DNA from: Terriglobia bacterium
Lineage (GTDB): Bacteria > Acidobacteriota > Terriglobia > JAIQFV01
Assembly: GCA_020072965.1 (NCBI GenBank)
Contig: JAIQFY010000001.1
Span: 186,001 to 250,000, forward strand
Length of the DNA stretch: 64,000 nucleotides
Direction: 5' to 3'
Shown: positions 1 to 64,000 of the stretch, one piece after another
Numbering within the stretch: position 1 is the first letter of the stretch
Layout: every line of letters begins with the position of its first letter
Program-made: the position numbers and the translations under genes
Notes under the pieces: generated by a model
What the model was told of the DNA's origin: nothing
The model's input: the letters and a program-made list of their open reading frames with translations, nothing else
Database searches by the model: none

Positions 1-2
1 GT

Positions 3-2123
3 GCGCTGCAACAGCTCACCAATTTCGAATATCTCAGTGAAGAGGAGCCGACGGGAGAACTTGCTTCCATCACAACGGATCGGCCCCTCGGCGGTGAGCG
101 GCAAAACTACATCCTTTTTCTCTTTGACAATATGTCGATGGATCCAAGCAGCCAGGAGCGCTCCCGTCATGCCGCCGCAAAATTCATAGACGAAAACCTG
201 CACACCGGGGATCTTGTCGCTATCGCGAACTATCGAAATTCCATGCAGATTATTCAGAACTTCTCCAGCAATAAGACCCGCCTCGCCAGGGCCCTGGGCG
301 TTCTTGTGAGTGGAGAGACCGCCGATAAGCCGGATCCGGGTGCTAATACGGCGACCAATACCACTTTTGATCGGGCACAGCAGAGCCTCCGGACGCTGGG
401 CTCTCAATTCGACGCGCGCAATCTCATGATTGCCATGCGGGGATTATTCAATTCCATGCGCCCCATTAAAGGCAGGAAATCCCTGATCGTGTTCTCCGGA
501 GGAGTTTCGCTCTCTGCCGACAACCATGTTGACTTGATCGCGGCGATTGATGCCGCCAACAAGGCCAACGTGACGGTGTACACCATTGATGCCAAGGGCT
601 TAAGTGTGGACATACCCACCCCCAACACCCCGAACCCGCGCCGCATAAGTCTCAATACTTCTCCGGCTGCTCCGTCCCTCGGTTCCTTTGTGAATGCCTT
701 CCAGGGATCCCCTCGAGGCGGGGGAGGATCGACGGGAGGTGGCGGTAGGACCGGGGGTGGGAGTACGGGCGGCGCCCCTGGCGGGGGTGCTCCAGGTAAT
801 CCCGGTGGCCTTTCGGGAGGGAATCCTGGCGGCCTTCCAGGAGGAGGCAACACGGGCAACTCCAGGGGGAATACCGGCAGTTTCCCGGGGAACGACCCTA
901 TGGACCCCAATAGCAACCCCTTTGGAAATCGGAGTCCGCTGGACCGAAGGCTTGACCAGATGACCTTGAGCGACCTCAAGGATGTCCTTCTTAGCATGGC
1001 CACAGAAACGGGTGGCTTTTACATTCGGAATTCGAACGATTTTAACCGCGGCCTTCAGGAAATTAAATCCGAGATGAGAAACTTCTATTCACTCGGATAT
1101 GAATCGAACAACCAGATGCACGACGGGAAATTCAGGGCGATCAAAGTGGAATTGGTTAAAAAGGGGATGAACGTCAAGTATCGAAAAGGCTACTTCGATA
1201 AGAAATCCCAAGACGCGCTGGCGGGAACGCCGGCTGAAAAGCCTCTCAACAAGGCTATCGAGGAAAGCAGCCCCTTGACCGCTCTCCCGCTTCAACTCGT
1301 CACCGATTACTTCTACGAGGGCCCCAGCCAAGCCCGCGCTCCCGTGAGTGTGCGACTCCCGATTTCCAAGTTGAAAATGAAGAAGGACCGGGGTCTGCGG
1401 AGTGATGCCATCGATATCCTGGGTGTGGCGCTTCGCGAGGATGGCACCAAGGCAGCCCGGTTCAGCGACACGCTCAATATAAAGATGGAGAACGACCAGT
1501 GGAAGAAACTGCCCGAGAATGCGACCGTCACATTCCCCAATTATTTCCGGCTGCCTCCTGGAAAGTACAGGTTGAAGGTGGCGGTGCATGATGAAGGGGA
1601 TCTTGTGGGGACGGTCGAACAGCCCGTCGAAATTCCGCCTTACACGGGCGGCCAGTTTACGACAAGCAGCCTTGTCCTCAGCGGCGAAGTCCGGCCCCTT
1701 TCCGGACTGATCAGCAGCCTTGAGTCGGAACTGCTCGACGATAAGAATCCCCTCATTTCGAATGGAATGAAAGTCTACCAATCCGTCGACAAGACGTTTT
1801 CTGCCGGTACCGCCGTCTGCATCTATTTCAGCCTTTACAATCTGTCAGTCGATCCGAATCAGAAGAAACCCACTTTGTTGTTGAGTTATTCGCTAATCTC
1901 CAACGACAAACTGGTTTACCAGATGCCTCTCTCAAACATCACTCAACTTCCCGCTATGGAAAACGGGGTGCTCCCGATCGGAATGTGGGTGCCTCTCAAG
2001 GATGTCGCTCCAGGGCACTATACTCTCCAAGTCATGGTCCGTGACGGGCTGACCAATGTCACGCGTTACCTGCGAAACCAGTTTGAAGTGGAGGCCGCGC
2101 AGGGGACTGTGGCGAAGAAATAA
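3..2123 (+). CDS. VWFA-related acidobacterial-type secreted protein, 5' truncated by window edge
   Basis: The frame is open from the left edge to a TAA at 2121-2123, giving about 706 codons, so the true start lies outside the window. Near nt 111-150 it reads RQNYILFLFDNMSMDPS, where the hydrophobic strand followed by DNMSM sits where a von Willebrand A domain carries its metal site. IVFSGGVSL and the TETGGFYIRNSNDF and YSLGYESNN stretches are typical of the VWFA-related family named for acidobacteria. A Gly-rich spacer (nt about 712-890, with GGGGSTGGGG and many PGG units) interrupts the domain. The last 290 or so residues look beta-rich but match nothing I recognise. The role is unknown; members are generally exported. 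The ATG at 132 is internal, not the start. Confidence 0.85.
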   Translation, partial: ALQQLTNFEYLSEEEPTGELASITTDRPLGGERQNYILFLFDNMSMDPSSQERSRHAAAKFIDENLHTGDLVAIANYRNSMQIIQNFSSNKTRLARALGVLVSGETADKPDPGANTATNTTFDRAQQSLRTLGSQFDARNLMIAMRGLFNSMRPIKGRKSLIVFSGGVSLSADNHVDLIAAIDAANKANVTVYTIDAKGLSVDIPTPNTPNPRRISLNTSPAAPSLGSFVNAFQGSPRGGGGSTGGGGRTGGGSTGGAPGGGAPGNPGGLSGGNPGGLPGGGNTGNSRGNTGSFPGNDPMDPNSNPFGNRSPLDRRLDQMTLSDLKDVLLSMATETGGFYIRNSNDFNRGLQEIKSEMRNFYSLGYESNNQMHDGKFRAIKVELVKKGMNVKYRKGYFDKKSQDALAGTPAEKPLNKAIEESSPLTALPLQLVTDYFYEGPSQARAPVSVRLPISKLKMKKDRGLRSDAIDILGVALREDGTKAARFSDTLNIKMENDQWKKLPENATVTFPNYFRLPPGKYRLKVAVHDEGDLVGTVEQPVEIPPYTGGQFTTSSLVLSGEVRPLSGLISSLESELLDDKNPLISNGMKVYQSVDKTFSAGTAVCIYFSLYNLSVDPNQKKPTLLLSYSLISNDKLVYQMPLSNITQLPAMENGVLPIGMWVPLKDVAPGHYTLQVMVRDGLTNVTRYLRNQFEVEAAQGTVAKK

Positions 2124-2148
2124 CCTGATTCCCGATATTGAAGATGAT

Positions 2149-2187
2149 ACGCCTTCCGCATAAGCCGTGCTGAAGGCGTTTTTTTTT
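2149..2187 (+). terminator. Rho-independent terminator after the VWFA gene
   Basis: ACGCCTTC (2149-2156) pairs with GAAGGCGT (2172-2179) across a 15-nt loop, and is followed directly by a run of T to 2187. It lies 25 bp past the stop codon of the VWFA gene and points the same way. Confidence 0.8.
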
Positions 2188-2220
2188 GGTCTAGAGAAGA
2201 GAATCCCGGCTTTGAGGGAA

Positions 2221-2373
2221 GCTCTGTGCGTGTCGGCTGGGCGCACAGGGGGACGCCTGCGCCACAGAGCGATGACGAGACGAGTTCGTAGTAACGAATT
2301 AATTCGTTACTACTATATTCGAGGGTCAACTCTAAGATTAGGAATCTCGATGCGCAGGCGGGGACGCCTGCGC
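2221..2373. repeat. Cluster of three intergenic palindromes
   Basis: Three different inverted repeats lie between two convergent genes. GCTCTGTG (2221) pairs with CACAGAGC (2263-2270). A perfect 26-bp palindrome spans 2288-2313, with half-site GTAGTAACGAATT and no loop. GCGCAGGCG (2352-2360) pairs with CGCCTGCGC (2365-2373) over a GGGA loop. The segment GACGCCTGCGCCACA occurs in both the first and the third, so those two are related. They look like REP-type elements. No gene is visible here. Confidence 0.7.
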
Positions 2374-2384
2374 CACATCGTGGG

Positions 2385-3428
2385 TCATTCCTTTTCCAAG
2401 CGATCTTTCATCTGTTCCGACAAGGCATCGAGACGCCGGGCCAGCTCCCGAATGCTTTTCTGAAGCTCCGGCAATTTTGAGAAAAGGGCGGTGGCCTTGA
2501 GCCATTGATGATTATCAAATGCGGGAGAGCCTGAAATCACCGCGCCGTCAGGGACATCGCGTGGAATTCCCGATTGTGCCGTGACCACGACGCCCTCCCC
2601 GATGGTGAGGTGCCCGGCCGCACCCACCTGACCGGCTAATACAACGTCCTTCCCCACCACCGTGCTCCCCGCCAATCCTACCTGGGCACAAAGCAGCGAA
2701 TTCTCTCCGACTGTAGAGGCATGTCCCACCTGGACCAGGTTGTCGATCTTCGCGCCTTTCTTGATCCGAGTCTCCCCGATCGTCCCACGATCGATCGTTG
2801 AATTCGAACCGATCTCGACGTCATCTTCGATCACCACAATCCCTGACTGCACCATCTTGTAATAGCTCCCATCGGATTGCTTGGCAAACCCAAAGCCGTC
2901 CCCTCCCACGACGGCCCCGTTCTGCAGGATGACGTTGTTCCCCAGAACACAGTATTCGCGGATCACCACATTCGCGTGGGCGAAGCAATGATCGCCGATC
3001 CGCACACCACGGTAAATTGTTGCGGGCCCCATCAGGACCGCATCATTCCCGATCACCACATCTTCATGGACCACCACGTAGGGACCGACATGAGCGCGGG
3101 CACCGATGCGGGCCGTCGGGTCGATCGACGCCATGGAGTGAATGCCCGGGGGGTATTGCGGAGGGGAGTAGAATAACTCGATTGCTTTGGCGAAGGTCAG
3201 ATAGGGGTTCTCACTTCGCAACGTTGGGATGGGCAGAGGAGCAAAATTCTCCGAGACAATTATTGCAGAGGCCCGGGTGGTTTTCGCGGCGGAAACATAT
3301 TTTGGATTTGAAATAAAGGTCATATCCCCTTCGCCGGCGGCTTCAATCCCCAGGACACGGTGAATTTCGATGCCGCCGTCCCCTTCCAGGCGGCAGTTCA
3401 ACCGTTTTGCAATCTCCTCAAGACGCAT
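2385..3428 (-). CDS. lpxD: UDP-3-O-acylglucosamine N-acyltransferase LpxD
   Basis: This enzyme adds the N-linked hydroxyacyl chain to UDP-3-O-acyl-glucosamine, the third step of lipid A synthesis, in the cytoplasm. The 347-residue protein has the LpxD layout. An N-terminal uridine-binding domain begins MRLEEIAKRLNC. A long left-handed beta-helix of hexapeptide repeats follows (IGARAHVGPYVVVHEDVVIG and VGKDVVLAGQVGAAGHLTIG), containing NSTIDRGTIG and the conserved QVGHASTVG. The C-terminal helix includes LPELQKSIRELARRLDAL. The frame extends upstream to 3500, but the ATG at 3428 gives the family start. It is transcribed away from murJ, with the two starts about 120 bp apart. It implies a Gram-negative envelope. 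Confidence 0.95.
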   Translation of the reverse strand: MRLEEIAKRLNCRLEGDGGIEIHRVLGIEAAGEGDMTFISNPKYVSAAKTTRASAIIVSENFAPLPIPTLRSENPYLTFAKAIELFYSPPQYPPGIHSMASIDPTARIGARAHVGPYVVVHEDVVIGNDAVLMGPATIYRGVRIGDHCFAHANVVIREYCVLGNNVILQNGAVVGGDGFGFAKQSDGSYYKMVQSGIVVIEDDVEIGSNSTIDRGTIGETRIKKGAKIDNLVQVGHASTVGENSLLCAQVGLAGSTVVGKDVVLAGQVGAAGHLTIGEGVVVTAQSGIPRDVPDGAVISGSPAFDNHQWLKATALFSKLPELQKSIRELARRLDALSEQMKDRLEKE

Positions 3429-3489
3429 TGATCCAACTCCAAGGGCAACGACGAGGTGAAGTTCAGCGCAAACTCGTGGGTGGGTCCGA

Positions 3490-3519
3490 TTGCCAGTCAA
3501 CTTCAGCGTGTGTTAGTAT
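3490..3519 (+). promoter_or_regulatory. Possible sigma-70 promoter for murJ
   Basis: TTGCCA (3490-3495) and TAGTAT (3514-3519) are separated by 18 bp, about 31 bp before the murJ ATG. The match is moderate and untested. Confidence 0.35.
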
Positions 3520-3550
3520 ACGCGGGTTTTTCGTGCCTAACAATTCTCCA

Positions 3551-5212
3551 ATGCAAGAGACGCCATCCCAGACCCAGCAGAATAAGCTGCATATCCTGAA
3601 GCATGCCGGAATCATCACCTCAATTACCCTGATGAGCCGCATCCTGGGTTACATTCGCGACCAGCGGATCACTTTTCTGCTGGGAACCCTTCCTGCAAGT
3701 GACGCCTACACCGTGGCTTATCGCATCCCCAACCTCCTTCGCCGGCTGGTCGCGGAGGGCGCCATGACGGCCTCATTCATTCCCGTGTTCACGCACCTCC
3801 TCAAAGAGGAAGGCCGGGAAAAGGTGTGGGAGTTTGCCAACAAGTTCTTTTGGACCATGGCATTCGTGTTGACGGGTCTGGCCGTCGTCGGGGTCATCTT
3901 CTCCCCTTTTTTCATTGACCTCGTGGCTTCGGGGTTCAGGCATAAGCCGAGTTACGACCTGACGGTCCATCTCAATCGCATCATCTTTCCATATGTATTT
4001 TTCATCGGGCTGGCGGCGCTGGCCTCCGCCATCCTGAACTCGTTCCATAGCTTTGCCGTTCCCGCTGCAACTCCCATTGCCTTGAATATCTCCATCATCA
4101 CCCTTTCATTCTTTGCATTTCGATTTCAGGAACCGGCAGTGGCACTTGCCATTGGGGTAGTCCTGGGGGGGGTGCTGCAACTGCTCATCCAGATCCCACA
4201 GCTGAGGAAGCACGGGATGACGTTCCAGTTTGGAGTGTCGCTTACCAATCCTTCCATCCGGAAGGTAGCCCGGCTGATGTTTCCAGTATTCTTTGGAGTC
4301 GGGGTGGCGCAGTTGGGACTCATCATTGATACACAGTTCGCTTCATACCTCTTTGCCGGCGCACAGGCCTCGCTGTATGTGGCGGACCGTGTGATGGAAT
4401 TGATTTTAGGCGGCTATGCCATCTCCGTGGCGACGGTCATCCTGCCGATGCTCTCTCAACAGGCGGCGGAAAATCAGATTGCCGACATGCGGAAGACACT
4501 TGCATTCTCCTTGCGCATCGTCTCTTTCATTGCCATTCCTTCCTCCGTCGGGTTGATCGTGCTGCGCCGCCCCATCATCGAAGTCTTGTTTCAACATGGC
4601 AAATTCAATGCGCAATCGACGGCGATTACGGCACCCCCTCTCATGTACTTCGCCTTCGGCCTGTGCGCATTCGCCTTGATTAAAGTGGTCGTCCCCGCCT
4701 TTTACTCCTTGCACGACACAAAGACCCCGGTCAAGATTGCCGCCGCGGCCTTGAGTTTTAACCTCATTTCGAACTTTCTCGTCAGCCGGCCTGAACATGT
4801 GGAGGGAGCCCTGAAGTACGTTTTCGGCTTCTTTGCAGGGATTGCCAATACTTTGCACATCCCCTCGCTTCAGAATGGCGGCCTGGCCCTCTCCACCTCA
4901 CTCGCTGCTTACATTAATCTCTCCATCCTCGTCTATGTTTTCCAGAAGAGGCACGGGCGCTTTGTGACCCGTGAGGTCCTGGTCTCGGTTTTCAAAGCCG
5001 CCCTCTCCTCCCTGGCCATGGGCCTGGTTTGCTGGTATGTCATCCGAATCCCGGGCTGGTACGCCAACCAGCATTTTGCAAAACAGGTCATCACGTTCAC
5101 CATCACCCTGGGTCTCGGGACTGCAGCCTACTTTGGCCTGGCAATGATCATGCGCTGTCCTGAACTCGAAGAAGTGTGGGGTATCGCAACGAGACGGAAA
5201 GTCAAGAAATAA
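3551..5212 (+). CDS. murJ: Lipid II flippase MurJ (MviN)
   Basis: MurJ flips the peptidoglycan precursor lipid II across the inner membrane. The 553-residue protein has the family's N-terminal signature (ITSITLMSRILGYIRDQRI, then LPASDAYTVAYRIPNLLRRL and EGAMTASFIPVF) and about 14 hydrophobic segments, as expected of the MOP superfamily. A longer frame starts at 3407 but overlaps the divergent lpxD. The ATG at 3551 (MQETPSQTQQ) is the better start and gives a normal family length. The next gene, xerD, follows after 153 bp. The extension KHAGIITS directly before the first transmembrane helix is usual for the family. Confidence 0.95.
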   Translation: MQETPSQTQQNKLHILKHAGIITSITLMSRILGYIRDQRITFLLGTLPASDAYTVAYRIPNLLRRLVAEGAMTASFIPVFTHLLKEEGREKVWEFANKFFWTMAFVLTGLAVVGVIFSPFFIDLVASGFRHKPSYDLTVHLNRIIFPYVFFIGLAALASAILNSFHSFAVPAATPIALNISIITLSFFAFRFQEPAVALAIGVVLGGVLQLLIQIPQLRKHGMTFQFGVSLTNPSIRKVARLMFPVFFGVGVAQLGLIIDTQFASYLFAGAQASLYVADRVMELILGGYAISVATVILPMLSQQAAENQIADMRKTLAFSLRIVSFIAIPSSVGLIVLRRPIIEVLFQHGKFNAQSTAITAPPLMYFAFGLCAFALIKVVVPAFYSLHDTKTPVKIAAAALSFNLISNFLVSRPEHVEGALKYVFGFFAGIANTLHIPSLQNGGLALSTSLAAYINLSILVYVFQKRHGRFVTREVLVSVFKAALSSLAMGLVCWYVIRIPGWYANQHFAKQVITFTITLGLGTAAYFGLAMIMRCPELEEVWGIATRRKVKK

Positions 5213-5365
5213 GAATCATTCTTCCAACCGGTGGACTACCGGTGGGTCATCTGCGCGGTGGACGCCATGGGCGCAACCCGCAAACAAATTCATTCCCGCC
5301 TTGCTGATCCGCCCTTCATGACTTTTTCTTTTCCGTTTTTGCTTCTTTCGTTCTACTCTTCTCTC

Positions 5366-6256
5366 ATGCAGCGGCACATAGATGCCTATCTCAACTATAT
5401 TCGCGTCGAAAAAGGGCTGGCGAACAATACCTTGGAGGCTTACCGGCGCGACCTTGCCCATTGGCAGAAGTTTTTCGCAATCCGAAAAGAGAATCCGCCC
5501 CTTGGGTCAATCTCTCGAAAAGAGGTGGTGGATTTTCTCCAGTGGCTTTACCAGCAGGGGCTGAACAGTCGCTCCGTCGCTCGGGCATTGACTGCACTTC
5601 GGAACTTTTTCAAGTTTCTCGAGCTGGATGGAGTTGTTCTGTCCAACCCCACCGCTCAGGTGGAATCGCCCAAACTCTGGAAGAAACTCCCAAAATACCT
5701 CTCCATAGCCGAGGTCGAACAGATTCTGAATGCGCCTGACCTGGAAACACCCATCGGGTTGCGCGACAAGGCGATGCTTGAACTTCTCTATGCAACCGGC
5801 TTGAGGGTGTCCGAACTGGTTTGCCTGAAATTTGCGAATCTCCATCTGGATCCGGGCTACGTCCAGTGCCTGGGAAAGGGGGATAAAGAACGGATCGTCC
5901 CCCTGGGAAAGTCGGCAGCTGCATTTATCGAACGTTACATTGCCAAAGCACGGGAGGAACTCCTGAAGCCCCGGCGGTGCGACTACCTGTTCGTCACCCA
6001 TCGCGGCGACCGCATGACCCGGCAGTCCTTCTGGATCATCATTTCATATTACGGCCGCAAAGCGGGATTGAAGACCAAGTTGACCCCACACCTCTTGCGA
6101 CATTCTTTCGCCACTCATCTGCTGGAGCGCGGCGCCGACCTGCGTTCGGTCCAGACCATGCTTGGCCACGCTGACATTTCCACGACTCAGATTTACACTC
6201 ATGTGATCAACACCCGCTTGAGAGAGATTTATCAGAAACATCATCCGCGGGCGTGA
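5366..6256 (+). CDS. xerD: Site-specific tyrosine recombinase XerD
   Basis: This 296-residue integrase-family recombinase probably resolves chromosome dimers at dif together with a XerC partner not seen here. The N-terminal SAM-like domain reads VEKGLANNTLEAYRRDL. The catalytic residues are present: Arg in ATGLRVSEL (about 146), Lys in GKGDKERIVPL (about 171), HLLRH (about 242-246), His in MLGHADISTTQ and Tyr in IYTHV (about 277). The wording STTQIYTHV is closer to XerD than to XerC, but the assignment between the two rests on memory of the families. The frame opens at 5231, yet the ATG at 5366 (MQRHIDAYLNYIRV) is the family start. No dif-like site was identified. Confidence 0.9.
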   Translation: MQRHIDAYLNYIRVEKGLANNTLEAYRRDLAHWQKFFAIRKENPPLGSISRKEVVDFLQWLYQQGLNSRSVARALTALRNFFKFLELDGVVLSNPTAQVESPKLWKKLPKYLSIAEVEQILNAPDLETPIGLRDKAMLELLYATGLRVSELVCLKFANLHLDPGYVQCLGKGDKERIVPLGKSAAAFIERYIAKAREELLKPRRCDYLFVTHRGDRMTRQSFWIIISYYGRKAGLKTKLTPHLLRHSFATHLLERGADLRSVQTMLGHADISTTQIYTHVINTRLREIYQKHHPRA

Positions 6257-6263
6257 GGGGGTG

Positions 6264-6327
6264 GAAGTAGATGATAGGTGATAGGTGATAGGAGAGCGAA
6301 GGCAGAAGTCAGAGGTCAGAAGTCGGA
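6264..6327. repeat. Short low-complexity tandem repeats after xerD
   Basis: GATAGGTGATAGGTGATAGG (from about 6274) is followed by CAGAAGTCAGAGGTCAGAAGTC (6303-6324), listed here as a pattern of about 7-9-nt units. It is non-coding and begins 8 bp after the xerD stop. Confidence 0.6.
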
Positions 6328-6337
6328 TCTCATCGCA

Positions 6338-6359
6338 GGGGCGCACAGCCGTGCGCCCC
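6338..6359. repeat. REP-like palindrome, left copy
   Basis: GGGGCGCAC (6338-6346) pairs with GTGCGCCCC (6351-6359) over the loop AGCC. A near-identical hairpin stands at 7335-7354, so the pair brackets the gene-free mobile-element scar between xerD and deoB. Confidence 0.7.
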
Positions 6360-6466
6360 CCCTGGAACGTCAAAGATCATGGACCTTGGAGATCCGAACC
6401 CATCAAACACAGCAAAAAAAGATAGGGTCGCGGTAGGGATGCCCGTCACCGGGCACCCCCCGCACA

Positions 6467-6499
6467 GATCCGTACGTGCGCAACTAGCGCATACGGCTC
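6467..6499 (-). ncRNA. Group II intron domain V hairpin
   Basis: Reading the minus strand, GAGCCGTATGCG opens and CGCACGTACGGATC closes a 33-nt hairpin with a small TAGT-type loop. This is the length and sequence pattern of the catalytic domain V. The 3' strand ends GGATC where GGTTC is common, which would alter one base pair next to the AGC triad. A covariance search with the Rfam group II domain V model would settle it. Confidence 0.75.
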
Positions 6500-6688
6500 C
6501 TATCTTGGATGAATGGCGTCGAAGTTAACCTGACGCCCGCCAGCCAACCCCGGGGACACGTGATTCCTCCCGCGCTGTGTCGGGATCGTGTGAGGTTGTC
6601 TGACGTTCTCCTTGATCCGCGCCCTTTCCTCCCCCGCCTCCGTGGTTGGGTGGGTAGTCTCTGTCCCTTCTTTGTTCGGCGGGTTCAT
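6500..6688 (-). pseudogene. N-terminal fragment of group II intron reverse transcriptase
   Basis: The 62-residue frame begins MNPPNKEGTETTHPTTEAG and continues IKENVRQPHTIPTQRG and VSPGLAGGRQ. This resembles the leader of LtrA-type intron reverse transcriptases just before the first RT block. After GGRQ the frame runs nine more codons and stops beside domain V. No RT active-site motif (YADD) or maturase domain remains in any frame. It is a deletion remnant, not a functional small protein. Confidence 0.6.
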
Positions 6689-7096
6689 AGGTACTATGGC
6701 GCAGTCCGACTCCTATCCTTCGTGCGTGCCAGCCGTACGGCGTTTCGCCTTCTCTGGCCGGTCTGCTGTCTCGACGACCGCAGACAAAGGGGAGGTCTCC
6801 CGGTTCTCGTGCATGAAGTTTCTTGGCGTGCACGGGGTCTACGACTACGGGGGATCCAGGTCGGGCTCACGGTCTGGCGCCCGCACTGATGTGGCCTTTC
6901 CCTTACGACCACAGGGTCGGCACCCCCAAGGGAGTTTTCGAAGCTCAATACCCGGCCCACCAGTGCCCCTGTCTACGCTTCAACTGAGTCACCTCACGGC
7001 GCCCCAGGCAAGACTCGGAGTCAGGATGGTTCGTTACTCCTTTCCTGTGCAGCTCTTTCATCTGCTACTTCATGCCGGTTTATCCCGGCGCTCGGC

Positions 7097-7314
7097 CGCA
7101 TCTCCACTATCCACTTTGCCCGTGAATGTGGCTGGGCCGCTGCGGATCCACGGTGGGGGGTTGGACCAAATTATATCTTGTGGTAATGACATGAACTGGC
7201 GATCGCCCTCTAATCTAAAGCCAAGAAGGGATAAAGGCGATGCCACCCCACCTCCTTGTTGAAAACGCCAGTCATTGCTTAAACCGGACGCCAAAAGTGG
7301 ATAGTGGAGATGCG
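7097..7314. repeat. 218-bp structure with perfect 21-nt inverted repeat ends
   Basis: The 21-nt sequence beginning AAAGTGGATAGTGG at 7294-7314 is repeated exactly, in inverse, at 7097-7117. A diverged direct copy of the right end (18 of 23 positions, counting the following ACCCCA) lies at 7228-7250. Frames inside carry no recognisable protein. It could be a MITE or the two ends of a decayed insertion sequence. The family was not recognised. Confidence 0.55.
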
Positions 7315-7333
7315 ACCCCAACAGCCATTCGTA

Positions 7334-7354
7334 GGGGCGCACAGACGTGCGCCC
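7334..7354. repeat. REP-like palindrome, right copy
   Basis: GGGCGCAC (7335-7342) pairs with GTGCGCCC (7347-7354) over AGAC, preceded by GTAG. It matches the hairpin at 6338-6359 and lies 28 bp past the deoB stop, so it could also help end the nucleoside operon transcript. Confidence 0.65.
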
Positions 7355-7382
7355 GCCAAGAGGACAGAGTAACTGTCGAGTC

Positions 7383-8558
7383 TTAGGACAGCAGCGATTG
7401 CAAAAAGCTGGTGCCGCGGGTGAGGGCGAAGCCGAAGTTTTCGGCCACGGTCTGGCCAAGGTCGGAAAGCGTGGGGCGGGTCCCCAAATCGAGATTTCCC
7501 CGGGACGTCTTCGAATAGGCGAGCAGAGGAACATATTCACGAGTGTGGTCAGTGGTCTTCATGTAGGTCGGATCACACCCATGGTCAGCGGTAATCATCA
7601 ACAGATCATCGGGCCTAATCACCTCCATCAACTGCCCTAACTGCCGGTCAAACTCTTCCAGCGCGTTGGCATACCCGGCCACGTCGCGCCGATGGCCATA
7701 AAGCATGTCGAAATCCACCAGGTTCGTAAAGATCATGTCAGCGGCCTTCGACTGTACCGCATCCAAGGTCCGTTCCATTCCTTCAGTGTTGTTTTTCATT
7801 TTGACATGCTCGGAAATCCCGCGTCCGCTGTAAATATCGAAGATCTTCCCCACCGCGTAAACAGTCCGACCCTTTTCAGCCATCAGATCCAGCAGCATCG
7901 GCCTCGGAGGATCAATAGCATAATCATGCCGTCGCTCGGTGCGGGTAAAGTTTCCCGGCTTCCCGATAAAGGGCCGGGCGATGACCCGTGCGACGCGATC
8001 TTTTCCGACGAGCAGGTTCCGGGCGATCTCGCACATCCGATAAAGCTCAGCAACCGGGATGACCTCTTCGTGGGTGGCAATCTGAAAGACGCTGTCTCCA
8101 GAGGTGTAGACAATTGGAGAGCCGGTGCGCAGATGCTCTTCGCCAAGATCCTTGATAATCTCGGTTCCGGACGCCGGAATATTGCCGAGGGTCTTTCGAC
8201 CAATGGCCTTTTCGAAAGCTTCGATCAGGTAGCGTGGAAAGCCCTGCGGATAGGTCGGGAATGCGACCTCGGTCAAAATGCCGGCCATCTCCCAATGCCC
8301 CGCGGTCGTGTCCTTCCCTTTCGAAGCGAGGGCCATCTTTCCATAAGAGCCAATGGGAGTGACGTTCGGGGAAACATTCGAGAGCGGCCGGATTGCTCCC
8401 AGCCCCAATCGGCCTAGATTGGACAGTGTCAGCGGGCGATATTGACAGACGTGTCCGAGGGTATCCGTTCCGGCATCTCCCCACTCGGCGGCATCCGGCA
8501 TAGCCCCAATGCCGACACTGTCGAGCACGATGGTGATAATTCGTCCGAAGGATGACAT
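7383..8558 (-). CDS. deoB: Phosphopentomutase DeoB
   Basis: DeoB interconverts ribose or deoxyribose 1-phosphate and 5-phosphate, carrying sugars released by the nucleoside phosphorylases into central metabolism. The 391-residue protein has the alkaline-phosphatase-superfamily metal motifs: VLDSVGIGAMPDA and GDAGTDTLGH at the N-terminus, TAGHWEMAG in the cap region, and TADHGCDP with DHTREYVPLL near the C-terminus. Length is normal. It is the last gene of the minus-strand salvage operon, 63 bp after the amidohydrolase. Its substrates are the products of the punA and deoA enzymes encoded upstream, which strongly supports the assignment. Confidence 0.96.
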   Translation of the reverse strand: MSSFGRIITIVLDSVGIGAMPDAAEWGDAGTDTLGHVCQYRPLTLSNLGRLGLGAIRPLSNVSPNVTPIGSYGKMALASKGKDTTAGHWEMAGILTEVAFPTYPQGFPRYLIEAFEKAIGRKTLGNIPASGTEIIKDLGEEHLRTGSPIVYTSGDSVFQIATHEEVIPVAELYRMCEIARNLLVGKDRVARVIARPFIGKPGNFTRTERRHDYAIDPPRPMLLDLMAEKGRTVYAVGKIFDIYSGRGISEHVKMKNNTEGMERTLDAVQSKAADMIFTNLVDFDMLYGHRRDVAGYANALEEFDRQLGQLMEVIRPDDLLMITADHGCDPTYMKTTDHTREYVPLLAYSKTSRGNLDLGTRPTLSDLGQTVAENFGFALTRGTSFLQSLLS

Positions 8559-8621
8559 GCCGTTTGAACAAATCCTGTTTAAGGTCTTCTTTGTTCCGAG
8601 CCTTAAACGACAAGATTGAGC

Positions 8622-10028
8622 TTAATTATTGGTTTTCAAGCTGGCCAAAATCTTAGCACGGAACTCCCGGGCCTTTTGAAAAATCTGGTCCTCGTTCAAC
8701 GTGAGAACGCGACGGTGCCGCATGACGATCCGCCCGTCAATGATGGAGGTATCCACGTCAGAACCTTTAATGGAATAAGCGAGGCCTGCGTAGTAGTCAT
8801 AGAGAGGAATTTCATTGGGGTGGTTCAGGTTGATGACGATCACATCCGCCTTTTTTCCGGCTTCGAGCGACCCAATTTCTTTCTCCATGTTTAAGACCCG
8901 GGCCCCACCCACCGTAGCCATTTCGACCGACTGGCGAGCGGGCAGCGCCTTCGGATCCATCAGCGAAATTTTCTGGAGCTTCGAGGCAAGGTCGATCTCC
9001 TCGAACAGGTTGAAATCATTATTGCTCCCCGCCGGTCCGTCGGTCCCCAGACCAACATCCAGTCCTGCCTGAATCATTTTCATGACCGGCGCCACACCGC
9101 TGGCCAGCATCATGTTGCTTGACGGGTTGTGCGCGCATCCGACCTTGAAGGCTTTCAACGTCGCAATATCCTGATCGTCCACCCACACGCAATGAGCAGC
9201 CACCACGGAATCCTCCAGAAACCCGATGTTCTTGAGATGCTGAACCGGGCTGGCATGGTAGCGGGCCTTGATGTCCTCGTCCTCGGTTTTGGTCTCGGCG
9301 ACGTGGATCAAGATCGGGGAATGAAACTGGTCAGCCAATTCCTTTGCGGCCATGAGATGCGCTGGAGACACTGTGAAGGGAGCATGAGGGGCCACTGCCG
9401 GGGTGATCAAGGAATCGTTTTGGTATTGTTTCAGGAACTGAGCGGTGTAGCTGACCATCGCATCGAAACTCTTGTTGTCGGGTGCCGGGAAGTCGAGCCA
9501 CGTCTCCCCGAGCACTGCCCGAAGGCCTGCCTGCCGGGTCGCCCGCGCCACCTGATCCTCAAAGTAGTACATATCGGCGAAGGTCGTCACCCCCGACTGG
9601 ATCATCTCCAGGTCCCCCAGCAGTGTCCCCCAATAGACGAAGTCCGCGGTGACGTTCTTCGCCTCTGCCGGGAAAATATATTTTTCCAGCCACTCTTTCA
9701 GCGGCAGGTCATCGGCGATGCCTCGCAGCAGCGACATGGGCGCATGGGTGTGGGTATTGATCAGGCCCGGCATCACTAACTGGCCGGCAGCCTGAATCGT
9801 CCGGAGGGGGCGAAACTCTTTTTCCAGCTGGGTTCTGGGTCCGATTGCAATGATCCGATCCCTTGCGATCGCCACATATCCGTCCTCGACAATATCTCCG
9901 GCCGCGTTCATGGTAAGCACCGTCCCGCCGGAAATTGCCAGGTCGGCCACTTTCTGAGCTGAAAGTGTCGATGACAGCGCCAACAGGGCAATGAGGAATC
10001 GCAGCAATCGTGAGGCCTCGAGAAGCAT
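8622..10028 (-). CDS. Exported-looking amidohydrolase, 5'-methylthioadenosine/S-adenosylhomocysteine deaminase type
   Basis: This is a 468-residue amidohydrolase of the TRZ/ATZ/SAH-deaminase group. Metal-binding and catalytic motifs are present: NTHTHAPMSLLRG, HAPFTVSPAHL, HVAETKTEDED, AAHCVWVDD and GLGTDGPAGSNN. Family members deaminate adenine nucleosides such as methylthioadenosine, S-adenosylhomocysteine, 5'-deoxyadenosine or adenosine. The N-terminus is unusual: LLRFLIALLALSSTLSAQ looks like a cleavable signal peptide, whereas most relatives are cytoplasmic. It sits 11 bp after cdd and before deoB, so a role in nucleoside salvage is likely, possibly outside the inner membrane. The exact substrate cannot be read from sequence. 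Guanine or chlorohydrolase activity is less likely. Confidence 0.85.
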   Translation of the reverse strand: MLLEASRLLRFLIALLALSSTLSAQKVADLAISGGTVLTMNAAGDIVEDGYVAIARDRIIAIGPRTQLEKEFRPLRTIQAAGQLVMPGLINTHTHAPMSLLRGIADDLPLKEWLEKYIFPAEAKNVTADFVYWGTLLGDLEMIQSGVTTFADMYYFEDQVARATRQAGLRAVLGETWLDFPAPDNKSFDAMVSYTAQFLKQYQNDSLITPAVAPHAPFTVSPAHLMAAKELADQFHSPILIHVAETKTEDEDIKARYHASPVQHLKNIGFLEDSVVAAHCVWVDDQDIATLKAFKVGCAHNPSSNMMLASGVAPVMKMIQAGLDVGLGTDGPAGSNNDFNLFEEIDLASKLQKISLMDPKALPARQSVEMATVGGARVLNMEKEIGSLEAGKKADVIVINLNHPNEIPLYDYYAGLAYSIKGSDVDTSIIDGRIVMRHRRVLTLNEDQIFQKAREFRAKILASLKTNN

Positions 10029-10039
10029 CGCTTGACCTG

Positions 10040-10453
10040 CTACCTCATCTTTTTCAGAAAACTTTGATCGAACGGTCGTGGAAACAGTTCTGACATTCGA
10101 AATTGTTCGGTTTTCCCGTCAAGGTTGGAAAGGACCACTGGGATATCGCCGCAAAATTCCCAGATGATCTGGCGACAGGCCCCACAGGGAGGGGTCAAAT
10201 GCTTCGACGCGGTGACAACCGCGATTTGTTGGAATCGATGGGCACCTTCCGAGACCGCCTTGAAGATGGCCACGCGTTCAGCACAAATCGTCAGCCCGTA
10301 AGTCGCATTTTCAACGTTGCACCCGGTGAAAATGCGCCCGTCCCCAGCCGCAAGCGCCGCGCCCACCTTGAATCGGGAAAAGGGGGCATGCGCCCGTTCC
10401 CGAGATTCCCGGGCCAGTTGGACAAGTTTCTTGATTGTAATTGATTTTCTCAT
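10040..10453 (-). CDS. cdd: Cytidine deaminase
   Basis: The enzyme converts cytidine or deoxycytidine to uridine or deoxyuridine, feeding the pyrimidine phosphorylase of the same operon. The 137-residue protein is of the short, homotetrameric type with three zinc cysteines. It has TGCNVENATYGLTICAERVA (Cys plus catalytic Glu) and TPPCGACRQIIWEF. It begins with an ATG four bases before the end of punA, so the two are probably translationally coupled. Confidence 0.95.
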   Translation of the reverse strand: MRKSITIKKLVQLARESRERAHAPFSRFKVGAALAAGDGRIFTGCNVENATYGLTICAERVAIFKAVSEGAHRFQQIAVVTASKHLTPPCGACRQIIWEFCGDIPVVLSNLDGKTEQFRMSELFPRPFDQSFLKKMR

Positions 10454-11292
10454 TGGTCCTGAGAGTCCAGCTCTTCCAAGCGAGGTATGATCGCTCGCAG
10501 TAATCGAATGAAATCGCCCTTGACCCGCTCCCCCATGAGCATCACCTCTTCATGGTTGACCTTTTGCTTAATCACTCCAGCCGCCATGTTCGTGATGCAG
10601 GAAATTCCGAGGCACTTAACACCCATATGATTAGCCACAATCACTTCCGGGACTGTGGACATCCCCACCGCATCGGCGCCTAAAGTCCGGAGCATCCGGA
10701 TCTCCGCAGGAGTTTCATAACTCGGTCCCGTGAGGCCGGCGTAGATCCCCCGGTGAACCGATAAAGTGAGCTTGCGGGCCGCAGCCGAGGCGACCTTCCG
10801 CATCCTGGGGTCGTAGGCCTCCGACATGTCAAAAAATCGCAAGCCAAAGCGATCTTCGTTGGGGCCCAGCAAAGGGTTTGTAGATTGCAGGTTGAGATGG
10901 TCTTCAATGATCATCAAACGGCCGGGTTTGAATCTCTTGTTAATCCCGCCGGCGGCATTGGTGAAAATCAGGCGCCGAATTCCAAGCCGGGCCAGCACCT
11001 TTGTGGGGAATGTGACCTCCTGCATCGAATAGCCTTCATAGTAGTGGACCCTTCCCTGCATGACGGCAACGGGCACCTTTCCAACTTCCCCCAGCACCAG
11101 GTTGCCGGAGTGACCCTGCACAGTCGATCTCGGAAAGTGCGGTATCTCCGGATAAGGAACGACCTGACGGTTCGCGATCTGATCCGCAAAGGCCCCCAGC
11201 CCTGACCCCAGCACGACGGCAATCCTGGGCCGCAACCCGGACCGGTGCCGTAAAAACTCGACGGCGGTTTGCACCTTGTCAAATTCGCTCAT
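10450..11292 (-). CDS. punA: Purine nucleoside phosphorylase (trimeric, PunA type)
   Basis: The enzyme cleaves purine nucleosides with phosphate to a free base and (deoxy)ribose 1-phosphate. The 280-residue protein has the trimeric PNP motifs: VVLGSGLGAFAD, HSGNLVLGEVG, MQGRVHYYEGY, FTNAAGGIN, LTGPSYETPAEIRML and GMSTVPEVIVANHMG. These resemble eukaryotic-type and Bacillus PupG-type enzymes, not hexameric DeoD. It overlaps cdd by 4 bp and follows nupC by 27 bp. The sugar phosphate product is the substrate of DeoB. Confidence 0.95.
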   Translation of the reverse strand: MSEFDKVQTAVEFLRHRSGLRPRIAVVLGSGLGAFADQIANRQVVPYPEIPHFPRSTVQGHSGNLVLGEVGKVPVAVMQGRVHYYEGYSMQEVTFPTKVLARLGIRRLIFTNAAGGINKRFKPGRLMIIEDHLNLQSTNPLLGPNEDRFGLRFFDMSEAYDPRMRKVASAAARKLTLSVHRGIYAGLTGPSYETPAEIRMLRTLGADAVGMSTVPEVIVANHMGVKCLGISCITNMAAGVIKQKVNHEEVMLMGERVKGDFIRLLRAIIPRLEELDSQDQ

Positions 11293-11319
11293 GGGGGCGT
11301 AATCGTCCTTTCAATATTG

Positions 11320-12591
11320 CTACAGGAGAATCCCGGCGATGGAGGCCGTTAAGAAATTGGCCAGCGTCCCTGCGAGCACCGCCTTCAGTCCAAGACGGGC
11401 CAGGTCATGCCGGCGGCTGGGGGCCAGGGCCCCGATGCCGCCAATCTGAATTCCAATTGAGGAAAAGTTGGCAAAACCGCACAGGGCAAAGGTGGCAATG
11501 GTGAACGATCTCGGGTCGAGAACGGCCCTTTGGGCCCCCAAACCGCTGTAGGCAATGAATTCATTCAAAACCAGTCGGGTCCCCAACAAGTTTCCAACAT
11601 TGACGCAATCCTTCCACGGAATCCCCAAAGCCCAGGCCACCGGGGCAAATACAGCGCCGAAGATTCTCTCCATGCTCAGTGGGTGACCGCGAAATGGAAC
11701 CAAACCCAGCAGGCCATTCAAAAGATAAATGAGAGCAATAAAGGATATCAGCATGGCGGCCACGTTGAGCGCCAGGCTGAGGCCCTCTCCCGTGCCGCGC
11801 GAAGCGGCATCCAGGATATTGACGTCCGTCTTCTCCACTTCCAGCTTTACCTTTCCCGCCGTCTTCGGCTCTCCGGTTTCCGGAACGAGCATCTTCGCCA
11901 TCATGATGGTTCCCGGAGCCGTCATGATGACCGCCGTCAGCAGGTTTTCGGCGCGAGCCCCGAAGGCAATGTAGGCCGCCATGATGCCGCCGGAAATATG
12001 AGCCATGCCCGAGGTCATGACACACATCAATTCGGACTCCGTCATATCATTCAAATAAGGCCGGATCGTGAGGGGCGCTTCGGTCTGTCCCATGAAGATA
12101 GACGCAGCCACATTCAAGGATTCCGCCCCACTGGCAGCCATCAACCACGTCATGACCTTGGCAAAGATGCGGACAATGACCTGCATCACGCCGAGGTAAT
12201 AGAGGATGGCGAACAGCGCGGCGATGAAGATGATGGTGGGTAAGACCTGGAGCGCGAAAATGCTCACAAAATTCAGGGCGGGGTCCCCTTCCTGGAGGGG
12301 ATGGCCCACGACAGCCTCGATGAAATGGATCATCGCGGCCCGGGAGCCGAGGGGCCCAAAAACAAAATTCGATCCAAACTGTGAATACGAGAGCAGCTTG
12401 TTGATAGCGTCGCCGAGCCGCTTGAATAAATAAACTCCGGGGGTCCATTTGAGAACGATCAAGGCAAAGGTGATCTGAAGTCCGAGCCCCCACCCCACTG
12501 TCTTCCAGCGGATGGCCCTCCGGTTCGTCGAAAGAAGGTAAACCAGCAGGGGGATGGTCACCAATCCCACGAGCCCAGTGAAATGATGCAT
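11320..12591 (-). CDS. nupC: Concentrative nucleoside transporter NupC
   Basis: This inner-membrane cation-coupled nucleoside importer has 423 residues. It has many hydrophobic segments and the CNT signatures GQTEAPLTIRPYLNDMTESE, TSGMAHISGGIMAAYIAFG, and the late LNEFIAYSGLG and CGFANFSSIGIQIGGIGAL. Length is typical of bacterial CNTs. It lies between deoA and punA with short gaps (18 and 27 bp), so it probably supplies both phosphorylases. Which nucleosides it prefers is not visible. Confidence 0.95.
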   Translation of the reverse strand: MHHFTGLVGLVTIPLLVYLLSTNRRAIRWKTVGWGLGLQITFALIVLKWTPGVYLFKRLGDAINKLLSYSQFGSNFVFGPLGSRAAMIHFIEAVVGHPLQEGDPALNFVSIFALQVLPTIIFIAALFAILYYLGVMQVIVRIFAKVMTWLMAASGAESLNVAASIFMGQTEAPLTIRPYLNDMTESELMCVMTSGMAHISGGIMAAYIAFGARAENLLTAVIMTAPGTIMMAKMLVPETGEPKTAGKVKLEVEKTDVNILDAASRGTGEGLSLALNVAAMLISFIALIYLLNGLLGLVPFRGHPLSMERIFGAVFAPVAWALGIPWKDCVNVGNLLGTRLVLNEFIAYSGLGAQRAVLDPRSFTIATFALCGFANFSSIGIQIGGIGALAPSRRHDLARLGLKAVLAGTLANFLTASIAGILL

Positions 12592-12609
12592 CGAGGCGCC
12601 TCCGAGACT

Positions 12610-13914
12610 TTATTCCAGGACTTCGTAAATGAGAGGTGGAGCCTTGTCGGCTGAAGGAGAGATCAGGTAGGCCGAGTTGAGCAGTTCGAGGGCCGCGGCC
12701 AAGCGAGACTCGTCATTGTATAGAACCGTGCAGAGGGTATCACCCGCCTTCACCGGATCCCCCATCTTCTTGTGAAGCTCGAAACCGACGGCATGATCGA
12801 TCTTGGAGTCCAGGCGCTCGCGTCCCGCCCCCAGGAGCATCGCCGCGATGCCCATTCTCTCGGCGTGGATCATCTCGACATATCCGGAAGAAATGGAAGA
12901 AAATCGGAATCGTTTCTGCGCCGTGGGAAGCAAACTGTAATCATCCACGACGCGCGGGTTGCCCCCCTGCAATTGAATGATCTTCCTGAAGGTCTCCAAT
13001 CCCGCCCCGCTCTTCAGCAAGGACAGGATCTTCTTCCGGGACTCTTCAAGGGTCCGTGCCGGCTCACCCAGGACGAGCATGTGGGCAGCCAGTTCCACCG
13101 ACAAGAACGTGAGATCTTCCGGCCCCTTGCCTTTCAGGGTTTCCACCGCCTCAATGATTTCGAGTGAGTTTCCGACCCGATTCCCCAGCGGTTGATTCAT
13201 GTCCGTGATGAGGGCCACCACCCGCTTGCCCATTCCCTTCCCGATTTCGATCATCGTCTGGGCCAACCGTCGGGAGTCCTCCAGGGTCTTCATGAAGGCG
13301 CCCACCCCGGTCTTGACATCAAGCACCAGGCCGTCAATCCCTTCCGCCAGCTTCTTGCTCATGATGGAGGCGGAGATCAGGGGATAGCTTTCCACGGTCG
13401 ACGTCACATCCCGAAGGGCATAGAGTTTCTTGTCGGCGGGGGCGATATCCTTCGTCTGTCCTATCAGGCCGCATCGGACCTCTTTCAGCATCGCCTTGAA
13501 CTGAGAGAGCGAGAGGTTGACGTTGAATCCAGGAATCGACTCCAGCTTATCAAGGGTCCCCCCGGTGTGCCCCAAACCCCGGCCCGAGATCATGGGCACA
13601 TACACTCCCCCCGCCGCCGCCAGGGCGGCCAGAACAAAGGAAGTCTTATCCCCCACCCCCCCGGTGGAATGTTTATCCACCTTCGGGCCCGGCAGATCGG
13701 ACAGATCCATCGTCGCGCCGGACTGAATCATGGCGTGTGTCAGGGCGACGGTTTCCTCCACATTGCAGCCGTTGAGGAACATCGCCATCAGCAGGGCGGC
13801 CGCCTGATAATCCGGGATGATTTCCTTGGTGTAGTTGGAGACAAAAAATGAGATTTCGCTTTCGGAGAGGATCCCGTGGTCACGCTTTTTTTGGATAATA
13901 TCGACAGCTCGCAT
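12610..13914 (-). CDS. deoA: Thymidine/pyrimidine-nucleoside phosphorylase
   Basis: The enzyme phosphorolyses thymidine, deoxyuridine or uridine to a base and a sugar 1-phosphate. The 434-residue protein has the family's phosphate-binding KHSTGGVGDKTSF, followed by SGRGLGHTGGTLDKLESIPG. The N-terminal helical domain is MRAVDIIQKKRDHGILSESE. The C-terminal domain includes GYVEMIHAERMGIAAMLLGAG, close to Gram-positive Pdp, so broad pyrimidine activity (symbol pdp) is equally possible. A longer frame starts at 13938, but ATG 13914 is the conserved start. It is the first gene of the minus-strand salvage operon, with a promoter just upstream. Confidence 0.93.
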   Translation of the reverse strand: MRAVDIIQKKRDHGILSESEISFFVSNYTKEIIPDYQAAALLMAMFLNGCNVEETVALTHAMIQSGATMDLSDLPGPKVDKHSTGGVGDKTSFVLAALAAAGGVYVPMISGRGLGHTGGTLDKLESIPGFNVNLSLSQFKAMLKEVRCGLIGQTKDIAPADKKLYALRDVTSTVESYPLISASIMSKKLAEGIDGLVLDVKTGVGAFMKTLEDSRRLAQTMIEIGKGMGKRVVALITDMNQPLGNRVGNSLEIIEAVETLKGKGPEDLTFLSVELAAHMLVLGEPARTLEESRKKILSLLKSGAGLETFRKIIQLQGGNPRVVDDYSLLPTAQKRFRFSSISSGYVEMIHAERMGIAAMLLGAGRERLDSKIDHAVGFELHKKMGDPVKAGDTLCTVLYNDESRLAAALELLNSAYLISPSADKAPPLIYEVLE

Positions 13915-13958
13915 GGGGCAGGAGAAGATGCCGTTCAATTCTTCCGTAAAGAGCGCCC

Positions 13959-13987
13959 AGACTATTCGAACTGATACTCAATGTCAA
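13959..13987 (-). promoter_or_regulatory. Sigma-70-type promoter of the nucleoside salvage operon
   Basis: On the minus strand TTGACA (13987-13982) is followed after 17 bp by TAGTCT (13964-13959), about 45 bp before the deoA start. The perfect -35 box and ideal spacing make this the likely promoter for all six genes. The stretch 13988-14163 between it and the arginine promoter is GC-rich, and I see no gene or clear operator in it. Confidence 0.6.
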
Positions 13988-14163
13988 GCGCTTCTCGACA
14001 TCTTCCCTTCACTCCCCGGTGCGTGCGGAGCGGATTGGCCCCGCGTTTCAACCCTCCTCCTCCCGCGTTTTTCAGGCGTCCAGCCCCCCGGGGGCCATCG
14101 CCCCCGCTGCTCCATAATCCCGGACCGTCTGGAGCCTGCCAGATCGTCCCCTGAAATTTTCTC

Positions 14164-14190
14164 TTGACGACTGGGTTCACTTTGTATAAT
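14164..14190 (+). promoter_or_regulatory. Promoter of the argR-argCBD unit
   Basis: TTGACG (14164-14169) and a consensus TATAAT (14185-14190) are 15 bp apart, 45 bp before the argR ATG. The spacing is slightly short. AT-rich sequence with two TATGC repeats about 20 bp apart (14191 and 14211) covers the start region and could hold ArgR operators. The match to the known ARG box is too weak to claim. Confidence 0.5.
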
Positions 14191-14234
14191 TATGCGTTCA
14201 TGACAATAAATATGCACCACGGCGGCGGGCCGCG

Positions 14235-14687
14235 ATGACGAAGCAGTTACGGCACGAGGCGATCCTCCGGCTGGTCCGCCTGAAGCCGGTCCCCAACCAG
14301 CAGGTGCTGCAACAGGAGCTGCGGAAGGTCGGGTTGGAAGCCACCCAGGCCACGCTTTCCCGGGATCTTTCCGAACTGGGACTCGTGAAGACCGTCGAGG
14401 GATACAAGCTGCTCGCCCAGGTCATCGAACCGCCGCACGCGTCGAACAGCGAATTACGGCGCATGTTGCGGGAATTCATGCGCGAAGCCACTGCGGCCAA
14501 TAACCTGCTTGTCGTCAAGACGCCCACGGGCAGCGCCAATGCGCTCGGCATCGCTCTGGATAACGCTGCACTCGCGGAGATTGTAGGAACCGTCGCGGGC
14601 GATGACACGATTCTCGTCGTCACGCGGTCAGCGGCGACCGCCCGGAGTCTACGCAGGAAATTCTTTCATCTGGTGTCTTCGAATTGA
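14235..14687 (+). CDS. argR: Arginine repressor ArgR
   Basis: This is a hexameric arginine-responsive DNA-binding regulator of 150 residues. The N-terminal winged helix reads LRHEAILRLVRLKPVPNQQ then GLEATQATLSRDLSELGLVK, including the SRD recognition signature. The C-terminal arginine-binding and oligomerisation domain carries NALGIALDNAALAEIVGTVAGDD, with the conserved GTxAGDDT pattern. It is the first gene of the arginine cluster, and its stop overlaps the argC start (TTGA). The regulator and the pathway are therefore cotranscribed, which suggests autoregulation. Confidence 0.95.
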   Translation: MTKQLRHEAILRLVRLKPVPNQQVLQQELRKVGLEATQATLSRDLSELGLVKTVEGYKLLAQVIEPPHASNSELRRMLREFMREATAANNLLVVKTPTGSANALGIALDNAALAEIVGTVAGDDTILVVTRSAATARSLRRKFFHLVSSN

Positions 14688-15772
14688 AATCACACCGAAT
14701 CCGGCAAACACAAGGCATTCGTGCCGCGGTGATCGGCGCCTCAGGCTACTCCGGAATGGAGCTCGCCCGACTCTTGAGCCGGCACCCGCACATCCACCAA
14801 CTGAGTCTTTTTTCATCCCCCGTCGCCCATCCGTCCGGCGGAACCCATGGAACAAAAGGGTCTCCCCCCACTTCTCACGACCCGGACTTTCTCATTCGAA
14901 AGGAGACTCGACTCACGGTTCGCCCGTTTGATGAAGCGGAGCTTCTGGAGTCCCGCCCCGAAATCGTTTTCTTTGCGACACCCAATGAGATCTCTCACGA
15001 ACTGATCCCCCGTTACAGGGATCATCCTTTCCGCCTGATTGATTTGAGCGGGAGTTTCCGCCTGCGCGATGCTTCCCTCTACCCGCGATGGTATGGGTTT
15101 ACTCATACAACGCCGGAAATGCTATCCCGGTTTGTCTATGGCCTTACGGAGGACAATGCGACGGCCATCTCCAAGGCCCAATGGGTGGCCAATCCAGGAT
15201 GCTACGCGACCTCAGTTCTCTTGCCGTTGCTGCCGCTGGTCCAAGAGGGCTGGATTGACCGCGGGTCCCCGGTCATTTGCGACTGCAAATCGGGGGTCAG
15301 CGGCGCCGGGAAACAGCCCACGCACCACACCCATTTCTGTGAAGTCTCCGACTCCTTCAGGGCTTATTCCGTCTTCTCTCATCGTCATCTTCCCGAGATC
15401 GAACAACACCTCGGCCTGAATGCCGGCGACAAACTGATTTTTACGCCTCACCTCCTGCCCATCAACAGGGGAATCCTGTCGACCTTGTATCTCAAGACAC
15501 GGTCTCCCCGCACAGAGGAGGAGCTGAGAACGCTGCTTGTGAAGGGTTACGCCAAGGCCCCTTTTGTTCGGGTCTTCCCAAGCGGCGAATTGCCCCAGGT
15601 CAAGTGGGTGACGCATACGAATTATTGCGACATTGGAGTCCGGGTGGAAGAGAGCTCCTCCTGGGTCGTGATGATCTCCTGCCTCGACAACCTGGTGAAA
15701 GGAGCAGCGGGCCAGGCGATCCAGAACATGAACCTGATGTTCAATTATGCGGAATCGTCCGGCTTGGATTAG
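14684..15772 (+). CDS. argC: N-acetyl-gamma-glutamyl-phosphate reductase ArgC
   Basis: ArgC performs NADPH-dependent reduction of N-acetylglutamyl phosphate to the semialdehyde, the third step of arginine synthesis. The 362-residue protein has the Rossmann start AAVIGASGYSGMELARLL and the catalytic cysteine in VANPGCYATSVLLPLLPL. SGVSGAGKQPTHHTHFCEV and HRHLPEIEQHL are also characteristic. The start is TTG at 14684, overlapping the argR stop by four bases; the first conserved residues lie about a dozen codons in. Acetylated intermediates fit argB, argD and argJ nearby. Confidence 0.96.
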   Translation: MKSHRIRQTQGIRAAVIGASGYSGMELARLLSRHPHIHQLSLFSSPVAHPSGGTHGTKGSPPTSHDPDFLIRKETRLTVRPFDEAELLESRPEIVFFATPNEISHELIPRYRDHPFRLIDLSGSFRLRDASLYPRWYGFTHTTPEMLSRFVYGLTEDNATAISKAQWVANPGCYATSVLLPLLPLVQEGWIDRGSPVICDCKSGVSGAGKQPTHHTHFCEVSDSFRAYSVFSHRHLPEIEQHLGLNAGDKLIFTPHLLPINRGILSTLYLKTRSPRTEEELRTLLVKGYAKAPFVRVFPSGELPQVKWVTHTNYCDIGVRVEESSSWVVMISCLDNLVKGAAGQAIQNMNLMFNYAESSGLD

Positions 15773-15775
15773 CCC

Positions 15776-16570
15776 ATGGCGACTCGAATCCTCGTGAAGG
15801 TCGGCGGGAGCCTGCTGAATACCGAGTCACACCCGAAGGCCATCGCCCGACAGATTGCGGATCTTATTGAGGACGACACCCAGGTCATTGTCGTGCACGG
15901 AGGTGGAAAGCATTTAACCTGCCTGCTCAATCGGCTCAATGTCCCTTCGCATTTTCATGAGGGCTTGCGCCTCACCAATGCGGAGACCCTGGACGCTGCC
16001 CTGATGGTGCTGGCGGGCCTGGTGAACAAGAAACTCGTGTCTGCTTTCGCCTCAGTCGGCGGCCGGGCGGTTGGACTGTGTGGCGGCGACGGGGGCGTGA
16101 TCTGCGCCGAGAAATATCGGCACAACGAGGTAGATTACGGGTTCGTCGGGAGCGTCTCGGAGGTCCGGACCGATCTGATCGAACTGCTCCTTCGAAACGA
16201 GTTCCTGCCGGTCATCGCCTGCATCGCGCTGGGGACCGACCACCATTATTACAACATTAACGCGGATCAGATGGCCGCGGCCTGCGCCATCGCCCTACAC
16301 GTTGATCAACTGGTGTTTCTGACTGACGTCGATGGCGTCCTGAATGAAAAGAAGACCGTCATTCCGAGCATCGGCCCCCGGAAAGTCAACCGGCTGATGG
16401 CCCGAAAGATTGTCGCCGGAGGCATGCTGCCAAAGCTGAAGGCATGCCTTGCGGCGCTGGACGGCGGAGTGAGCAGTGTCAATATTTTAAATGGTTCCGC
16501 CGAGCGATGCCTGAATCGTTTGATTGCGGAGGGTGAGCCCCTCGGCACAGCCATACGAACGGAGGCCTAA
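15776..16570 (+). CDS. argB: Acetylglutamate kinase ArgB
   Basis: ArgB phosphorylates N-acetylglutamate. The 264-residue protein belongs to the amino-acid kinase fold, with KVGGSLLN at the N-terminus, VVHGGGKHL (substrate and phosphate loop), NINADQMAAACAIAL and VAGGMLPKLKACLAAL. It lacks the N-terminal helix linked to arginine-sensitive hexameric kinases, so direct feedback inhibition is not evident, leaving ArgR as the visible control. Three bases separate it from argC and from argD. Confidence 0.95.
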   Translation: MATRILVKVGGSLLNTESHPKAIARQIADLIEDDTQVIVVHGGGKHLTCLLNRLNVPSHFHEGLRLTNAETLDAALMVLAGLVNKKLVSAFASVGGRAVGLCGGDGGVICAEKYRHNEVDYGFVGSVSEVRTDLIELLLRNEFLPVIACIALGTDHHYYNINADQMAAACAIALHVDQLVFLTDVDGVLNEKKTVIPSIGPRKVNRLMARKIVAGGMLPKLKACLAALDGGVSSVNILNGSAERCLNRLIAEGEPLGTAIRTEA

Positions 16571-16573
16571 GTC

Positions 16574-17779
16574 TTGAGCGCTCCCAGTTCTCCCGTATTC
16601 GCACTCGATCAACAATACGTGTTCCCCACCTATGACCGCGCCCCGGTGGTTTTCGTCCGCGGAGAGGGGGCTGAGCTAATTGATGAGAACGGCGCGCGGT
16701 ATCTGGATTGCCTGAGTGGGATTGCGGTCAACGCACTGGGCTACAATCACCCCCGCATCGTCGCCACGCTCTCCGATCAAGCCGCAAAAATCCTTCATGT
16801 CTGTAATCTCTTCCATAACGAGTACCAGGCACAGCTCGCCCGGAAACTCTGCTCCATTTCGGGCCTGCAGTCCGCTTTTTTCTGCAACAGCGGGACCGAA
16901 GCGATCGAAGCGGCCATCAAGGTGGCAAGAAACCACGCGTTTCGCGCTTCAGGGGGAGCCGGCCACCACAAGCACGAGATCGTCGCTTTAGAGGATTCCT
17001 TTCATGGCCGCACGCTCGGCGCTCTGTCCCTGACCGGGCAGAGAAAATACCGGGAACCCTTTGAGCCTCTCATTCCAGGTATCCGGTTCGTCCCAGCCAA
17101 TGATGCGGCGGCACTTCAAGCGGCCGTGAATGAGAAGGCATGCGCCCTCATCATGGAACCGATCCAGGGCGAGGGGGGCATTCGCGTTCTCAACCGGGAG
17201 TTCCTCGGTGCCGCACGGTCGTTGTGTGACCGTCATGGCGCCTTGTTGATTTTCGATGAAGTTCAGTGCGGTCTGGGAAGGACCGGGTTCTATCTTTCCT
17301 ATCAGGGAAAAGGGGTGCAGCCGGACCTGGTGACCCTCGCGAAGCCGCTCGGGCTCGGGATCCCCATGGGCGCACTCCTGGGGACCCGGGCGACGCGGGA
17401 CGATCTGACGCTGGGGACCCACGGATCAACCTTTGGTGGAGGTCCGCTGGCGTGTCGGATGAGTCTTGAGTTTTTCCAGATCATGGAGGAGGAGAGATTG
17501 TTGGAGCGCATCCGAACGCTTGGAAACCATTTTGCCGCAGGATTACATGACCTCAAGAAAAAGTTCTCTTTCGTGAAAGAGGTCCGGGGCGAGGGCCTGA
17601 TCCTGGGTATGGAATTGGACTTCCCGGGAAAAGATCTCGTTCGCACGTTGCTCCAGCGCGGCTATGTCATCAACTGCGCGCACGAAAGAGTCTTGCGATT
17701 CCTCCCGCCCTACATCATTACCGAAGTCCAGCTGGATCGCCTGATTCGGGCGTTGGACGACGCCTTCTCGGGGCTTTGA
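16574..17779 (+). CDS. argD: Acetylornithine aminotransferase ArgD
   Basis: This PLP-dependent class III aminotransferase makes N-acetylornithine, and in some bacteria also serves lysine synthesis. The 401-residue protein shows FCNSGTEAIEAAIKVAR (phosphate-binding site), FHGRTLGALSLTGQ, LLIFDEVQCGLGRTG, the lysine in TLAKPLGLGIPMGALLG and THGSTFGGGPLACR. The start is TTG at 16574, three bases after argB. In many bacteria argF follows here. Instead there is a 227-bp gap without a coding frame, then argG. Confidence 0.95.
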   Translation: MSAPSSPVFALDQQYVFPTYDRAPVVFVRGEGAELIDENGARYLDCLSGIAVNALGYNHPRIVATLSDQAAKILHVCNLFHNEYQAQLARKLCSISGLQSAFFCNSGTEAIEAAIKVARNHAFRASGGAGHHKHEIVALEDSFHGRTLGALSLTGQRKYREPFEPLIPGIRFVPANDAAALQAAVNEKACALIMEPIQGEGGIRVLNREFLGAARSLCDRHGALLIFDEVQCGLGRTGFYLSYQGKGVQPDLVTLAKPLGLGIPMGALLGTRATRDDLTLGTHGSTFGGGPLACRMSLEFFQIMEEERLLERIRTLGNHFAAGLHDLKKKFSFVKEVRGEGLILGMELDFPGKDLVRTLLQRGYVINCAHERVLRFLPPYIITEVQLDRLIRALDDAFSGL

Positions 17780-18006
17780 TCCACACCGGGCGATGGTCGA
17801 GGACCGCGGCCAGGGAATGCGCAGGGGGGACTACGATGAATCATGAGTTGGTTCCTTGTTGGATTACTTCCACCGCGGGTGAGGGCCGACGTTGGAAGAA
17901 CCCTGGCCTCGAATTCTCAGATGGGACTAATCGAGAAAGGTCGCTCAGCAAGTAAGGATTTGTTCTTGGAAGGTCATTAGTTCAGAAGATCAGAAAGGCC
18001 AAATCG

Positions 18007-19236
18007 ATGCCAACAACAGTAAAGAAGGTGGTGCTAGCTTATTCCGGTGGGCTTGACACATCCATCATCATTCCCTGGCTCAAAGAGAACTACAGTTGCG
18101 AGATCATTGCCATGGCGGCTAATGTGGGTCAGGTCGAAGAACTTGACGGGGTGCGGGAGAAGGCACTCTCGACGGGGGCCTCGAAGGTCTACATTGAAGA
18201 CCTCCGGGAGGAGTTTGCGCGGGATTACATCTGGCCCACCCTTCGTGCCGGCGCCGTCTACGAATCCAAGTACCTGTTGGGAACTTCCTTTGCGCGGCCC
18301 GCCATCGCAAAGCGCCAAGTCGAAATTGCGTTGATCGAGGGCGCGGATGCCGTGGCGCATGGGTGCACGGGCAAAGGCAATGACCAAGTGCGGTTCGAAC
18401 TCGCTTACAAAGCCCTGGCCCCTCAGCTCAAGGTGATCGCCCCTTGGCGCGAATGGTCGATTCAATCGAGAGAAGATGCGATCGATTATGCGGAAGCCCG
18501 GAAGATCCCGATTACGGTCTCAAAGGAGAAGATATACAGCCGTGACAGGAATCTTTGGCATGTGTCCCATGAGGGGGGACGTCTTGAGAACCTGAACAAT
18601 GACCCTGAAAGTTCCATGTGGATGATCACGTTGTCCCCGCAAGAAGCCCCCGACCGGCCCGCGCGGGTGACCATTGGGTTCGAGCGAGGAACCCCCGTAA
18701 ACGTCAATGGCGTTCGGCTGGGCCCGGTCGAACTGCTGGAGATCCTCAATGCCATCGGCGGTGAGAATGCCATTGGACGGATTGATCTGGTCGAGAACCG
18801 GCTGGTGGGAATCAAGTCGCGGGGTTGCTACGAGACGCCCGGTGGAACCCTCTTACACATCGCCCACCACGAACTCGAGTCTTTGTGTCTCGACCGTGAG
18901 TCCTTGCATCTCAAGGAACAACTGGCGATTCGATATGCGGAGCTGGTTTACTATGGCCAGTGGTTTACCCCCCTGCGAGAAGCCTTGGACGCGTTTGTGA
19001 ATGAAACCCAAAGGACCGTGACCGGCGAGGTGACCCTCGAAGTCTTCAAGGGCAATTGCTCTGTGATCCGACGCTCGTCTCCCTCTTCGCTTTATCGGGA
19101 AGATCTTTCTTCTTTCACGATGGGCGATACCTACAATCAGAAAGACGCCGAGGGCTTCATCAATTGCATGGGCCTTCCAATCAAAGTGAAAGCGATGCTG
19201 GATGGGAAATCCGAAGCAGTCAAGACGACTAACTAG
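18007..19236 (+). CDS. argG: Argininosuccinate synthase ArgG
   Basis: ArgG joins citrulline and aspartate using ATP. The 409-residue protein opens with the PP-loop [18 protein letters not shown]. It contains [20 protein letters not shown] and [17 protein letters not shown], both diagnostic of the family. The upstream gap contains GGTCATTAG-type AT-rich sequence and a weak ribosome site (AGAAAGG), but no convincing promoter. It may be read through from argD. Its 3' end overlaps the argH start by 35 bp. Confidence 0.97.
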
Positions 19237-20644
19237 GCGAGGGCCCTCACTCCCGAGACATTTATGGGGAGGCCGCTTCCAGGAGTCAGCGGCGCCGGAG
19301 TTCTCCCGGCTGAACAACTCATTTCCCTTTGATCATCGACTGCTCCCTTTTGACATCGAGGGAAGCGTCGCTTATTCAAAAGCCCTTCAACGAGCCGGCG
19401 TCCTCAACAGAAAGGAGGCAGCGGCGATTCGCAGGGCGCTCCAGTCGATAGAATTGAATTGCTCCAATCGCCCCCGGCTAATCCGCGATGCCCTCGCGAA
19501 GTACGAAGATGTGCACTCTTTTGTCGAGGCGAAGTTAATCGAGCAAGTCGGAGAAAAGGGAAAGAAAATTCACACGGGGCGGAGTCGAAATGATCAGGTG
19601 GCATTGGATCTTCGCCTTTATTTGCGACACCATTGCAGGCATTTGTGCCGGAAGCTCGTCTTCCTGATGGAAACACTGACGGCCCATGCTCAAAGAGATT
19701 TGATGACGATTCTGCCGGGTTACACCCACCTGCAACGGGGACAGCCGGTGCTGTTGGCGCACTACTGGATGGCCTATTTCGAAATGTTTTCACGCGATTG
19801 GGAGCGGATGAAAACGACCCTAGGGCATATCAATGTGATGCCGTTGGGTTCCGGAGCACTCGCCGGAAGCGGATTTCCGATCGATCGCCGGTTTCTGGCA
19901 AAGGAGTTAGGATTTCAGTCGATAACCAGAAATAGTCTCGATGCCGTGAGTGACCGCGATTTTGCGGCCGAATTCCTTTTTAACGGTTCACTCCTGATGA
20001 TGCACCTGAGCCGGCTCGCCGAGGACTTAATAATATTTTCTACGACGGAATTTGATTTCATCGAGCTGAGCGATGCCGTCACCTCCGGCAGCAGCCTGAT
20101 GCCGCAAAAAAAGAATCCGGATGCCCTGGAGCTGATCCGGGCGAAGGCGGCTCGGGTCTATGGAAACCTGGTGCAGATGCTCGTCATCCTGAAGGCTTTG
20201 CCCCTCTCATACAACAAAGATCTTCAGGAAGACAAGGAATGCATCTTCGACACCGTGGAGACGCTCGACATGGTGCTGGAGGCGATTCCCTTGGTGCTCC
20301 GGACACTCAAGGTCAAAACGCAGAAAATGAAGCAGGCCGCAGAATCCGGGTTCCTGAACGCCACCGAGTGTGCGGACTATCTGGTTCGGAGGGGCCTCCC
20401 CTTCCGGGCCGCCCATGAAACAGTTGGAAAGGTGATTCTGTATGCGCTTCAGCGCGGGCTTCCCCTGGAAAAATTGAGCCTGAGGGAGTTCAAGTTGTAC
20501 TCGCCGTTGTTTGGTCCAGACATCTTTGACGCCATCCACTTGAAACGCTGTATCGAGAGCAAATCTCTGCAGGGAGGTACTGCAACGATCCATGTCAAGA
20601 GAGCCATTGAAGATGCAAGACGCTACATTGCCCGAATTCAGTAG
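19202..20644 (+). CDS. argH: Argininosuccinate lyase ArgH
   Basis: ArgH cleaves argininosuccinate to arginine and fumarate. The 480-residue protein has [39 protein letters not shown] and the superfamily signature [18 protein letters not shown]. The only usable in-frame start before the conserved LWGGRFQE is ATG 19202, inside argG. This gives an extra 20 or so N-terminal residues compared with many homologues and a 35-bp overlap. The 3' end overlaps the acetyltransferase gene. Confidence 0.96.
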
Positions 20645-21125
20645 TCAGGAGCAACCCCAGGCGTCACCCGAATTCGCGATCCGTGGTGCGCGGCTGTCGG
20701 ACGCGGCTGCCATTCAATCGATCATCGAAACCTACGCCCGTCAGAGGCTGATGCTCCCGCGTTCTCTCATGCAGATCTATGAAAACGTACGTGATTACTG
20801 GGTGGCACTGGATGACGGGAAGGTTGTGGGAGTGGGAGCCCTGCATTGTTTCTGGGAGGACCTCGTGGAGCTCCGGGCCCTCGCCGTGGCCCCCGCCTAC
20901 AAAGACCTCGGTCTCGGTCGCGAGATCGTGCTTCGCCTGATCGAAGAAGCTCGGGCGATGGGGGCGTCCAAGGTCTTTGCCTTCACATACATTCCCCAGT
21001 TCTTTTCAAAATTCGGGTTTGAACAGGTGCCGCATCACAGCCTTCCACTAAAGGTCTGGAAGGATTGCATCAATTGCTCCTACTTCAACAATTGCAACGA
21101 GATCGCGATGATCAAAAGACTCTGA
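20592..21125 (+). CDS. GNAT acetyltransferase, probable short N-acetylglutamate synthase
   Basis: This is a single GNAT domain of up to 177 residues, or 170 if it starts at ATG 20613. The acetyl-CoA site is visible as LRALAVAPAYKDLGLGREIV, followed by RLIEEARAMGASKVFAFTY and FFSKFGFEQV. KVWKDCINCSYFNNCNEIAM at the C-terminus is typical of short ArgA-like enzymes that acetylate glutamate in cyanobacteria, actinobacteria and others. It overlaps argH and so almost certainly belongs to the arginine operon. ArgJ, which can also make N-acetylglutamate, lies downstream, so this enzyme may prime the cycle. Other GNAT substrates are not excluded. Confidence 0.8.
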   Translation: MSREPLKMQDATLPEFSSQEQPQASPEFAIRGARLSDAAAIQSIIETYARQRLMLPRSLMQIYENVRDYWVALDDGKVVGVGALHCFWEDLVELRALAVAPAYKDLGLGREIVLRLIEEARAMGASKVFAFTYIPQFFSKFGFEQVPHHSLPLKVWKDCINCSYFNNCNEIAMIKRL

Positions 21126-21186
21126 CGCGGAGGGCCCTTCCGGCTCAAGGCCTCCGGCGGGTTTTGTTCTTTCTTCTTATTTTCTC

Positions 21187-21214
21187 TTTACAAATACGAA
21201 TTCCTCGCCATAAT
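21187..21214 (+). promoter_or_regulatory. Possible promoter for the BNR-repeat gene
   Basis: TTTACA (21187-21192) and CATAAT (21209-21214) are 16 bp apart and end 18 bp before the ATG. A weak GGAGGGCC/GGCCTCC hairpin followed by T-rich sequence (21129-21185) sits just upstream and may end the argGH transcript. Confidence 0.35.
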
Positions 21215-21232
21215 TCAATCTCTTGTGTCGGT

Positions 21233-23290
21233 ATGAAAGCAATCAAATCCCAATTTATATTTGCAGGGTTGTTCCTGTCTTGTTTGTTGTGCCCCGCCGG
21301 CTCCCCAGCTCAATGGCGATCGTTGGGCCCATTCGGGGGAGATGTCCGGTCGCTGGTGCAGGATCCCAGTGAACCCACGCGTCTTTATCTCGGGACCGCT
21401 GACAGTCAAATTTTCGTGTCAACGAATGATGGCGCCCACTGGGAGCGCATGGCGACGGTGGCGCCACGGTCTGACTTCATTGTAGATCACATTGTGATGG
21501 ATCCTGCTCAACCCGGCCGAATTTATGCCGGCGTGTGGTCAGTGACCTACAACGACGAGGGCGGGGTCTTTGTCAGCACGGACTCGGGAGTGACGTGGAA
21601 GGAACTGGCGGGGATGAGAGGACAATCCGTCCGTGCCCTGGCGATGGCCCCCTCCAATCACGAGATCCTCGTGGCCGGTACCCTTCAGGGAGTATTTGAA
21701 ACCACCGATGGCGGTCAGTCCTGGAAACAGATTTCTCCTCCCCACCATGTGGAGATTCGAAATGTCGAATCGATCGCCATCGATCCCCGGGATCCGAGCA
21801 TCATCTATGCGGGGACGTGGCACCTTCCCTGGAAAACAACCGATGGGGGAAAATCATGGTTTCAGATCCATCGCGGGATGATCGAAGATTCGGACGTCTT
21901 CGCCATTTTTATCCATCCGACTATTCCAGACAGCCTGCTTCTCAGCGCTTGCAGCGGAATCTACGGAACCACCAATGGCGGCACTCTTTGGTCAAAGTTC
22001 AAGGGAATTCCTCCCTCCAGTCGCCGCACTCGCTCCATCGTCGCCGATCCCGGTGATCCGAAAGTCATTTACGCCGGTACAACCGAAGGATTGTGGAAGA
22101 CAGTGGATAGTGGCGCCGTATGGACCCGGATGACCTCCCCTTCGCTGACGGTGAATTCGATTGTCATCGATTCCACGAACCATTCCCGGATCCTTTTAGC
22201 CACCGATGATTCTGGAGTCTTGATGAGCACTGACTCGGGACGCGGATTCACTCCCCTCAACGACGGGTTCACCAGCCGGGCTGTCTCCTCAGTTCTTTTT
22301 GATCGCCGGACGCAGGGAAACATTTACTTGGCAGTTTTATATGACTACGAAAAAGGCGGTGTATTCCGGACCGAGAATGGCGGCATCTCCTGGAGGCAAC
22401 TGATCGACGGCTTGACCTCCACGGACGTGCATACCCTTTTCCAGTCGCCGACTGACTCGTCAATCTGGGCTGGAACTTCAGATGGGGCATTTGTCTTAAT
22501 CGCCTCGACAGGGCGTTGGCGGCGAGCGGATCTGGTTGTTGGCTTGCAGCCCGCTTCCTCCACCCAGGCCCGACCCACTTCCGGGCTCTCGAGAACCTTA
22601 GGCGGCGTGGCGGGGTTCTCGGGTGACCCGGCGTCCGGCCATTCCTTCTATGCTGCCACTCAGCGAGGACTCTTTGTCTCCCGCGATTCCGGTGTAAGCT
22701 GGAAGCGGCTCGCACCACCCGCACGAAGCGGCAGTGGAAGCGCCGTCCTTGCTTTATCGGATGGGCGGATCCTTTACGCCACCTCCGCCGGTCTATTTTT
22801 CTCGAGAGATCAAGGGGTGCATTGGAATGCGATCCCTCTTGAAGACAGCCCGACCTCAATCCATTCTCTCGTTGCTCTCCCGGATAATGAAGAGATTCTC
22901 CTGATGGCGACAGAGCGGGGTGTTTACCAATCCATCGATGGCGGCGCAACCTGGATGCGCTCGGGGATCGGCCTGCCCCACTCCGATATTGCGGATATCC
23001 GCTTTGATACCCACGACGGGGTTGAAGTCTACGTGACTGAATCTCACATGGGGTCGGTTTATCATTCCCCCAATCGTGGAGAAACTTGGGATTGGGTCAA
23101 ACCCTTTCCGGAAATGGGACTGAAGTGCCGGTCGATTCTTCCGGATCCTCTCGATCCATCGCATGTTTACGCGTTGTTCTTCCGCGAAGGATTGTACTCA
23201 TTGGACGTCGGGACCTTTTCAAAATTGAAGAGCTCGCAATGGGGCGACCACCCCAGGAGCTCGCGGAACGTTAATGACCAACCCAAGTGA
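21233..23290 (+). CDS. Secreted BNR/sortilin-type beta-propeller protein
   Basis: The 685-residue protein has a signal peptide (FIFAGLFLSCLLCPAGSPAQ). It has about eleven repeats of the Asp-box type, such as VFVSTDSGVTWKEL, VFETTDGGQSWKQI, LWKTVDSGAVWTRM, LFVSRDSGVSWKRL and VYQSIDGGATWMRS. These are the BNR/VPS10-like repeats that form beta-propellers in exported bacterial proteins. No glycosidase active-site residues can be assigned. The ATG at 21233 follows a possible promoter; a longer frame from 21065 would overlap the acetyltransferase. It interrupts the arginine genes, and its 3' end overlaps argJ by 17 bp, so argJ may be coexpressed with it. The function is unknown. Confidence 0.85.
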   Translation: MKAIKSQFIFAGLFLSCLLCPAGSPAQWRSLGPFGGDVRSLVQDPSEPTRLYLGTADSQIFVSTNDGAHWERMATVAPRSDFIVDHIVMDPAQPGRIYAGVWSVTYNDEGGVFVSTDSGVTWKELAGMRGQSVRALAMAPSNHEILVAGTLQGVFETTDGGQSWKQISPPHHVEIRNVESIAIDPRDPSIIYAGTWHLPWKTTDGGKSWFQIHRGMIEDSDVFAIFIHPTIPDSLLLSACSGIYGTTNGGTLWSKFKGIPPSSRRTRSIVADPGDPKVIYAGTTEGLWKTVDSGAVWTRMTSPSLTVNSIVIDSTNHSRILLATDDSGVLMSTDSGRGFTPLNDGFTSRAVSSVLFDRRTQGNIYLAVLYDYEKGGVFRTENGGISWRQLIDGLTSTDVHTLFQSPTDSSIWAGTSDGAFVLIASTGRWRRADLVVGLQPASSTQARPTSGLSRTLGGVAGFSGDPASGHSFYAATQRGLFVSRDSGVSWKRLAPPARSGSGSAVLALSDGRILYATSAGLFFSRDQGVHWNAIPLEDSPTSIHSLVALPDNEEILLMATERGVYQSIDGGATWMRSGIGLPHSDIADIRFDTHDGVEVYVTESHMGSVYHSPNRGETWDWVKPFPEMGLKCRSILPDPLDPSHVYALFFREGLYSLDVGTFSKLKSSQWGDHPRSSRNVNDQPK

Positions 23291-24506
23291 GCGTTGGACG
23301 GAAATCCAGGGTGGCGTGACGACACCGCTGAAGTATCAGGCCGCTGCCATCTCTGCGGGAATCAAACCCGGCTCGACGAAAAAGGATTTGGCAATCCTGT
23401 TCAGTGAATCGCCTTCATTGGCCGCCGCGCTCTTCACGCGAAACCGTGTCGCGGCGGCTCCTGTGCTCGTTTCCCGCAGGCTCCTTTCAGAAGCGCGTGG
23501 AAGTGTGCGCGCCCTCATCGTGAATTCCGGGAATGCGAATGCCTGCACGGGAAGGCGTGGAATTCGCGATGCCGAGTCCATGGCCGAGCTGACGGCGGAC
23601 GCGTTGAATGTACCCGCCGGGTCTGCCCTTGTGGCGTCGACGGGAGTGATCGGCCTGGCGCTCCCCATGGATCGAATCACCGGCGGTATCCCGGACGTTG
23701 TCGAGAAGCTCTCAAATCATGGCGGATCCGATTTTTCTGAGGCCATCCTGACCACCGATACCCGGAAAAAAAGTTGCGTCGTGCAGTCCTTGATCGGGGG
23801 CCGACCGGTCACCATCGCCGGCGTTGCAAAAGGAGCAGGGATGATTCAGCCTCGGCTGGCGACGATGTTGGCCTTTGCCACAACGGATGCAAGCCTCTCA
23901 CTTCCGCTTTTGAAGAAAGCGTTGCACCATGCCGCGAAGGTTTCCTTCAACCGGGTCACCGTGGACGGCGATACCTCGACCAATGATTCTCTCTTCCTGC
24001 TTGCGAACGGGGCGAGCGGTGCCCGTGCGATCTCAAAGGAGGACAGATGGTTTGACCATTTCCAGCACGGACTTACCCAGGTGTGCACTTCACTTGCCAG
24101 ACAGATTGCGCAAGATGGCGAGGGATCGACGAAATTCATTGCCGTCAGTGTCCATGAGGGCCGGACCGTCAGGGAGTGCGAGCAGATCGCAAGGACCATC
24201 GCCAACTCGCCCCTTGTCAAAACGGCGATCGCCGGGGCCGATGCCAATTGGGGACGCATCATCTGCGCGGCGGGATACTCCGGAGTGCCCTTCGACCCGG
24301 ACCGCTTGAACATCGCCTTGAACGGTCTCCAGGTGTGCCGCCACGGCCAGCCCACCGGGTTCGATGAACGGCGGGCCAAGGAGCTGCTCCAGAAGCCGGA
24401 AGTTCAGATTGATGTCACCCTCGGACGTGGGCGCCAGTCGGCCACAGTTTGGACTTGCGATTTGACCGAGGACTACATCAAAATAAACGCCTTGTACCGG
24501 ACCTGA
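23274..24506 (+). CDS. argJ: Bifunctional ornithine acetyltransferase/N-acetylglutamate synthase ArgJ
   Basis: ArgJ recycles the acetyl group from acetylornithine to glutamate, and bifunctional forms also use acetyl-CoA. The 410-residue proenzyme shows NSGNANACTGRRG, VASTGVIGLALPMDRI, and the autocleavage region AKGAGMIQPRLATMLAF with the nucleophilic Thr near residue 197. NRVTVDGDTSTNDSLFL and ADANWGRIICAAGYSG follow. Self-cleavage into alpha and beta chains is expected. The start ATG lies inside the end of the BNR gene. Whether it is mono- or bifunctional cannot be told from sequence. Confidence 0.95.
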   Translation: MTNPSERWTEIQGGVTTPLKYQAAAISAGIKPGSTKKDLAILFSESPSLAAALFTRNRVAAAPVLVSRRLLSEARGSVRALIVNSGNANACTGRRGIRDAESMAELTADALNVPAGSALVASTGVIGLALPMDRITGGIPDVVEKLSNHGGSDFSEAILTTDTRKKSCVVQSLIGGRPVTIAGVAKGAGMIQPRLATMLAFATTDASLSLPLLKKALHHAAKVSFNRVTVDGDTSTNDSLFLLANGASGARAISKEDRWFDHFQHGLTQVCTSLARQIAQDGEGSTKFIAVSVHEGRTVRECEQIARTIANSPLVKTAIAGADANWGRIICAAGYSGVPFDPDRLNIALNGLQVCRHGQPTGFDERRAKELLQKPEVQIDVTLGRGRQSATVWTCDLTEDYIKINALYRT

Positions 24507-24605
24507 TCAACGTGGGCCTGCGCTGCGCACCTGCGGTGACGGACGAATCTTCCGATTTATTTAAATCATGAGGGTGGCCATGATAGAAAGCGAAGTGTCC
24601 ATATC

Positions 24606-25139
24606 ATGCCGAAATCAAAAATACTGAACTCGAAAAAGCTCTTCACGGGGAAATCGATCGAGCTGGTTCAAGATTATGTCGTGGAACCCAGCGGCCGATC
24701 GACCACGCGGGAGGTGGTTCGTCACCCGCCCGCCGTGGTTGTCCTCCCCATGATTAACAAGAGCGAAATCGTGCTGATCCGCCAGTACCGCTATGCGGTG
24801 GACGATTTTCTCTGGGAGCTGCCGGCGGGGAGCGTGGAAAACGGCGAATCGATTCTCGAGGCGGGAGGCCGTGAGTTGGAAGAGGAAACCGGCTATCGTG
24901 CAGGCGTCGTGTCGGAGCTCGCCAAGTTCTACTCAGCGCCCGGATTTACCGATGAACAAATGCACCTGATCCTGGCATCCCAACTGACCAAAACGGAGGC
25001 GCACCCCGACAGCGACGAGAGCATTGAGTGTCATGCCATCTCCCGGGAGAAGGTGTTTGCGATGTTGTTCGGCGGCGACATTATCGATGCCAAGACAATT
25101 GCCGGACTCCTGCTGGCAAAATCCAAGCTGAATCTTTGA
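24606..25139 (+). CDS. NUDIX hydrolase, ADP-ribose pyrophosphatase type
   Basis: The 177-residue protein has a complete NUDIX box at about residues 75-97: GSVENGESILEAGGRELEEE followed by TGYRAG. The preceding strand VLIRQYRYAVDDFLWELPAG and the following FYSAPGFTDEQMHLILA are typical of ADP-ribose pyrophosphatases (NudF-like). The likely reaction is hydrolysis of ADP-ribose to AMP and ribose 5-phosphate. A different nucleotide-sugar substrate is possible. It starts about 100 bp after argJ and is followed by a small conserved-looking gene. Confidence 0.9.
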   Translation: MPKSKILNSKKLFTGKSIELVQDYVVEPSGRSTTREVVRHPPAVVVLPMINKSEIVLIRQYRYAVDDFLWELPAGSVENGESILEAGGRELEEETGYRAGVVSELAKFYSAPGFTDEQMHLILASQLTKTEAHPDSDESIECHAISREKVFAMLFGGDIIDAKTIAGLLLAKSKLNL

Positions 25140-25183
25140 GCTGCAATGCCGGCAAAGGACTTCCGAAGTCCTCCTGCGAAACG

Positions 25184-25381
25184 ATGACGCCGACCAGGAA
25201 ATCAGCGACTCGTTCGAGCGATAAGGGGGCCTTGTACGACCAACCTCCCTATAGCAAAGAGGGGGTGGATCTGACGTTGATTCGATGGATGCTTTCCCTC
25301 ACTCCGGCAGAGCGTTTGGAGGTCCTGCAGCAGAATGTGCAATCCCTCTTGAAGCTTCGTAACGACGAATCCAAAGCCTGA
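25184..25381 (+). CDS. Small 65-residue protein of unknown function
   Basis: An ATG at 25184 opens a 65-residue frame with the core VDLTLIRWMLSLTPAERLEV followed by LQQNVQSLLKLRN. Short proteins with this TLIRWMLxLTPxERL helix are common in environmental bacteria, often beside nucleotidyltransferase genes, which supports a real gene. It is probably a helical protein. A longer frame extends back into the NUDIX gene and is not credible. Confidence 0.65.
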   Translation: MTPTRKSATRSSDKGALYDQPPYSKEGVDLTLIRWMLSLTPAERLEVLQQNVQSLLKLRNDESKA

Positions 25382-25708
25382 TTTTCTCGAAATTCTGCGA
25401 ACCATCCACGTTCATACAGGTTTTGTCTTTGTGGGTGGTTCTTGTGCCGTGTTTCATGGGTCACCCTCGCCGCACTCGAATCCCGGCCAATCGGGGTGGG
25501 CGTGATCGGCCTTAGCGTACTCTCCCCTGTAAACTGCCGGACTGTCTTTGAAATCTGAGCGGGCCGCTGAAGGGACTTCGACTTCAGACAGGCCTCTAAG
25601 ACCAGGAATCCGCTAACTCGATCCCCCTCCAGACAATCCCTTCTGGAAAGAAGGGTCTCCCGTTCCCCGGGAACCACCGATAGGCGATTTATCAAAAACA
25701 TCCTTCCT
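25382..25708. other. Gene-free leader before the uvrA promoter
   Basis: About 330 bp without a convincing frame on either strand. Several short complementary segments occur, but I see no recognised riboswitch, repeat family or terminator with a T-run. Confidence 0.5.
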
Positions 25709-25737
25709 TTGACAACCGCGCCAGTTCGATTTATAAT
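25709..25737 (+). promoter_or_regulatory. Consensus sigma-70 promoter of uvrA
   Basis: TTGACA (25709-25714) and TATAAT (25732-25737) match the consensus at all twelve positions, with the ideal 17-bp spacer, about 75 bp before the uvrA ATG. No LexA-type box was recognised around it. Confidence 0.8.
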
Positions 25738-25812
25738 CGTCCATTTATGAGGGTGGCCGGACGGGATACCATCAGGCCGCCACTTTAATTGCGGAGCGGG
25801 CAGAGCCTTCGG

Positions 25813-28809
25813 ATGGAGTCGAACAGTAATCTTATAGTTCGGGGCGCACGCGTCAACAACCTCAAGAACATATCTTTCGAGCTCCCTTTCAATAGCCTCA
25901 CCGTCGTAACGGGGGTCAGTGGCTCAGGGAAATCGTCGCTGGCGTTTGATTTGCTTTATGCCGAAGGACAGCGACGTTACATCGAATCCCTGTCGGCTTA
26001 CGCCAGACAGTTTCTCGAGCGCATTGAGAAACCTGATGTGGACAGCATTGACGGCATCATGCCGGCAATCGCCATCCGCCAGAAAACTTCCTCCCGAAAT
26101 CCACGGTCTACCGTAGCCACTACCACCGAAGTCTATGATTTTCTCAGATTGCTGTTCGCTCGCATTGGCGAGACGTACTGCCATCGGTGCGGTGAGCAGA
26201 TTCAAAAAGACTCCCCGGACCAGATTGCCGGAAGAATCCTCAAGCTTCCTGAGGGTACGAGGTTCTACATTTTGTTTCCGGTTAGCGCTGCCGCGACAGC
26301 GGCACCGCCTTCAGACCCCAAAGCGGGCCGTGCAAGAAAATCAAAATCCACTCCCGTCCCACAGTCCCTTGCCGTCAAGGCGAGCCTGGGAGAGCTCCGG
26401 AAGGGGGGCTTTGGACGATTGGTTCAAGGCGGACGGGTCTTCGAATTTTCCACGCCCGAGTCCCTCATCGACCTGAACCTGAGTGCCCCTGTTTATGTGC
26501 TGGTCGATCGCCTTTCGGTGAACCCGGAGGTCCGCCAGCGACTCATCGACTCACTGGAAATCTGTTTCAAAGAGGGGAAGGGGCAGGCCATTATCCAGGT
26601 TTTTGAAGACCGCAGAAGCAGTCCCGTATCTCCGTCCGAATTATCTCGAGAGGATTCCGCCGAGCCATCAGAGTCAGAGAAAGAAGAATCCCTGCTCTTC
26701 TTCAGCGACCGGTTTGAATGCAAGCGATGCAGAGTTCCCTATCCTCCGCCGGAGCCTCAACTTTTCTCTTTCAATAATCCTTACGGCGCATGCCCGCGGT
26801 GCCAGGGGTTTGGAAACACCATTGATTTCGACCTCGATTTGGTAATACCGGACAAGAACAAGTCCATTGAAGATGGGGCCATTGAACCGTGGACCAAACT
26901 TCAATATCGACACCCGTTGGTGGAATTGAGAAAAATGGCTCGCGAGGAGGGTCTTCCTCTCAACGTTCCTTACATCCAACTTTCCGAGGAACACAAAAAA
27001 ATCATTCTGGAAGGAAAGGGACGGTTCCCCGGCCTGAAAGGTTTCTTTCAATATCTCGAACGGAAAAAATACAAGCTACACGTCCGGGTGTTCTTGAGCC
27101 GGTATCGGGGATATTCCCTCTGTCCAGATTGTCAAGGGACCCGTCTGCGCCTCGAGGCACGGGACGTCAAGGTAGGGGGCAAGGCAGTCACGGAAATCAA
27201 TGCCATGACGATTGCAGAGGCGCACGCCTTTTTCCAGAACCTCTGCCTGACGCCGACCCAGCATGCCATCGCGAGCAAACTGCTTGAAGAGATTCGCCTG
27301 CGCCTCAAATTCCTCTTTGAGGTAGGATTGCACTATATTTCCCTGGACCGGCTGGCATCGACACTCTCCGGTGGTGAATCACAGCGCATTCAACTCGCCT
27401 CCTCTCTGGGTTCCTCGCTGGTGGGAACTTTGTACATCCTGGATGAGCCCTCAATCGGCCTTCATCCCCGCGATTCGCAAAAGGTCATCGGCCTCTTGAA
27501 GAATCTGCGCGATTTGGGGAATACCGTCGTGGTGGTTGAGCATGATGCGGAAATGATGAAGGCCGCGGATTACATCCTTGATCTCGGTCCTGGCGCGGGA
27601 GAGCTGGGAGGCACGGTGGTTTACTCGGGCGCCTTTGAGCGGCTGATGGCGGATGGCCATTCGCTGACCGGCCGCTATCTCAGCGGGGACCTTCGAATTA
27701 ACGTGCCCCGTCAGCGCGCCCGACAAACCGGAAAATATCTAAAGGTCTTTGGGGCGCAAATGCATAACCTGAAGAACATCGACCTTTCGATCCCTCTCGG
27801 TTTGATGGTCACGATTACGGGCGTGTCCGGATCCGGCAAGTCAACCCTCGTTCACAACATCATCTATGACGCCTACCGTGAACACCGCGGTGAAAAGGTG
27901 GGACACCGCGCCTTTTGCCGTGTCGAAGGATGGCAGCACATTAAAGAGGTCATTCTAGTCGACCAATCCCCCATCGGCCGCAGCCCGCGGTCCAATCCCG
28001 TCACTTACATTAAGGCGTTCGACGCCATCCGCGACGTGTTTGCGTCTACACCGGAGGCCCAAAAGCACGGGATGCACGCCGGACACTTCTCATTCAACAT
28101 TCCCGGGGGACGCTGTTCAACCTGCGAGGGCGACGGCCGCGTCACAGTAGAGATGCAGTTCCTTGCGGACGTCGAGTTGATTTGCGAAGAATGCAAGGGT
28201 TGTCGTTTCAAGCCTTCGGTGCTGGAGGTTAAGTTCAGGGGAAGGAACATTCACGAGGTCCTCCAGTTGACCGTCCGCGAGGCGCTGACTTTTTTCTCGA
28301 ACTTTCCGAAAATCCTCAAGAAGCTCAAGGTCCTTGACGACGTGGGTCTGGGCTACATTCGCCTGGGGCAATCGGCAACAACCCTCTCCGGAGGCGAGGC
28401 ACAACGCGTGAAACTGGCCACGCATCTTGCCCAGGCCACCAGTGACTCGGTGTTGTACATTTTTGATGAGCCGACCACTGGTCTCCATTTTGACGATATC
28501 AATAAGCTCCTTCGCGCATTCCACAAGCTCATTGAAGCCAAGGCCTCGCTCCTGATCATAGAACATAATCTGGATGTGATTAAGTCTTCAGATTGGGTGA
28601 TCGACCTGGGGCCCGAGGGAGGAGACGCGGGCGGCCAGGTGGTTGCGTACGGCACACCCGAACAAGTGGCGAGAATTGATAAGTCTTATACCGGCAAGTT
28701 TCTTAAGGCAGTCCTCTCGAACAACCACTCAAACAATGGGAACCACGGAAACGGGGGAGGAGATCAGGAACTCAAATTCAAAGTGATGAAACCTCGGAAA
28801 ACGTTTTGA
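25813..28809 (+). CDS. uvrA: Excinuclease ABC subunit A (UvrA)
   Basis: UvrA is the damage-recognition ATPase of nucleotide excision repair. It works as a dimer with UvrB. The 998-residue protein has two ABC modules: Walker [13 protein letters not shown] (about residue 34) with signature [12 protein letters not shown] (about 518), and [13 protein letters not shown] (about 670) with [12 protein letters not shown] (about 858). Zinc modules are visible as [18 protein letters not shown] to CPRCQGFG, and [17 protein letters not shown] to CEECKG. It is about 50 residues longer than usual, because of a basic insert ([13 protein letters not shown]) and an acidic one ([14 protein letters not shown]) in the first half. 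ATG 25813 is preferred over a TTG eight codons upstream. The C-terminus ends in an Asn/His/Gly-rich tail. Confidence 0.97.
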
Positions 28810-28877
28810 GGGCGTATACTTTTCACCCCTGCACTGCAATCAGAATTCAGTCCGGCCCCCCATCCAAAGCTCATCTA

Positions 28878-29243
28878 TTACATCAACTTCTTTGTTTCAT
28901 CCGTTGATTTTGTGGATTTCATCATGTCCTTGAATCCCAAAACCTTTGCCACGGCGCCTTCATCCTCAGCTTCTTTCTTCATTCCTTTTTTCATGTAAAG
29001 CATTGAAAGACTCGAGTGGGCCAGGATGTCATCCGGATCGATGACGATCAGTTGTCTGGCGGCCTCAATGCCTTTGTCCAGATCGTTGATGGCGCCGTAA
29101 GCATTAATCAGGGCATGCCACACATCGGTATAGTGGGGGTCTATCTCGAGGGATTGTTTATAACATGCGATGGCCTCGACGAAGTTATCTTCCAGTGCGA
29201 ACATCACCCCTTTTTCGTATAAATCCTCTTTGGATTCCACCAT
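28878..29243 (-). CDS. Small TPR protein
   Basis: The 121-residue protein has about three tetratricopeptide repeats, for example ALEDNFVEAIACYKQSLEID and GIEAARQLIVIDPDDILAHS. There is no signal peptide. TPR units bind proteins; the partner is unknown. It ends a minus-strand set that starts with tsaC, separated from the NTF2-like gene by 28 bp. The last 20 residues are Lys/Thr-rich. Confidence 0.75.
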   Translation of the reverse strand: MVESKEDLYEKGVMFALEDNFVEAIACYKQSLEIDPHYTDVWHALINAYGAINDLDKGIEAARQLIVIDPDDILAHSSLSMLYMKKGMKKEAEDEGAVAKVLGFKDMMKSTKSTDETKKLM

Positions 29244-29271
29244 TTTATCCTCTCAATCAGTCAACCTGGTA

Positions 29272-29772
29272 TCAGAACGGATCTTCGGCCCAGGCAAAGG
29301 AGGCCAGGCGCCAAGTCGAATTCTGCCGGACGAAAACCCAGGTGCCCCGTCCTTTGTAACCATGGATATTCCGATCAGCGTAAGCATTCGACGTTTTCTT
29401 GTAATTGGCCTGGGCTACAATCGCATTGGGAGACGGAACGAGCTGAAGATTCTCGAATGCCAGTGTGACGGCCTGACCCTCCCGAAAGTACTGATGATAG
29501 TAGAGCCGGGCGCGGGCCAGGTCCATCGATTCGCCGGTGTTGCCATTCACCTCGGCATAATCGGATACACATTCGTTCAGAAGCTGGTCGGCGTCATGAT
29601 TTTGATAAGCGGTCCTCTCCCGGTCCAGCAGTTCCTGCAGGGTGGCGCTCAAATCCTCCGTCTTTGAGCCGGGGCTCTGGGTGGTGCTCTTTGCTCCCCG
29701 CCATTCATCGATTTTCTGGCCGGCAAGATAGCCGCCAATGGCACCAACTAAGAGGATACCCAGTAAATACAT
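29272..29772 (-). CDS. Membrane-anchored NTF2-like protein
   Basis: This is a 166-residue protein starting MYLLGILLVGAIGGYLAGQK, a single N-terminal membrane segment with glycine-zipper spacing. The rest resembles SnoaL/DUF4440-type NTF2 folds: LDRERTAYQNHDADQLLNEC, YYHQYFREGQAVTLAFENL and GRGTWVFVRQNSTWRLASFA. Such domains act as binding pockets or enzymes; no active site can be assigned. The frame opens at 29868, overlapping the upstream gene, so ATG 29772 is chosen. Confidence 0.65.
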   Translation of the reverse strand: MYLLGILLVGAIGGYLAGQKIDEWRGAKSTTQSPGSKTEDLSATLQELLDRERTAYQNHDADQLLNECVSDYAEVNGNTGESMDLARARLYYHQYFREGQAVTLAFENLQLVPSPNAIVAQANYKKTSNAYADRNIHGYKGRGTWVFVRQNSTWRLASFAWAEDPF

Positions 29773-29807
29773 CGTTCCTTTCACCGAATCACTCTCCCTC
29801 TGATGGG

Positions 29808-30422
29808 TTAGATGTGGATGCCCAACCGGTAAACAAAATAAACAAGGACCTCCCGCAGGGAGTGCCAAAACCGGGCCACAGGGGAGTTCTCGATGGGGCT
29901 GCCCGGCGCGGGAGAAGGATACACGAGGATCCCCTCATGCGTAAAAATCGCCTTGCTTCGGAAAAGGTGAAATCCGTCGCTGACCACGATGCACGAACGG
30001 ACTCCCTCATGCTGCAACCGCTCTTTCACTGAACGAACGCTCTGAAAGGTGGTCTCCCCGTTTGGATCGACCTCAATCGAGGCCGCGGGAACACCGTGTT
30101 TCACCAGATACTCCCGGGAGGCTCCCGCTTCCGTAAACTTCTTATCAAGACCGTACCCCCCCGTTGTAATGATCCGAGGGGCCAGCTTCCGGTTGAAAAG
30201 GTCGACGGTGTGATCCAGGCGCGCCTTCAGGACTGGAGACGGACGTCCATTGTATTGAGCCGCGCCGAGAACAACGATACAATCGGATAACTGCGCCTCA
30301 TCCCGCCCCGCCTGTACCCGAATAGCCGAATAGATTGACACGCCATAGGCCACGATCACGATCGCGAGCAATCCCAGCAGAACCCGCACAACAACGCGTT
30401 TTGATTGCCCTGTCATGGTCAC
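29808..30422 (-). CDS. SanA/YdcF-like DUF218 membrane protein
   Basis: The 204-residue protein has one N-terminal membrane helix (VVVRVLLGLLAIVIVAYGVS) and a DUF218 domain: DCIVVLGAAQYNGRPSPVLK, RIITTGGYGLDKKFTEA and VVSDGFHLFRSKAIF. Relatives include SanA (vancomycin exclusion in enteric bacteria) and YdcF. A role in envelope integrity is plausible but unproven. ATG 30422 and ATG 30416 are both possible starts. It is 4 bp downstream of tsaC. Confidence 0.85.
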   Translation of the reverse strand: MTMTGQSKRVVVRVLLGLLAIVIVAYGVSIYSAIRVQAGRDEAQLSDCIVVLGAAQYNGRPSPVLKARLDHTVDLFNRKLAPRIITTGGYGLDKKFTEAGASREYLVKHGVPAASIEVDPNGETTFQSVRSVKERLQHEGVRSCIVVSDGFHLFRSKAIFTHEGILVYPSPAPGSPIENSPVARFWHSLREVLVYFVYRLGIHI

Positions 30423-30426
30423 CCAG

Positions 30427-31065
30427 CTACAACCATTTCTTCAACTTGCTCTTGCTGATAACACCTTCGCGGATGATCTTGAACGAGGGCCCTGTCAAAT
30501 CCACGACGGTTGAAGGCTTATCGGCGAGGACCGTCCCCCCATCGATCAGCATGTCCACGCGGCCGCCAATCTGTCCGAGTACCTGGCTGGCAGTGGTACA
30601 CGATGGCAGTGTTGAAAGGTTGGCGCTCGTGGCAGTCAATGGAACTCCCGCGGAGTGGATCAGCGCACGCGCCAATCTGGATCTGGGCATTCGCAAACCG
30701 ATGTTACCCGTCCCCCCGGTCACTTTGAGGGGAAGGCGGTGCGAGGCGCGCATGACGATCGTCAGGGGGCCCGGCCAAAACTCCTGGGCAAGCTCCTGAA
30801 ACCCATCGGGAAGCTCGGCCGTCAAAATCGTGATTTGTTCCAAATCGTCAATGAGCAACAGCAAGGGTTTCGAGCGAGGGCGTCCTTTAATGTGGTAGAC
30901 CCGTTCCACAGCGGCCAGGTTGAACGGATCGGCCCCGAGCCCGTAAAAGGTGTCGGTCGGGAATGCGACCACCAGCCCTGCCCGGATCGCAATGCCTGCG
31001 GGGGTCAACTCGGATTCTTTGAATTTTTTCTGATCTACGCTGATGATTTCAGTGTCGATATGCAT
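30427..31065 (-). CDS. tsaC: L-threonylcarbamoyladenylate synthase (Sua5/YrdC family)
   Basis: The enzyme makes threonylcarbamoyl-AMP for the t6A modification of tRNA. The 212-residue protein is the single YrdC domain form: AGLVVAFPTDTFYGLGADPF, HIKGRPRSKPLLLLI, FWPGPLTIVM, GNIGLRMPR and PLTATSANLST. It lacks the extra Sua5 domain, which would need about 330 residues. The tsaE gene, another t6A factor, lies about 4.5 kb away on the other strand. It is the first gene of a minus-strand group and faces the divergent Ig-like protein. Confidence 0.93.
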   Translation of the reverse strand: MHIDTEIISVDQKKFKESELTPAGIAIRAGLVVAFPTDTFYGLGADPFNLAAVERVYHIKGRPRSKPLLLLIDDLEQITILTAELPDGFQELAQEFWPGPLTIVMRASHRLPLKVTGGTGNIGLRMPRSRLARALIHSAGVPLTATSANLSTLPSCTTASQVLGQIGGRVDMLIDGGTVLADKPSTVVDLTGPSFKIIREGVISKSKLKKWL

Positions 31066-31310
31066 GACGGGGAGCGACCTCGAGTCTTGTACGCGAAGGA
31101 CAGAGCAGGCACCTGCAAATCATCAATTCGGTGGCATTATCGCATATTTGATCGGATTTTTGAACGCCATGCCCGATGCGACTTCTCATTGCTTTTTTCA
31201 GCCCCAGACTTTATCATTACGTCGCGATTCAACCTAATCGGTGAAATCTGAATCTAATGTTTTGCGTTCCGAGAGATCATGGAATCGCACACCCCATTCG
31301 GCAGGAGCAG

Positions 31311-33872
31311 ATGACTTCAAATAAATTACGTTTTTGGGCTTACTTAACCCTCTTTTTTTCTTCATTTGCAAGCTCCACAGTTCTTTTGATCGGTCAGCTG
31401 AATCCACTCGCACTTCCCCAGGCAAAACTGACGACCCCGATTTCGGCCTCGGATACCATCCTGAGCGTTGACAACGCGATTGGTTTTCCGTCCTCGGGGG
31501 AAGTGGCCATCGGTACGGAGGTGCTGGCTTACAGTTCACTGACGACCACCTCGTTCGCCCTCTCCGGCCGGGGCCAGGCGTCGACCACCGCCGCCGCTCA
31601 TGATGCCGGTTCGGTGGTCACATTTTTCCCGGTCCACGCAGGAATACTGACGTCGTCGATCGATGCCGCAGCCACGACACTGAACCTCAATTCCACCTCG
31701 ACCTTTCCTGCGGGGAACGGTTCGATGCTTATCGATCAGGAAATTCTGACTTACGGCGGGGGAACCACGACCACGCTCACAAACCTGGTCCGGGCCCAGG
31801 AGGGAACCACAGCAGCTGCTCATAATGCGGGTGCTTTGATCATTGGTCGTGCAGCTTCGGGGGCAATCCAGGCCTTGGTCATCCCGAGATTGATCTCCGC
31901 CATAGACAGCTTTTCGGGGATCGCATTGACCAATCTGTCGGATGGACCCGCCAACGTCATCTTGAACCCAATCAATTCGGGTGGCACCCCAGTGACCTTC
32001 ACCGACTCCACGGGCACGCAGGTTTCGGCTTCCAACTCCTTTACGGTAGGGGCTCATCAACAGTTCGTGGGGGGTATTGCTGATATGCTGCCGAACCTCG
32101 GCACCGTTACCGATTTTTACGTTCTAATGACAACCCGCAACCCCCTGGCGCTGGGAGCTGTCCCAGTGGGAAATGTGGATCCGGCCTTCGGACTAAATCG
32201 GCTCGATCTGGTTCCCATCTCGGTGACCGATTCAACCGACGTCATCCTGCCGGTTGCGCTGCAGAATACGCAGCAGTTCGGCAGTGACGTGGCATTGGAA
32301 CTGGGGATCGTGACATCCATCATTCCGTTGGATATAACCGCCGATTTTGTTGACGCGAACGGAAATGTCGTCCAGTCAACTACTCTGTCTTCGCTGGGCG
32401 CCAATTCGCGGGTAATTAAAAGCCTCAGTGATCTTTTCTCCAACCTGAAGGACCAGACGATCGAATCAGGCTACGTTCACTTGTCGTCGCTGTCTGCATT
32501 CAACGCCTATGAAATGATTTTTGTTGGAAGAGAAAACGCTTACTTGGAGGCGGTAGCGCGATCGGACGCTGCCACAGTCCTGAATATTCCTTTTGCCATC
32601 TCCGTGGGTCCCTACGAAACCCGCCTCGTGATCACCGATGGCACCGCCGCGGTGTCAGGGCAGGCCCCTGTTGGGGTCGTTAACGTGCGGGTCACTGCTT
32701 TCAATCCGGACGGGAGCGTTTTCACCGGCAGTGGAGTGACCAATCCTAAGCTGGTCAGTTTTCCGGTATCCGGACAATTTTCCCAATTCATCAGCAGCGT
32801 CCTCGGTCTAGGTCCCGATCAGGCATTCTCGGGTTATCTCAAGGTGGAACTTGGGCCCGGCTCTTCTTCGTCGGGGATTACAGCCTCTGCGCTCATCCTC
32901 CATACGGAGCGGAACCAATTGACGTCGGTTCCGGGACAACTCGTGGCTATGCAGAAGTTCACATTGACACCGGCTTTGTTCGATCTTCAAATCACCACTG
33001 CCCTGTCGCTGGTAAATCCCAATGACTCTCCAGCGGCGGCGCAAATCCAGATTATTCGTGCGGACGGAAGCCTGCAGGAATCTCAAACCGTCACGATCCC
33101 GCCCTCGGGACAATCCATTGCCGTCCTCTCGTCGCTCTTCCCGGATATCAGCGTGGAATCCGATGGATATGTTCAAATCACCAGTCCACTCGCGCTCTTC
33201 GGCATGATCGTTTTTGATAACGGGACCTTTCTGGCCTCGGGCTACCCGCTCCGTAGGCCGGATGAATTCGTAGTGTCTCCCAACCCCATGGGGCTGGCCA
33301 CTCCGCTTGATTCCACAGTTCCCCCCGAAGCCACGACGTTTCCGCTTACGGTCCAAATTCCAAACCCGGCGCCGACGGGAGGGTTTTCGGTCAACTTGAC
33401 GTCTCAGAACCCTAATCTTGCATCGTTGTCCTCTAATTTACTGATCATTCCCCAGGGACAGACCAGTGGGGCAGTTTCTGTCACCTCGCACCTTAGTGGC
33501 GCCACGGTCATTGACGTCAGCGCTCCGGGATTCACTACATCGGCCGTCGTTGTGAACGTGCAGAACACCACCGATTTTACCTTGTCCCGAAACTTGACGA
33601 TAACTCCTATCAACGCGACCATCCCCAGCGGGGGAACGCTCCAATTCGCACTGTCCTTTGATACAACCAACAATCCACCTGTCTTGTGGAATGTCAGCGG
33701 AGTTTTAAACGGGCAGAACGCTGTCGGAACGATTACTCAGAGCGGTTTTTACACCGCCCCCTTGTTGTTGCCGACCGATCAGCCGATTCGCGTTGGTATC
33801 AGCGCCACGAATGCCAATACGACGTTTTTTGCTGCCTCCACCACAGTGACCATTCTTCCGCCGCCTCAATAG
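31311..33872 (+). CDS. Large secreted protein with duplicated N-terminal module and Ig-like C-terminus
   Basis: The 853-residue protein starts at ATG 31311 after a good ribosome site (AGGAG). The signal peptide is LTLFFSSFASSTVLLIGQ. Two similar modules of about 65 residues follow: one has ISASDTILSVDNAIGFPSSG and TTAAAHDAG, the other SIDAAATTLNLNSTSTFPAG and TTAAAHNAG. This resembles a motif also seen in phage-fibre-like and other surface proteins. The long middle part is repetitive and beta-rich. The end (NLTITPINATIPSGGTLQFA and FYTAPLLLP) resembles bacterial Ig-like domains. It is probably surface-exposed or secreted. The function is unknown. Confidence 0.7.
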   Translation: MTSNKLRFWAYLTLFFSSFASSTVLLIGQLNPLALPQAKLTTPISASDTILSVDNAIGFPSSGEVAIGTEVLAYSSLTTTSFALSGRGQASTTAAAHDAGSVVTFFPVHAGILTSSIDAAATTLNLNSTSTFPAGNGSMLIDQEILTYGGGTTTTLTNLVRAQEGTTAAAHNAGALIIGRAASGAIQALVIPRLISAIDSFSGIALTNLSDGPANVILNPINSGGTPVTFTDSTGTQVSASNSFTVGAHQQFVGGIADMLPNLGTVTDFYVLMTTRNPLALGAVPVGNVDPAFGLNRLDLVPISVTDSTDVILPVALQNTQQFGSDVALELGIVTSIIPLDITADFVDANGNVVQSTTLSSLGANSRVIKSLSDLFSNLKDQTIESGYVHLSSLSAFNAYEMIFVGRENAYLEAVARSDAATVLNIPFAISVGPYETRLVITDGTAAVSGQAPVGVVNVRVTAFNPDGSVFTGSGVTNPKLVSFPVSGQFSQFISSVLGLGPDQAFSGYLKVELGPGSSSSGITASALILHTERNQLTSVPGQLVAMQKFTLTPALFDLQITTALSLVNPNDSPAAAQIQIIRADGSLQESQTVTIPPSGQSIAVLSSLFPDISVESDGYVQITSPLALFGMIVFDNGTFLASGYPLRRPDEFVVSPNPMGLATPLDSTVPPEATTFPLTVQIPNPAPTGGFSVNLTSQNPNLASLSSNLLIIPQGQTSGAVSVTSHLSGATVIDVSAPGFTTSAVVVNVQNTTDFTLSRNLTITPINATIPSGGTLQFALSFDTTNNPPVLWNVSGVLNGQNAVGTITQSGFYTAPLLLPTDQPIRVGISATNANTTFFAASTTVTILPPPQ

Positions 33873-33981
33873 CGGATGTGCAGGCAGGCATGAGTTCTGG
33901 TTTCGCAGAATAATCCAACTCCTTTCATAGTCCTGGTTTATCCACAGGGGAGATAAGTTACGCAGGCGGTGTGGTGACCTT

Positions 33982-35586
33982 ATGCGAATTCTCTCTGCGG
34001 CGGAGATGCGGGAAGTCGATGAACTGACCAGCGAGCGCTACGGCATTCCAAGCCTGACCCTGATGGAAAATGCCGGAACCTGGATCGCGGCTCATTGTGC
34101 TTCACGCTTGAATTCCCGTCCCTCGGCACAAATTCTCATCGTTTGCGGAAAAGGCAACAACGGGGGTGACGGCCTGGTGGCGGCCCGTCATCTCATCCAA
34201 CGAGGCGTGTCGCCCCATGTTGTGCTTCTCGGCTCTTACGAGCAAATGAAAGGCGATGCCAAGGCAAACTTGGATGCCCTCATCCAGACCGGACTCAGGC
34301 CACGTTCCATCACGGGGATTGAGGAATGGATGGAGTTCGCCTCTTCGCTGCCCTCCCCTGAACTGGTGGTGGATGCCCTGCTCGGCACCGGGCTGACTCA
34401 CCCCGTTGAGGGATTCCTGTCACAGGTCATTGAGGACATCAACCAGCGGTTTTCCTCCGAAACGATTCTTGCTGTCGACCTTCCTTCCGGATTGAATGCC
34501 GATTCCCACGAAGTGATGGGTCCTGTTATTCGCGCTCACACTACGCTGACTATGACGGCTCCCAAGGTCTGCCTGGCGTTCCCTCCCGCGGCTGAGTTGT
34601 CGGGAGAAATTCACGTGATTCCGATTGGGAGCCCCGATTCATTAATCGAGGAGAGATCGAAGCAAAACCTCTCGTGGGTGACGGAATCCGATTGCCGGTT
34701 TGTTGTCGCGCCCCGGCCGGTGGGCTCCAACAAGGGCGCCTACGGCCACGCACTGATCATTGCGGGCTCCGTTGGAAAAGCCGGGGCCGCCGCCTTGGCG
34801 GGCCGCTCCGCACTGCGAGCGGGAGCAGGACTGGTGACCGTGGCGACGGCAGCTAGCGCTCAACCCCTGGTGGCCCAGTCAATGCTGGAGTTGATGACGA
34901 TCCCTCTGGCGGAAACACAGGTTGGCAGCATCGATCTGGCTTGTTTTGACTACGGAGTCCTTGACAACGCGATTTCAGGAAAGACGGTTCTGGCCATCGG
35001 CCCAGGGATGTCGCTGTTTCCCGATACGCAGGAATGTATTCGACGGGTCGTGGCTCGCTACCGACTCCCGATGATCCTTGATGCCGACGCGGTCAATGCC
35101 TTTGCGGATCGCACATCAGGACTCGATGGAAAAGGCCGTACTCTGGTCCTGACTCCGCACCCGGGCGAGTTCGCCCGCTTGATCCGAACCACCCCGCAAG
35201 TCGTTCAGGCCGACCGGAGGAATTTTGCGCGCGAGTTCGCGACGCGACACCAGGTGATCCTGGTGCTGAAAGGGTTCAGAACGGTCGTGGCCACACCGGA
35301 AGGAGAGATCTTTGTCTCCCCGGCCGGAAATCCCGGGATGGCCAAGGGGGGCTCGGGCGATGCACTGACCGGAATAATGGCCGGCCTATTTTCGCAATTC
35401 CCAAAGGCTCCCCCTGCCCGGGTCGCAGCCGCTGCCGTCTTTCTTCATGGCAGGGCTGGAGATTATGCGAGAAACCGATTTGGAGAGACGGCCATGCTGG
35501 CGGGCGACCTGATTGATTGTTTGCCGGAAGTCTTACAGGATCTGGCTCGTACTACCACAACCCTGTCTGACCATACAGCCCTGTGA
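33982..35586 (+). CDS. nnr: Bifunctional NAD(P)H-hydrate repair enzyme Nnr
   Basis: The protein repairs damaged NAD(P)H hydrates. The N-terminal epimerase half (NnrE) has LMENAGTWIA and CGKGNNGGDGLVAARHL. The C-terminal ADP/ATP-dependent dehydratase half (NnrD) has SVGKAGAAALAGRSALRAGA, LVLTPHPGEFARLI and NPGMAKGGSGDALTGIMAGL. The 534-residue length fits the fused form. It is followed within 2 bp by tsaE, an association common in bacteria. It begins after a 109-bp gap. Confidence 0.95.
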   Translation: MRILSAAEMREVDELTSERYGIPSLTLMENAGTWIAAHCASRLNSRPSAQILIVCGKGNNGGDGLVAARHLIQRGVSPHVVLLGSYEQMKGDAKANLDALIQTGLRPRSITGIEEWMEFASSLPSPELVVDALLGTGLTHPVEGFLSQVIEDINQRFSSETILAVDLPSGLNADSHEVMGPVIRAHTTLTMTAPKVCLAFPPAAELSGEIHVIPIGSPDSLIEERSKQNLSWVTESDCRFVVAPRPVGSNKGAYGHALIIAGSVGKAGAAALAGRSALRAGAGLVTVATAASAQPLVAQSMLELMTIPLAETQVGSIDLACFDYGVLDNAISGKTVLAIGPGMSLFPDTQECIRRVVARYRLPMILDADAVNAFADRTSGLDGKGRTLVLTPHPGEFARLIRTTPQVVQADRRNFAREFATRHQVILVLKGFRTVVATPEGEIFVSPAGNPGMAKGGSGDALTGIMAGLFSQFPKAPPARVAAAAVFLHGRAGDYARNRFGETAMLAGDLIDCLPEVLQDLARTTTTLSDHTAL

Positions 35587-35587
35587 T

Positions 35588-36052
35588 ATGATTTTCACGA
35601 TGTCTCAACGAAGTGAACCGTCCACCCGGGAGATCTCAACGCACGCCCCCCAGGAGACTTTTCAATTTGGCTTCAACCTGGGACGATCTCTTGCAACCCC
35701 CCGAAACGTCCTCTTGTTTGGCGAGCTCGGCGTGGGAAAGACGGTTCTGGCAAAAGGCCTAGTGTGCGGGTTGGGTATCGAAGATCCGGACGATGTTGTG
35801 AGCCCCTCTTTCACTCTAATCCAGGAGTATCATGCCCAGGGCCGGACCATCCATCATGTCGACTTGTATCGAATCGATGACCCTCGGGAAGTTGAAGGTC
35901 TCGGGCTCGAAGAATTGCTCCTCGATGAATCAGCCTATGTCATCGTGGAGTGGGCCGACAAAGGGCCGCTCCCTGATGTTCCCGGCACCATTCACATTCA
36001 CATCCGGGATCTGGGCGATGACGACCGCGCCATCCAGGTGGAATACCGATGA
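35588..36052 (+). CDS. tsaE: tRNA threonylcarbamoyladenosine biosynthesis ATPase TsaE
   Basis: This is a P-loop ATPase of the TsaBDE complex that completes t6A on tRNA. The 154-residue protein has Walker A GELGVGKTVLAKGL, the threonine-rich SPSFTLIQEY, and HVDLYRI followed by VIVEWADKG, all characteristic. ATG 35588 is one base past the nnr stop. ATG 35600 (MSQRS) is an alternative. The stop overlaps the next gene by four bases. Confidence 0.93.
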   Translation: MIFTMSQRSEPSTREISTHAPQETFQFGFNLGRSLATPRNVLLFGELGVGKTVLAKGLVCGLGIEDPDDVVSPSFTLIQEYHAQGRTIHHVDLYRIDDPREVEGLGLEELLLDESAYVIVEWADKGPLPDVPGTIHIHIRDLGDDDRAIQVEYR

Positions 36053-36738
36053 AACTTAATATGGAAATCGTGTCTTTGGAAAACGACCACCGACGCATGG
36101 TCGAGTTCGAACCTAAGCTGCTCATCTGCGCGGAATTTTCCGGCTGGAGGCAGGTCTTGGGCGGGGATCAGAAGGCATCGCTCGAAAAGACGGAAGGCTA
36201 TCTCCTGGAAGGAACCCCTCACTTCTTCCCCGTCTCCCCGTACCTGCTGACCAATGAGCACCGGATCGTTGTCCAGGGCAAGCATACGTCGGGCGAAGTG
36301 GAATACGTCGCCCTCAAATTCGAAGATGAGGTCTATCTTACGGTCGGGAGCGATCACTGCGACCGTCAGGCAGAGGCCTTTTCAGTGGCGAAATCCAAGC
36401 AGCTCTGCCCGAAAGTCATGGCGCGACAGATGATCCTTCACCGGGAGATACGCCCTTACCGGGACGAGCTGAAGCTGAGTTCCTTCGTGGCTTCATATGA
36501 CCGCAAAGTGCCCTACCAGTCCGCTTTCGTCGCCGATCTGATGCGGTTGGGCTCGCTCATTCGCAGTTGCCCGTTGAACATCGACCTGAACGGAGCAGTG
36601 ATGTTCTCCGGCACCGTCCCAATCATTGCCGATATGCCAGCCTACGCCTCGCATTTTTACTTTCAAATGGAGCTGGCGAGATTCAAGCTGTCCATTGCCC
36701 ACGACTACACCATTGAAGTGTTACCCGAGGCTGTGTAG
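36049..36738 (+). CDS. DUF2848-like protein
   Basis: The 229-residue soluble protein contains VSPYLLTNEHRIVVQG, VGSDHCDRQAEAFSVAKSKQ and LCPKVMARQMI. These resemble the DUF2848 family, a distant relative of fumarylacetoacetate hydrolases. The SDHxDRxxE pattern may bind metal, which is inference. The family's reaction is not established to my knowledge. It overlaps tsaE by 4 bp (ATGA) and is followed by the M16-like gene, so it belongs to the nnr-tsaE operon. Confidence 0.6.
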   Translation: MKLNMEIVSLENDHRRMVEFEPKLLICAEFSGWRQVLGGDQKASLEKTEGYLLEGTPHFFPVSPYLLTNEHRIVVQGKHTSGEVEYVALKFEDEVYLTVGSDHCDRQAEAFSVAKSKQLCPKVMARQMILHREIRPYRDELKLSSFVASYDRKVPYQSAFVADLMRLGSLIRSCPLNIDLNGAVMFSGTVPIIADMPAYASHFYFQMELARFKLSIAHDYTIEVLPEAV

Positions 36739-36741
36739 CCG

Positions 36742-39606
36742 GTGTGGGCGATGATGTTTCAGGCAGGTTCCATGTTCCAGTTGGTCACTTCCACGAATCG
36801 ATCAAATCGAGGTTCCATTTCCGTAGGGCGACGAGGCTCGTCGCCCTACCCGTTTTCCATCCACAAGGATCCGCTCCGACGGATTCTCTTCTCCATCCTG
36901 ACGCTCGCTGGCGTGATCCTTCCCGCGGGCCTTCTCGCCCAATCGACCCCGCCACGTACGCGCAAGCCGGGCGCCACGGCGACCAGGGAATCTACACAGC
37001 CCACGCCCCCTCGTCTGATTGGGAATTTCAAATCGCGCGAGGACCATGGACCCTATTCCAAGGTCGTCTACCGAAATGACCTGGTATTGATCGTCAAGGA
37101 ACACCATGCCACGCCGTTGGCCTCCCTCACCCTGCTTTTGAAGATTCCCGACCTTGCGCCCACTGCCGAAAACGAATTACTGCTCAGAATCGCGGCGATG
37201 ACTGTTCTTCCAGCGAATGAGCCCCTCGAGACGAACAACCCGGGGGCGTCATTCAATTCGCTGGGAGGAATTACTCAGGCTGAGGTGACTCCAGACCGGA
37301 TCGAGTGGACAGTTACCTTCCCGGCGGAGGCATTGCAGAAGATATATCCACTGGTCGTCCAGAGACTCCTCAAAGCGGAACCTTCCCCAGGATTGGTGGC
37401 TTCTGCGCTGAAAACCTTGTCTCGACCCGATGGATTAAACAGTCGCGGGATTGGGGGACGCGAGTTGTTCGTCCTGACGGGCTACCCAGCATCGAGTGCT
37501 GTCCCATCTGAAGCCACACCCGATCTCTTGAACTCGCTGAAACAGTTCCTCATCCGCTCGCTCCAGGCGCCTCAAATGATTGTTTCAGTCGTCGGTGATT
37601 TTGAGCGCGAGCGGGTGATTCAGCAGGTCGGAGAAAACTTCCTCAAGCTTCCGGAACAACCATCGAAAACCAAAACCACACCGGCCTCCTCAACCTCCAA
37701 GCCCGCGTTCCACTACACCCTTCTTCAATCCACGGACGGGCTGGCAGGCGTAAACTACTATTTCCATTCGAAACCGGATTGGACTCCAACCTTCGCCGTG
37801 CTCTCCTCCCTTCTCGCCCAAGGGGAAATGTCTTCCCTTGGACACGATCTGATTTACCAGCGCGCTTTGGCCTCCAATCTTAATGCTGATGGATTGCGGG
37901 TCAACGGCGAAAATTTCTTTGCAGTACACTTCTCGTGTCCTTCCGGGGCCCTCGATCAAACCACCGTGTACCTCCTCGCACGCCTTCGCCAGTTTACGAA
38001 CTCCCTTCCCTCCGAAGACGAGATGCTCAGAGCACGTCGGCAATTTGCCCTGGCGTGGGAACTGGCGAATCGAGCGCCATCCGCCGTCAGTAAGCGTTTG
38101 GCGGAATACGAATCCGGGCGTGGTTACCTGGCCTACACGTCCGTGTTGACGGATCTCGAAAAGGTAACGGCGGAGGAAGTATCAAAAGCTGCGTCCGGAT
38201 TATTCACGCTGGACACCGCGCACGCCATCGAGCGCTGGCCCCTGGCTCTCGCCTCGAGGACCTTTACTCCCGAGAGTTACCGCGATTTTGTCGAACTGGC
38301 GGTCCCGCGTGCGCTGAACAAGATTGGGAAGAAAGCGGAGCAGGCGAGCGCCAACCTGCCTGCATCCGCGGAAAGACCCGCCCCCTATGTAGGCAACCTG
38401 GACCGTAGCCAGTTGAAGGCCGAGCCGTGGAACAGATATTCCATCCTTCGGGGACCGAATGTCTTCGTCAACGAATTCCACTTATCACCTCTGGTTATCA
38501 TCGAGCTACTTTATCCGGGCGGGCAATTCTTCGAATCGAACGACAATGCGGGCATGACCGCGCTCGCCGTCAGGTCTTCCATTCAATCCGCGAAGGACAA
38601 GACCCACGACGAGTTGTGGTTCCAACTGGAGTCTCTGGGCGCGACCCTTATACCCATTGTGGAGAACGATCTGTTTGGCTATGCCTTGATCACCCCGCCT
38701 TCAACAGCACCCGCCTGTATTGACCTCCTCTTGGAGATGCTCCTGGAACCGAGATTCTCACCCGAGGATGTCGCCGCTGTGAAGCCGCAGCTGCTCGAAA
38801 CACTCCAATCTCAACTCGATTCTCCGCGGAGGTTTGCAGCCGACAAACTGAGAAGTACTTTTTTCAGTCACACCGACCTCTACCCTTCACTCGCCAAGCG
38901 GATGGCCAATGTCCGGAAGGCAACAGAAAAAGACGTTTCGGCCTGGTGGGATCGCATCCAAAAGGATATTCAACCGACCTTGGTCATCCTCGGAGATACT
39001 CAGGGGACTGAGTACGTCGCGCCCTTTGCCCGAAAACTCAGCAGCTCGAAATGGAAACCGGGGGCGTTTGAGCCGCTTCAATCGATTAAGGCGCCCAAAC
39101 TGCCGGCAATGGTCCAGGACTCCAGTCCGACCGCCCTGTCTTCCCTGCTGATGATGGGTTTCAATGGTCCCGGATTCGGCGTCCAGGACACGGACGTGAT
39201 TGAGATCGCGAAGTGGCTTTTCAAGGACGTGTTCAGTCACTCCGGTGTGACCGAATTTTTTTACCTGCGCTCCTTTGAAGGCGACCGCGATGAGAGTGCG
39301 GGTGACCCCACAGTCCTTGCGAACCAGGCTCTGGGGCAGATGTCGGCCTTGCTCGCCAGCAACACCGCCGTGCCCGCCGCACAAAAAATGTGGCAAACCC
39401 ATCGGAGGTTGCAAGACTTGGATTCCCTCTTCAAAGGACTTACATTCTTTCGACGTTCATTTGGCTCCTCCGATGTCGAATCCGCCGGAAAGGCAGAGCA
39501 GACCGTCTCGCAGATGACAACCTCCCAACTCCGGCAAGCACTCGCCGCCATTTTCCAGCCGCAAAACATGCTGGCCTGCTTCGTGACCCCAGCTTCCCCT
39601 CACTGA
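36742..39606 (+). CDS. M16-family-like protein lacking the zinc-binding motif
   Basis: The protein has up to 954 residues, with an export signal near residues 45-67 (RRILFSILTLAGVILPAGLL) and two halves built like M16 insulinase-type peptidases. The second half, with NDNAGMTALAVRSSIQSAK and SLGATLIPIVENDLFGY, is a typical M16 C-domain. The place where active members have HxxEH reads ENELLLRIAAMTVL, with no His-x-x-Glu-His. It is therefore probably a non-catalytic member or partner subunit. The start is unclear: GTG 36742 or ATG 36751, 36754 or 36772 all lie before a 27-bp palindrome (36823-36849), which must then be translated. It starts 3 bp after the DUF2848 gene. Confidence 0.75.
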   Translation: MWAMMFQAGSMFQLVTSTNRSNRGSISVGRRGSSPYPFSIHKDPLRRILFSILTLAGVILPAGLLAQSTPPRTRKPGATATRESTQPTPPRLIGNFKSREDHGPYSKVVYRNDLVLIVKEHHATPLASLTLLLKIPDLAPTAENELLLRIAAMTVLPANEPLETNNPGASFNSLGGITQAEVTPDRIEWTVTFPAEALQKIYPLVVQRLLKAEPSPGLVASALKTLSRPDGLNSRGIGGRELFVLTGYPASSAVPSEATPDLLNSLKQFLIRSLQAPQMIVSVVGDFERERVIQQVGENFLKLPEQPSKTKTTPASSTSKPAFHYTLLQSTDGLAGVNYYFHSKPDWTPTFAVLSSLLAQGEMSSLGHDLIYQRALASNLNADGLRVNGENFFAVHFSCPSGALDQTTVYLLARLRQFTNSLPSEDEMLRARRQFALAWELANRAPSAVSKRLAEYESGRGYLAYTSVLTDLEKVTAEEVSKAASGLFTLDTAHAIERWPLALASRTFTPESYRDFVELAVPRALNKIGKKAEQASANLPASAERPAPYVGNLDRSQLKAEPWNRYSILRGPNVFVNEFHLSPLVIIELLYPGGQFFESNDNAGMTALAVRSSIQSAKDKTHDELWFQLESLGATLIPIVENDLFGYALITPPSTAPACIDLLLEMLLEPRFSPEDVAAVKPQLLETLQSQLDSPRRFAADKLRSTFFSHTDLYPSLAKRMANVRKATEKDVSAWWDRIQKDIQPTLVILGDTQGTEYVAPFARKLSSSKWKPGAFEPLQSIKAPKLPAMVQDSSPTALSSLLMMGFNGPGFGVQDTDVIEIAKWLFKDVFSHSGVTEFFYLRSFEGDRDESAGDPTVLANQALGQMSALLASNTAVPAAQKMWQTHRRLQDLDSLFKGLTFFRRSFGSSDVESAGKAEQTVSQMTTSQLRQALAAIFQPQNMLACFVTPASPH
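36823..36849. repeat. REP-like palindrome inside the 5' end of the M16-like gene
   Basis: GTAGGGCGACGAG and CTCGTCGCCCTAC flank a single G. It lies in frame before the signal sequence of the M16-like protein, so it would add about nine residues (VGRRGSSPY) to the leader. Confidence 0.7.
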
Positions 39607-39752
39607 ATCCAGGATTCTCCTCTGCGCCTCGGCGTCTCTGCGGTGAACAGGGTTTGCTTTTCAGACTTCGAGAAACTCCTTTCATTTACGCCCGTCCCCC
39701 TCAATGATAGAATGATCGCCTTAGCCAGAAAAGGAAAGGACGTCTATAACCC

Positions 39753-40769
39753 ATGTTGATCGTGATGCGGTCGCATGCCACCCCGGAAGAGATTCGCAAG
39801 GTTTGTGAAACCATCGAGGAGATGGGGCTGAAGGCGCATCCTATCCCGGGCGCGGAACGAACTGCCATTGGGGTGACGGGCAACCAGGGAGAGGTCGATG
39901 TCGGCGCCCTCGAGGATCTCCCCGGTGTCGTCGAAACCATCGCGGTCTCCAAGCCCTACAAACTGGTCAGCCGAGAATTGAAGCCCGAGGACACCATCGT
40001 TCGGGTGGGCAACACAGCCATCGGGTGCAAAGCCTTGGCTATTATGGCCGGCCCCTGCGCGATTGAAAGTTATGACCAAGCCATGACAGTTGCAGAGGCG
40101 GTCAAGAAGAGTGGAGCCCGGTTTTTCCGCGGCGGCGCTTACAAACCCCGGACTTCCCCGTACAGCTTTCAAGGCCTTGGCATCGAAGGGCTGAAAATAC
40201 TGGCTAAGGTTCGGGAGGCCTTTGATCTGGCAATCGTGACGGAGGCGGTCGATCCCGAGAGCCTGGCTGCCGTGGATGAATATGCCGACATGATCCAGAT
40301 CGGCGCGCGCAACATGCAGAACTTCTCGCTGTTGAAGCTCGCGGGCAAGGCTCGCAAACCGGTGCTTCTGAAACGGGGAATGTCGGCGACTCTCGATGAG
40401 TTTCTTATGGCGGCGGAATACATCATGTCGGAAGGGAATTATCAGGTGGCCTTGTGTGAGCGCGGGGTCCGAACCTTTGCGGACCATACCAGGAATACGC
40501 TGGATCTGAGCGTGGTTCCAGCCGTCAAGCGGCTTTCGCACCTGCCGATCATCGTCGATCCCAGTCATGGAACAGGCAAGCGCGATAAAGTAATCCCGCT
40601 GTCGCGCGCTGCCATTGCGGTGGGCGCTGATGGCTTGATCATTGAAGTGCATCATCAGCCCGACCATGCCCTCTCGGACGGGGCCCAATCACTTTATCCG
40701 ACACAGTTTGAACGCCTGATGTCGGAGATCGGCCAAATCGCTCCCGTGGTGGACCGTACCCTCACCTGA
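39753..40769 (+). CDS. aroF: 3-deoxy-7-phosphoheptulonate (DAHP) synthase, AroF/AroA-Bacillus type
   Basis: This is the first enzyme of the shikimate pathway. The 338-residue protein has an N-terminal ferredoxin-like regulatory domain (MLIVMRSHATPEEIRKVCET) and the type I-beta barrel: MAGPCAIESYDQAMTVAEAV, FFRGGAYKPRTSPYSFQGLG, QIGARNMQNF, VLLKRGMSATLDEFL and PIIVDPSHGTGKR. Length fits the class that carries an N-terminal feedback domain. It stands alone, with an AGGAAAGG ribosome site. A dispersed-type motif (CTGCGCCTCGGCGTCTCTGC) occupies the gap before it. Confidence 0.95.
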   Translation: MLIVMRSHATPEEIRKVCETIEEMGLKAHPIPGAERTAIGVTGNQGEVDVGALEDLPGVVETIAVSKPYKLVSRELKPEDTIVRVGNTAIGCKALAIMAGPCAIESYDQAMTVAEAVKKSGARFFRGGAYKPRTSPYSFQGLGIEGLKILAKVREAFDLAIVTEAVDPESLAAVDEYADMIQIGARNMQNFSLLKLAGKARKPVLLKRGMSATLDEFLMAAEYIMSEGNYQVALCERGVRTFADHTRNTLDLSVVPAVKRLSHLPIIVDPSHGTGKRDKVIPLSRAAIAVGADGLIIEVHHQPDHALSDGAQSLYPTQFERLMSEIGQIAPVVDRTLT

Positions 40770-40782
40770 TCGATTGACTCCC

Positions 40783-41922
40783 ATGCTGAAACAAAGTTCC
40801 CATTTTGGAACGTGGAGGTTTGTTCGCTGTTTCTTGAGCTTGGCGAGCGGGATGGCTCTGCTGCTGCTCATCGCTTGCGACGACAGTGATTCTCCTCCGA
40901 CCACCCCGGCAGAAGGGACACATTTCGCCTACGTTTCAAATGGACTGGGCAATTCGGTCTCGATTCTCGACTTGAGGTCCTTTCACGTCGTGAAGGAGTT
41001 GCGCGTGGGCAAGAGCCCCACGGGCGCGGCTGCGTGTCCTCAATCGAAGTATGTGTTTGTGGCGAATACGGATTCAAATTCCGTTTCGGTGATTGATTCC
41101 TCAAAGCAGGAGGTCGTCCGGACCATCCCGGTTCACTCCAAACCTTTTTATGTTGTTTTTACGCCGGATGGGAAAAGGGCATTCGTCCCCAACTCCGCAT
41201 CGAACGACATTTCGGTGATTGACGTTTCGAAACTGGCGGTCGAGAAAACCATCCGGGTCGGCGCTGGGCCGACGCAAGCTCTCATGAGTCCGCATGAGCC
41301 CACTCTTTATGTGGCCTGCTACGGCGGCGCTCAGATTTCGGCCATTGACACAACGGACCTCCGGTTGATGGCCACGATTCCGGTGGTGGCGCACCCCACA
41401 TCCCTCGCTATTCTCCCCGATGAATCAAAACTCTTCGTCTCGAGCGCCGATACGGGCCAGGTGGCCGTGATCGATGCTTTGAAGAAGGAGCGGATTGCGA
41501 CCCTGTTGACAGGAAAAGCCCCGGTGTTTCTGCGCCTGAAGCCGGACGGGGGCGAGTTGTTTGTCAGTGATTTTTCGAACGACACCATTTCCATCATCAA
41601 CACCGCCGCCAACGACATCTCTTTGACTTTTCCCGTAGGAAAGCAGCCCAACCAAACTGCGGTCACCAGCGACAACTCCCGGTTGTTTGTAGGAAACTAC
41701 GGCTCCAACTCGGTCCTCGTCTTCAACGTCGACGAGCGCACGGTTCTCAATTCGATCCCCGTGGGGGCCGGGCCCGACGCCATGGTGCTGACCCCCGGCG
41801 ATCGATATCTGCTGGTCGTCAACTCCCGCTCGAACGACGTCTCCGTGATCGACACCGCCACCAGCCAGGTTTTCACTGTCCTCCCGGTCGGCCCCTCCCC
41901 GCGCGCCATCGCGATTCAATAA
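40783..41922 (+). CDS. YVTN-type beta-propeller lipoprotein
   Basis: The 379-residue protein has a lipoprotein signal (MALLLLIACDDSD, Cys near residue 31). It has about seven repeats of the 40-residue YVTN/NHL-like propeller, such as FVANTDSNSVSVIDSSKQEV, FVPNSASNDISVIDVSKLAV and LVVNSRSNDVSVIDTATSQV. It is likely anchored to a membrane and exposed to the periplasm or surface. No enzymatic residues are visible. It starts 13 bp after aroF, so they may be cotranscribed although functionally unrelated. Confidence 0.85.
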   Translation: MLKQSSHFGTWRFVRCFLSLASGMALLLLIACDDSDSPPTTPAEGTHFAYVSNGLGNSVSILDLRSFHVVKELRVGKSPTGAAACPQSKYVFVANTDSNSVSVIDSSKQEVVRTIPVHSKPFYVVFTPDGKRAFVPNSASNDISVIDVSKLAVEKTIRVGAGPTQALMSPHEPTLYVACYGGAQISAIDTTDLRLMATIPVVAHPTSLAILPDESKLFVSSADTGQVAVIDALKKERIATLLTGKAPVFLRLKPDGGELFVSDFSNDTISIINTAANDISLTFPVGKQPNQTAVTSDNSRLFVGNYGSNSVLVFNVDERTVLNSIPVGAGPDAMVLTPGDRYLLVVNSRSNDVSVIDTATSQVFTVLPVGPSPRAIAIQ

Positions 41923-41959
41923 GGATCTTCCTCGTCCGTCGGTTGCCGCCAGCGGATTG

Positions 41960-42027
41960 AAATTTGGGTTTTGGAATTTGGAGTTTGGATTTTATTTGGA
42001 TTTTGGGGTTTGGAGATTGGAATTTTG
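41960..42027. repeat. TTTGG-type low-complexity tract
   Basis: A degenerate tandem run of TTTGGA/TTTGGG units occupies about 68 bp after the YVTN gene. The sequence is strongly G/T-rich on the plus strand. Confidence 0.7.
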
Positions 42028-42305
42028 AGGCAGCTTCGACAAACCTCCCCTTCGCGTTACATCTTCCTCTGCCGCCGATTATTTCCCCTTGAAATCTGCC
42101 GAAGCGCGCCCTACACTTCGAAGTGGCCAGGCGACCCCCTGTCGGGCCCCTCTTCTCATCACGGTGATTGGCTGGCCGTTGTTGGTCACCTGTTTTTCCT
42201 CGTTGCCATTCCAGGACGGATTGGCACTTACCCTACGGAGGCTTGATGAGTATTGCGAGGGATATTCTCGTTTTCTCCTTCTCCACTCTAGTTCCTGTGA
42301 CGATC
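42028..42305. other. Gene-free stretch before the GGTAGCC repeats
   Basis: No supported gene. A 22-codon frame at 42246 ends at the edge of the repeat (stop at 42309-42311) and could be a decayed 5' end, but there is nothing to confirm it. Confidence 0.4.
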
Positions 42306-42522
42306 TGGTAGCCCCGCCACCGTTCTTGTGGCGGGGGCGTTTCGGCGCAGCGTGCCAGAGCGCAGAAGTTATGGTCAGATTATGGAAGAGCCCCCGTTCT
42401 GGTAGCCTCGCCACGCTTTTTTGTGGCGGGGGCTTCTCGTAGCGGCGTGGCACAATCCGGCAGTTGTGGTTCGATTCACGGAAGAGCCCCCGCCGGGCAA
42501 GAGACGCCCGGTGAGGCTACCA
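42306..42522. repeat. GGTAGCC terminal-inverted-repeat elements, one partial and one complete
   Basis: The complete unit (42400-42522, 123 bp) starts TGGTAGCCTCGCC and ends GGTGAGGCTACCA, an imperfect 13-bp inverted repeat. A partial, diverged left portion (42306-42399) precedes it in the same orientation. Both contain a GTGGCGGGGGC hairpin arm and GGAAGAGCCCCCG. The same family forms the array at 50002-50329. No protein is encoded. Confidence 0.8.
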
Positions 42523-42709
42523 AAGCAAATTCGGGGTGCGGCATACGAGCGTTCTTTGCACGTGTGCGCACTCCTGTGAGAGAGGGTAAGCCATGAGGTT
42601 AGAGATCATTCCGATTTTTCATCACGGACATCGTAAGCCGCGGCGGATTCGGAGAGACAATAATTGGTTGGGGAAACTGAAATCAACTGTGGTTACTGAG
42701 GAGGAATGT

Positions 42710-43627
42710 ATGCGGTTTCTTAAGATTGGCACTCTTCTCTTGTTATTGGTCGTTGCGACAAGGGCTTATTCCCAGGGCTCACAAACGACCAAGCCGGACC
42801 CCCAGTCCGCCACCCAGACTCAATCGACCCCTCCGCCAGATCAGCGCGTGAAATCACCGCTTGGTTTTGGGTTGGAAGACGGGACTCCCGTCAAACTCCG
42901 TCTCAGTCGAACCATCTCGTCTGCAGACGCCCATGTCGATGACCGAGTCGATTTCGAGGTTCTAGAAGACATTAAAGTTGGTGAGGTCCTGATGATACCT
43001 AAAGGTGGAATTGCCTGGGGGACAGTGACTGAGGCTCAAGCGAAGCGAAGAATGGCGCGTGGCGGAAAATTAAACATTAATATTGATGCTGCCCGACTCC
43101 TCTCGGGCGAAAAAGCCGCCTTGCGCGCCGTCAAAGAAGTCAAAGGAGGCGGTCATACCGGTGCGATGACGGGCGGTATCGTTGCCACCAGCATCGTGTT
43201 CTTTCCAGCGGCCCCATTCTTCCTATTCATGCACGGCAAGGATATTACTATCCCAAAAGGCACGGAGATTACCGCTTACATCAATGGCGACATGAGCTTG
43301 GATCCAAAAAAATTTGAAGCCAAGCCAGCAGGTGAAGCACCGTCAACAGCTGAAGTTCCATCCACCGCGGCGAAACCGATGGACGTCAAGCCGAACGCTG
43401 AAACATCCGCCGTTTCCATAAGGTCTTTACCTGACGGCGCTGAGATAACGGTTGATGGAAAGTATGTGGGGAGTACCCCGTCCACTTTGCAGCTCACGTC
43501 AGGGGATCACACGATTTCTATTGAAAAATCAGGTTTCAAGGTGTGGCAGAGGACGATTTCGGTTACGGCCGGAAGTTCGATTACAGTAGAGGCGAATCTC
43601 GAGAAGATTCCTGAGCCAAACCCATAG
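42710..43627 (+). CDS. Secreted PEGA-domain protein
   Basis: The 305-residue protein starts at ATG 42710 behind a GAGGAG ribosome site. The signal peptide is MRFLKIGTLLLLLVVATRAY. The middle has a beta-rich module (LRLSRTISSADAHVDDRVDF), a possible membrane or hydrophobic segment (GGIVATSIVFFPAAPFFLF) and KGTEITAYINGD. The last 70 residues form a PEGA domain (VSIRSLPDGAEITVDGKYVG and TLQLTSGDHTISIEKSGFKV). PEGA domains occur on cell-surface proteins. The frame opens at 42593, but the upstream codons have no signal. The stop codon abuts the 43.6-kb repeat. Confidence 0.8.
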   Translation: MRFLKIGTLLLLLVVATRAYSQGSQTTKPDPQSATQTQSTPPPDQRVKSPLGFGLEDGTPVKLRLSRTISSADAHVDDRVDFEVLEDIKVGEVLMIPKGGIAWGTVTEAQAKRRMARGGKLNINIDAARLLSGEKAALRAVKEVKGGGHTGAMTGGIVATSIVFFPAAPFFLFMHGKDITIPKGTEITAYINGDMSLDPKKFEAKPAGEAPSTAEVPSTAAKPMDVKPNAETSAVSIRSLPDGAEITVDGKYVGSTPSTLQLTSGDHTISIEKSGFKVWQRTISVTAGSSITVEANLEKIPEPNP

Positions 43628-43646
43628 AAAACATAGAGAACATAGA

Positions 43647-43738
43647 GTGCCAGGTCTCTGCAAATGGCAATTGAGTAGTAACAGAAACGATCTCTTCACA
43701 ATCGCAAGGAGCAAATTACGATTGCAGAGACCTGACAC
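43647..43738. repeat. 92-bp MITE-like element, copy 1
   Basis: The ends GTGCCAGGTCTCTGCAA and TTGCAGAGACCTGACAC form a 17-bp terminal inverted repeat with one mismatch. The element lies 19 bp past the PEGA gene stop, between a CATAGA-rich left flank and CCCCCATT. Copy 2 at 45210-45301 has the same length and flanks. The rest of the gap to 43967 shows no gene. Confidence 0.85.
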
Positions 43739-43967
43739 CCCCCATTCTCCCTTCGTCAATCATCCTGGGAGCGATTGTCGGGAGAATGCGTGTCGCCGCC
43801 CTACTTACGATTAAGATTTAAGGATCCTGAGCAAATTCACATGGACATGGCGAAAAGGTCTTCAAACAATTACAGCAGCCTGGACCTGCGCGCCCGGGTC
43901 TCACGTTTTTACTAATTTCTGGGAGTGCCAACAGGTCCCTGTCCCGATCACAGAACAAGGAGGCACT

Positions 43968-45119
43968 ATGCGGATTAAGCTGATCTTAGCGTTAGCACTT
44001 CTGGGACTGCTTGTCATAAGCACCTCAATGCCTGGCCAGACCTTTTGGACACATAAGGACCTGGTGTTCGGGCAGGTGGCTGCCGGCGGCGGGTATGAGA
44101 CGGTGATTAATGCCACCAATCGAGGAACCCTCGCTTACAGCGGGACGATGTACCTTTTCACTGGCGAGGGTCAACAGTGGAATCCAACGGTTAATGGTAC
44201 ACCCGTGAGCAATGGAGCCGTTTCGGTCTCAATTCCCCCGGGAGTCACACGGAGTTTTCACATCACGGTCAACGGCGGTGTCCAGGCCGGAATGGCTCTC
44301 ATCATGACACCAAGTGCAGCGAATGACAATTTCTTGGAGGGCAACCTTACCTATTTTGTCCACTCAGGTTCTTCGGTAATTGACAGCATCGGAGTTCCTC
44401 CCTCTAATGAGTTCTATCTGTCCACAGTTGCTTTCGAAGACTTTTCGACCATCGCCCTCGCCCTGAACAATGGAACGGCCGATCCATACCGAATCGCGCA
44501 AATCACCCTCAGGCTTTTTAATGAGAATAATCTCAATGTGGCGACGAAAGGCCTTATCCTTGGATCGGTGTCGCGTACAGCGATGTTCCTGAGTGAGTAT
44601 TTTCCAGGAACAACTTTAGGTCGCGGCCGACTTGAGATTTCGACCCCTTTTAATCCCATCTTTGGAACCGCCCTGACGCTTGTGAATAATCAGTTCTCTT
44701 CTCTACCGCTGGCTGGTTCGCCGCGTGCCTACCGGTTTACTACAGACACACCCGCCTTCGGAATAACGACGGAGGGAGATGCCAGCCTGTGGGCGGATGG
44801 TGTTTATGTCAGGGGCTACGTCCGATTCACTAGTCTCAATGGTTCTCCCCTCACTTCTCCGGAGACTTATTTCTTGGCTGGCCGGTTAACTGAGAGCACC
44901 TTGAGAGTGTCGTTTTTCGCAGATAGTAATAATGTGGTCTTCGGGGGCACGTCCGCGAATGTTTACATAAGGATAGTCAACTTCGCTTTCTCAGCGAGCT
45001 CCCTGAATGATGTTAATGATATCTTTGTGGTGACGTGGGTAGATCCCACCTTCTCGGGGGGCACTTATGCTTACGGCACTACTCGGACAGGGACGATGAC
45101 GATGAACCGGACCAATTGA
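43968..45119 (+). CDS. Secreted protein of unknown family, 383 residues
   Basis: It starts at ATG 43968 behind a strong AAGGAGG site. The signal peptide is LILALALLGLLVISTSMPGQ. The remainder is beta-rich, with NATNRGTLAYSGTMYLF and SIPPGVTRSFHITVNGG resembling immunoglobulin-like or choice-of-anchor domains. I recognise no family. It lies between the two 92-bp repeat copies, so the gene and its flanking repeats could have moved or been duplicated as a unit, which is inference. Confidence 0.65.
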   Translation: MRIKLILALALLGLLVISTSMPGQTFWTHKDLVFGQVAAGGGYETVINATNRGTLAYSGTMYLFTGEGQQWNPTVNGTPVSNGAVSVSIPPGVTRSFHITVNGGVQAGMALIMTPSAANDNFLEGNLTYFVHSGSSVIDSIGVPPSNEFYLSTVAFEDFSTIALALNNGTADPYRIAQITLRLFNENNLNVATKGLILGSVSRTAMFLSEYFPGTTLGRGRLEISTPFNPIFGTALTLVNNQFSSLPLAGSPRAYRFTTDTPAFGITTEGDASLWADGVYVRGYVRFTSLNGSPLTSPETYFLAGRLTESTLRVSFFADSNNVVFGGTSANVYIRIVNFAFSASSLNDVNDIFVVTWVDPTFSGGTYAYGTTRTGTMTMNRTN

Positions 45120-45209
45120 TCGGTTCTCAACACAGGGAGAGTTGCTGGATTCAAAGGTGGGTGTCCCGACTCTTCAATCCGCGGGAGACTAAAACATAGA
45201 AAACATAGA

Positions 45210-45301
45210 GTGTCAGGTCTCTGCAAATGGCAATTGAGTAGTAACAGAAGCGATCTTTTCACAATCATAAAGAGCAAATTACGATTGCAGAGACCTGACA
45301 C
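45210..45301. repeat. 92-bp MITE-like element, copy 2
   Basis: GTGTCAGGTCTCTGCAA (45210) and TTGCAGAGACCTGACAC (to 45301) are perfectly complementary over 17 bp. It differs from copy 1 at about six positions, all transitions. It is followed by a short direct duplication of TGACACCCCCCATTG. The rest of the gap 45120-45411 shows no gene. Confidence 0.85.
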
Positions 45302-45411
45302 CCCCCATTGTGACACCCCCCATTGGTTCGAATGTTGTTTTTTGAGACCTGGCCCCACGCACCTGTGATGCTTTCTGTGGCGATTTCCTAGTTACCGCCA
45401 AAAGGAAGAAT

Positions 45412-47190
45412 ATGTTTTCGCTTACCACCTGTCCGTCTTCACGTGTAATGATTTCCCTAATGGTTCTGGTCTCTTTACTCTCTTGTGCAACGATAAGCGA
45501 TTGCAGGGTTTCAGGTGGCCAGGCGCCTTCGTCGAAGGCAAGCTCCTCCACTCCGGTTCAAAAGAAGGAAGGACAAAACGCACCTCTCAAGGAAGATCCT
45601 TTCGCGTTTCTTCCCCCTGTCGAACGCAACGTCGCCGCCTTATCATACTCGACCATTCTCTCTGACGTCGCGGATACCCGTGCCTTGGGGATGATGGAAT
45701 TGGCGGATCTCATTTCAAGGAAGTACCCGCAACGTTCCATCCCTTTCTACCGGATGGCTTTCGAGTTTTCCCAGGATATGACGGAGCGGGAGTACCCTTC
45801 CGTGGGTATGCCTGCACAGCAAAACTGGGAGTCATTCAAGAGCTGGCAGAGGGGCGTAATACGGGAGATGTCACACGCCAGCAAGACCCAGGTGCAGGCA
45901 TCCATTGCTGAATCCCTGTTCCCTCTCGACCCCAAGCTGGCGGAATCCCTGTTTTGGCAAATTCAGCCGGCATTGCCGGAAGCCCGTCGCTTTCCTGTCA
46001 ACGATCAGGCAAACCTCGCTTCGTCGTCCCGAGTACGGTTTTATAAAGACCCTGATGCGTATTATGCCGCCGCACAGACGCTGGTGATGTCGAAGATGAA
46101 CACCAGTCCCGAGGAGGCCATGGGCATTGCTTCCCGGGTGTTTCCTCACGATGATTATTTGCGCTTTAAGTACCTCTTCGGGTGGACGCAGAAACTGCAC
46201 CAGATGAAATCTGATCTTGCCCGCTACTGGATTGCAGACGCCTTTGAAAGTTTGAAGTCCATCCAGTTACCCCCGCCGAATATATTTGCCCTCGATGAGT
46301 TCTCCACCAACCCAGTAGATCAACGGGGATTGCTCGGACTCATTCCATTTACCGCTTCCAATTATCCGGAGATGATCCCGGTCATGATCCTCGGTGTTTT
46401 GGAGTTCAGCGCAAGGCTGGAGCATTGTGAAGATCAAATCGCCGAGCTTAAGACCATGCATCCCTCAAGCCTCCAGACGTTGCGCTCGCACAGCTTGACG
46501 CTTGAGCTGCTCGCTCGACTTCAGACGGCCGTTCAAGGAAAGGACGACGCGTGGTCCAAACGTATTGCCGAAAGGATTGAAGAGATTCCGAAGGCATTGC
46601 CCGGTGAATCGGAAAAGAATTCCTGGCCCGGATATCCCGATGCCACCGCTTATGTTCAATTTAATCACCTGGTCGACGAGAAGGGAGGGGCGACGGCGGC
46701 GGCTAAACTTCTTCCTCAAATTCAAGACCCGCAAATGAAATTTGATGCGGTGATGTCACTGGCGAATGTGCTCCGTAAAGACCATCCCGAAGAGGCTTTG
46801 AGCCGATTGAAGGAGGCTGAAGACCTTCTTGACGAAATCCACGTCGTGGAGTTGCCCGGAGGGAAAATAGATTTAAGCATCGCGGAGTTTCGGCTTCAGT
46901 CGGAATCGTGGATCCTGCAGTCATATGCCGCGATGAATTCAGAGAAGGTCTCTTTATGGCTGAAGCGTTTTCTGCAGGAGTTCGCAGACATCGACCCGAA
47001 AGACCCCGAGGCCGCCAAAACGGAAAATGTCCAGAGCTACTATTTGGAGGCAATCACGTGGATAGCGAAGAAGAACCCCGATGAAGCGATTCAAAGAGCA
47101 AAAGAGATCAAAGACACTCGTCAAAGGGTTCAGGCTTTCAATCGGATTCTGCAATTAATGCTCTCGGCAGGAAGCAGCAAGAGGGAGTAA
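45412..47190 (+). CDS. Probable lipoprotein of unknown family, 592 residues
   Basis: ATG 45412 has an AGGAAG ribosome site. ISLMVLVSLLSC with Cys near residue 25 looks like a lipobox. The mature part is alpha-helical, with sequences such as AALSYSTILSDVADTRALGM, MSLANVLRKDHPEEALSRLK and AITWIAKKNPDEAIQRAKEI, which suggest TPR-like solenoid repeats. No catalytic motif is visible. It is followed after 40 bp by a frameshifted gene. Confidence 0.65.
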   Translation: MFSLTTCPSSRVMISLMVLVSLLSCATISDCRVSGGQAPSSKASSSTPVQKKEGQNAPLKEDPFAFLPPVERNVAALSYSTILSDVADTRALGMMELADLISRKYPQRSIPFYRMAFEFSQDMTEREYPSVGMPAQQNWESFKSWQRGVIREMSHASKTQVQASIAESLFPLDPKLAESLFWQIQPALPEARRFPVNDQANLASSSRVRFYKDPDAYYAAAQTLVMSKMNTSPEEAMGIASRVFPHDDYLRFKYLFGWTQKLHQMKSDLARYWIADAFESLKSIQLPPPNIFALDEFSTNPVDQRGLLGLIPFTASNYPEMIPVMILGVLEFSARLEHCEDQIAELKTMHPSSLQTLRSHSLTLELLARLQTAVQGKDDAWSKRIAERIEEIPKALPGESEKNSWPGYPDATAYVQFNHLVDEKGGATAAAKLLPQIQDPQMKFDAVMSLANVLRKDHPEEALSRLKEAEDLLDEIHVVELPGGKIDLSIAEFRLQSESWILQSYAAMNSEKVSLWLKRFLQEFADIDPKDPEAAKTENVQSYYLEAITWIAKKNPDEAIQRAKEIKDTRQRVQAFNRILQLMLSAGSSKRE

Positions 47191-47230
47191 GGGGGATCTG
47201 AAATCACACAAATTTCTCAGGAAGTGAATC

Positions 47231-47808
47231 ATGTGGCAGACAATCTTTTTGGTAGTTGCTCTCTGGGGAGTAGGGAGCGCAGGCAAGCCAGTCTATACCG
47301 GACCGAATGCCCTGGGGCCTTTTCGCATCGACAAAGACATTTCGATGAACAGCTTGTCTGAGAAGCTGGACCGTCCGCCGAAGGTCGCGAGGGATACTTT
47401 TTGCTATCAATCGGAGGACGGCCGCGCTTACCTCGTACTCACCCGGATGGTTGAGGTCTACGACGATAAAATAGCAGGCGATGTCCTCCTGAGCGATTTT
47501 CGCAATTGTATTGATAGGCGTGTACAACTAACGTCGGAGGACTTGCTGGCGTGGAAGACCGAGAAGGGTATCGGGCTCGGGAATTCATCGGAGGATGTTA
47601 TTAAAGCCTATGGAAAACCCTCGTGGGTGGATCGTGTCGGTACCGACTATCGCACAATTATCCAGGGGGCCCGGAACACAGTCGAAAACGGCCTGAAGTC
47701 GGAACCACCATATTGTGTTATACAGGTGGTCCAGACGATCTAAGTGCGGCCTTTTTCGGTCTTCGAGACGGGAAGGTCGCGTGGATTTCCCTATCTCAGA
47801 ACGAGTAA
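47231..47808 (+). pseudogene. Exported protein gene with apparent frameshift near its 3' end
   Basis: The intact frame runs from ATG 47231 (AGGAAGTG site, hydrophobic leader WQTIFLVVALWGVG) to a stop at 47743, giving 170 residues. The next frame continues without a start as LCYTGGPDDLSAAFFGLRDG, then KVAWISLSQNE, to 47808. The sequence before the break (GLGNSSEDVIKAYGKPSWVD) and this tail fit together as one protein. A one-base indel between about 47690 and 47715 is therefore likely, either real or a sequencing error. The function is unknown. Confidence 0.6.
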
Positions 47809-47929
47809 CCCGAGTTCAATAATCAAATTGTAGGCTTAAATCCGAATTTTCAATTGTTCTGCTTCGCAATGATAGCAAGGCTCGCATTTCTACAATCTGT
47901 AAACAGGGTTAACGAAGTTGCCAGGTCTC

Positions 47930-48053
47930 GACGGGCTGTTGCCGAAACCCGAGGGCGCCCGGCGAGGGCACCCGGCCTACAACACAACCAATTGACCCTG
48001 CGTTGTAGGCCGGGTCCCCTGACCCGGCGGTTAGATTTGAGCAACAGCCCGTC
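47930..48053. repeat. 124-bp element with nested inverted repeats
   Basis: The outer ends GACGGGCTGTTGC (47930-47942) and GCAACAGCCCGTC (48041-48053) are perfect complements. Inside, ACCCGGCCTACAAC and GTTGTAGGCCGGGT form a second pair. No coding frame is present. The remaining sequence between 47809 and 48163 shows no gene. Confidence 0.8.
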
Positions 48054-48163
48054 AAAATTCAATACGTTGAATGTTGAGACCAAGCATCACCAATCCTCCC
48101 TGCCCCCAAAAATGTTCGAATATCATCAGAATGAGCAACTCGGAATCTTTACGGAGGTTTCTT

Positions 48164-49705
48164 ATGTGGATGCGGTGGCATGAAAGAACCTGGTTGTCCC
48201 TGCGAAGCGCTGGGAGCTTCGCCTTGCTGCTCGCATTCGTCGTGCCCGGTAGTATTCGCGCGGGATGTGATTTGCAGAGCACTCCCGAGGCCGCTCCGAC
48301 CCCGCACTTGATCTGCGCGTTGCCTGATGTCGTCACACCGGATATGTATATCGATCTTGTGGGCCAATATCTGGGGGCAAACGACCCGCAGGGAGTTCGT
48401 GTTGTCTTCACTCAAGCGGAACATCAGTATTCGACACCAGTGCTAGGCGGGTCCTATACACACCAAGCCGGGAGTCGACAAAGTGTGGCCTTGGTGGTCC
48501 CCACTGGCCTCGTACCGAGCACATGCCGCGTGAGTTTGGAATATGGAGGGCAACGAAGTGCTCCCCTTGAATTGAAGGTCGCGGATGTGGTGAGTCCTCC
48601 GACGCTGAAGATGCAAAGGAAGCAGGTGAGACAACCGGGGGAAGTACTTTTCTTGTCTGGGACGGGCTTCTCGACGACGAATGAGGTTGAACTCACGGAT
48701 TTGCTAGGAGGAATCCATACGATTAAGGGGCCTTGGGGAGGAGGCTCGTCGGCTGATTCATTCCCGCTCTTCCTTCCCAAGGAATTGCCTGCCGGCGAGG
48801 TCACGGTGCGGGTAGTGGAACAACGAAGCCCCAATCCCCGGAGTAACTCCGTGACCATTTGGGTGACCCATGGCCCGATGCTTTACACTGTTTATGGCAT
48901 GACGTCCGTGGCTCCTGGACAATGGTTGGATCTCGAAGCACAAGATCTGAGGGCAATTCAACTGGCGGACCGCGTGGAGATCGGTTTCAAACAGAATGAC
49001 CGACTTGTTGTTGTTTCCCCCCTCGATCCAAAATTGCTTCGTGTTCAGGTTCCTGTGGAGCTTTCACCGGGCCGGGTCTTCATTCAAGGACGCACTTGGT
49101 TCGCGGGTATCGCCTCTCCCTGGTCGGAACCCGAGCGCTATAGATTGTCGGATACTCCAGCCGATAATAGGGTAGAAAGCCTCACAGTAATGCCTCAGCG
49201 AGCCGAAATCCAGGTTTGGCAGGGAGGGCGCTTATTTAGAACTCTTGACATCCAGGACCCGCTTAACTACCAGCTCCCTCTGCCCGAAGATCTTGCCGAT
49301 GGCGACGTTGTGTTCATGACCCGCATGTGGCGCGGAGGTCTTCCGACGGAATGGGTACGACGCCCTTGGAGAAAATTTCCGAAAGTCGGGGACCCGCGCT
49401 ATGCGATTGGCTCATGGGGAGAGAGAAAGGACATCCGCCCCGATTCACCTGATAGGATGGTGGCATATGCAGGTGAGTACCTGTACATCGGTGGAACTTA
49501 TCCTGTTGGTTCGACGGAGAAGCTCGTGGCGGAGTTTAAACGCGAAGGACAGTCCATCAGGCGCGGCCTAACCTTCCATTCAGACTTCCGCTCTTTGAAG
49601 GTGCAGATCCCCGAGACGGTGGGAAGTGGAGAATGGGATCTTATCCTTCACGACTTGGGCGGTAATCCAAGCTATACCCTGCCGATCAAGCTGATCATTA
49701 AATGA
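48164..49705 (+). CDS. Secreted protein with IPT/TIG-like domains
   Basis: The 513-residue protein starts at ATG 48164 behind GGAGG. The signal segment is SAGSFALLLAFVVPGSIRAG. Repeated beta-sandwich units such as QVRQPGEVLFLSGTGFSTTN and VVEQRSPNPRSNSVTIWV resemble IPT/TIG domains. The C-terminal half is beta-rich and unassigned. It is likely surface-exposed; the ligand is unknown. The frame opens at 48071, but no ribosome site supports that start. Confidence 0.65.
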   Translation: MWMRWHERTWLSLRSAGSFALLLAFVVPGSIRAGCDLQSTPEAAPTPHLICALPDVVTPDMYIDLVGQYLGANDPQGVRVVFTQAEHQYSTPVLGGSYTHQAGSRQSVALVVPTGLVPSTCRVSLEYGGQRSAPLELKVADVVSPPTLKMQRKQVRQPGEVLFLSGTGFSTTNEVELTDLLGGIHTIKGPWGGGSSADSFPLFLPKELPAGEVTVRVVEQRSPNPRSNSVTIWVTHGPMLYTVYGMTSVAPGQWLDLEAQDLRAIQLADRVEIGFKQNDRLVVVSPLDPKLLRVQVPVELSPGRVFIQGRTWFAGIASPWSEPERYRLSDTPADNRVESLTVMPQRAEIQVWQGGRLFRTLDIQDPLNYQLPLPEDLADGDVVFMTRMWRGGLPTEWVRRPWRKFPKVGDPRYAIGSWGERKDIRPDSPDRMVAYAGEYLYIGGTYPVGSTEKLVAEFKREGQSIRRGLTFHSDFRSLKVQIPETVGSGEWDLILHDLGGNPSYTLPIKLIIK

Positions 49706-49816
49706 ACCGATATGTTGGACGGGGTGGCGCACATATGCGCAGTTGGTCTGCCGCGGCAGGCGGCCTTTTGTGAGAGAGACCTCGTCAAGAAGCTAGAGAG
49801 TAAGTCGACTCTTCAC

Positions 49817-49847
49817 CGCATACATCGCAAAAGACGCGATGTATGCG
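49817..49847. repeat. ACATCGC palindrome, copy 1
   Basis: CGCATACATCGC (49817-49828) pairs with GCGATGTATGCG (49836-49847) over a 7-nt loop. A close relative is at 56798-56828. Confidence 0.7.
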
Positions 49848-50001
49848 CCACCCCGCCGAAGGTCGCAACTCCGCAATCTGCCTTTCGCGGTGTGCGTCCA
49901 CTCGCGGCTGGGGTTTGTTAGGCTCGCCATCCAGCATGAAGGGATGGCGGGGGCCTTTGCTCGCGGTCAGCAACGAACCAGCGATCGCGCACGGATGCTC
50001 A

Positions 50002-50329
50002 CAAAAGCCCCCGCCGGTACAACACGCCGGCGAGGCTACCAAAGCATCCCTTGGAGTAAGATTTGGTAGCCTCGCCACGCTCTTTGTGGCGGGAGCACTT
50101 GACTGCGGACTGGATTGAATTGGAAATGCTGAGCGACTGTCCGCAAAAGCCCCCGCCGGCATAAAACGCCGGCGAGGGTACCAAAGCATCCCTTGGAGTA
50201 AGATCTGGTAGCCTCGCCACGCTCTTTGTGGCGGGAGCACTTGACTGCGGACTGGATTGAATTGGAAATGCTGAGCGACTGCCCGCAAAAGCCCCCGCCG
50301 GTACAACACGCCGGCGAGGCTACCAAAGC
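50002..50329. repeat. Tandem array of GGTAGCC inverted-repeat elements
   Basis: Two near-identical units begin at 50064 and 50206 with a period of 142 bp, after a partial right-hand copy (50002-50063). Each unit opens TGGTAGCCTCGCC and closes GGCGAGGCTACCA (G in place of C in one copy). Units are joined by an 18-bp linker containing TCCCTTGGAGTAAGAT. The array ends 17 bp before the pectinase ATG. The rest of 49706-50001 contains only the 49817 palindrome and no supported gene. Confidence 0.9.
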
Positions 50330-50345
50330 TTGCTGGAGAGGTAAT

Positions 50346-52757
50346 ATGAGAAGAGGCGTGACGTGCGTTGTTTATGTTTTGCTGCACCTGGCGGTATTTG
50401 GCGGCGCTGCAGCCCTGCGGGCGCAGGATACACGCCACGTCGTCGAGCCCCATCTGCCGCCGGTGTGCACGGCCCTCACAGCGCGCCTTTCCGCTCCCGG
50501 AGGGGGGTTGCCGGAAACGAGCGAGCGGACACCGGACACGGCCCGGATCCAGGAGGCCATCGACCATTGTGCGCCCGGGCGGGCGGTCGAACTGAAGCAA
50601 GACGGAACCAAAAACATTTTCCTTGCCGGACCGCTGCTGTTGAAGACCGGTGTAACGCTTCTGGTTGACGCGAATACAGCGCTGTTCGCTTCGCGCAACC
50701 CCCGCGATTATGACCTCGCTGGCGGAAGCTGTGGCGTCGTCAACGAAAAAGGGCACGGATGCAAGCCCTGGATACTGGCGGAGAACGCCCCCGCAAGCGG
50801 TATCATGGGCGACGGCGCGCTGGACGGGCGGGGCGGGGCGAAGCTGCTCGGGCAGGACGTGACCTGGTGGGACCTTGCTCATACCGCCAAGGTTCTCGAT
50901 AAGCAGCAGAGCGTCCCCCGGATGTTGGTCGTGCGGAAGTCAGACGATTTTACGTTGTATCGCATCACCCTGCGCAACTCCCCCAACTTTCACGTGGGGG
51001 TGGAGCGCACCAACGGATTCACCGCTTGGGGCGTCAAGATCCACACCCCGAAAACGGCGCGCAACACCGACGGCATCGATCCTTCGTCCTCCTCCAACGT
51101 GACTATTACGCACTGTTTCATTGCAACGGGAGACGACAATATCGCGATCAAGTCGGGGAACGCGGGTCCAGCCTCCAATATCACCATCGCCGACAACCAT
51201 TTCTATACCGGCCACGGGATGTCGATCGGCAGCGGCACCAGCGGCGGGGTGAGTGCTGTTCGCGTGGTCGATCTGAGCATCGACGGCGCGGACAACGGGA
51301 TCCGCATCAAGTCCGATCGCAGCCGCGGAGGGCTGGTGCGCGATGTTACCTACGAGAATGTGTGCATGCGGAACGTTACCAACCCGATTGTCCTGAATAC
51401 AAGGTACACCACGTTTCCCGGCAACCTCCTGCCGCTCTATCGCGACATCCTCCTGAAGAACGTTCACAGCGTGACGCCGGGCGCGATCCTGCTGCTCGGC
51501 CTCGATGAGCAGCACCGAATGGGCGTGGGCCTCGACAATGTTACCGTAGATGGGTTGCGGGGGGACGATATCCGGGCGGAGCACGCCGAAGTCCGGGTCG
51601 GCCCGCGCCGCGGCAATGTCGAACCCCGCGGAAACGACGTCTCGATGAGCAGTGCCGGCGTCGAGCCTGCCGTTCCTGTGGATTGTGGAAACAGTTTCCC
51701 CGCGTTTCCCGAGAACGCGACTGCCCCAGCGGCGGCGATAACGGTGCCTCCGGAGGATCCAACTTTCTACGTGGCGGCATCGGGAACGGGCGACTACTAC
51801 TCCATCCAACGGGCAATCGATGTCGCCCCGGCGAGCGGGGCTGTCATTTCCATCGCTCCCGGCACGTATCGCGAGGCGCTCACGATAGCAAAACCCAATA
51901 TCCGGCTGCGCAGCCCCTATACAGATGCCACCAAGACCGTCATCGCTTTCGACGGGAGCGCGGGCGGCGCCCTGAAGCCGGCCACCGTCACGGTGCTGGC
52001 GGATAACTTCGTCGCTGAAAATCTGACCATTGCCAACGATTCCAGCGAACGCCCTGGAAAAATGGGGACAGCCCCAAAGAGCGGGACAGTCCCCATTTCT
52101 CCAGTTCCCATTTTTCCGGTGCAGCAGGCGCAGGGCTCTCGGGCCCCGGCGCTCAGGGTGACCGGCGACCGCGCGGTATTCCGCAACGTGCGGCTTCTCG
52201 GCAACCAAGGCACCCTCTATGCCGGAAGCAAGGACTGCGCCTCGGCAACGCGCCGGCCTTGCACCTCTTCCCGACAGTACTTCTCGAATTGCTACATCGA
52301 AGGCAACGTAGATATTATCTCCGGCGATGGGAAGGCTTTTTTCGACCGCTGCGAAATCCACAGCACAAAACGCTCCACCGGTGTTGTAACGGCCCAAGGG
52401 AAGCATTATCCGGAGCAGGAGAGTGGCTTCCTCTTTGACCTTTGCACTCTGACGGCGGAGCCGGGGGTAACCGACGTCTGGTTGGGCCGGCCCTGGCGCC
52501 CTTATGCCAGCGTGGTTTTCTTGAACACGCACATGGGCGCGCACATCCGGACCGCCGGGTGGCGGGAGGGGATTCCTGGCGAGACGAATTCCACCAACCT
52601 GGCGTTTTTTGGAGAATATGACTCATCGGGGCCGGGCGCGCATTCCGTCGAACGAGATCCACACAGCAAGCAGCTCAGCGCCCAAGAAGCAGCCGGCTTT
52701 GAAATCAGACGATTCCTCGCCGGCCAAGATCAATGGGACCCCACAAAGCGCGATTGA
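50346..52757 (+). CDS. GH28 polygalacturonase fused to CE8 pectin methylesterase-like domain
   Basis: The 803-residue protein starts at ATG 50346 (GAGAGG site) with a signal peptide ending near AALRAQD. Residues about 50-450 form a GH28 beta-helix with all key residues: NTDG (240), ATGDDNIAIKSG (Asp 263-264), GHGMSIGS and GIRIKSD. Residues about 475-770 resemble CE8 pectin methylesterase: PGTYREALTI, VDIISGDGKAFF (nucleophile Asp 656) and WLGRPWRP (Arg 715). In the CE8 part the usual QDTL reads QGTL (621-622) and the QAVAL position reads RAPAL. Two catalytic residues are thus missing, just after an in-frame repeat insertion (52060-52098). The protein is expected to cut demethylated pectin outside the cell, while the esterase may be inactive. 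Confidence 0.85.
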   Translation: MRRGVTCVVYVLLHLAVFGGAAALRAQDTRHVVEPHLPPVCTALTARLSAPGGGLPETSERTPDTARIQEAIDHCAPGRAVELKQDGTKNIFLAGPLLLKTGVTLLVDANTALFASRNPRDYDLAGGSCGVVNEKGHGCKPWILAENAPASGIMGDGALDGRGGAKLLGQDVTWWDLAHTAKVLDKQQSVPRMLVVRKSDDFTLYRITLRNSPNFHVGVERTNGFTAWGVKIHTPKTARNTDGIDPSSSSNVTITHCFIATGDDNIAIKSGNAGPASNITIADNHFYTGHGMSIGSGTSGGVSAVRVVDLSIDGADNGIRIKSDRSRGGLVRDVTYENVCMRNVTNPIVLNTRYTTFPGNLLPLYRDILLKNVHSVTPGAILLLGLDEQHRMGVGLDNVTVDGLRGDDIRAEHAEVRVGPRRGNVEPRGNDVSMSSAGVEPAVPVDCGNSFPAFPENATAPAAAITVPPEDPTFYVAASGTGDYYSIQRAIDVAPASGAVISIAPGTYREALTIAKPNIRLRSPYTDATKTVIAFDGSAGGALKPATVTVLADNFVAENLTIANDSSERPGKMGTAPKSGTVPISPVPIFPVQQAQGSRAPALRVTGDRAVFRNVRLLGNQGTLYAGSKDCASATRRPCTSSRQYFSNCYIEGNVDIISGDGKAFFDRCEIHSTKRSTGVVTAQGKHYPEQESGFLFDLCTLTAEPGVTDVWLGRPWRPYASVVFLNTHMGAHIRTAGWREGIPGETNSTNLAFFGEYDSSGPGAHSVERDPHSKQLSAQEAAGFEIRRFLAGQDQWDPTKRD
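52060..52098. repeat. Palindromic repeat inserted in frame in the CE8 domain
   Basis: AAATGGGGAC (52060-52069) pairs with GTCCCCATTT (52089-52098). Translated, it gives KMGTAPKSGTVPIS, which is absent from normal pectin methylesterases and sits just before the altered QAVAL motif. Confidence 0.7.
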
Positions 52758-52758
52758 T

Positions 52759-53325
52759 TCAATATCTTCTGGTCTCACGGCGTTTTTTGTATAGCCGTTC
52801 CGTGAAGCCGCCCTCCTTCAGGAAGCGCTCCTCCAATTGCCGCAGCTGTTGGTCCAGCAGGTAATCTGTCTGGTGAATGAGGCAGATCAGTGTGTTCGCG
52901 GCTACCTCGGGGGCGGCTTCTTCGATATTAGACCTATAAGTCGTATAGGACCTATTCGACAAATAGGCGAGCTTGCGAGCCACTTGAGCCGGGAGAGTCT
53001 TTGGCACACTGCGTGAATCCGCGTTGTCGCAGAAAGTCCTCGAAATCCAGCAGCAGTTCTTCGAGAGTGGCCCGTGCCACGCCGACCAGCTTGAGTTCCT
53101 CTTGCGTGAGGTGCCCGATGCCGTGCTGCCTTCGGCGATGTTTTGTTTGCCGCTTCGCGCCGCTTGAACCATCTGGTCATGGGTGCGAGAGCGCCGTTCA
53201 ATGAAGCGGTTGCAGAATGAGATGGGGGCATCATAGACGAGTTCGGCTTTTTGATAGGACTTCAGCTCACGGTATCCGCCATGGGGTTCAATCAAGCCTG
53301 CGCTTCGCTTGTCGTGTTCGCTCAT
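52759..53325 (-). pseudogene. Four-helix-bundle protein gene with two compensating frameshifts
   Basis: The 188-residue frame begins and ends like four-helix-bundle proteins related to the 23S rRNA intervening-sequence family: MVQAARSGKQNIAEGSTASG, then YLSNRSYTTYRSNIEEAAPE and VAANTLICLIHQTDYLLDQQ. The middle is out of register. The expected LTQEELKLVGVARATLEELL and LDFEDFLRQRG lie in another minus-strand frame, between about 53110 and 53000. One shift near 53110-53116 and a second near 52984-53006 restore the frame. It ends 1 bp from the pectinase stop and is probably inactive. The start at 53325 is uncertain. Confidence 0.7.
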
Positions 53326-53733
53326 TGCCTCTTCCCCTTCTCGACGGTCGCACGGCGCATGGGTCGCGTGCCGGCGAATTCAACTTGAGGGGGGTTGTGC
53401 GTGGACCTTGGGGGAGACACAGGATTATAACAGAAATCTCTTATGCAGCGCCTCAGGTTGCCTCTTAGATCGATTTTGAGATCCGGGACCGCTCCAATAC
53501 CGTTCACTCAAGCCTGAATTCAGAAGTTACCGAGCGCTCTTGGGTTCTATCTGTTAGTAGGGTGAGCAATGAAAATGAATTTACCATCGAAGGAAAAAGT
53601 CATGTCGCCCGCTGAAGCAGGCCACTTGGTTGGAGGGGCGGGCGTTTCCTGGGGCTCGCGCCCCGCCTCGCGCATAGGCGTCAACTTAAAGAGGATTGAT
53701 TTTAAAGGGGGAGGGGGACGGTTCTGTCGAATC
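53326..53733. other. Gene-free stretch upstream of the hairpin cluster
   Basis: No gene is supported. The only plus-strand frame (from 53569) consists largely of translated palindrome sequence. Confidence 0.5.
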
Positions 53734-54217
53734 CCCCCAGCGGAAGCTGGGGGAAAGTTCAAGTACGGGCCACAAACACAGGCTCCAAAAACAGACCACA
53801 TCCCCCCCATCCCGCTTCCGGGATGGGGGGAGATAATGAAAATGGGGTCGCTGCAGTAGGCTGTACCTGAATCATCCCCCGGCTTCCGCCGGGGGGATTA
53901 TGGACCGCTCTTTCCTCAGGTCTTAGGTTGACGCGTATGCGCCTCGCGGGACTACTTTATTTCGCCGCTGCGCGGCTTTAATGAAGAATCAGCTTCGGAA
54001 GCCGGAGCTGCAGGTCAGAAGGTGCCACTCTGTCAGGCAATCTAAGTATCGGTCAACCTTAACTGAACGATATTGGGGACAGCCCTGAATTCCCCGGTCG
54101 TTCTTCGCGCGAAGGTGGAATTTGGACGATCCACCAGCTACCGCTGGTGGGATTCTCTGGTCGAGATTTCCAGGTTGGTAGGTTGAACCTTAACAATCCA
54201 CCACCTCCCGGTGGTGG
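53734..54217. repeat. Cluster of five short-loop palindromes
   Basis: Five hairpins with C-rich left and G-rich right arms occur in 480 bp: CCCCCAGC-GGAA (53734-53753), CCCCCCATCCC-GCTTCC (53803-53830), ATCCCCCGGC-TTCC (53874-53898), CCACCAGC-TACC (54131-54150) and CCACCACC-TCCC (54198-54217). Arms are perfect or nearly so, loops are 4-6 nt, and AT or AAT usually stands before the C-run. They resemble a diverged REP family. No gene lies among them. Confidence 0.75.
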
Positions 54218-54349
54218 CATTTGAACTTCTTAAATTCGGGACGGTCCGAGTCTCCATCCCCTTTTTGTTCTCTTGAGGTTCAATATTTGTTGCCCGGAAT
54301 GGAGCGCATATCTAAAATCACAATCACTGCTTCAAAACGGGGTGATTCA

Positions 54350-56038
54350 ATGGGCATCGTTGCGGACATCATTCTGATCCTGGTGGCGGGTTTTTTAGGA
54401 GGGCTGGTCGCCAATCGGCTGCGCCAGCCCCTGATTGTGGGCTACATCATCGCCGGCATAGCGGTGGGTCCTTACACCGGCGGCGCCACCGTCGCGAATG
54501 TTCACGAAATTGAGCTGCTCGCCGAGATAGGGGTGGCACTGCTTCTATTCGGCATCGGGCTTGAATTCTCCCCCAAATCACTACGACCCGTACGATTGGT
54601 TGCGTTGATTGGCACTCCCATCCAACTCGCCCTAACCATTCTTCTGGGGTATGGCTTGGGACGATGGATGGGATGGGGTTGGGTGCAATCACTGTGGTTC
54701 GGCGCTGCAATTTCCGTCTCGAGCACGATGGTCATCCTGAAAACCCTGATGAACCAGGGGTGGCTGGGAACACTCTCAAGCCGGGTCATGATTGGGATGT
54801 TGATTGTCCAGGATCTTGCCCTCGTGCCGATGCTGATCACACTGCCACAGCTTTCCAAGGCTTCGTTTGATTATACGGATCTGGGCGTCTCCCTCCTGAA
54901 GGCGGGAATGTTTATAGGGATCATGTGGGTCTTTGGAAGGCGCGTGATTCCTTTTGTCCTGGGAAAAGTGGCCGGGTGGCAATCGAGGGAACTCTTCCTG
55001 ATTTGTGTGACCGTGTTGGGGCTAGGAGTCGGATACGCCACCTATCTAGCGGGTCTCTCGTTCGCGTTTGGCGCCTTTGTTTCAGGACTTGTTCTCAGCG
55101 AGTCCGATTACGGGCACCAGGCCCTCAGTGACATCATCCCCTTGCGCGATCTGTTTGGGCTTCTGTTCTTTGTTTCCGTAGGGATGCTGCTGGATCCAAA
55201 ATTTCTTGTCAGCCATCTCTCCGCGGTCCTCCTCACCACATCATTGATTGCCCTGGGAAAGGGGACTTTGTTCGCCGTCCTGGTTCGTTCCTTTGGGTAC
55301 GGAAATGTGATTCCGCTGGCGGCCGGACTGGGTTTGTTCCAAATTGGAGAATTCTCCTTTGTCCTGGCTCGCATTGGGTTGGAAACCAAAGGCCTCTCCC
55401 AGGAAGCCTACTCTCTTTTGTTGACCACTGCCGTGCTCACGATGGTGTTGACGCCGCTCTGCTCCTCTCTCACAGCGCCTCTTTATGCGTTTCGCCGACG
55501 TCTTTCCAGGGAGGAGATTCTTCAATCCGTCAATATCACTGAAGCCGGCTTGGAGCAACATGTCGTGATTGTGGGTGGCGGGCGGGTTGGGCACCACATT
55601 GCGCGGGTGTTAACGCGCCTTCACCTTCCTTTTGTCATCATTGAGGCGGATCGCTCTGTCTTCGAGCGGCGGAAGGCGGAAGGATTTCCAGCGATATTCG
55701 GCGATGGCGCCAGTGAAATCGTGCTTGAGGCGGCGAGGGTGTCTCACGCACGGCTCCTGCTCTTGACGGTTCCATCGGTGGCAGTGGCTTTCGGGGTCAT
55801 GGAACCGCTCAAACGATTAGCCACGAATATTCCGATCATAGCCAGGGCAGAGGGTATTCAACAGATGCTCGATCTCAGCCGCGCGGGTGTACGGGAAGTG
55901 GTCCAGCCGGAGTTTGAGGCCGGGCTGGAGATGACGCGCCAGGCCCTTTTGCATCTCGACATTCCGGCGACGGAAGTCGAGGCCTATCTGGATGCCACCC
56001 GAAGGGAAACCTACAAGCCGATGTTCGAGGGGGCTTGA
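54350..56038 (+). CDS. KefB-type cation:proton antiporter with TrkA-N domain
   Basis: This inner-membrane CPA2 antiporter of 562 residues has about 12 membrane segments in the first 385 residues, including [28 protein letters not shown]-like [14 protein letters not shown] and [19 protein letters not shown]-terminal NAD-binding RCK domain begins at about residue 404 ([20 protein letters not shown]). Relatives export potassium or exchange sodium for protons; the ion cannot be read from sequence. ATG 54350 is the conserved start ([18 protein letters not shown]). The frame to 54221 runs back into the palindrome cluster. Confidence 0.9.
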
Positions 56039-56061
56039 AAACAGTGCACAAATGGGCAAAG

Positions 56062-56108
56062 AAAATGGGGTCAGGCACGAATCTAATGTTGCTGCCTGAC
56101 CCCATTTT
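56062..56108. terminator. Bidirectional terminator-like hairpin
   Basis: The 16-bp arms AAAATGGGGTCAGGCA (56062-56077) and TGCCTGACCCCATTTT (56093-56108) are perfect complements over a 15-nt loop. With A before and T after, the hairpin could end transcription both of the antiporter (+) and of the small gene at 56130 (-). Its GGGGTCAGGCA core also fits the dispersed repeat vocabulary of the window. Confidence 0.6.
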
Positions 56109-56129
56109 TGCTTCTGCCGTGGTCCCGTG

Positions 56130-56552
56130 TCAGATTTCCTGAGCCATCACGGTGACGTAGATCGCATCGAGCGCCTGGGGACCCGTGTTCTTGAGGATTA
56201 CGTCGTAGAGCACCGGTGCGACCACCGGCACGCTCATAATGAATCCTGTTCCGTTGAAGTTGAGGGGAGCCGTCCAAATGAACTCCCGCTCCGACACTGT
56301 CTCTTCAAACCAGACGGTGCTGTCGGCTAAAATCGCGCCGCAATGCAAGCCTGGAAGTGGGGTGCTGAACAGCACTTTGACTGAGAGCCCTGCCAAAGCC
56401 TTTGCGTCGCGTCCGATATGAATATGGAGCCGGTCGTATTTCTTCACATCCAGGTTGGGGAGTACTCGGTGTTCGCCGCCGGCCGGAATCGCAGCGTTTT
56501 GCAACAGCACCTTAGACAGCGTTGGTGTTTCCATTGCTAACATAGTAGTCAT
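56130..56552 (-). CDS. Small beta-rich protein of unknown function
   Basis: The 140-residue protein starts at ATG 56552 with an excellent GAGGAGG site and has a promoter upstream. It contains LDVKKYDRLHIHIGRDAKAL, LSVKVLFSTPLPG and YDVILKNTGPQALDAIYVTV, suggesting a beta-sandwich. There is no signal peptide and no family that I recognise. It is followed by the terminator at 56062-56108, so it is probably monocistronic. Confidence 0.7.
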   Translation of the reverse strand: MTTMLAMETPTLSKVLLQNAAIPAGGEHRVLPNLDVKKYDRLHIHIGRDAKALAGLSVKVLFSTPLPGLHCGAILADSTVWFEETVSEREFIWTAPLNFNGTGFIMSVPVVAPVLYDVILKNTGPQALDAIYVTVMAQEI

Positions 56553-56624
56553 CTCGCCTCCTCTTTCTCGCGCCCGTCCTCCAGCGCATCATCGCGCCCT
56601 CGGACCTTGGCACAAGGAACTTCA

Positions 56625-56653
56625 ATTCTCACCCTGCGCTCACCCATTGTCAA
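56625..56653 (-). promoter_or_regulatory. Promoter of the small beta-rich protein gene
   Basis: On the minus strand TTGACA (56653-56648) and GAGAAT (56630-56625) are 17 bp apart, about 72 bp before the ATG. The rest of the 56553-56855 gap holds the 56798 palindrome and no gene. Confidence 0.5.
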
Positions 56654-56797
56654 CCCGGTTTGTCAACGGACACAGGCAGCATCCGTCTGCATTCTCCGTT
56701 TTTCCAGTGTCATAAACTTTGCTGTTTCTGCTCAACATTCAACTTGTTGAATCTTGAGACCTGGCACCATCAGATTTGTTTCATCGGGCCGCTTTAT

Positions 56798-56828
56798 CGC
56801 ACACATCGCAAGAAACACGATGTGTGCG
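56798..56828. repeat. ACATCGC palindrome, copy 2
   Basis: CGCACACATCG (56798-56808) pairs with CGATGTGTGCG (56818-56828). It differs by one base per arm, compensated so that pairing is kept, from the copy at 49817-49847. Confidence 0.7.
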
Positions 56829-56855
56829 CGACCCGGTGATTTCTTTGACACCGGC

Positions 56856-57278
56856 CTATTGGATGGTTTTCGATTCCGGCGCCGGAGGGGAGATCAAGGC
56901 CACGTTCAGATTCGTTTCCTTGACCATGACGCCGTTGAGGTAGACTTGAAGGGTGTAATCGCCCACCGTTTCAAAGGTGACGTTGGCAAAGATGGTGATG
57001 TTGTCGGCAAACCCGTTGGGCTCAATCCGGAAAGGAGCAGCCTGGGCTTGCGCCACCACCTTGGAACGGTCCGGGGACAGGATCTTCACTTCCGAGGTGT
57101 ACTCCCCTTCCCCCGTCCAGTGGTTGATCAATGCGAATTTCAGGAGACTGGCGGGCAGCGCATAGAAGTACACATTCCTGAAAAGTCCCATCAAGCTCAG
57201 CTTGTTTCCCAACTCCACGCGGACGTCGTCACATAACAGACTGTATTCGAGGTGCGCCTTCAAGGGTTGACTTGACAT
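56856..57278 (-). CDS. DUF6941-like small protein
   Basis: The 140-residue soluble protein has AHLEYSLLCDDVRVELGNKL, SLMGLFRNVYF and FETVGDYTLQVYLNGVMVKE. This resembles the DUF6941 family (a start like LEYALLCDDVR and a C-terminal beta-sandwich); the family is assigned from memory. The function is unknown. It lies 24 bp downstream of plsC on the same strand and is probably cotranscribed with it. Confidence 0.65.
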   Translation of the reverse strand: MSSQPLKAHLEYSLLCDDVRVELGNKLSLMGLFRNVYFYALPASLLKFALINHWTGEGEYTSEVKILSPDRSKVVAQAQAAPFRIEPNGFADNITIFANVTFETVGDYTLQVYLNGVMVKETNLNVALISPPAPESKTIQ

Positions 57279-57302
57279 GAAATATTCCTCATCTTGGATA
57301 GA

Positions 57303-58061
57303 TCACACAGTCTGAGAACCTTCAGACTGAGAGATCGGGGACTGAACTTGAGAACGCTGATCCTGCTCCAGGCCCGAGGCGATGGCGGTGCGGACCCGCT
57401 CGATGAGTTGATCGCGATCGTCCAGCGAATAACCCGAAACATCAATCGGATCGTGGAAGATGATCTTGATGTGGCCCGGGCGGATCTTGAATTCCCCTTT
57501 GCGCATCATCTCGTAGCACCCATCAAGGGTCATCGGGACCACTGGAACTTTTGATCGAATTGCCGCGATGAAGCCCCCCTTGCGGAACTCCCCCATCTCG
57601 CCGGTCCGGGTTCTGGTCCCCTCCGGATAGATCAGGAACGAATCCCCGGCTTGCAGTTGACGGATGGCCTGTTCGATGCTTTCCACCGCGCTGGTGTGGT
57701 TCTTTCGATCGACCGGGATAAACCTCTCGACGCGACAGGCTAATCCCAGAAGGGGCGCCCTGAAGAATTCCTTCTTGGCGATGGCCTTCACATCCCGGGG
57801 GATAGCGAGAAAGACGGCGACGGGATCCACATTACTCTGGTGGTTGGGCATGAAGATATAATTCTGACCCTCCTGAATCTTTTCTCTCCCATAGATCGTG
57901 AGCGTTCCACCGGCCAGGAAAAGGGCCAATCGGGCGCCCATCCGGCTCACGTTGTACAGAAAGTGGTGCGTTTTGAAGACCCAGGTAATCAGTATAGTCA
58001 GAGGCCCCGCCAGCAGAATGTAGAGGGCGACTCCCAGGAGTGCAATGGTGGCGCGAATCAT
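57303..58061 (-). CDS. plsC: 1-acyl-sn-glycerol-3-phosphate acyltransferase
   Basis: The enzyme acylates lysophosphatidate to phosphatidate at the inner membrane. The 252-residue protein has an N-terminal membrane segment (IALLGVALYILLAGPLTILI), the catalytic NHQSNVDPVAVF, the RFIPVDRKNH block and the substrate-binding YPEGTRTRTGEMGEFRKGG. Length and motif order are standard. The ATG at 58061 follows a short gap from the M61 gene region, but that gene ends upstream in the same direction, so coexpression is possible. Confidence 0.93.
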   Translation of the reverse strand: MIRATIALLGVALYILLAGPLTILITWVFKTHHFLYNVSRMGARLALFLAGGTLTIYGREKIQEGQNYIFMPNHQSNVDPVAVFLAIPRDVKAIAKKEFFRAPLLGLACRVERFIPVDRKNHTSAVESIEQAIRQLQAGDSFLIYPEGTRTRTGEMGEFRKGGFIAAIRSKVPVVPMTLDGCYEMMRKGEFKIRPGHIKIIFHDPIDVSGYSLDDRDQLIERVRTAIASGLEQDQRSQVQSPISQSEGSQTV

Positions 58062-58153
58062 AAGCGACTCATGGTATCAAATTATCGACCGGGCAATAAG
58101 AGCGGTGGACTCTCACCGAACCCCAGGCAAACCGTCGGTCCGACGTCCGCCCT

Positions 58154-59959
58154 TCATCTTCCGGTGAGTATCCCGTCGCGGATCGAGATTTGGAGCGGGG
58201 TGGGATCGGCGGACTCCATGATGGCATAGTGAGTCACAGTTTTTGCCATCGTCTGAAAGGACACCTCCAGCGTTTGCCCGCTGCGCACGCACTTGATCTT
58301 CACGCGTTTCCCCGGATCCATGGTCGATAGGAGGGTGAGGGCGCGACGCGTCACGGCACGCCCGTTGATTTCGACCAGTACGTCCCCGTTTTTCAATCCG
58401 GCCTTCTCCGCGGGGCTCCCTGCGGTGACCTCATCGATCCGCGGGGCTCCATCAAAATTTTGCGTCACCGTGAATCCGGGGTCCCCCACCTTTCGCGGCT
58501 GGAGGTCAAGTTTGAGGCCGGCTGCCCTTAAGAACGAGTTGTAGTCGATCTCCTCAATCCCGTGGACGTAACGCGCAAAAAATTCGTCCAGCGGCTTCCC
58601 TGTCACCCGCTCCACCGCATCGGGGATGCCCGCCCGATCATCAAAGAAGCGCCCTCTCTGAGCGTATTCTTTATTGAGAAAGCGCATCACATCGTCCAGC
58701 GAGCGGTGGTTATTGGTCCCCTGCCGAATAGTCAAATCAAGAAGCAGGCCGAGGATTTCGCCCTTCTCATAATAGGAAATGGAATTCTCCGGGCGCCGAT
58801 AGAACGGGTATTTATCGAGCCAGGTATCGAGACTCGCCTCTTCGACGCTTTGATGGAGACGCGCCGGACGTTCCTGTTCGCTTTGGATCGTTTCGGCTAG
58901 GGAGCGATAAAAATCCTCCTTTTTATCGACGCCCGCCCGAACCAGCGTGTAAGCGCCATACAAACTCGTGACGCCTTCACTGAACCAGAGCGCCCGAGTG
59001 TAATTCTCGCGGGCGTAATCGATCGGCTCAAGCGAAGCCGGTCGAATGCGTTTTACATTCCAGAGGTGAAAAAACTCATGAGCGCTGACATTGGCAACTT
59101 CATCGAGCCGGCGCGACACCTCCTGCGCGCTCATGTTGATGGCCGTCGAGAAGGCGTGCTCCATCCCGCCTCCTGAAGGCCCTTCCGGAAAGTGATAGAT
59201 GAAGGTGTAATGGTTCAGGGGAACATCCTGCATGGTTTCGAATTCAGCCTCCACGATGCGTTTCAGGAGAAGAAGCAGTTCCCGGTCATCGATTTGGGCC
59301 GTCTCCCCATCGACAATGACGTTAAACTTTGCACCCTTCGATTCAAACTGCAGCCAACGGAACGTCCCCGCCTCCACGGGAGAATCAACCAGATGATCGT
59401 AATTTCGGGCGTTGAAGACATTCTTCTCCTGCGTCGGGATCAATTCCGTGGCGATGTGCCATGATTCAGGTATTCGGAACCTGACTTGGATGGGAAGATT
59501 CTTCCCCCCCACCAGATACATGAAGATGTAGGCTCCGTTGAAGAATCCGTGGTGGGCGTCGAGTTGGGCATCATAAGGGGTTAGGACATTGGCATAAACC
59601 TCATAATCGAGCACGACCTCCCGGGCATCTTGAGCCGCCACCCGCCAGGTTTGCTTGTCTACCTTCTCCACCGGGAGTGGCATGTGGTCCTGGTTGAAGG
59701 CCTCGACGGCCCGGACCCGGTGAGCAAAGTCGCGGATCTGGTAAAGGGCGTTCCAGGCGGGCATTTGAAAATCGAAGGTCGCGGCCTTCTCCACCTCCGT
59801 CCGAATCTCAATATGAAAAAAATGCTCCTCCTGCTTAGACATGTCGCAGGTGTAAAAAACACGCTGCTCGGCGCGGAGCGAGTGGCCGGCCGCCTCCAGG
59901 AACAATACTAAGCAGAGCACCGTGAAACGGAGAGCGCGGGTGGTGGTCCATCGTTTCAC
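58154..59959 (-). CDS. M61-family glycyl aminopeptidase-like protein with PDZ domain
   Basis: The 601-residue exported protein has a signal peptide FTVLCLVLFLEAAGHSLRAE. It has the zinc motif HEFFH in NVSAHEFFHLWNVKRIRP (about residue 294), with ALWFSEGVTSLYGAYTL supplying the third ligand Glu. A C-terminal PDZ domain is visible as AGLKNGDVLVEINGRAVTRR. This is the arrangement of the M61 glycyl aminopeptidase family. The substrate is unknown. Its start overlaps the mpl stop by four bases, so the two are translationally coupled. Confidence 0.9.
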   Translation of the reverse strand: MKRWTTTRALRFTVLCLVLFLEAAGHSLRAEQRVFYTCDMSKQEEHFFHIEIRTEVEKAATFDFQMPAWNALYQIRDFAHRVRAVEAFNQDHMPLPVEKVDKQTWRVAAQDAREVVLDYEVYANVLTPYDAQLDAHHGFFNGAYIFMYLVGGKNLPIQVRFRIPESWHIATELIPTQEKNVFNARNYDHLVDSPVEAGTFRWLQFESKGAKFNVIVDGETAQIDDRELLLLLKRIVEAEFETMQDVPLNHYTFIYHFPEGPSGGGMEHAFSTAINMSAQEVSRRLDEVANVSAHEFFHLWNVKRIRPASLEPIDYARENYTRALWFSEGVTSLYGAYTLVRAGVDKKEDFYRSLAETIQSEQERPARLHQSVEEASLDTWLDKYPFYRRPENSISYYEKGEILGLLLDLTIRQGTNNHRSLDDVMRFLNKEYAQRGRFFDDRAGIPDAVERVTGKPLDEFFARYVHGIEEIDYNSFLRAAGLKLDLQPRKVGDPGFTVTQNFDGAPRIDEVTAGSPAEKAGLKNGDVLVEINGRAVTRRALTLLSTMDPGKRVKIKCVRSGQTLEVSFQTMAKTVTHYAIMESADPTPLQISIRDGILTGR

Positions 59960-61419
59960 GCGTGCCGACTCCTCTTCTTCATGGCCTCCAGTAACTTCTC
60001 GTGGATGTTGTCAAAACCTCCGTTTGAGAAAACGACAAAGACGTCTCCCGTGCGGGCCATCGGACTACAAGTCTCCACGATGGCATCCGCATTGGGAAGA
60101 AAGCGCGCGGATTTTCCCTGGGCTTTCAGCCCTTCGACCACACGCTCGGAAGAGAGTCTTTGACCGAGGGGGAGTTTTTCAGGGGCATACACATCCGCCA
60201 CTACAATCTCGTCGGCATCCGTGAAGGCCCGCAAGAGCTCGGCCTCAGAAACACGGCGTCGCATGGTCGCCGATCTTGGCTCCACCACCGCCCATAGGCG
60301 CGCCCTCGGATACCGGGAACGGACGGCTTTCACGGTCTGCTGAATGGCGGTGGGATGATGGGCAAAATCGTCAATCACAGTCACCCCGGCAACCGTGCCA
60401 CGAACCTCCATCCGCCGTCGAACACTTTGAAAACCTCCGAGAGCCTTCTGGATGACCGGGATGCCAATCCCGAATTGAGTGGCCGTTGCAATGGCCCCCA
60501 GGGCATTGCTCACATTGAAGTCACCGAATAAAGGAAGCTGGAATTCGGAGAATGGTTTTCCTCGTTCGAAAACTGAGAATACGGTCCCTTCAGAATTGAT
60601 CTGAATGTCGCGCGCCAGATAACCCATCCGCTCCTCGCCCGGATCCTCTCCGCTCCTCGTGGGCCCTCCTGTGACACCAAAAAGGATAACCTTGCAGAAC
60701 GCTGCCTTGGAGAGTTCCACCACAACAGGATCTTTGGCATTGGCAATTAAAGAGCCATTCCGGGGCACAATGTTGATCAGACGTCGGAAAGAGAGCTTGA
60801 CGGCTTCGATGCTGGGATATATGTCAGCGTGGTCGTACTCAATGTTGTTGAGAAGAACCGAGCTCGGCAGGTAGTGAAGAAACTTTGGCCCCTTGTCAAA
60901 AAAGGCGGTGTCGTATTCATCACCTTCAATGATGAAATGAGTCCCTCCGCCGAGCTGATAACTCTTGTGAAAATTCTGGGCGATGCCCCCGATTAAGAAA
61001 TCAGGTTTGAGACCCGCGCATTCAAAGATCCATGCCAGCATGGAGGTGGTGGTGGTCTTGCCATGGGTTCCCGCTACGACAATCGAGGAGTGTCCCCGGA
61101 TGAACAACTCCCTGACCGCTTCGGGCAAGGAGCAGTAACGAATCCTTTCATCCAGGACCCGTTCTACTTCCGGGTTTCCTCGCGACAGGGCATTCCCGAT
61201 GATCACCAGGTCAGGACGAACATCGAGGTTCCTTTCATCGAAACCTGAGAATAGCTGAATCCCCAGCCGTGCAAGCTCGGTGGACATCGGCGGATACACG
61301 TTGTGGTCTGAACCCCTCACTTCAAAGCCGCTTTCTTTGAGCATACCGGCCAGAGAAGCCATGGCCGTTCCGCAAATGCCAATCAAATGGATCCGGTGGA
61401 TACTCTGAAGATTATTCAT
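59956..61419 (-). CDS. mpl: UDP-N-acetylmuramate:L-alanyl-gamma-D-glutamyl-meso-diaminopimelate ligase Mpl
   Basis: Mpl reattaches recovered murein tripeptide to UDP-MurNAc during peptidoglycan recycling. The 487-residue Mur ligase has IHRIHLIGICGTAMASLAGM, the P-loop VVAGTHGKTTTTSMLAWIF, EGDEYDTAFFDKGPKFLHYL, NNIEYDHADIYP and DDFAHHPTAIQQTVKAVR. YDTAFFDK with NIEYDHADI is typical of Mpl rather than MurC. It is downstream of ldcA by about 210 bp on the same strand. Both act on recycled or tetrapeptide stems, which supports the call. Confidence 0.94.
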   Translation of the reverse strand: MNNLQSIHRIHLIGICGTAMASLAGMLKESGFEVRGSDHNVYPPMSTELARLGIQLFSGFDERNLDVRPDLVIIGNALSRGNPEVERVLDERIRYCSLPEAVRELFIRGHSSIVVAGTHGKTTTTSMLAWIFECAGLKPDFLIGGIAQNFHKSYQLGGGTHFIIEGDEYDTAFFDKGPKFLHYLPSSVLLNNIEYDHADIYPSIEAVKLSFRRLINIVPRNGSLIANAKDPVVVELSKAAFCKVILFGVTGGPTRSGEDPGEERMGYLARDIQINSEGTVFSVFERGKPFSEFQLPLFGDFNVSNALGAIATATQFGIGIPVIQKALGGFQSVRRRMEVRGTVAGVTVIDDFAHHPTAIQQTVKAVRSRYPRARLWAVVEPRSATMRRRVSEAELLRAFTDADEIVVADVYAPEKLPLGQRLSSERVVEGLKAQGKSARFLPNADAIVETCSPMARTGDVFVVFSNGGFDNIHEKLLEAMKKRSRHA

Positions 61420-61629
61420 GGACTGATCTTTGGACGCCCTGGCAGAAAAAGCGTCGAAAACAAAGTGATGAGAAAAATGTTAATTATCTACCCGAGAGAT
61501 AAAGTAATGCATTGCCTGGTATCGAATGATGCGATGATTTTTGAAGAACCCCCCGGGGTCCGCGTCACAATCCCTTAAGGTTCTCTCCCCGGTCACGGTC
61601 CCCGCCCCTGCCGCCCGCGGAGCGTGACT

Positions 61630-62574
61630 TCACCTCGTCGTTGCCTCCTCGACAATCAATCTTGGATCCGCTCGCGTATCGAGGGTGACCCGGACTCCGA
61701 TCGGCAACGTCACGAAAGGATTTCGTGTATGGCCGGAGTGAAGACCTCTGATGACGGGGCCTTTAAAGTTACGGAAGTAGCTTTCCAGTACATTCTGAGC
61801 CTTCCAGCGGGGATGCTTTTCGTCGACACAGTTCAGCATGTCGCCCAGGACAACGCCGTGCACTTGCCGGAATTTGCCGGCATCTCCCAGCTGTTTGAGC
61901 ATGCGGTCGAGTCGGTAGGGCGGTTCATTGACGTCTTCAATGAACAGGATACTGTCGGCACTGTTGAACTCGTAGGGTGTCCCCAGGGAACTGATCAGGA
62001 GCGACAAGCACCCGCCAACGAGCCTTCCGCTGTCCCGCCCCGGCCGAATAACCTCTTCGCGCCTCAGCGGCAGGCTCCAGGATCTTGTTTGTCCGCCCTC
62101 TCCCCCGCCCATCAACGCGTTCCTGAAGGAATCAAGATCGACACCCGCTTCACCCTTGGAAAAATTGGTCGCCACCATCGGACCATGAAACGTGATCAAA
62201 CCGGTCCGCGCGTGGATCGTATTGAGAAGGACGGTGACATCACTGGCCCCCATTATAATTTTTGCCTGCCGGCGCAGGGTCTTGTAGTCAAGATCTTCGA
62301 GCAAGTAAACTGACCCATATCCGCCGCGCGCGCAAAGGATCGCTTTGACGGCTGGGTCCCGGATCATCCCATTCAAGTCGGCCTTGCGCCATCGGTGATT
62401 TCCGGCATAGAAGGAATCTCGGGCAAGAACATGTGCCCCCAATTTGACCCGAAATCCCAAACTGACAAGGGTTTTTATTCCACGGCGAAGCGCCGCCTTG
62501 TTCGCGACTCCCGCAGGAGACACCACGCCAATGACATCTCCCCGCTTAAGCGAAAATGGAAGCAGTGCTTTCAT
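61630..62574 (-). CDS. ldcA: LD-carboxypeptidase (S66 family)
   Basis: The enzyme removes the terminal D-alanine from murein tetrapeptides in the cytoplasm, giving the tripeptide used by Mpl. The 314-residue protein has VIGVVSPAG-like GDVIGVVSPAGVANKAAL, the nucleophile serine in CARGGYGSVYLLEDLDY, FHGPMVATNF, LFIEDVNEPPYRLDRMLKQL and GHTRNPFVTLPIGVRVTLD. Length is standard. Its ATG overlaps the stop of the EamA gene by four bases. Confidence 0.93.
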   Translation of the reverse strand: MKALLPFSLKRGDVIGVVSPAGVANKAALRRGIKTLVSLGFRVKLGAHVLARDSFYAGNHRWRKADLNGMIRDPAVKAILCARGGYGSVYLLEDLDYKTLRRQAKIIMGASDVTVLLNTIHARTGLITFHGPMVATNFSKGEAGVDLDSFRNALMGGGEGGQTRSWSLPLRREEVIRPGRDSGRLVGGCLSLLISSLGTPYEFNSADSILFIEDVNEPPYRLDRMLKQLGDAGKFRQVHGVVLGDMLNCVDEKHPRWKAQNVLESYFRNFKGPVIRGLHSGHTRNPFVTLPIGVRVTLDTRADPRLIVEEATTR

Positions 62575-63491
62575 ACGGAAGACTTCATTGAGCGGCCGTC
62601 ACTGATTGAAAGATAGATTCCCGCGAGGATAATAAAACCTCCGAGTACCTTTTCGGGAGTCAAGACCTCTTTAAAGATCAAAAGCGCAAGCAGCGAGGCC
62701 CCTACCGGCTCGAGCAGCGTGCACACGGCGACGATGGCTGCTGGAAAATATCGAAGCGCCCAATTCAAGGACGTGTGCCCGATCGACTGCGGCACGAGGG
62801 CCAACAAGCAGAAAAATAGAAACGTCCGTCCTGAATAATGAACCCAATTCGGCTCACGCAACGTGCAGAAGAGCACTAATACGCCGGCCGCCACCGCGTA
62901 CACCCTGAATACGTATTGGGTTAATGGAGTTACGCTCCGGATAACCCGGCCGGTCAATAAGTAACCTGCCATCATGACGGCCCCCAGCAGGGCCAGTGCA
63001 TCGCCCTTGAGGGTGTCTTGGCCGATCCCGACGTCGGCCCGGGCAATCAAGATGCCGCCCGCAACGGCAACCAGAATTCCAATGATAGCACGCCGCGAAA
63101 TCCCTTCGCGCAAAAACCACCAGGAGAATAGCGCAACAAAGATTGGATTGGCTGTGACGAGTACGACCGAGCTTGCCACCGAGGTGTACTTTAGGGAGGC
63201 GATCCACGTCGCGAAGTGGAGGGCCAGGAAGATCCCGGCCAGGAGATAATAGACTGCTTTGCCCTGACTCTGCCCCCCCTTTCGATCCCTCTGTCTTGAG
63301 ATCTGGAACGGAACCAGAACGATAGTCGCAATCAAGAGCCGGTAGGCCGCTATTACCAGAGAAGGCGCCTCACAAAGCCGCACGAAGATCGATCCAAAGC
63401 TGATCGCCACGACCCCAAGGCATAGGACACAGGCAGTCACGGCGCGCGGGGGCGAAGACGTGATCACACCTGAAATGGAATCTTTGGTCAT
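62571..63491 (-). CDS. EamA/DMT-family transporter
   Basis: This inner-membrane protein of about 306 residues has ten hydrophobic segments in two EamA repeats. The first includes FVRLCEAPSLVIAAYRLLIA, then LKYTSVASSVVLVTANPIFV. The second includes GHTSLNWALRYFPAAIVAVC and LLEPVGASLLALLIFKEVLT. Drug/metabolite-type exporters of this kind usually move amino acids or metabolites; the substrate is unknown. ATG 63491 (MTKDSIS) is chosen, with 63506 possible. It is the first gene of the minus-strand EamA-ldcA-mpl-M61 series. Confidence 0.88.
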   Translation of the reverse strand: MTKDSISGVITSSPPRAVTACVLCLGVVAISFGSIFVRLCEAPSLVIAAYRLLIATIVLVPFQISRQRDRKGGQSQGKAVYYLLAGIFLALHFATWIASLKYTSVASSVVLVTANPIFVALFSWWFLREGISRRAIIGILVAVAGGILIARADVGIGQDTLKGDALALLGAVMMAGYLLTGRVIRSVTPLTQYVFRVYAVAAGVLVLFCTLREPNWVHYSGRTFLFFCLLALVPQSIGHTSLNWALRYFPAAIVAVCTLLEPVGASLLALLIFKEVLTPEKVLGGFIILAGIYLSISDGRSMKSSV

Positions 63492-63645
63492 CTCACCGGC
63501 CTTCAACCCGTCGCCCGGCTATCAGACACACGCCGAACTCCCTTTGTCTCGCTATTTCCTGTCCCGCCAGGCTCATCCGAGATGTTCCGTTGAAAAATAA
63601 CTGAAATCCAGTAAAATACTTGTTCATTTTGGGGTCAATGGAAAC

Positions 63646-64000
63646 ATGTTAGAACGCTGGATCACTTCTCAGGAAAAGCGAAGGCTCGCGCGGGACACCA
63701 ACCGCCGCGTTCTGCCCTTCGAATGGGGCGCCGAATTCATCGAGGCTCGCAATGGGTCTGATGATCCCCGGCGGATTCTGGATGAATATGTCGGCTGGGC
63801 AATGAAAAACAGCGAGGAGTTCTTCCGTCATGTCCCCACGGTTGAATTTCATTTTGATGGCCGCCATCTTACTTTTCCAAGCCAAATCGAATCACCCTAT
63901 CCTGAGAATAACACGGTGTTCGCCCGGTATTACCCGTCAAAACAGTTGAGTTCGCGAAAGAAGATTCGTCCGGCGGTCATTGTGATGCCCCAATGGAATG
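63646..64000 (+). CDS. Probable alpha/beta hydrolase, 3' truncated by window edge
   Basis: ATG 63646 opens a frame that runs off the right edge after 118 residues. It begins MLERWITSQEKRRLARDTNR and contains FEWGAEFIEAR, DEYVGWAMKNSEEFFRHVPT, and a beta-hairpin ending IRPAVIVMPQWN. The last segment resembles the first central strand of an alpha/beta hydrolase before the oxyanion region, as in ABHD18-like proteins seen in acidobacteria. The catalytic residues lie beyond the window, so the call is tentative. It diverges from the EamA gene. Confidence 0.5.
   Translation, partial: MLERWITSQEKRRLARDTNRRVLPFEWGAEFIEARNGSDDPRRILDEYVGWAMKNSEEFFRHVPTVEFHFDGRHLTFPSQIESPYPENNTVFARYYPSKQLSSRKKIRPAVIVMPQWN

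Follow-up and report, generated by a model that had tools for sequence, protein, structure and literature searches.

ORF-less group II introns are rare in bacteria and nearly always occur alongside related reverse transcriptases (RTs) in the same genome, the exception being C.te.I1 of Clostridium tetani, which self-splices in vitro (PMC4424553); they are counted routinely by a survey pipeline (PMC8919778). The ORF-less introns that are served in trans, of which there is a cyanobacterial example, combine a complete ribozyme and a lost RT with RT-bearing relatives and evidence of mobility after the loss (PMC4424553, PMC8919778). Group II introns have also been found in the REP sequences of Pseudomonas putida (2/9), thus in dispersed palindromic repeats (PMC1525189). 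The RT-bearing introns of Klebsiella/E. coli plasmids (WP_004178082.1) and of Cupriavidus taiwanensis (WP_018003737.1) have the same RF02005 ribozyme, the same domain V and VI ends and the same position of the RT N-terminus as the intron discussed here, but the RT they carry is full-length (annotated at 495-570 aa, TIGR04416).

The window analyzed here, a stretch of 64,000 nucleotides from a Terriglobia bacterium (genome G000), contains a well-documented case of this rare but known kind, an ORF-less, probably trans-mobilised bacterial intron. It has all the traits listed above for the introns served in trans, but its draft assembly yielded no intact cognate RT, and it targets a MITE-like element at one of its inverted-repeat ends. 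Like C.te.I1, it is ORF-less in a genome without a known related RT (PMC4424553); it differs in that its splicing is predicted from sequence and in that RT remnants and fragments remain. Insertion into dispersed palindromic repeats is shared with the P. putida introns (PMC1525189), with the difference that here the EBS1 of the ORF-less form matches the repeat end. With one RT deletion at different loci of a pair of sister species, a predicted intact ribozyme and a matched EBS1, the system would illustrate cleanly how a non-autonomous intron behaves in nature, here lodged in the ends of a second element that also seems to be non-autonomous; it confirms rather than surprises.

The ends of the intron were fixed by comparison with the copies at C16 of G001 and at C18 and C82, and with the RT-bearing relatives. 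The close copies have CCGAGCG on the left and CCGCGAC on the right in common and diverge outside them, which places the ends at G7093 and C6427; the preliminary description had given 6433-7096. The minus-strand intron stands, with its exact limits revised. More distant relatives (L063, L073, L089 and L091) begin with GTGCG at the first column of the window intron. Compared with the 5' GUGYG and 3' AY boundaries, the 3' GAC agrees, while the 5' end is the variant GAGCG; because RT-bearing relatives of the same RNA class show this variant too, it is not a defect of the window copy. The intron is flanked by an ORF at 7383-8558 (minus) and, on the other side, by one at 5231-6256 (plus), which from their translations we take to be phosphopentomutase-like and tyrosine-recombinase-like, respectively.

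Table 1. Features of the ORF-less intron and its target in the window
Feature	Position	Strand	Basis or remark
Complete ORF-less group II intron, 667 nt	6427..7093	minus	5' GAGCG...CGAC 3'
Ribozyme domains I-III/IV, RF02005	6835..7058	minus	model 1-225 of 225, 154.3 bits, E 2e-44 (cmscan)
EBS1 (GGTCGTA), domain I hairpin loop	6904..6910	minus	7/7 pairing (with wobbles) to TGCGGCC
62-codon remnant ORF	6500..6688	minus	~54 RT N-terminal codons fused in frame to ~8 C-terminal codons and stop
Domain V (GAGCCGTATGCGCTAGTTGCGCACGTACGGATC)	6467..6499	minus	RF00029 and alignment
Domain VI hairpin	6427..6463	minus	RF00029 alignment and conserved CCCTACCGCGAC
IBS1 (TGCGGCC) in 5' exon, within inverted-repeat end of MITE-like element	7094..7100	minus	
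MITE-like element, inverted-repeat ends GGGGTCGCATCTCCACTATCC ... GGATAGTGGAGATGCGGCC	7094..7319	minus	intron in 3' arm

Domains V and VI matched RF00029 at 6501-6427 on the minus strand with 40.6 bits against a cut-off of 40 (cmscan). As the RT-bearing Cupriavidus intron scores 40.3, likewise barely over the cut-off, a low score is normal for this intron class. The catalytic AGC triad of domain V is present (GAGCC at 6499 in the same match), and the alignment gives a candidate branch-point A at 6434, bulged in domain VI and 7 nt from the 3' splice site (C6427). The domain VI hairpin was also considered as a borrowed genomic repeat, an idea that was rejected since CCCTACCGCGAC is kept in the intron class across phyla.

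The preliminary description had read this domain pair as lying right behind an RT N-terminus, with the gene body deleted and the catalytic RNA end kept, and it was correct on both points. RT residues 1-54 of an intact relative (P0001) align to 6527-6688 of the minus strand (56% identity, E 7e-8), after which the remnant goes on in frame as VNFDAIHPR, resembling the RT C-terminal end that directly precedes domain V. The segments that touch in the window, at the junction CGTCAG|GTTAACTTCGAC, stand 1.4-3.5 kb apart in complete relatives, with the RT gene between them (G096 L091, G187 L092, G297 L095, Cupriavidus L104 and Klebsiella L105). Most simply, the RT body would have been lost by a single deletion at the CAGG microhomology. 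The intron thus has no functional RT of its own, the remnant of 62 codons being all that is left; Pfam gave no match on the three overlapping ORFs of the window, and for this reason the remnant had to be recognised through its relatives. TIGR04416 was demonstrated for the RTs of G096, Klebsiella and Cupriavidus; in the RTs of three relatives, Pfam and NCBIfam detected RT models only and no endonuclease domain. The best PDB match is the GsI-IIC RT, a kind of match that does not assign the intron class.

Structured domains I-IV are evident from the full-length RF02005 match and from covariation. Within the D1-D3 portion covered by the model, the window intron forms standard pairs at 55 of 62 helix positions, on a par with the RT-bearing relatives (51-54 of 59-60); the copy of the sister species G001 has 51 of 62. 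An alignment of eight introns contains 30 RF02005 pairs changed on both sides, compared with 17 after shuffling, and none of 500 shuffles reached as high a value. Furthermore, 87.6% of the alignment cells are paired under the RF02005 structure and 33-42% under slid versions of it, a figure biased toward that structure because it was taken from the window's own match; the double-change counts depend on it less. The ribozyme is judged not to be dead and, by these comparisons, is predicted to be intact. The Infernal check with the Rfam models that had been proposed beforehand gave hits at both ends of the RNA, that of domains V and VI just above the cut-off, and the term "scar" used at that time understates the intron, although the collapse of the RT onto domain V was described exactly.

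Across seven distinct introns, the domain I loop and the 5' exon covary: their summed pairing is 45, compared with a permutation mean of 26.7, and a single one of the 5040 permutations, the true one, is as high (p ~2e-4). Because loop and exon covary across the class, EBS1 and IBS1 are identified from the data. The target they define is the end of the MITE-like element, intron-free copies of which at C47 and C24 terminate in GATGCGACCCC. Searching for the end motif gave 16 occurrences in G000 and 6 in G001, against 0 for the reversed-motif control. By comparison with IIC introns, which insert just after terminator-type hairpins, the insertions in this genus fall in inverted-repeat arms. Hairpin targeting as a class-wide rule was unsupported, as folding of the 50-nt 5' exons across the relatives gave no consistent hairpin.

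A second copy, 95-97% identical, was found in G001, a species of the same genus, at C16:64591-65068, whereas identity between the two species is 85-86% for the genes that flank the window locus. The junction of this copy reads GGC GTG CGC CAG | GTT CAC TTC GAC, with RT N-terminal codons on its left side (GGT GTG CGC CAG in G260), and the copy appears to share the RT-body deletion of the window intron, with an extra, later deletion of ~185 nt upstream. Each genome has only one complete copy of the ORF-less intron. The window locus is present without the intron in G001 (C23) and G002 (C37), and the G001 C16 locus is present and intron-free in G000 (C1:103-109 kb); since each genome has the other's site without the intron, the copies occupy non-orthologous loci. 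That one deletion recurs at both of them, each empty in the other genome, makes it most likely, provided that the junction is shared by descent, that the stripped intron moved after RT loss with an RT supplied in trans. The preliminary description had set a trans-mobilised ORF-less intron, if the 5' domains were intact, against a fossil, and the intact 5' domains together with the RT-deleted copy at another locus of the sister species support the former.

The history that would account for these data starts from a group II intron whose RT relatives show no recognised endonuclease domain. A deletion would have fused codon ~54 to the last ~8 codons, sparing the ribozyme in full along with the 5' portion of domain IV. 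The intron is inserted precisely in the 3' arm of the inverted repeat of a dispersed MITE-like element. A cognate RT/maturase would have bound domain IV in trans and aided splicing, and would have reverse-transcribed the intron into new ends of that repeat; such retrohoming of the ORF-less form into repeat ends would be the simplest account of the two loci. From the sequence comparisons, spread as a non-autonomous element through an RT in trans, by an RT-deleted intron with a predicted intact ribozyme and a matched EBS1/IBS1, is considered highly probable. Against it count the failure to find an intact cognate RT in the two drafts, the single complete copy per genome and the lower number of pairs (51 of 62) kept by the G001 copy.

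The two other explanations fare less well. RT fragments and decayed introns are plentiful in these genomes, neither draft assembly has an intact RT at present, and the deletion junction lies at the CAGG microhomology, all of which would suit a pure fossil whose RT was deleted in place and of which no copy ever moved without it. The two loci would then require either that the junction arose twice at CAGG or that both loci had been filled in the ancestor by some other process and were then lost reciprocally. This is improbable, as the G001 copy keeps RT N-terminal codons (GGCGTGCGCCAG) to the left of the junction, indicating the same junction, each of the two inserts is exactly one intron unit, placed in its own copy of the repeat, and the ribozyme pairs are retained. 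The window and G001 copies occupy an identical point of the inverted repeat GGGGTCGCAT...ATGCGACCCC, in its 3' arm and thus at the same place in the same element type, which might instead suggest that the MITE-like element, or recombination among repeats, carried the intron along. However, the interiors of the two host elements do not align, the upstream elements aligning in their ends only, the downstream flanks diverge immediately past the intron, and EBS1 has its match in the exon, so that carriage is a very remote prospect compared with retrohoming in trans.

The RT that would have served the intron is represented by fragments only, at C71, C82 and C18 in G000 and at C15 in G001; neither draft (108 and 70 contigs) yielded an intact cognate RT, and the full-length relative for which the preliminary description had proposed a search in the same genome was likewise found there only in pieces. 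On this account the intron may be stranded today. As several contigs break off within introns, an RT-bearing copy may have escaped assembly. At C14:20908-23000 of G001, an RT gene that may be CRISPR-associated precedes an ORF resembling cas1 by its translation.

Free-standing perfect or near-perfect palindromes of the form GGTCGCGGTAGGG...CCCTACCGCGACC, made of the 3' half of this intron class's domain VI and all exactly 44 bp long, occur in 14 genomes of several phyla (G000 C37:7775-7818, C89:200031-200074 and C89 near 197166; L155-L168; G001 C26). This genus has two exact 44-bp palindromes and further near-exact ones. They are rare, given that 396 genomes of the phylum yielded two sites, both in G000; a scan of viral contigs found none, and ten of the 14 loci, scanned with group II intron models, gave no match. 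The arms agree with intron domain VI, and the P. oleovorans palindrome is identical over 34/34 nt to a piece of Pseudomonas plasmid DNA, which in one record lies under a gene annotated as an RT. The palindromes could have arisen through quasi-palindrome correction or through cDNA folding back as it was synthesised. That they represent a new intron-derived dispersed repeat of "solo domain VI" hairpins, made when the cDNA of an intron end folded back and carrying a GCGACC motif that would match the EBS1 of the window intron, is a rather doubtful proposal. No literature on them was found, and such palindromes, scattered through unrelated bacteria, are less ordinary than an ORF-less intron.

Other introns of the sample deserve mention. 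G000 has a second family, of RF02003 type (C30, L031; C37, L033; C38, L032), in which domains I-IV and domain V are not separated by an RT; two of its copies are ~94% identical at different loci with unequal domain IV lengths, and the C38 copy is a 3' fragment. Truncated intron 3' ends begin directly after a dispersed-repeat arm ending in ...TGACCC at L002 (C18), L032 (C38) and L042 (G001 C64). In L089 and L090, a large serine recombinase gene (with Resolvase, Recombinase and Zn ribbon domains in L089) interrupts the group II RT gene within its conserved GTPQG/SPLLAN motif; titles and abstracts in the literature gave no relevant account of intron RT genes that contain a serine recombinase. The codons at which L089 and L090 are split are also the break points of the RTs of L094, L100, L101 and L102, the left breaks having the same sequence (CTGAACG), and those of L100, L101 and L102 are broken off at contig ends. 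In L096 (G283 C55), a relative whose RT is cut after its N-terminal part, a second intron of the same class starts within ~80 nt, in tandem. Finally, a relative of the window intron at G001 C55 (L043, L126) has its domain VI occupied by another kind of group II intron, ~840 nt long (RF02003 match), apparently forming a bacterial twintron.
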